From assembly GCA_030590185.1 (NCBI GenBank), contig JAUUZB010000248.1:1-6481 (forward strand): a stretch of 6,481 nucleotides of DNA, written 5' to 3'. Position numbers and translations under genes: made by a program. Source of the stretch: Deltaproteobacteria bacterium. Lineage in GTDB: Bacteria; Myxococcota; XYA12-FULL-58-9; JAUUZB01. This document shows, one piece after another, positions 1 through 6,481 of the stretch. The notes under the pieces are model-generated. The model was not told the origin of the DNA, did no database searches, and saw only the letters and a program-made list of their open reading frames with translations. Position 1 is the stretch's first letter. The number at the start of each line of letters is the position of its first letter.

Positions 1-3000
1 AACAGAGGGCGTAGTTGTTGGCGCTCCAGTTGTTGGGCCCGTTGGGGTTGGACCAATAGGCCGCCCGCAGAACGAAGGGCTGCGTCGAGCCGTGCGGACC
101 CTGGGGACCGGAGGTGGAGTTGCTCGCCACGCCGTTGGCGTCGGCGGTCTGTTCGTTGTTGTGACAATCGCGACAGCTGATCAGCGAGGCGGTGGTGAGA
201 CCGCCGAGTAGCTGGTCTTGCATGGCGCTCGAGGTGTTGCGCCCCGCCGCCGCCACGGGATGGAAGGAGCTGTTGGTCGGTTGGAAGTCGGTGCGCTTGT
301 TGGTGGTGCGCGCCCGGGCGCTGTTGAAGCTGTCGCCGTGACACTTGAAACAGATCTCGTACTCCTCGACGGCTGGCGTCGGGCCCACCGCCGCGCCGCT
401 CAGATCGAGACCCGTGGCCCCGGCGATCGGGTTTGCCGCGCTGGCCCAGTGCGGGTCGTGACAGTCGGCGCACTCGACGGTTCGCCCGGCGGACTGCTCC
501 GCGGCGAGCACCGGGTGATGAAAGACGTCGGTGCCGTTGGTGCCCTCGACCATCTCGGTCTCGATGTCGTGAACGGCGGGCGCGCCGGCGTGGCAGGCGT
601 AGCAGAGCGATTCTTCTATGTTGGCCACCGTCGTGCCGGCGACGTTCGCCGAGAGCAGGTGGTCGAAGTCGGCGCCGTGCACGATCTGGACGGCCGGCAA
701 ACCGGGGCGGGTGCTGTCGGTGCCGCCGTGGCAGGCGAGGCAGGCGTCATCGGCGAGGGCCGCCGGCGTGGCGGCGTTGTGTGAGGCGCTGGCCCAACCG
801 CTGGCGATGTCGGTGGGGGTGGTGCCGTCGAGGAACGGTTGCTGGCCATTGCCCGGGTTGCCGTCGCTGTCAAAGGCGAGGGGACCCGCGGCGTCGTGAC
901 AGCCGAGGCAGAAATCCTCGAGCACCGCCCCGTTGCCGTCGTAGGTGAGGGTGACGGTCGCGCCGGTATCCGGATCGTTCAAGTAAACCTCGGGCTCGGC
1001 CAAGGTCTGGTGGACGCCGAGGTTGTGACAGACCAGGCAGTCGTCACTCAGGATGGTCTCGGAGGCGCTGGCGTCATCGACGTGATGGCTCTGGAGATTG
1101 AAGTCACCCCCGGCGGTGACAATCTGACGCCGGTAGTCGCCCACCCCTTGGGTCGTTGAGTGGCAATTCAAGCAGGTGACGTTGACCGCGCCGTCGATGT
1201 GGAGATCCGCGTTGACCCACACCATCCCCGGGCCGATGACCGCGCCGTGACACTGGGGGCAGCCGCCCCCCACCGGATGGGTGCCGGTGGGCGGAAGCTG
1301 ATGGCAAGCTCCGCAGTTGGCCTGGGAGCCGTTCACCGTGGTCCAGGATGGGTAGGTGTTGTAGCCGCCGGGGATCAACGTCTCGCCGTGGCAATAATTG
1401 CTGCAGCCGTCACCGTCGAAGCTCGGTGTCGCCCCGTCGGCGGTGGCCAGCGGTCCCCAGGTGTGCTCCGCGGGTAGCGGGGTGTCGATGTGTCCTGGAT
1501 CGCCCATGGCGGTCGGCACCTGGTGGCACTCCTCACAGGTCACCGGCCCATGCCAGTTGGCGGGTGTCAGGTGGGACTGGTGCGCGCCGACCCCTGTCAA
1601 CGCCGTGCCGGCGTTGCCGCTAGTATCGACCGGGGGCGCCGGATCGCCGGCGCTGCCGTGACAGCTATCGCAGGCGAGCTCAATGACCTCCACCTGACCG
1701 TTGACGTGCAGGTCCGGCGCTACGAAGGTGTTGCCGGCGCCGATCACCATGCCGTGGCAGTTCTCGCAGTCGCTGCGCGACGGATGGGGCGAGCTCGGGG
1801 GATCGCCGTGACAGCTGTCGCAGGCGGATTGGCTGCCGTCCACCAGGGTCCACTGCGGAGTCAACGTCGTACCGCTGGCGCTGACCAGGGTGGCGCCGTG
1901 GCAGTAGAGGTTCGAGCAGGTCTCGCCCGCGAAGCTGGGCACGGCGCCGTCGGTCGTGGCCAACGGTCCCCAGGTGAGCTCCGCCGGCAGCGGGGTGTCG
2001 GTGTGCCCCGGGTCGTCGTTCGCAACCGGAACGACGTGGCAGGCTTCGCACGGGATCTCGAGGTGCCAATCCGACGGACCGAGGTGCTCGCGGTGGGCAC
2101 CGACCCCGACCGAAGTCGTCAACAGGCTGCCCTGCGTATCGATCGGCGGCGCGGCCACGCCGTTGCTGCCGTGGCAGGAGAAGCAATCGAGGTCATCCAC
2201 CTCGACCACCCCATTAACGTGCAGCTCCGGCGCCAGGAACACCGGGTCCACGCCGCTGACGTCGATCACGGCGCTGTGGCAGCGCTCGCAGTCGCTCTGC
2301 CCGACGTGGCCACCGAGGGGCGGCGCGCCGTGGCAGCTGTCGCACGCCGACTGGGTGCCGTCCACCAGGGTCCAGACCGGCTCGGTGACGACGCCACCGC
2401 CGTCGGTCAGGGTGGCGCCATGGCAGTAGACGCTGCTGCAGGTTTGGTCGGTGAGCACGGGCGCGGCGCCGTCGGTGAGGGCGAGGGGCCCCCAGGTGAG
2501 CTCCGCGGGCAGATCGGTGTCGATGTGGCCAGCGTCCTCCATCGCCACCGGCACCAGGTGACACGCCTCGCAGGTAACTTCCGCGTGCCAGGCGGAGACC
2601 CCGAGGTGCTCGCGGTGGGCGCCGACACCGGGCGCGGTGGTCACGGTGTTGCCGGACACGTCGTTGGGGGGCGCCGGATCTTCGTCGCCGCCGTGGCAGC
2701 TCCAACATTCGAGATCATCGACATCTAATGTTCCATCGACGTGGTGGCCATCGGCGATCAGGATGTCGCCACTCGCATCGACCGTGACGCTGTGGCAGCG
2801 GTCGCAATCGTCGCGGGCCAGGTGCGGCAACGGTGGCGGATCCCCGTGGCAGCTCTGACACTCGGATTGGGTGCCGTCCACGGTCGTCCAGACCGGGGTG
2901 GTCGCCTCGCCGCCGACCAGGGTCGCGCCATGGCAATAGCTGTCCGCGCAGGTGGCGGCGGTCCGGTCCCATACCGGGTCGGTCCCATGAAGGCTGGCGA

Positions 3001-3340
3001 GGCCGGAGAAGGTCACCTCCGCCGGCAGCGGATCGACGTGCCCCTCATCCTCGATCAAGGTCGGCACGACGTGACAGGCATCGCAATCTATGGCGGCGCG
3101 CACGTCGCCGTCGGTCAGGTGGGACTGGTGGGCGCCCACCCCGAGATCGCTAGGCTCCGAGCCCTCCGCCAGCGATACCGGCGGCGCGGCGTTGGCCTCA
3201 CCGCCGTGACAGGTCGAGCAGGTTAGATCGTCCGGCAGACCATCGGCCAGGCGATTGTCGTCGCAGCCGGTGAGGGCGGCAACAATCGCGGCTGAGACGA
3301 GCCAGGACCAACACGGCGACATGCGGAGCGTTGGGACCAT
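1..3340 (-). CDS. Giant multiheme c-type cytochrome lipoprotein (at least 28 hemes), 3' end beyond window
   Basis: The frame is open from the ATG at 3340 to the left edge: 1113 residues with no stop. I count 28 heme-binding motifs: 24 CXXCH, three CX4CH (Cys131, 301, 475) and one CX3CH (Cys646). The N-terminus has Arg6, a hydrophobic stretch (about 11-24) and a lipobox LTGC with Cys26, so it is probably a lipoprotein; Asp27 and Asp28 follow. Residues 41-722 form four five-heme repeats. Residues 723-1113 carry eight further motifs (Cys723, 768, 811, 867, 913, 957, 997, 1056), with HHPV at 941-944, a CADCHDPH paired-CXXCH-like segment and GPHGS at 1081-1085. The CX4CH...CXXCH pairs with a YCHG signature resemble the Geobacter CxxxxCH...CXXCH domain (TIGR01904 type, from memory). 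It is last in the visible operon and its ATG overlaps the preceding stop (TGATG), with GGGAG eight nt upstream; Met7 is an alternative start. The likely role, inferred, is the outer-surface electron terminus of a porin-cytochrome conduit; a giant periplasmic cytochrome is the alternative. The last visible codon is Cys1113, perhaps the start of another heme motif. Confidence 0.93.
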   Translation of the reverse strand, partial: MVPTLRMSPCWSWLVSAAIVAALTGCDDNRLADGLPDDLTCSTCHGGEANAAPPVSLAEGSEPSDLGVGAHQSHLTDGDVRAAIDCDACHVVPTLIEDEGHVDPLPAEVTFSGLASLHGTDPVWDRTAATCADSYCHGATLVGGEATTPVWTTVDGTQSECQSCHGDPPPLPHLARDDCDRCHSVTVDASGDILIADGHHVDGTLDVDDLECWSCHGGDEDPAPPNDVSGNTVTTAPGVGAHREHLGVSAWHAEVTCEACHLVPVAMEDAGHIDTDLPAELTWGPLALTDGAAPVLTDQTCSSVYCHGATLTDGGGVVTEPVWTLVDGTQSACDSCHGAPPLGGHVGQSDCERCHSAVIDVSGVDPVFLAPELHVNGVVEVDDLDCFSCHGSNGVAAPPIDTQGSLLTTSVGVGAHREHLGPSDWHLEIPCEACHVVPVANDDPGHTDTPLPAELTWGPLATTDGAVPSFAGETCSNLYCHGATLVSASGTTLTPQWTLVDGSQSACDSCHGDPPSSPHPSRSDCENCHGMVIGAGNTFVAPDLHVNGQVEVIELACDSCHGSAGDPAPPVDTSGNAGTALTGVGAHQSHLTPANWHGPVTCEECHQVPTAMGDPGHIDTPLPAEHTWGPLATADGATPSFDGDGCSNYCHGETLIPGGYNTYPSWTTVNGSQANCGACHQLPPTGTHPVGGGCPQCHGAVIGPGMVWVNADLHIDGAVNVTCLNCHSTTQGVGDYRRQIVTAGGDFNLQSHHVDDASASETILSDDCLVCHNLGVHQTLAEPEVYLNDPDTGATVTLTYDGNGAVLEDFCLGCHDAAGPLAFDSDGNPGNGQQPFLDGTTPTDIASGWASASHNAATPAALADDACLACHGGTDSTRPGLPAVQIVHGADFDHLLSANVAGTTVANIEESLCYACHAGAPAVHDIETEMVEGTNGTDVFHHPVLAAEQSAGRTVECADCHDPHWASAANPIAGATGLDLSGAAVGPTPAVEEYEICFKCHGDSFNSARARTTNKRTDFQPTNSSFHPVAAAGRNTSSAMQDQLLGGLTTASLISCRDCHNNEQTADANGVASNSTSGPQGPHGSTQPFVLRAAYWSNPNGPNNWSANNYALC
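1175..3220 (-). repeat. Four tandem five-heme repeat units within the giant cytochrome
   Basis: Units are residues 41-211 (3220-2708), 212-385 (2707-2186), 386-556 (2185-1673) and 557-722 (1672-1175), giving periods of 171, 174, 171 and 166 residues. Each unit runs: CXXCH, then GVGAHxxHL, C-D/E-A/E-CH, GHxD, LPAE and (units 2-4) TWGPLA, a CX4CH-type site with YCHG, a W-T-x-V-D/N-G segment, CXXCH, an isolated His, CXXCH, and a closing H-x-D/N-G segment. Units 2 and 3 look closest: at DNA level they share identical 20-nt (2079-2098 and 2601-2620) and 18-nt (1835-1852 and 2357-2374) stretches exactly 522 bp apart. The pattern indicates duplication of a five-heme module. Unit 1 lacks the TWGPLA segment, and unit 4 has a shortened heme motif. 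Confidence 0.9.
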
Positions 3341-4587
3341 CACTGATTCTCCCGGTGGCAGGCGATGCAGGTGGCGGGGCGATGACACACTAAACAGGTC
3401 TCGTTGGCGCGACTGACGGCGCTCAGGCCGTGGATGGCAGACCAGGCGCCGCGGTGATTGAGCGGCGTGGTGGTCTGGTGGCAACGGACGCATTGACCGG
3501 TCTCGTGGCAAGTTTTGCAGCTCTCCCGATCCCAGGCCGCGGCGGCGCCGTGGCTGCGCTGTCGCCACAAGCCGGTGTGGCTGCGCGGCATCTCCACCCG
3601 GTGGCAGGCATCGCAGGTGGCGGGACGATGGCAGCTTCGGCAATTATCGCCGTGACCCCCCAACCCCAACCACCGGGCGTCCCTGCCGTGACCGGCTCGC
3701 CAGCTGGAGCGGTGATTATTCGGTTCCATGCGCTTGGCGTCCACGCCGTGGCAGGCGGCGCAGGCGGCCTTGCCCGGGGAGACGTCCCGATCGCCGTGGC
3801 AGGCGAAGCATCTCTCGGCGGTGAGATCGGTGGCACCGTGGGCGTCGCCGTCGTCGACCGCGGCCGCGTGACAGTCGCCGCAGGGAACCGCCCGGGCGTG
3901 CTTGGCGTGGGGAAAGTCTACCGGCAGGCGAGTCCGCCGGGGCTCTGGTTGAGCGTCGTGGCAACCATCGCAGCTCGGCGGCAGGGCCTCGATGCCGTTT
4001 TCCTCGTGACAGGAAAAGCAGTGGCCAGCACCAGAGATCACTTCGCCGTGGCGGCCCGGCGGCGCCGCCCGGTGGCAGTCGGTGCAGTCAAAGGAGTCAG
4101 CGTGCGAACCGTGGGGCAGGCTGTAGACCATGCCCCTGGCGGCGGAATCGAAATCCGGGACCTCGCTGTGGCAGCCGCTGCAATTGCCTGGCGGCAGCTC
4201 GATGCCGTTGTCGTCGTGGCAGGCGTGGCAGGCCTTGGCGTCCATCTTTTTCCCCGCGCCATCCTCTGGGATCGACGGGTGGCAATCGGCGCACTCGAGG
4301 GAGTCGGCGTGCAGGCCGTGGGGGAACGTCGCCCGCAGCGCCGTTACCGCCTGCGGGACGCTGTACCCGGTCGGAGCTTCGTCGTGGCATTCGAGGCACT
4401 GGGCTTTTTTGAGCGTCGGGCGACCCTTGCCGAGCACGTGGCACCCGTCGCAACCGAGCTCATCATCCATCTCGAAATGCTCTCGGTGTGAGAAGACCGG
4501 GGGCCCCTCGGCCAACACCAGGGCGGCCACGCCGAACAGGAGGAGGCCACTCGCCCAGGCTGCGATTTGTGTGCGCTGTGCCATCAT
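3340..4587 (-). CDS. Periplasmic 17-heme c-type cytochrome, conduit partner
   Basis: This 415-residue protein has an N-terminal signal peptide (hydrophobic core about 12-25, likely cut after VLA at residue 26) and no lipobox, so it should be a soluble periplasmic protein. I count 17 CXXCH motifs, at Cys46, 64, 99, 120, 136, 168, 190, 206, 236, 260, 276, 316, 325, 357, 366, 398 and 407. The first half has one two-heme and three three-heme units, each opened by an S/P-H-x-x-H pair, like cytochrome c7/c3-type multiheme repeats. The second half has three CXXCH doublets, the first two followed by a P-x-x-H-x-x-x-W segment, a pattern I recall from Geobacter multiheme cytochromes. The start overlaps the barrel stop (ATGA); a second ATG follows directly and changes only one residue. 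GAGGTG lies five nt upstream. By position and architecture it would match the OmaB or MtrA role of passing electrons from the periplasm into the barrel. That role is inferred; the heme count is seen directly. Confidence 0.93.
   Translation of the reverse strand: MMAQRTQIAAWASGLLLFGVAALVLAEGPPVFSHREHFEMDDELGCDGCHVLGKGRPTLKKAQCLECHDEAPTGYSVPQAVTALRATFPHGLHADSLECADCHPSIPEDGAGKKMDAKACHACHDDNGIELPPGNCSGCHSEVPDFDSAARGMVYSLPHGSHADSFDCTDCHRAAPPGRHGEVISGAGHCFSCHEENGIEALPPSCDGCHDAQPEPRRTRLPVDFPHAKHARAVPCGDCHAAAVDDGDAHGATDLTAERCFACHGDRDVSPGKAACAACHGVDAKRMEPNNHRSSWRAGHGRDARWLGLGGHGDNCRSCHRPATCDACHRVEMPRSHTGLWRQRSHGAAAAWDRESCKTCHETGQCVRCHQTTTPLNHRGAWSAIHGLSAVSRANETCLVCHRPATCIACHRENQ
3343..3720 (-). repeat. 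Three tandem CXXCH-doublet repeats in the 17-heme cytochrome
   Basis: Residues 290-415 contain doublets at Cys316/325, 357/366 and 398/407, exactly 41 residues apart, with nine residues between the cysteines that open each pair. Each doublet is preceded by an x-x-H-x-x-x-W-x-x-x-(x)-H-G segment (His292/Trp296/His300, His337/Trp341/His346, His378/Trp382/His386). The protein ends five residues after the last heme histidine begins its tail, so no extra C-terminal domain exists. Confidence 0.85.
3349..3353 (-). promoter_or_regulatory. Ribosome binding site of the giant cytochrome gene
   Basis: The minus strand reads GGGAG, then eight nt, then ATG at 3340. The site lies inside the last codons of the 17-heme gene, so initiation at 3340 is probably coupled to termination at the overlapping TGA. 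It supports Met1 over the internal Met7. Confidence 0.55.
3739..4326 (-). repeat. Three tandem three-heme repeats in the 17-heme cytochrome
   Basis: Residues 88-156, 157-224 and 225-283 each open with F/L-P-H-x-x-H (His90/93, 159/162, 227/230) and carry three CXXCH motifs (Cys99/120/136, 168/190/206, 236/260/276). The period is 68-69 residues. The first two copies also share an N-G-I-E segment between the second and third hemes. The paired histidines upstream are natural candidates for distal heme ligands, as in cytochrome c7-type repeats. Confidence 0.85.
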
Positions 4588-6128
4588 CCCCCCACCTCGA
4601 AGGCTTGGGTGAAGCTCAAGATGATCGTGTGCAGGTCACGGTCGCTGCGCTCGAACAGGTAGCGGGCCTTGAATTTCAGACCGTCGAGGGGCTCGACGTG
4701 GGCCGAAAGATAGACCGTGCGCACGTTCTGAAGCTCGTCGATGTCTACATAATAGACGTACTTGAAACGCTGGTAGTAGCTGCCGATCTCCCCACCGATC
4801 CAGCCGTGGTCGTAGCCGGCGCTACCGCCCACGGTCAGCAGACCATCGTCGATGATGCTGCCGTCGTGGTGGTACTCCAGGCTGGCGGAGGCGGACAGCC
4901 CGGGCAGGATCAGGTCCTCCACCTCGGCCATCAGGTAGATCCGCCCGTAGCTGCGATTGAAGGCGCCGCTCTCCCCCTCGAGGGGCTCACGCCCGCCCCA
5001 CCCGAGGTGCAGGCCCCAGTCACCGACGATGGTGTCAAAGCGCTTCCAGGCGTCCACCTTCCACCGCACCCGGGGCTGGCTCTCGCCGAGCACCGCAAAG
5101 TAGGGGTCGTTGAGCTCGTTGAGCTCACCGAGCACCGAGAGCTGAAAGTCGACGTCGCTGTCGAGACCGATCGTCCATGGCTCCCAGATGAGCCGCGTGG
5201 AGGTACCGAGGCTGGCGAGGGCGTCGTTGACCCCGCGGCCGTAGGCCTTCAGAAACACGGCGTCGATCGGCCGGTACCAAGCGGTGAGGCCATAGTTGTG
5301 ATCGATATCCGCCGCGGCCGAATCCTCGGCCAGCAGACGGTAATCCAGGGAGATGCGCAGGTCGCTCAGGGGCCGCACCTGCACGCCGGCGGAGCCGATC
5401 CAATCTTCGAACAGCTCGTCATCGAGCTCGTAGAAGTGGGCGGTGCGACCGCCGAACAGGAAGAACTCCAGGCTGCGCACCGCGAGGACGTCGGTGGCGG
5501 TGGTGATGAAGGGCCGAATGGTCACCGAGGCGCCGTCGAAGATCACCGGCGCGCCGTGCTCGGTGCTGAGCCGGCCGGCCTTGAGGGACTCGAGCCAGGT
5601 GCGGTTGGTGTAGTGCCCGGCGAGGCTGTAGACGTCGACCCAAACGCCCGACTCATTGTCCCGCACGGAGCCGTAGGACCGGGGTCGCGGCGTGGTGTTG
5701 ACGCCGTCGAGGTCGACCCACATCGCCATCACGCCGTCCCCACCGAGCTCCCCGTCCGGGCCGGACAGGCCGAGGTCGAGGAGGAAGCGGAGATCTTGGT
5801 CCGAGGCGTTTTGGGTGTCGGCGTAGATGTTCGCCGGGACGGTGAGGTCGATCGGTAGGGTGTGCCGGTGACGGTAGCCCTCGGTGGCGGTGATCCAGAA
5901 ACGCAGGCCGTCGAGGAGGCCGGGCTCGGGCTCGGTCGTTGTCTCTGTCGCCGTCTCTGTCGCCACCTCCGTCTCCGGCGTGTCGGCCGCGGCGGTGGCG
6001 TCGATCACCTCGGCAGCAGCGGTTGGCTCGGCACGGGCGGAACTGGCCGACGCGAGCAGCGCTACCGCCAGGCAAGCGTGCATCGCGTTGTTGTGCAGAC
6101 ACCCCCCGGTGACTCCCGAGTCTCTCAC
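4584..6128 (-). CDS. Outer-membrane beta-barrel protein, porin of a porin-cytochrome conduit
   Basis: This 514-residue protein starts with GTG at 6128, preceded by AGGGG with a five-nt spacer; an internal ATG (residue 16, 6083-6081) has no good ribosome site. The signal peptide core is about 17-30, with likely cleavage after ARA at residue 33. Residues 34-69 form an acidic, Thr/Ala-rich linker. From about 70 to 510 the chain alternates short amphipathic strands with turns rich in Gly, Asp and Asn (for example 112-140, 160-190, 195-265, 275-300, 395-510), as expected of an outer-membrane barrel. A segment at 183-207 (KAGR...FDG...IRPF) resembles wording common in porin-like proteins. The mature chain has no cysteine, so it binds no heme c and lacks the N-terminal CXXC known from MtrB. 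It is first in the coupled operon with two multiheme cytochromes, which suggests a conduit sheath like OmbB. I do not recognise the exact family; a general porin is the alternative. Confidence 0.85.
   Translation of the reverse strand: MRDSGVTGGCLHNNAMHACLAVALLASASSARAEPTAAAEVIDATAAADTPETEVATETATETTTEPEPGLLDGLRFWITATEGYRHRHTLPIDLTVPANIYADTQNASDQDLRFLLDLGLSGPDGELGGDGVMAMWVDLDGVNTTPRPRSYGSVRDNESGVWVDVYSLAGHYTNRTWLESLKAGRLSTEHGAPVIFDGASVTIRPFITTATDVLAVRSLEFFLFGGRTAHFYELDDELFEDWIGSAGVQVRPLSDLRISLDYRLLAEDSAAADIDHNYGLTAWYRPIDAVFLKAYGRGVNDALASLGTSTRLIWEPWTIGLDSDVDFQLSVLGELNELNDPYFAVLGESQPRVRWKVDAWKRFDTIVGDWGLHLGWGGREPLEGESGAFNRSYGRIYLMAEVEDLILPGLSASASLEYHHDGSIIDDGLLTVGGSAGYDHGWIGGEIGSYYQRFKYVYYVDIDELQNVRTVYLSAHVEPLDGLKFKARYLFERSDRDLHTIILSFTQAFEVGG
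4592..4598 (-). promoter_or_regulatory. Ribosome binding site of the 17-heme cytochrome gene
   Basis: The minus strand reads GAGGTGG followed by further G residues and then ATGATG. GAGGTG is a six-base match to the anti-Shine-Dalgarno complement and lies five nt before the first ATG (4587) and eight before the second (4584), so either ATG could serve. The site is embedded in the last codons of the barrel gene. Confidence 0.65.
5941..5964 (-). repeat. Two perfect tandem 12-bp copies in the linker of the barrel gene
   Basis: The plus strand reads GTCTCTGTCGCC twice in a row. On the coding strand this gives two Ala-Thr-Glu-Thr copies in frame within the acidic Thr-rich linker (about residues 56-63), after the signal peptide. 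A multiple of three in length, it can expand or contract without shifting the frame, so linker length may vary between strains. Confidence 0.7.
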
Positions 6129-6239
6129 GTTGTCCCCTGTTTGGTTGCGATGCGGGCCATGGCGATCGTAGCAATCCGCACCTCCCTGTCTCTACCATCC
6201 CCGAGGGGGGTTCAGCTGAAAAAAATCACCGCCCCCGGC
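6129..6239 (-). other. 111-nt intergenic region between ruvA and the barrel gene
   Basis: This gap must hold any dedicated promoter for the conduit operon, but I see no convincing -35/-10 pair. It contains a seven-T run on the minus strand (6219-6225), a perfect 10-bp palindrome TTCAGCTGAA (6211-6220), G/C runs that flank these (6205-6210 and 6232-6236), and the ribosome site of the barrel gene. The palindrome could be an operator half-site pair, but nothing identifies a regulator. Confidence 0.4.
6134..6138 (-). promoter_or_regulatory. Ribosome binding site of the barrel gene
   Basis: The minus strand reads AGGGG, then ACAAC, then GTG at 6128. This supports the GTG start over the internal ATG at 6083, which has only a G-run 18 nt upstream. 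Confidence 0.5.
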
Positions 6240-6481
6240 TCAGCGTTTGGTGCTCGCCCGCAGCGCCTCCCGCACCAACACCGCGAGATCGGTTTCGCCC
6301 GCGTGATCACTCAGCGCCGCCTCCGCCGCCTTGGCCGACGACGCTGGGTTGAACCCGAGATCCGCGAGCGCCGCCGCGAGATCGTTGCGCAGGCTCGCCG
6401 CCGGGGACGCCGCTTCGGACGCGGGCAACCGGCCCCGCAGCTCCAACAACAAACGTTGGGCCTTCTTCTTGCCCACCCCCG
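6240..6481 (-). CDS. ruvA: Holliday junction branch migration protein RuvA, C-terminal part (5' end beyond window)
   Basis: The visible 80 codons begin inside a helix-hairpin-helix motif (GVGKKKAQRLLLEL), the form found in RuvA domain II, which contacts DNA. A flexible Ala/Ser/Pro-rich linker follows, then a domain III-like segment (LRNDLAAALADLGFNP... to ...LAVLVREALRAS) of the type that binds the RuvB motor. The protein ends with TGA at 6240. RuvA tetramers hold Holliday junctions while RuvB drives branch migration. The first complete codon is GGG at 6479-6477; the GTG at 6476 is an internal Val, not a start. It is a housekeeping neighbour with no apparent functional tie to the cytochrome genes. 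Confidence 0.9.
   Translation of the reverse strand, partial: GVGKKKAQRLLLELRGRLPASEAASPAASLRNDLAAALADLGFNPASSAKAAEAALSDHAGETDLAVLVREALRASTKR

What the first reader, a model, noticed from the sequence alone, without database searches (positions are those of the whole stretch)
1..6128. Three-gene porin-cytochrome conduit with at least 45 hemes encoded in about 6 kb
Seen: a barrel gene, a 17-heme exported cytochrome and a lipoprotein cytochrome with at least 28 heme motifs, coupled by overlapping start/stop codons. Known: this gene logic defines outer-membrane electron conduits (OmbB-OmaB-OmcB, MtrCAB). Both cytochromes carry more hemes than the characterised partners I recall (MtrA and MtrC 10 each, OmcB 12). 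Inference: an extracellular electron transfer conduit with an unusually long outer or inner heme wire.
Basis: partly seen in the sequence, partly recalled or inferred. Interest (0 to 1): 0.8.

Follow-up and report, generated by a model that had tools for sequence, protein, structure and literature searches.

The report
Heme-wire conduit with extendable periplasmic arm
Three linked bacterial genes encode an outer-membrane pore and two heme-rich 'wire' proteins that probably carry electrons out of or into the cell, and relatives of one wire come in several set lengths built from repeated blocks on a nearly constant end piece.

Summary
The minus strand carries a 514-aa outer-membrane barrel, a 415-aa exported cytochrome with 17 CxxCH motifs, and a lipoprotein cytochrome that runs off the window after 28 motifs (24 CxxCH, 1 CxxxCH, 3 CxxxxCH); the genes overlap at start/stop codons. 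It is most likely a porin-cytochrome electron conduit: a multiheme cytochrome gene follows the barrel in 20 of 20 testable related loci, barrel and inner cytochrome co-occur (17 of 18 barrel genomes, 0 of 554 others, cut-off set after seeing the gap), and the barrel model has 22 strands. High heme counts are not new; published PCC3 conduits carry as many or more. What I did not find described, within the paper searches made, is how the inner wire is built: a C-terminal six-heme tail with nearly fixed spacing, and an N-terminal arm that is usually five hemes (11 in all) but grows to 14 and 17 (window) by triheme modules, to 18 and 25 by seven-heme blocks, and in one locus is a different 24-heme arm (30). 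I infer that the tail plugs the barrel and the arm reaches into the periplasm; neither was shown. New variant of a known kind, found so far in Myxococcota-type metagenome-assembled genomes.

The parts
4584..6128 (-). Outer-membrane beta-barrel gene, 514 aa (start GTG 6128; an in-frame ATG lies near 6083), 22 strands in the model, no Pfam or NCBIfam family
3340..4587 (-). Inner (periplasmic) cytochrome gene, 415 aa, signal peptide, 17 CxxCH
4162..4335 (-). Triheme module 1 of the N-terminal arm (hemes 3-5)
3952..4128 (-). Triheme module 2 (hemes 6-8), 26 of 55 aligned columns identical to module 1
3742..3918 (-). Triheme module 3 (hemes 9-11), 20 of 56 identical to module 1
3355..3642 (-). C-terminal six-heme tail (hemes 12-17) with spacing 9,32,9,32,9, preceded by a 40-residue step; proposed barrel plug
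   Evidence: the plug role is inference
2..3340 (-). Outer cytochrome gene, lipoprotein, at least 1113 aa and 28 heme motifs, cut off by the window edge
1175..3220 (-). Four five-heme repeats of the outer cytochrome (CxxCH, CxxCH, CxxxxCH or CxxxCH, CxxCH, CxxCH; period about 172 aa)
158..1174 (-). Further 8 CxxCH of the outer cytochrome, less regular
6240..6479 (-). C-terminal part of ruvA upstream; neighbour, not part of the conduit

Best explanation
An operon for a trans-outer-membrane electron conduit. The 22-strand barrel is an insulating sleeve. The 17-heme exported protein is the inner wire: its C-terminal six-heme tail sits in the barrel and its N-terminal arm of c7-like triheme modules reaches into the periplasm to take electrons from (or give them to) inner-membrane quinol-linked cytochromes. 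The lipoprotein with at least 28 hemes caps the barrel outside and exchanges electrons with an external acceptor or donor. Arm length varies between relatives in module steps while barrel and tail stay the same. Shown: genes, motifs, modular spacing, conserved linkage. Inferred: complex formation, tail-in-barrel placement, electron flow and its direction, substrate.
For: Linkage: multiheme cytochrome gene next to the barrel in 20 of 20 testable loci; a CxxxxCH-type lipoprotein cytochrome next to or one gene from the barrel in 17 of 17 loci whose contig continues (4 others cut off). Co-occurrence: barrel in 18 of 572 genomes; inner-cytochrome match at E<=1e-43 in 17 of these 18 (the 18th, G425, has its barrel cut by a contig end) and 0 of 554 others, next best 5e-37 and 3e-39, Fisher p 1e-31. 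Outer lipoprotein: lipobox-like Cys then a VGAHxxH(L/V) motif in 15 of 17 relatives plus the window. Module grammar. Barrel model pLDDT 81, 22 strands. Quinol-side partners beside some relatives: NrfH-like, cytochrome b561-multiheme and TmcA-like proteins at L004 and an NrfH-like one at L015.
Against: No experiment; no complex predicted; the inner-cytochrome model is poor (pLDDT 65). No sequence match of the barrel to a known conduit porin; fold matches are to ushers, TonB-type receptors and porins, so the fold does not single out a conduit. In L013 the gene after the barrel is the outer type and the tail-bearing 30-heme gene comes one later. The co-occurrence cut-off was chosen after seeing the scores and only a few candidates per genome were scored. 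The genomes are related to one another, so the p-value overstates.
Confidence: 0.85

Rival explanations
1. The barrel is a solute porin or transporter and the cytochromes form a separate electron store in the periplasm and on the surface.
For: Best Foldseek matches are substrate porins (chitoporin, Occ family, AlgE) and VIA-align gives ushers and TonB-type receptors; no match to a conduit porin family.
Against: Cytochrome next to the barrel in 20 of 20 testable loci and barrel/cytochrome co-occurrence. Generic barrel folds match each other, so the fold hits carry little weight.
Confidence: 0.07
2. It is a conduit, but the long arm is a heme store (capacitor) rather than a longer wire; arm length then reflects charge capacity, not distance.
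For: The triheme modules resemble c7/nanowire domains (TIGR04257 at 38 bits, cut-off 40); GSU1996, a periplasmic protein of four triheme domains, is described as a capacitor (PMC10138318 passages). A test for loss of small TmcA-like carriers in long-arm genomes was not significant (0 of 3 against 6 of 13, p 0.25).
Against: The arm is covalently joined to the tail, which suggests conduction through it. Not decisive.
Confidence: 0.3
3. It is an ordinary member of the PCC3 group of conduits found in Proteobacteria.
For: Same three-part logic, many hemes, low residue-to-heme ratio: 22.9 mature residues per heme for the window's inner protein against 22-39 in PCC3 (PMC5566968).
Against: Most PCC3 porins have many strands (up to 42), here 22. 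The PCC3 inner-membrane protein was not seen in the window; relatives were not searched for it. Homology of the porins could not be tested because no PCC3 sequence was at hand.
Confidence: 0.15

Closest known systems
PCC3 porin-cytochrome clusters (PMC5566968, PMC10734462; passages seen)
   Same: Porin, inner and outer multiheme cytochromes in one cluster; very many hemes; repeats; low residue-to-heme ratio
   Different: [quoted passage not shown] here a 22-strand model, inner wire usually 11 hemes, Myxococcota-type genomes
MtrCAB / MtoAB / PioAB
   Same: Sleeve barrel, inner cytochrome, outer lipoprotein cytochrome (logic)
   Different: 10 + 10 hemes and a 26-strand MtrB (PMC12133095 passage); no TIGR03509 or DmsE-family match above cut-off here
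Geobacter Pcc: OmbB-OmaB-OmcB and ExtABCD/ExtEFG/ExtHIJKL (PMC4245776, PMC6148476; passages seen)
   Same: Barrel plus inner and outer multiheme cytochromes; PMC4245776 also reports two-gene pcc clusters with 12- or 14-heme inner cytochromes in Anaeromyxobacter, a myxobacterium
TIGR01904 / PF09698 CxxxxCH-CxxCH cytochromes
   Same: The outer protein carries four matched stretches, 120.5 bits against a cut-off of 27
   Different: Domain family only; says nothing about partners
GSU1996-type triheme-repeat periplasmic cytochromes (PMC10138318 passages)
   Same: Tandem c7-like triheme modules; the arm matches TIGR04257 just below cut-off
   Different: Here the modules are fused to a six-heme tail beside a barrel gene

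Membership tests
Porin-cytochrome conduit (functional class) | Outer-membrane barrel gene beside an exported multiheme cytochrome gene | tested here: met
Porin-cytochrome conduit (functional class) | Linkage conserved across relatives | tested here: met
   20 of 20 testable loci; co-occurrence 17 of 18 against 0 of 554
Porin-cytochrome conduit (functional class) | Cytochrome sits inside the barrel and passes electrons across the membrane | not testable with these tools
   no complex or heme modelling; the single-chain cytochrome model was poor
MtrAB/MtoAB/PioAB | Barrel of the MtrB/PioB family (TIGR03509) | tested here: not met
   0 NCBIfam and 0 Pfam families at E<=0.1 for the window barrel. 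The genome search with TIGR03509 was uninformative because no control rang
MtrAB/MtoAB/PioAB | DmsE/MtrA-family decaheme inner cytochrome (TIGR03508) | tested here: not met
   17 bits, cut-off 192.2; 17 hemes
PCC3 | Porin, inner and outer cytochromes with very many hemes | tested here: met
   17 and at least 28 against medians 21 and 34
PCC3 | Conserved inner-membrane protein with five helices in the cluster | not tested
   window ends inside the outer cytochrome; relatives not scanned for it
PCC3 | Porin sequence homologous to PCC3 porins | not testable with these tools
   no PCC3 sequence could be fetched
Geobacter OmbB-OmaB-OmcB / Ext | Sequence homology of components | not testable with these tools
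   no Geobacter conduit sequence could be fetched; no named family matched the barrel
TIGR01904 CxxxxCH/CxxCH cytochromes | Domain match above curated cut-off | tested here: met
   outer cytochrome 120.5 bits, cut-off 27, four stretches

The most novel reading that the evidence does not exclude
One orthologous conduit has evolved a set of wire lengths: the same barrel and six-heme plug carry a periplasmic arm of 5, 8, 11, 12, 19 or 24 hemes, gained separately in several lineages by adding whole heme modules. The longest arms would be long enough to bridge the periplasm and connect the outer membrane directly to the quinol pool, replacing diffusing carriers. The window's 11-heme arm is an intermediate.
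Probability: 0.3. Interest if true: 0.75.

Novelty: new variant of a known kind. Interest (0 to 1): 0.5.

Why it matters
Whether outer-membrane conduits are fed by diffusing carriers or by a wire that spans the periplasm is unsettled. A family with the same barrel and plug but arms of different module number is a ready series for testing how wire length affects rate and partner use. It also adds a barrel family without any Pfam or NCBIfam model, and a fused-module design, to the catalogue of conduits.

Tried and rejected
Chance motifs: rejected by shuffling. Antisense ORFs as genes: GC peaks at codon position 1, so not supported. Heme number itself as the novelty: rejected, published conduits have more. 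DNA tandem repeats and RNA families in the window: none.

Structure of the inner cytochrome: the model was too poor to use (pLDDT 65, pTM 0.38), and no fold search was made with it. Fold search of the barrel gave general barrels; no MtrB among the 50 rows listed in each, which shows nothing either way. The A2 profile against PDB sequences gave only three weak unrelated hits, best 5e-4 to ATP phosphoribosyltransferase, taken as chance. A third protein search with the barrel alignment added no new proteins.

Do long-arm genomes lack small TmcA-like carriers? At E<=1e-13, 6 of 13 eleven-heme genomes and 0 of 3 longer-arm genomes have one, p 0.25: not supported (the script's label says 1e-14, but one of the six, G003, is at 3.2e-14). 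G309 has a match, but its wire length is unknown and it was left out. NapC/NirT-family proteins occur in 15 of 17 of these genomes, so they do not separate the groups either.

Trees: the inner-cytochrome tree (65 rows, 192 columns) has 21 of 62 inner branches open; the 18- and 25-heme rows sit in its unresolved part, and the fewest-changes count of 10 includes some rows that look incomplete (for example P0023, P0069, P0074). In the 30-row barrel tree L013's placement beside L037 is not starred.

Paper searches answered. None of the listings or passages that I saw describes this barrel family or the module series; listings were capped (for example 15 of 185) and subscription journals are mostly missing.
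Full report
What is in the window. All three genes lie on the minus strand behind the end of ruvA (6240-6479). The barrel (4584-6128) and the inner cytochrome (3340-4587) share ATGA; the inner cytochrome and the outer lipoprotein (from 3340 or 3343 to the window edge) share TGATG or GTGA. Counts are 17 CxxCH, and 24 CxxCH + 1 CxxxCH + 3 CxxxxCH, far above shuffled sequence. The outer protein consists of four five-heme repeats of about 172 residues, in which the third motif is CxxxxCH (three times) or CxxxCH (once), followed by 8 further CxxCH. The outer protein scores 120.5 bits for TIGR01904 (cut-off 27); the inner one matches cytochrome c7/c3 Pfam families. The barrel matches no Pfam or NCBIfam family at E<=0.1.

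Relatives. A protein search gave 11 relatives of the barrel besides itself. A scan of genome contigs with two peptide patterns gave 16 loci, all from metagenome-assembled genomes titled Deltaproteobacteria, Myxococcota, Myxococcales, Polyangiaceae or uncultured (delta)proteobacterium. Whole-genome searches found the barrel in 9 of 195 and 9 of 377 genomes of two phylum-level groups; several of these are the same records as. I fetched five more stretches.

Gene order. Over 21 loci (L001-L016, L036-L040), one (L016) ends inside the barrel. In the other 20 the next gene is a multiheme cytochrome: the tail-bearing inner type in 19 (incomplete in L001 and L003), the outer type in L013. The CxxxxCH-type outer gene is present beside the group in 17 of 17 loci whose contig goes on: upstream in L002, upstream on the other strand in L007, only its start in L009; L001, L003, L004 and L016 are cut off. 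L003 and L008 are close relatives and not independent. In 15 of the 17 the outer protein shows a lipobox-like Cys followed by VGAHxxH(L/V); L015 has that motif further in and L009 is too short. Complete outer proteins of relatives carry 10 to 30 motifs.

Co-occurrence. With the inner-cytochrome alignment A3, 17 of the 18 barrel genomes have a match at E<=1e-43; the exception, G425, has its barrel cut by a contig end. None of the other 554 genomes reaches that value; their best is 5e-37 and 3e-39. Fisher p is 1e-31, with the caveats that the cut-off was set after the fact, that few candidates per genome were scored (12 or 6), and that genomes are related.

The wire series. In 18 of 20 inner cytochromes beside a barrel the last seven hemes are spaced 40,9,32,9,32,9 within 4 residues; the other two run off their contigs. 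47 of 120 listed database hits of the inner cytochrome show the same. The usual protein has 11 hemes: 18-21, 35, 24, 16 and then the tail. Of 18 complete relatives (L013 included) 14 have 11 hemes, and one each has 14 (L005), 18 (L006), 25 (L008) and 30 (L013). The window has 17, as does database protein P0014; P0051 has 14; P0015 and P0022 have 18. In the window two extra triheme modules stand before the tail: modules 1-2 share 26 of 55 and 1-3 share 20 of 56 aligned columns (0 of 500 shuffles that keep C and H in place score as high), while modules 2-3 share 20 of 55 (10 of 500). In L008 three seven-heme blocks stand in a row; blocks 1-2 are identical at 96 of 169 and blocks 2-3 at 100 of 164 columns. 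L013's 30-heme protein keeps the tail spacing 9,32,9,32,9 after a 49-residue step, but its arm has other spacing, as have P0064, P0079 and P0086.

History. In the tail tree the two 17-heme proteins pair (91/83), the two 14-heme proteins pair (100/97, starred), and L013 groups with P0064, P0069 and P0074 (100/100, starred); the 18/25 rows are unresolved. In the barrel tree the window's barrel groups with L036 (11 hemes; 96/84, starred), L008 (25) lies in a starred clade with L007 (11), and L013 (30) beside L037 (11; 91/97). So long arms are scattered among 11-heme relatives; separate gains are the likely reading, not a proven one.

How it probably works. By analogy with MtrCAB the barrel insulates and the inner cytochrome threads it. 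That the tail is the plug is inferred from its constancy next to a constant barrel; that the C-terminal end of MtrA faces MtrC is recalled, not from a call. Taking 104 A for the ten hemes of MtrA (PMC4245776 passage), arms outside the tail would be about 52 A (11-heme), 114 A (window), 198 A (25) and 250 A (30), against a periplasm of about 200 A (PMC7096707 passage). This is arithmetic, not a measurement. Quinol-side partners lie beside some relatives (L004, L015). Direction and substrate are unknown.

What is known. PCC3 clusters have medians of 34 outer and 21 inner hemes, up to 85 in one protein, and a residue-to-heme ratio of 22-39 (passages of PMC5566968); PMC10734462 (passages) already suggests that PCC3 inner cytochromes of 21-27 hemes may span the periplasm. 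PMC4245776 (passages) reports two-gene pcc clusters with 12- or 14-heme inner cytochromes in Anaeromyxobacter. So a many-heme conduit, a long inner wire and a conduit in a myxobacterium are each known; the barrel family here and the module series were not in what I saw. Searches for such reports.

Noticed in passing
P0058, P0061, P0066, P0067, P0068, P0080, P0082 (database proteins): NapC/NirT-type (PF03264) proteins of 660-724 aa carrying 28 or 32 heme motifs; in the two whose spacing I printed (P0058, P0066) the motifs follow a diheme repeat (about 9 + 30 residues) like that of the window's tail. Possibly an inner-membrane anchored wire reaching outwards.
   Followed up: no
P0077-P0130 in part (for example P0099, P0106, P0084): A 13-heme family of about 335-350 aa, some named Planctomycetota, with the same triheme and diheme spacing but a different C-terminal end; size and heme number recall the 12-14-heme Pcc proteins of Anaeromyxobacter and Kuenenia in PMC4245776.
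   Followed up: partly
L002:14842-18648, L004:2036-4906, L012:15216-19079: Further large surface-type multiheme proteins near the conduit: two with bacterial Ig-like domains (Big_2), one OmcA/MtrC-like at 180 bits, below the 209.3 cut-off.
   Followed up: partly
L013:6287-12896: Changed gene order: barrel, outer cytochrome with 12 motifs, then a 30-heme tail-bearing protein.
   Followed up: partly
window 6240-6479 (-): C-terminal part of ruvA lies directly upstream of the barrel gene.
   Followed up: no
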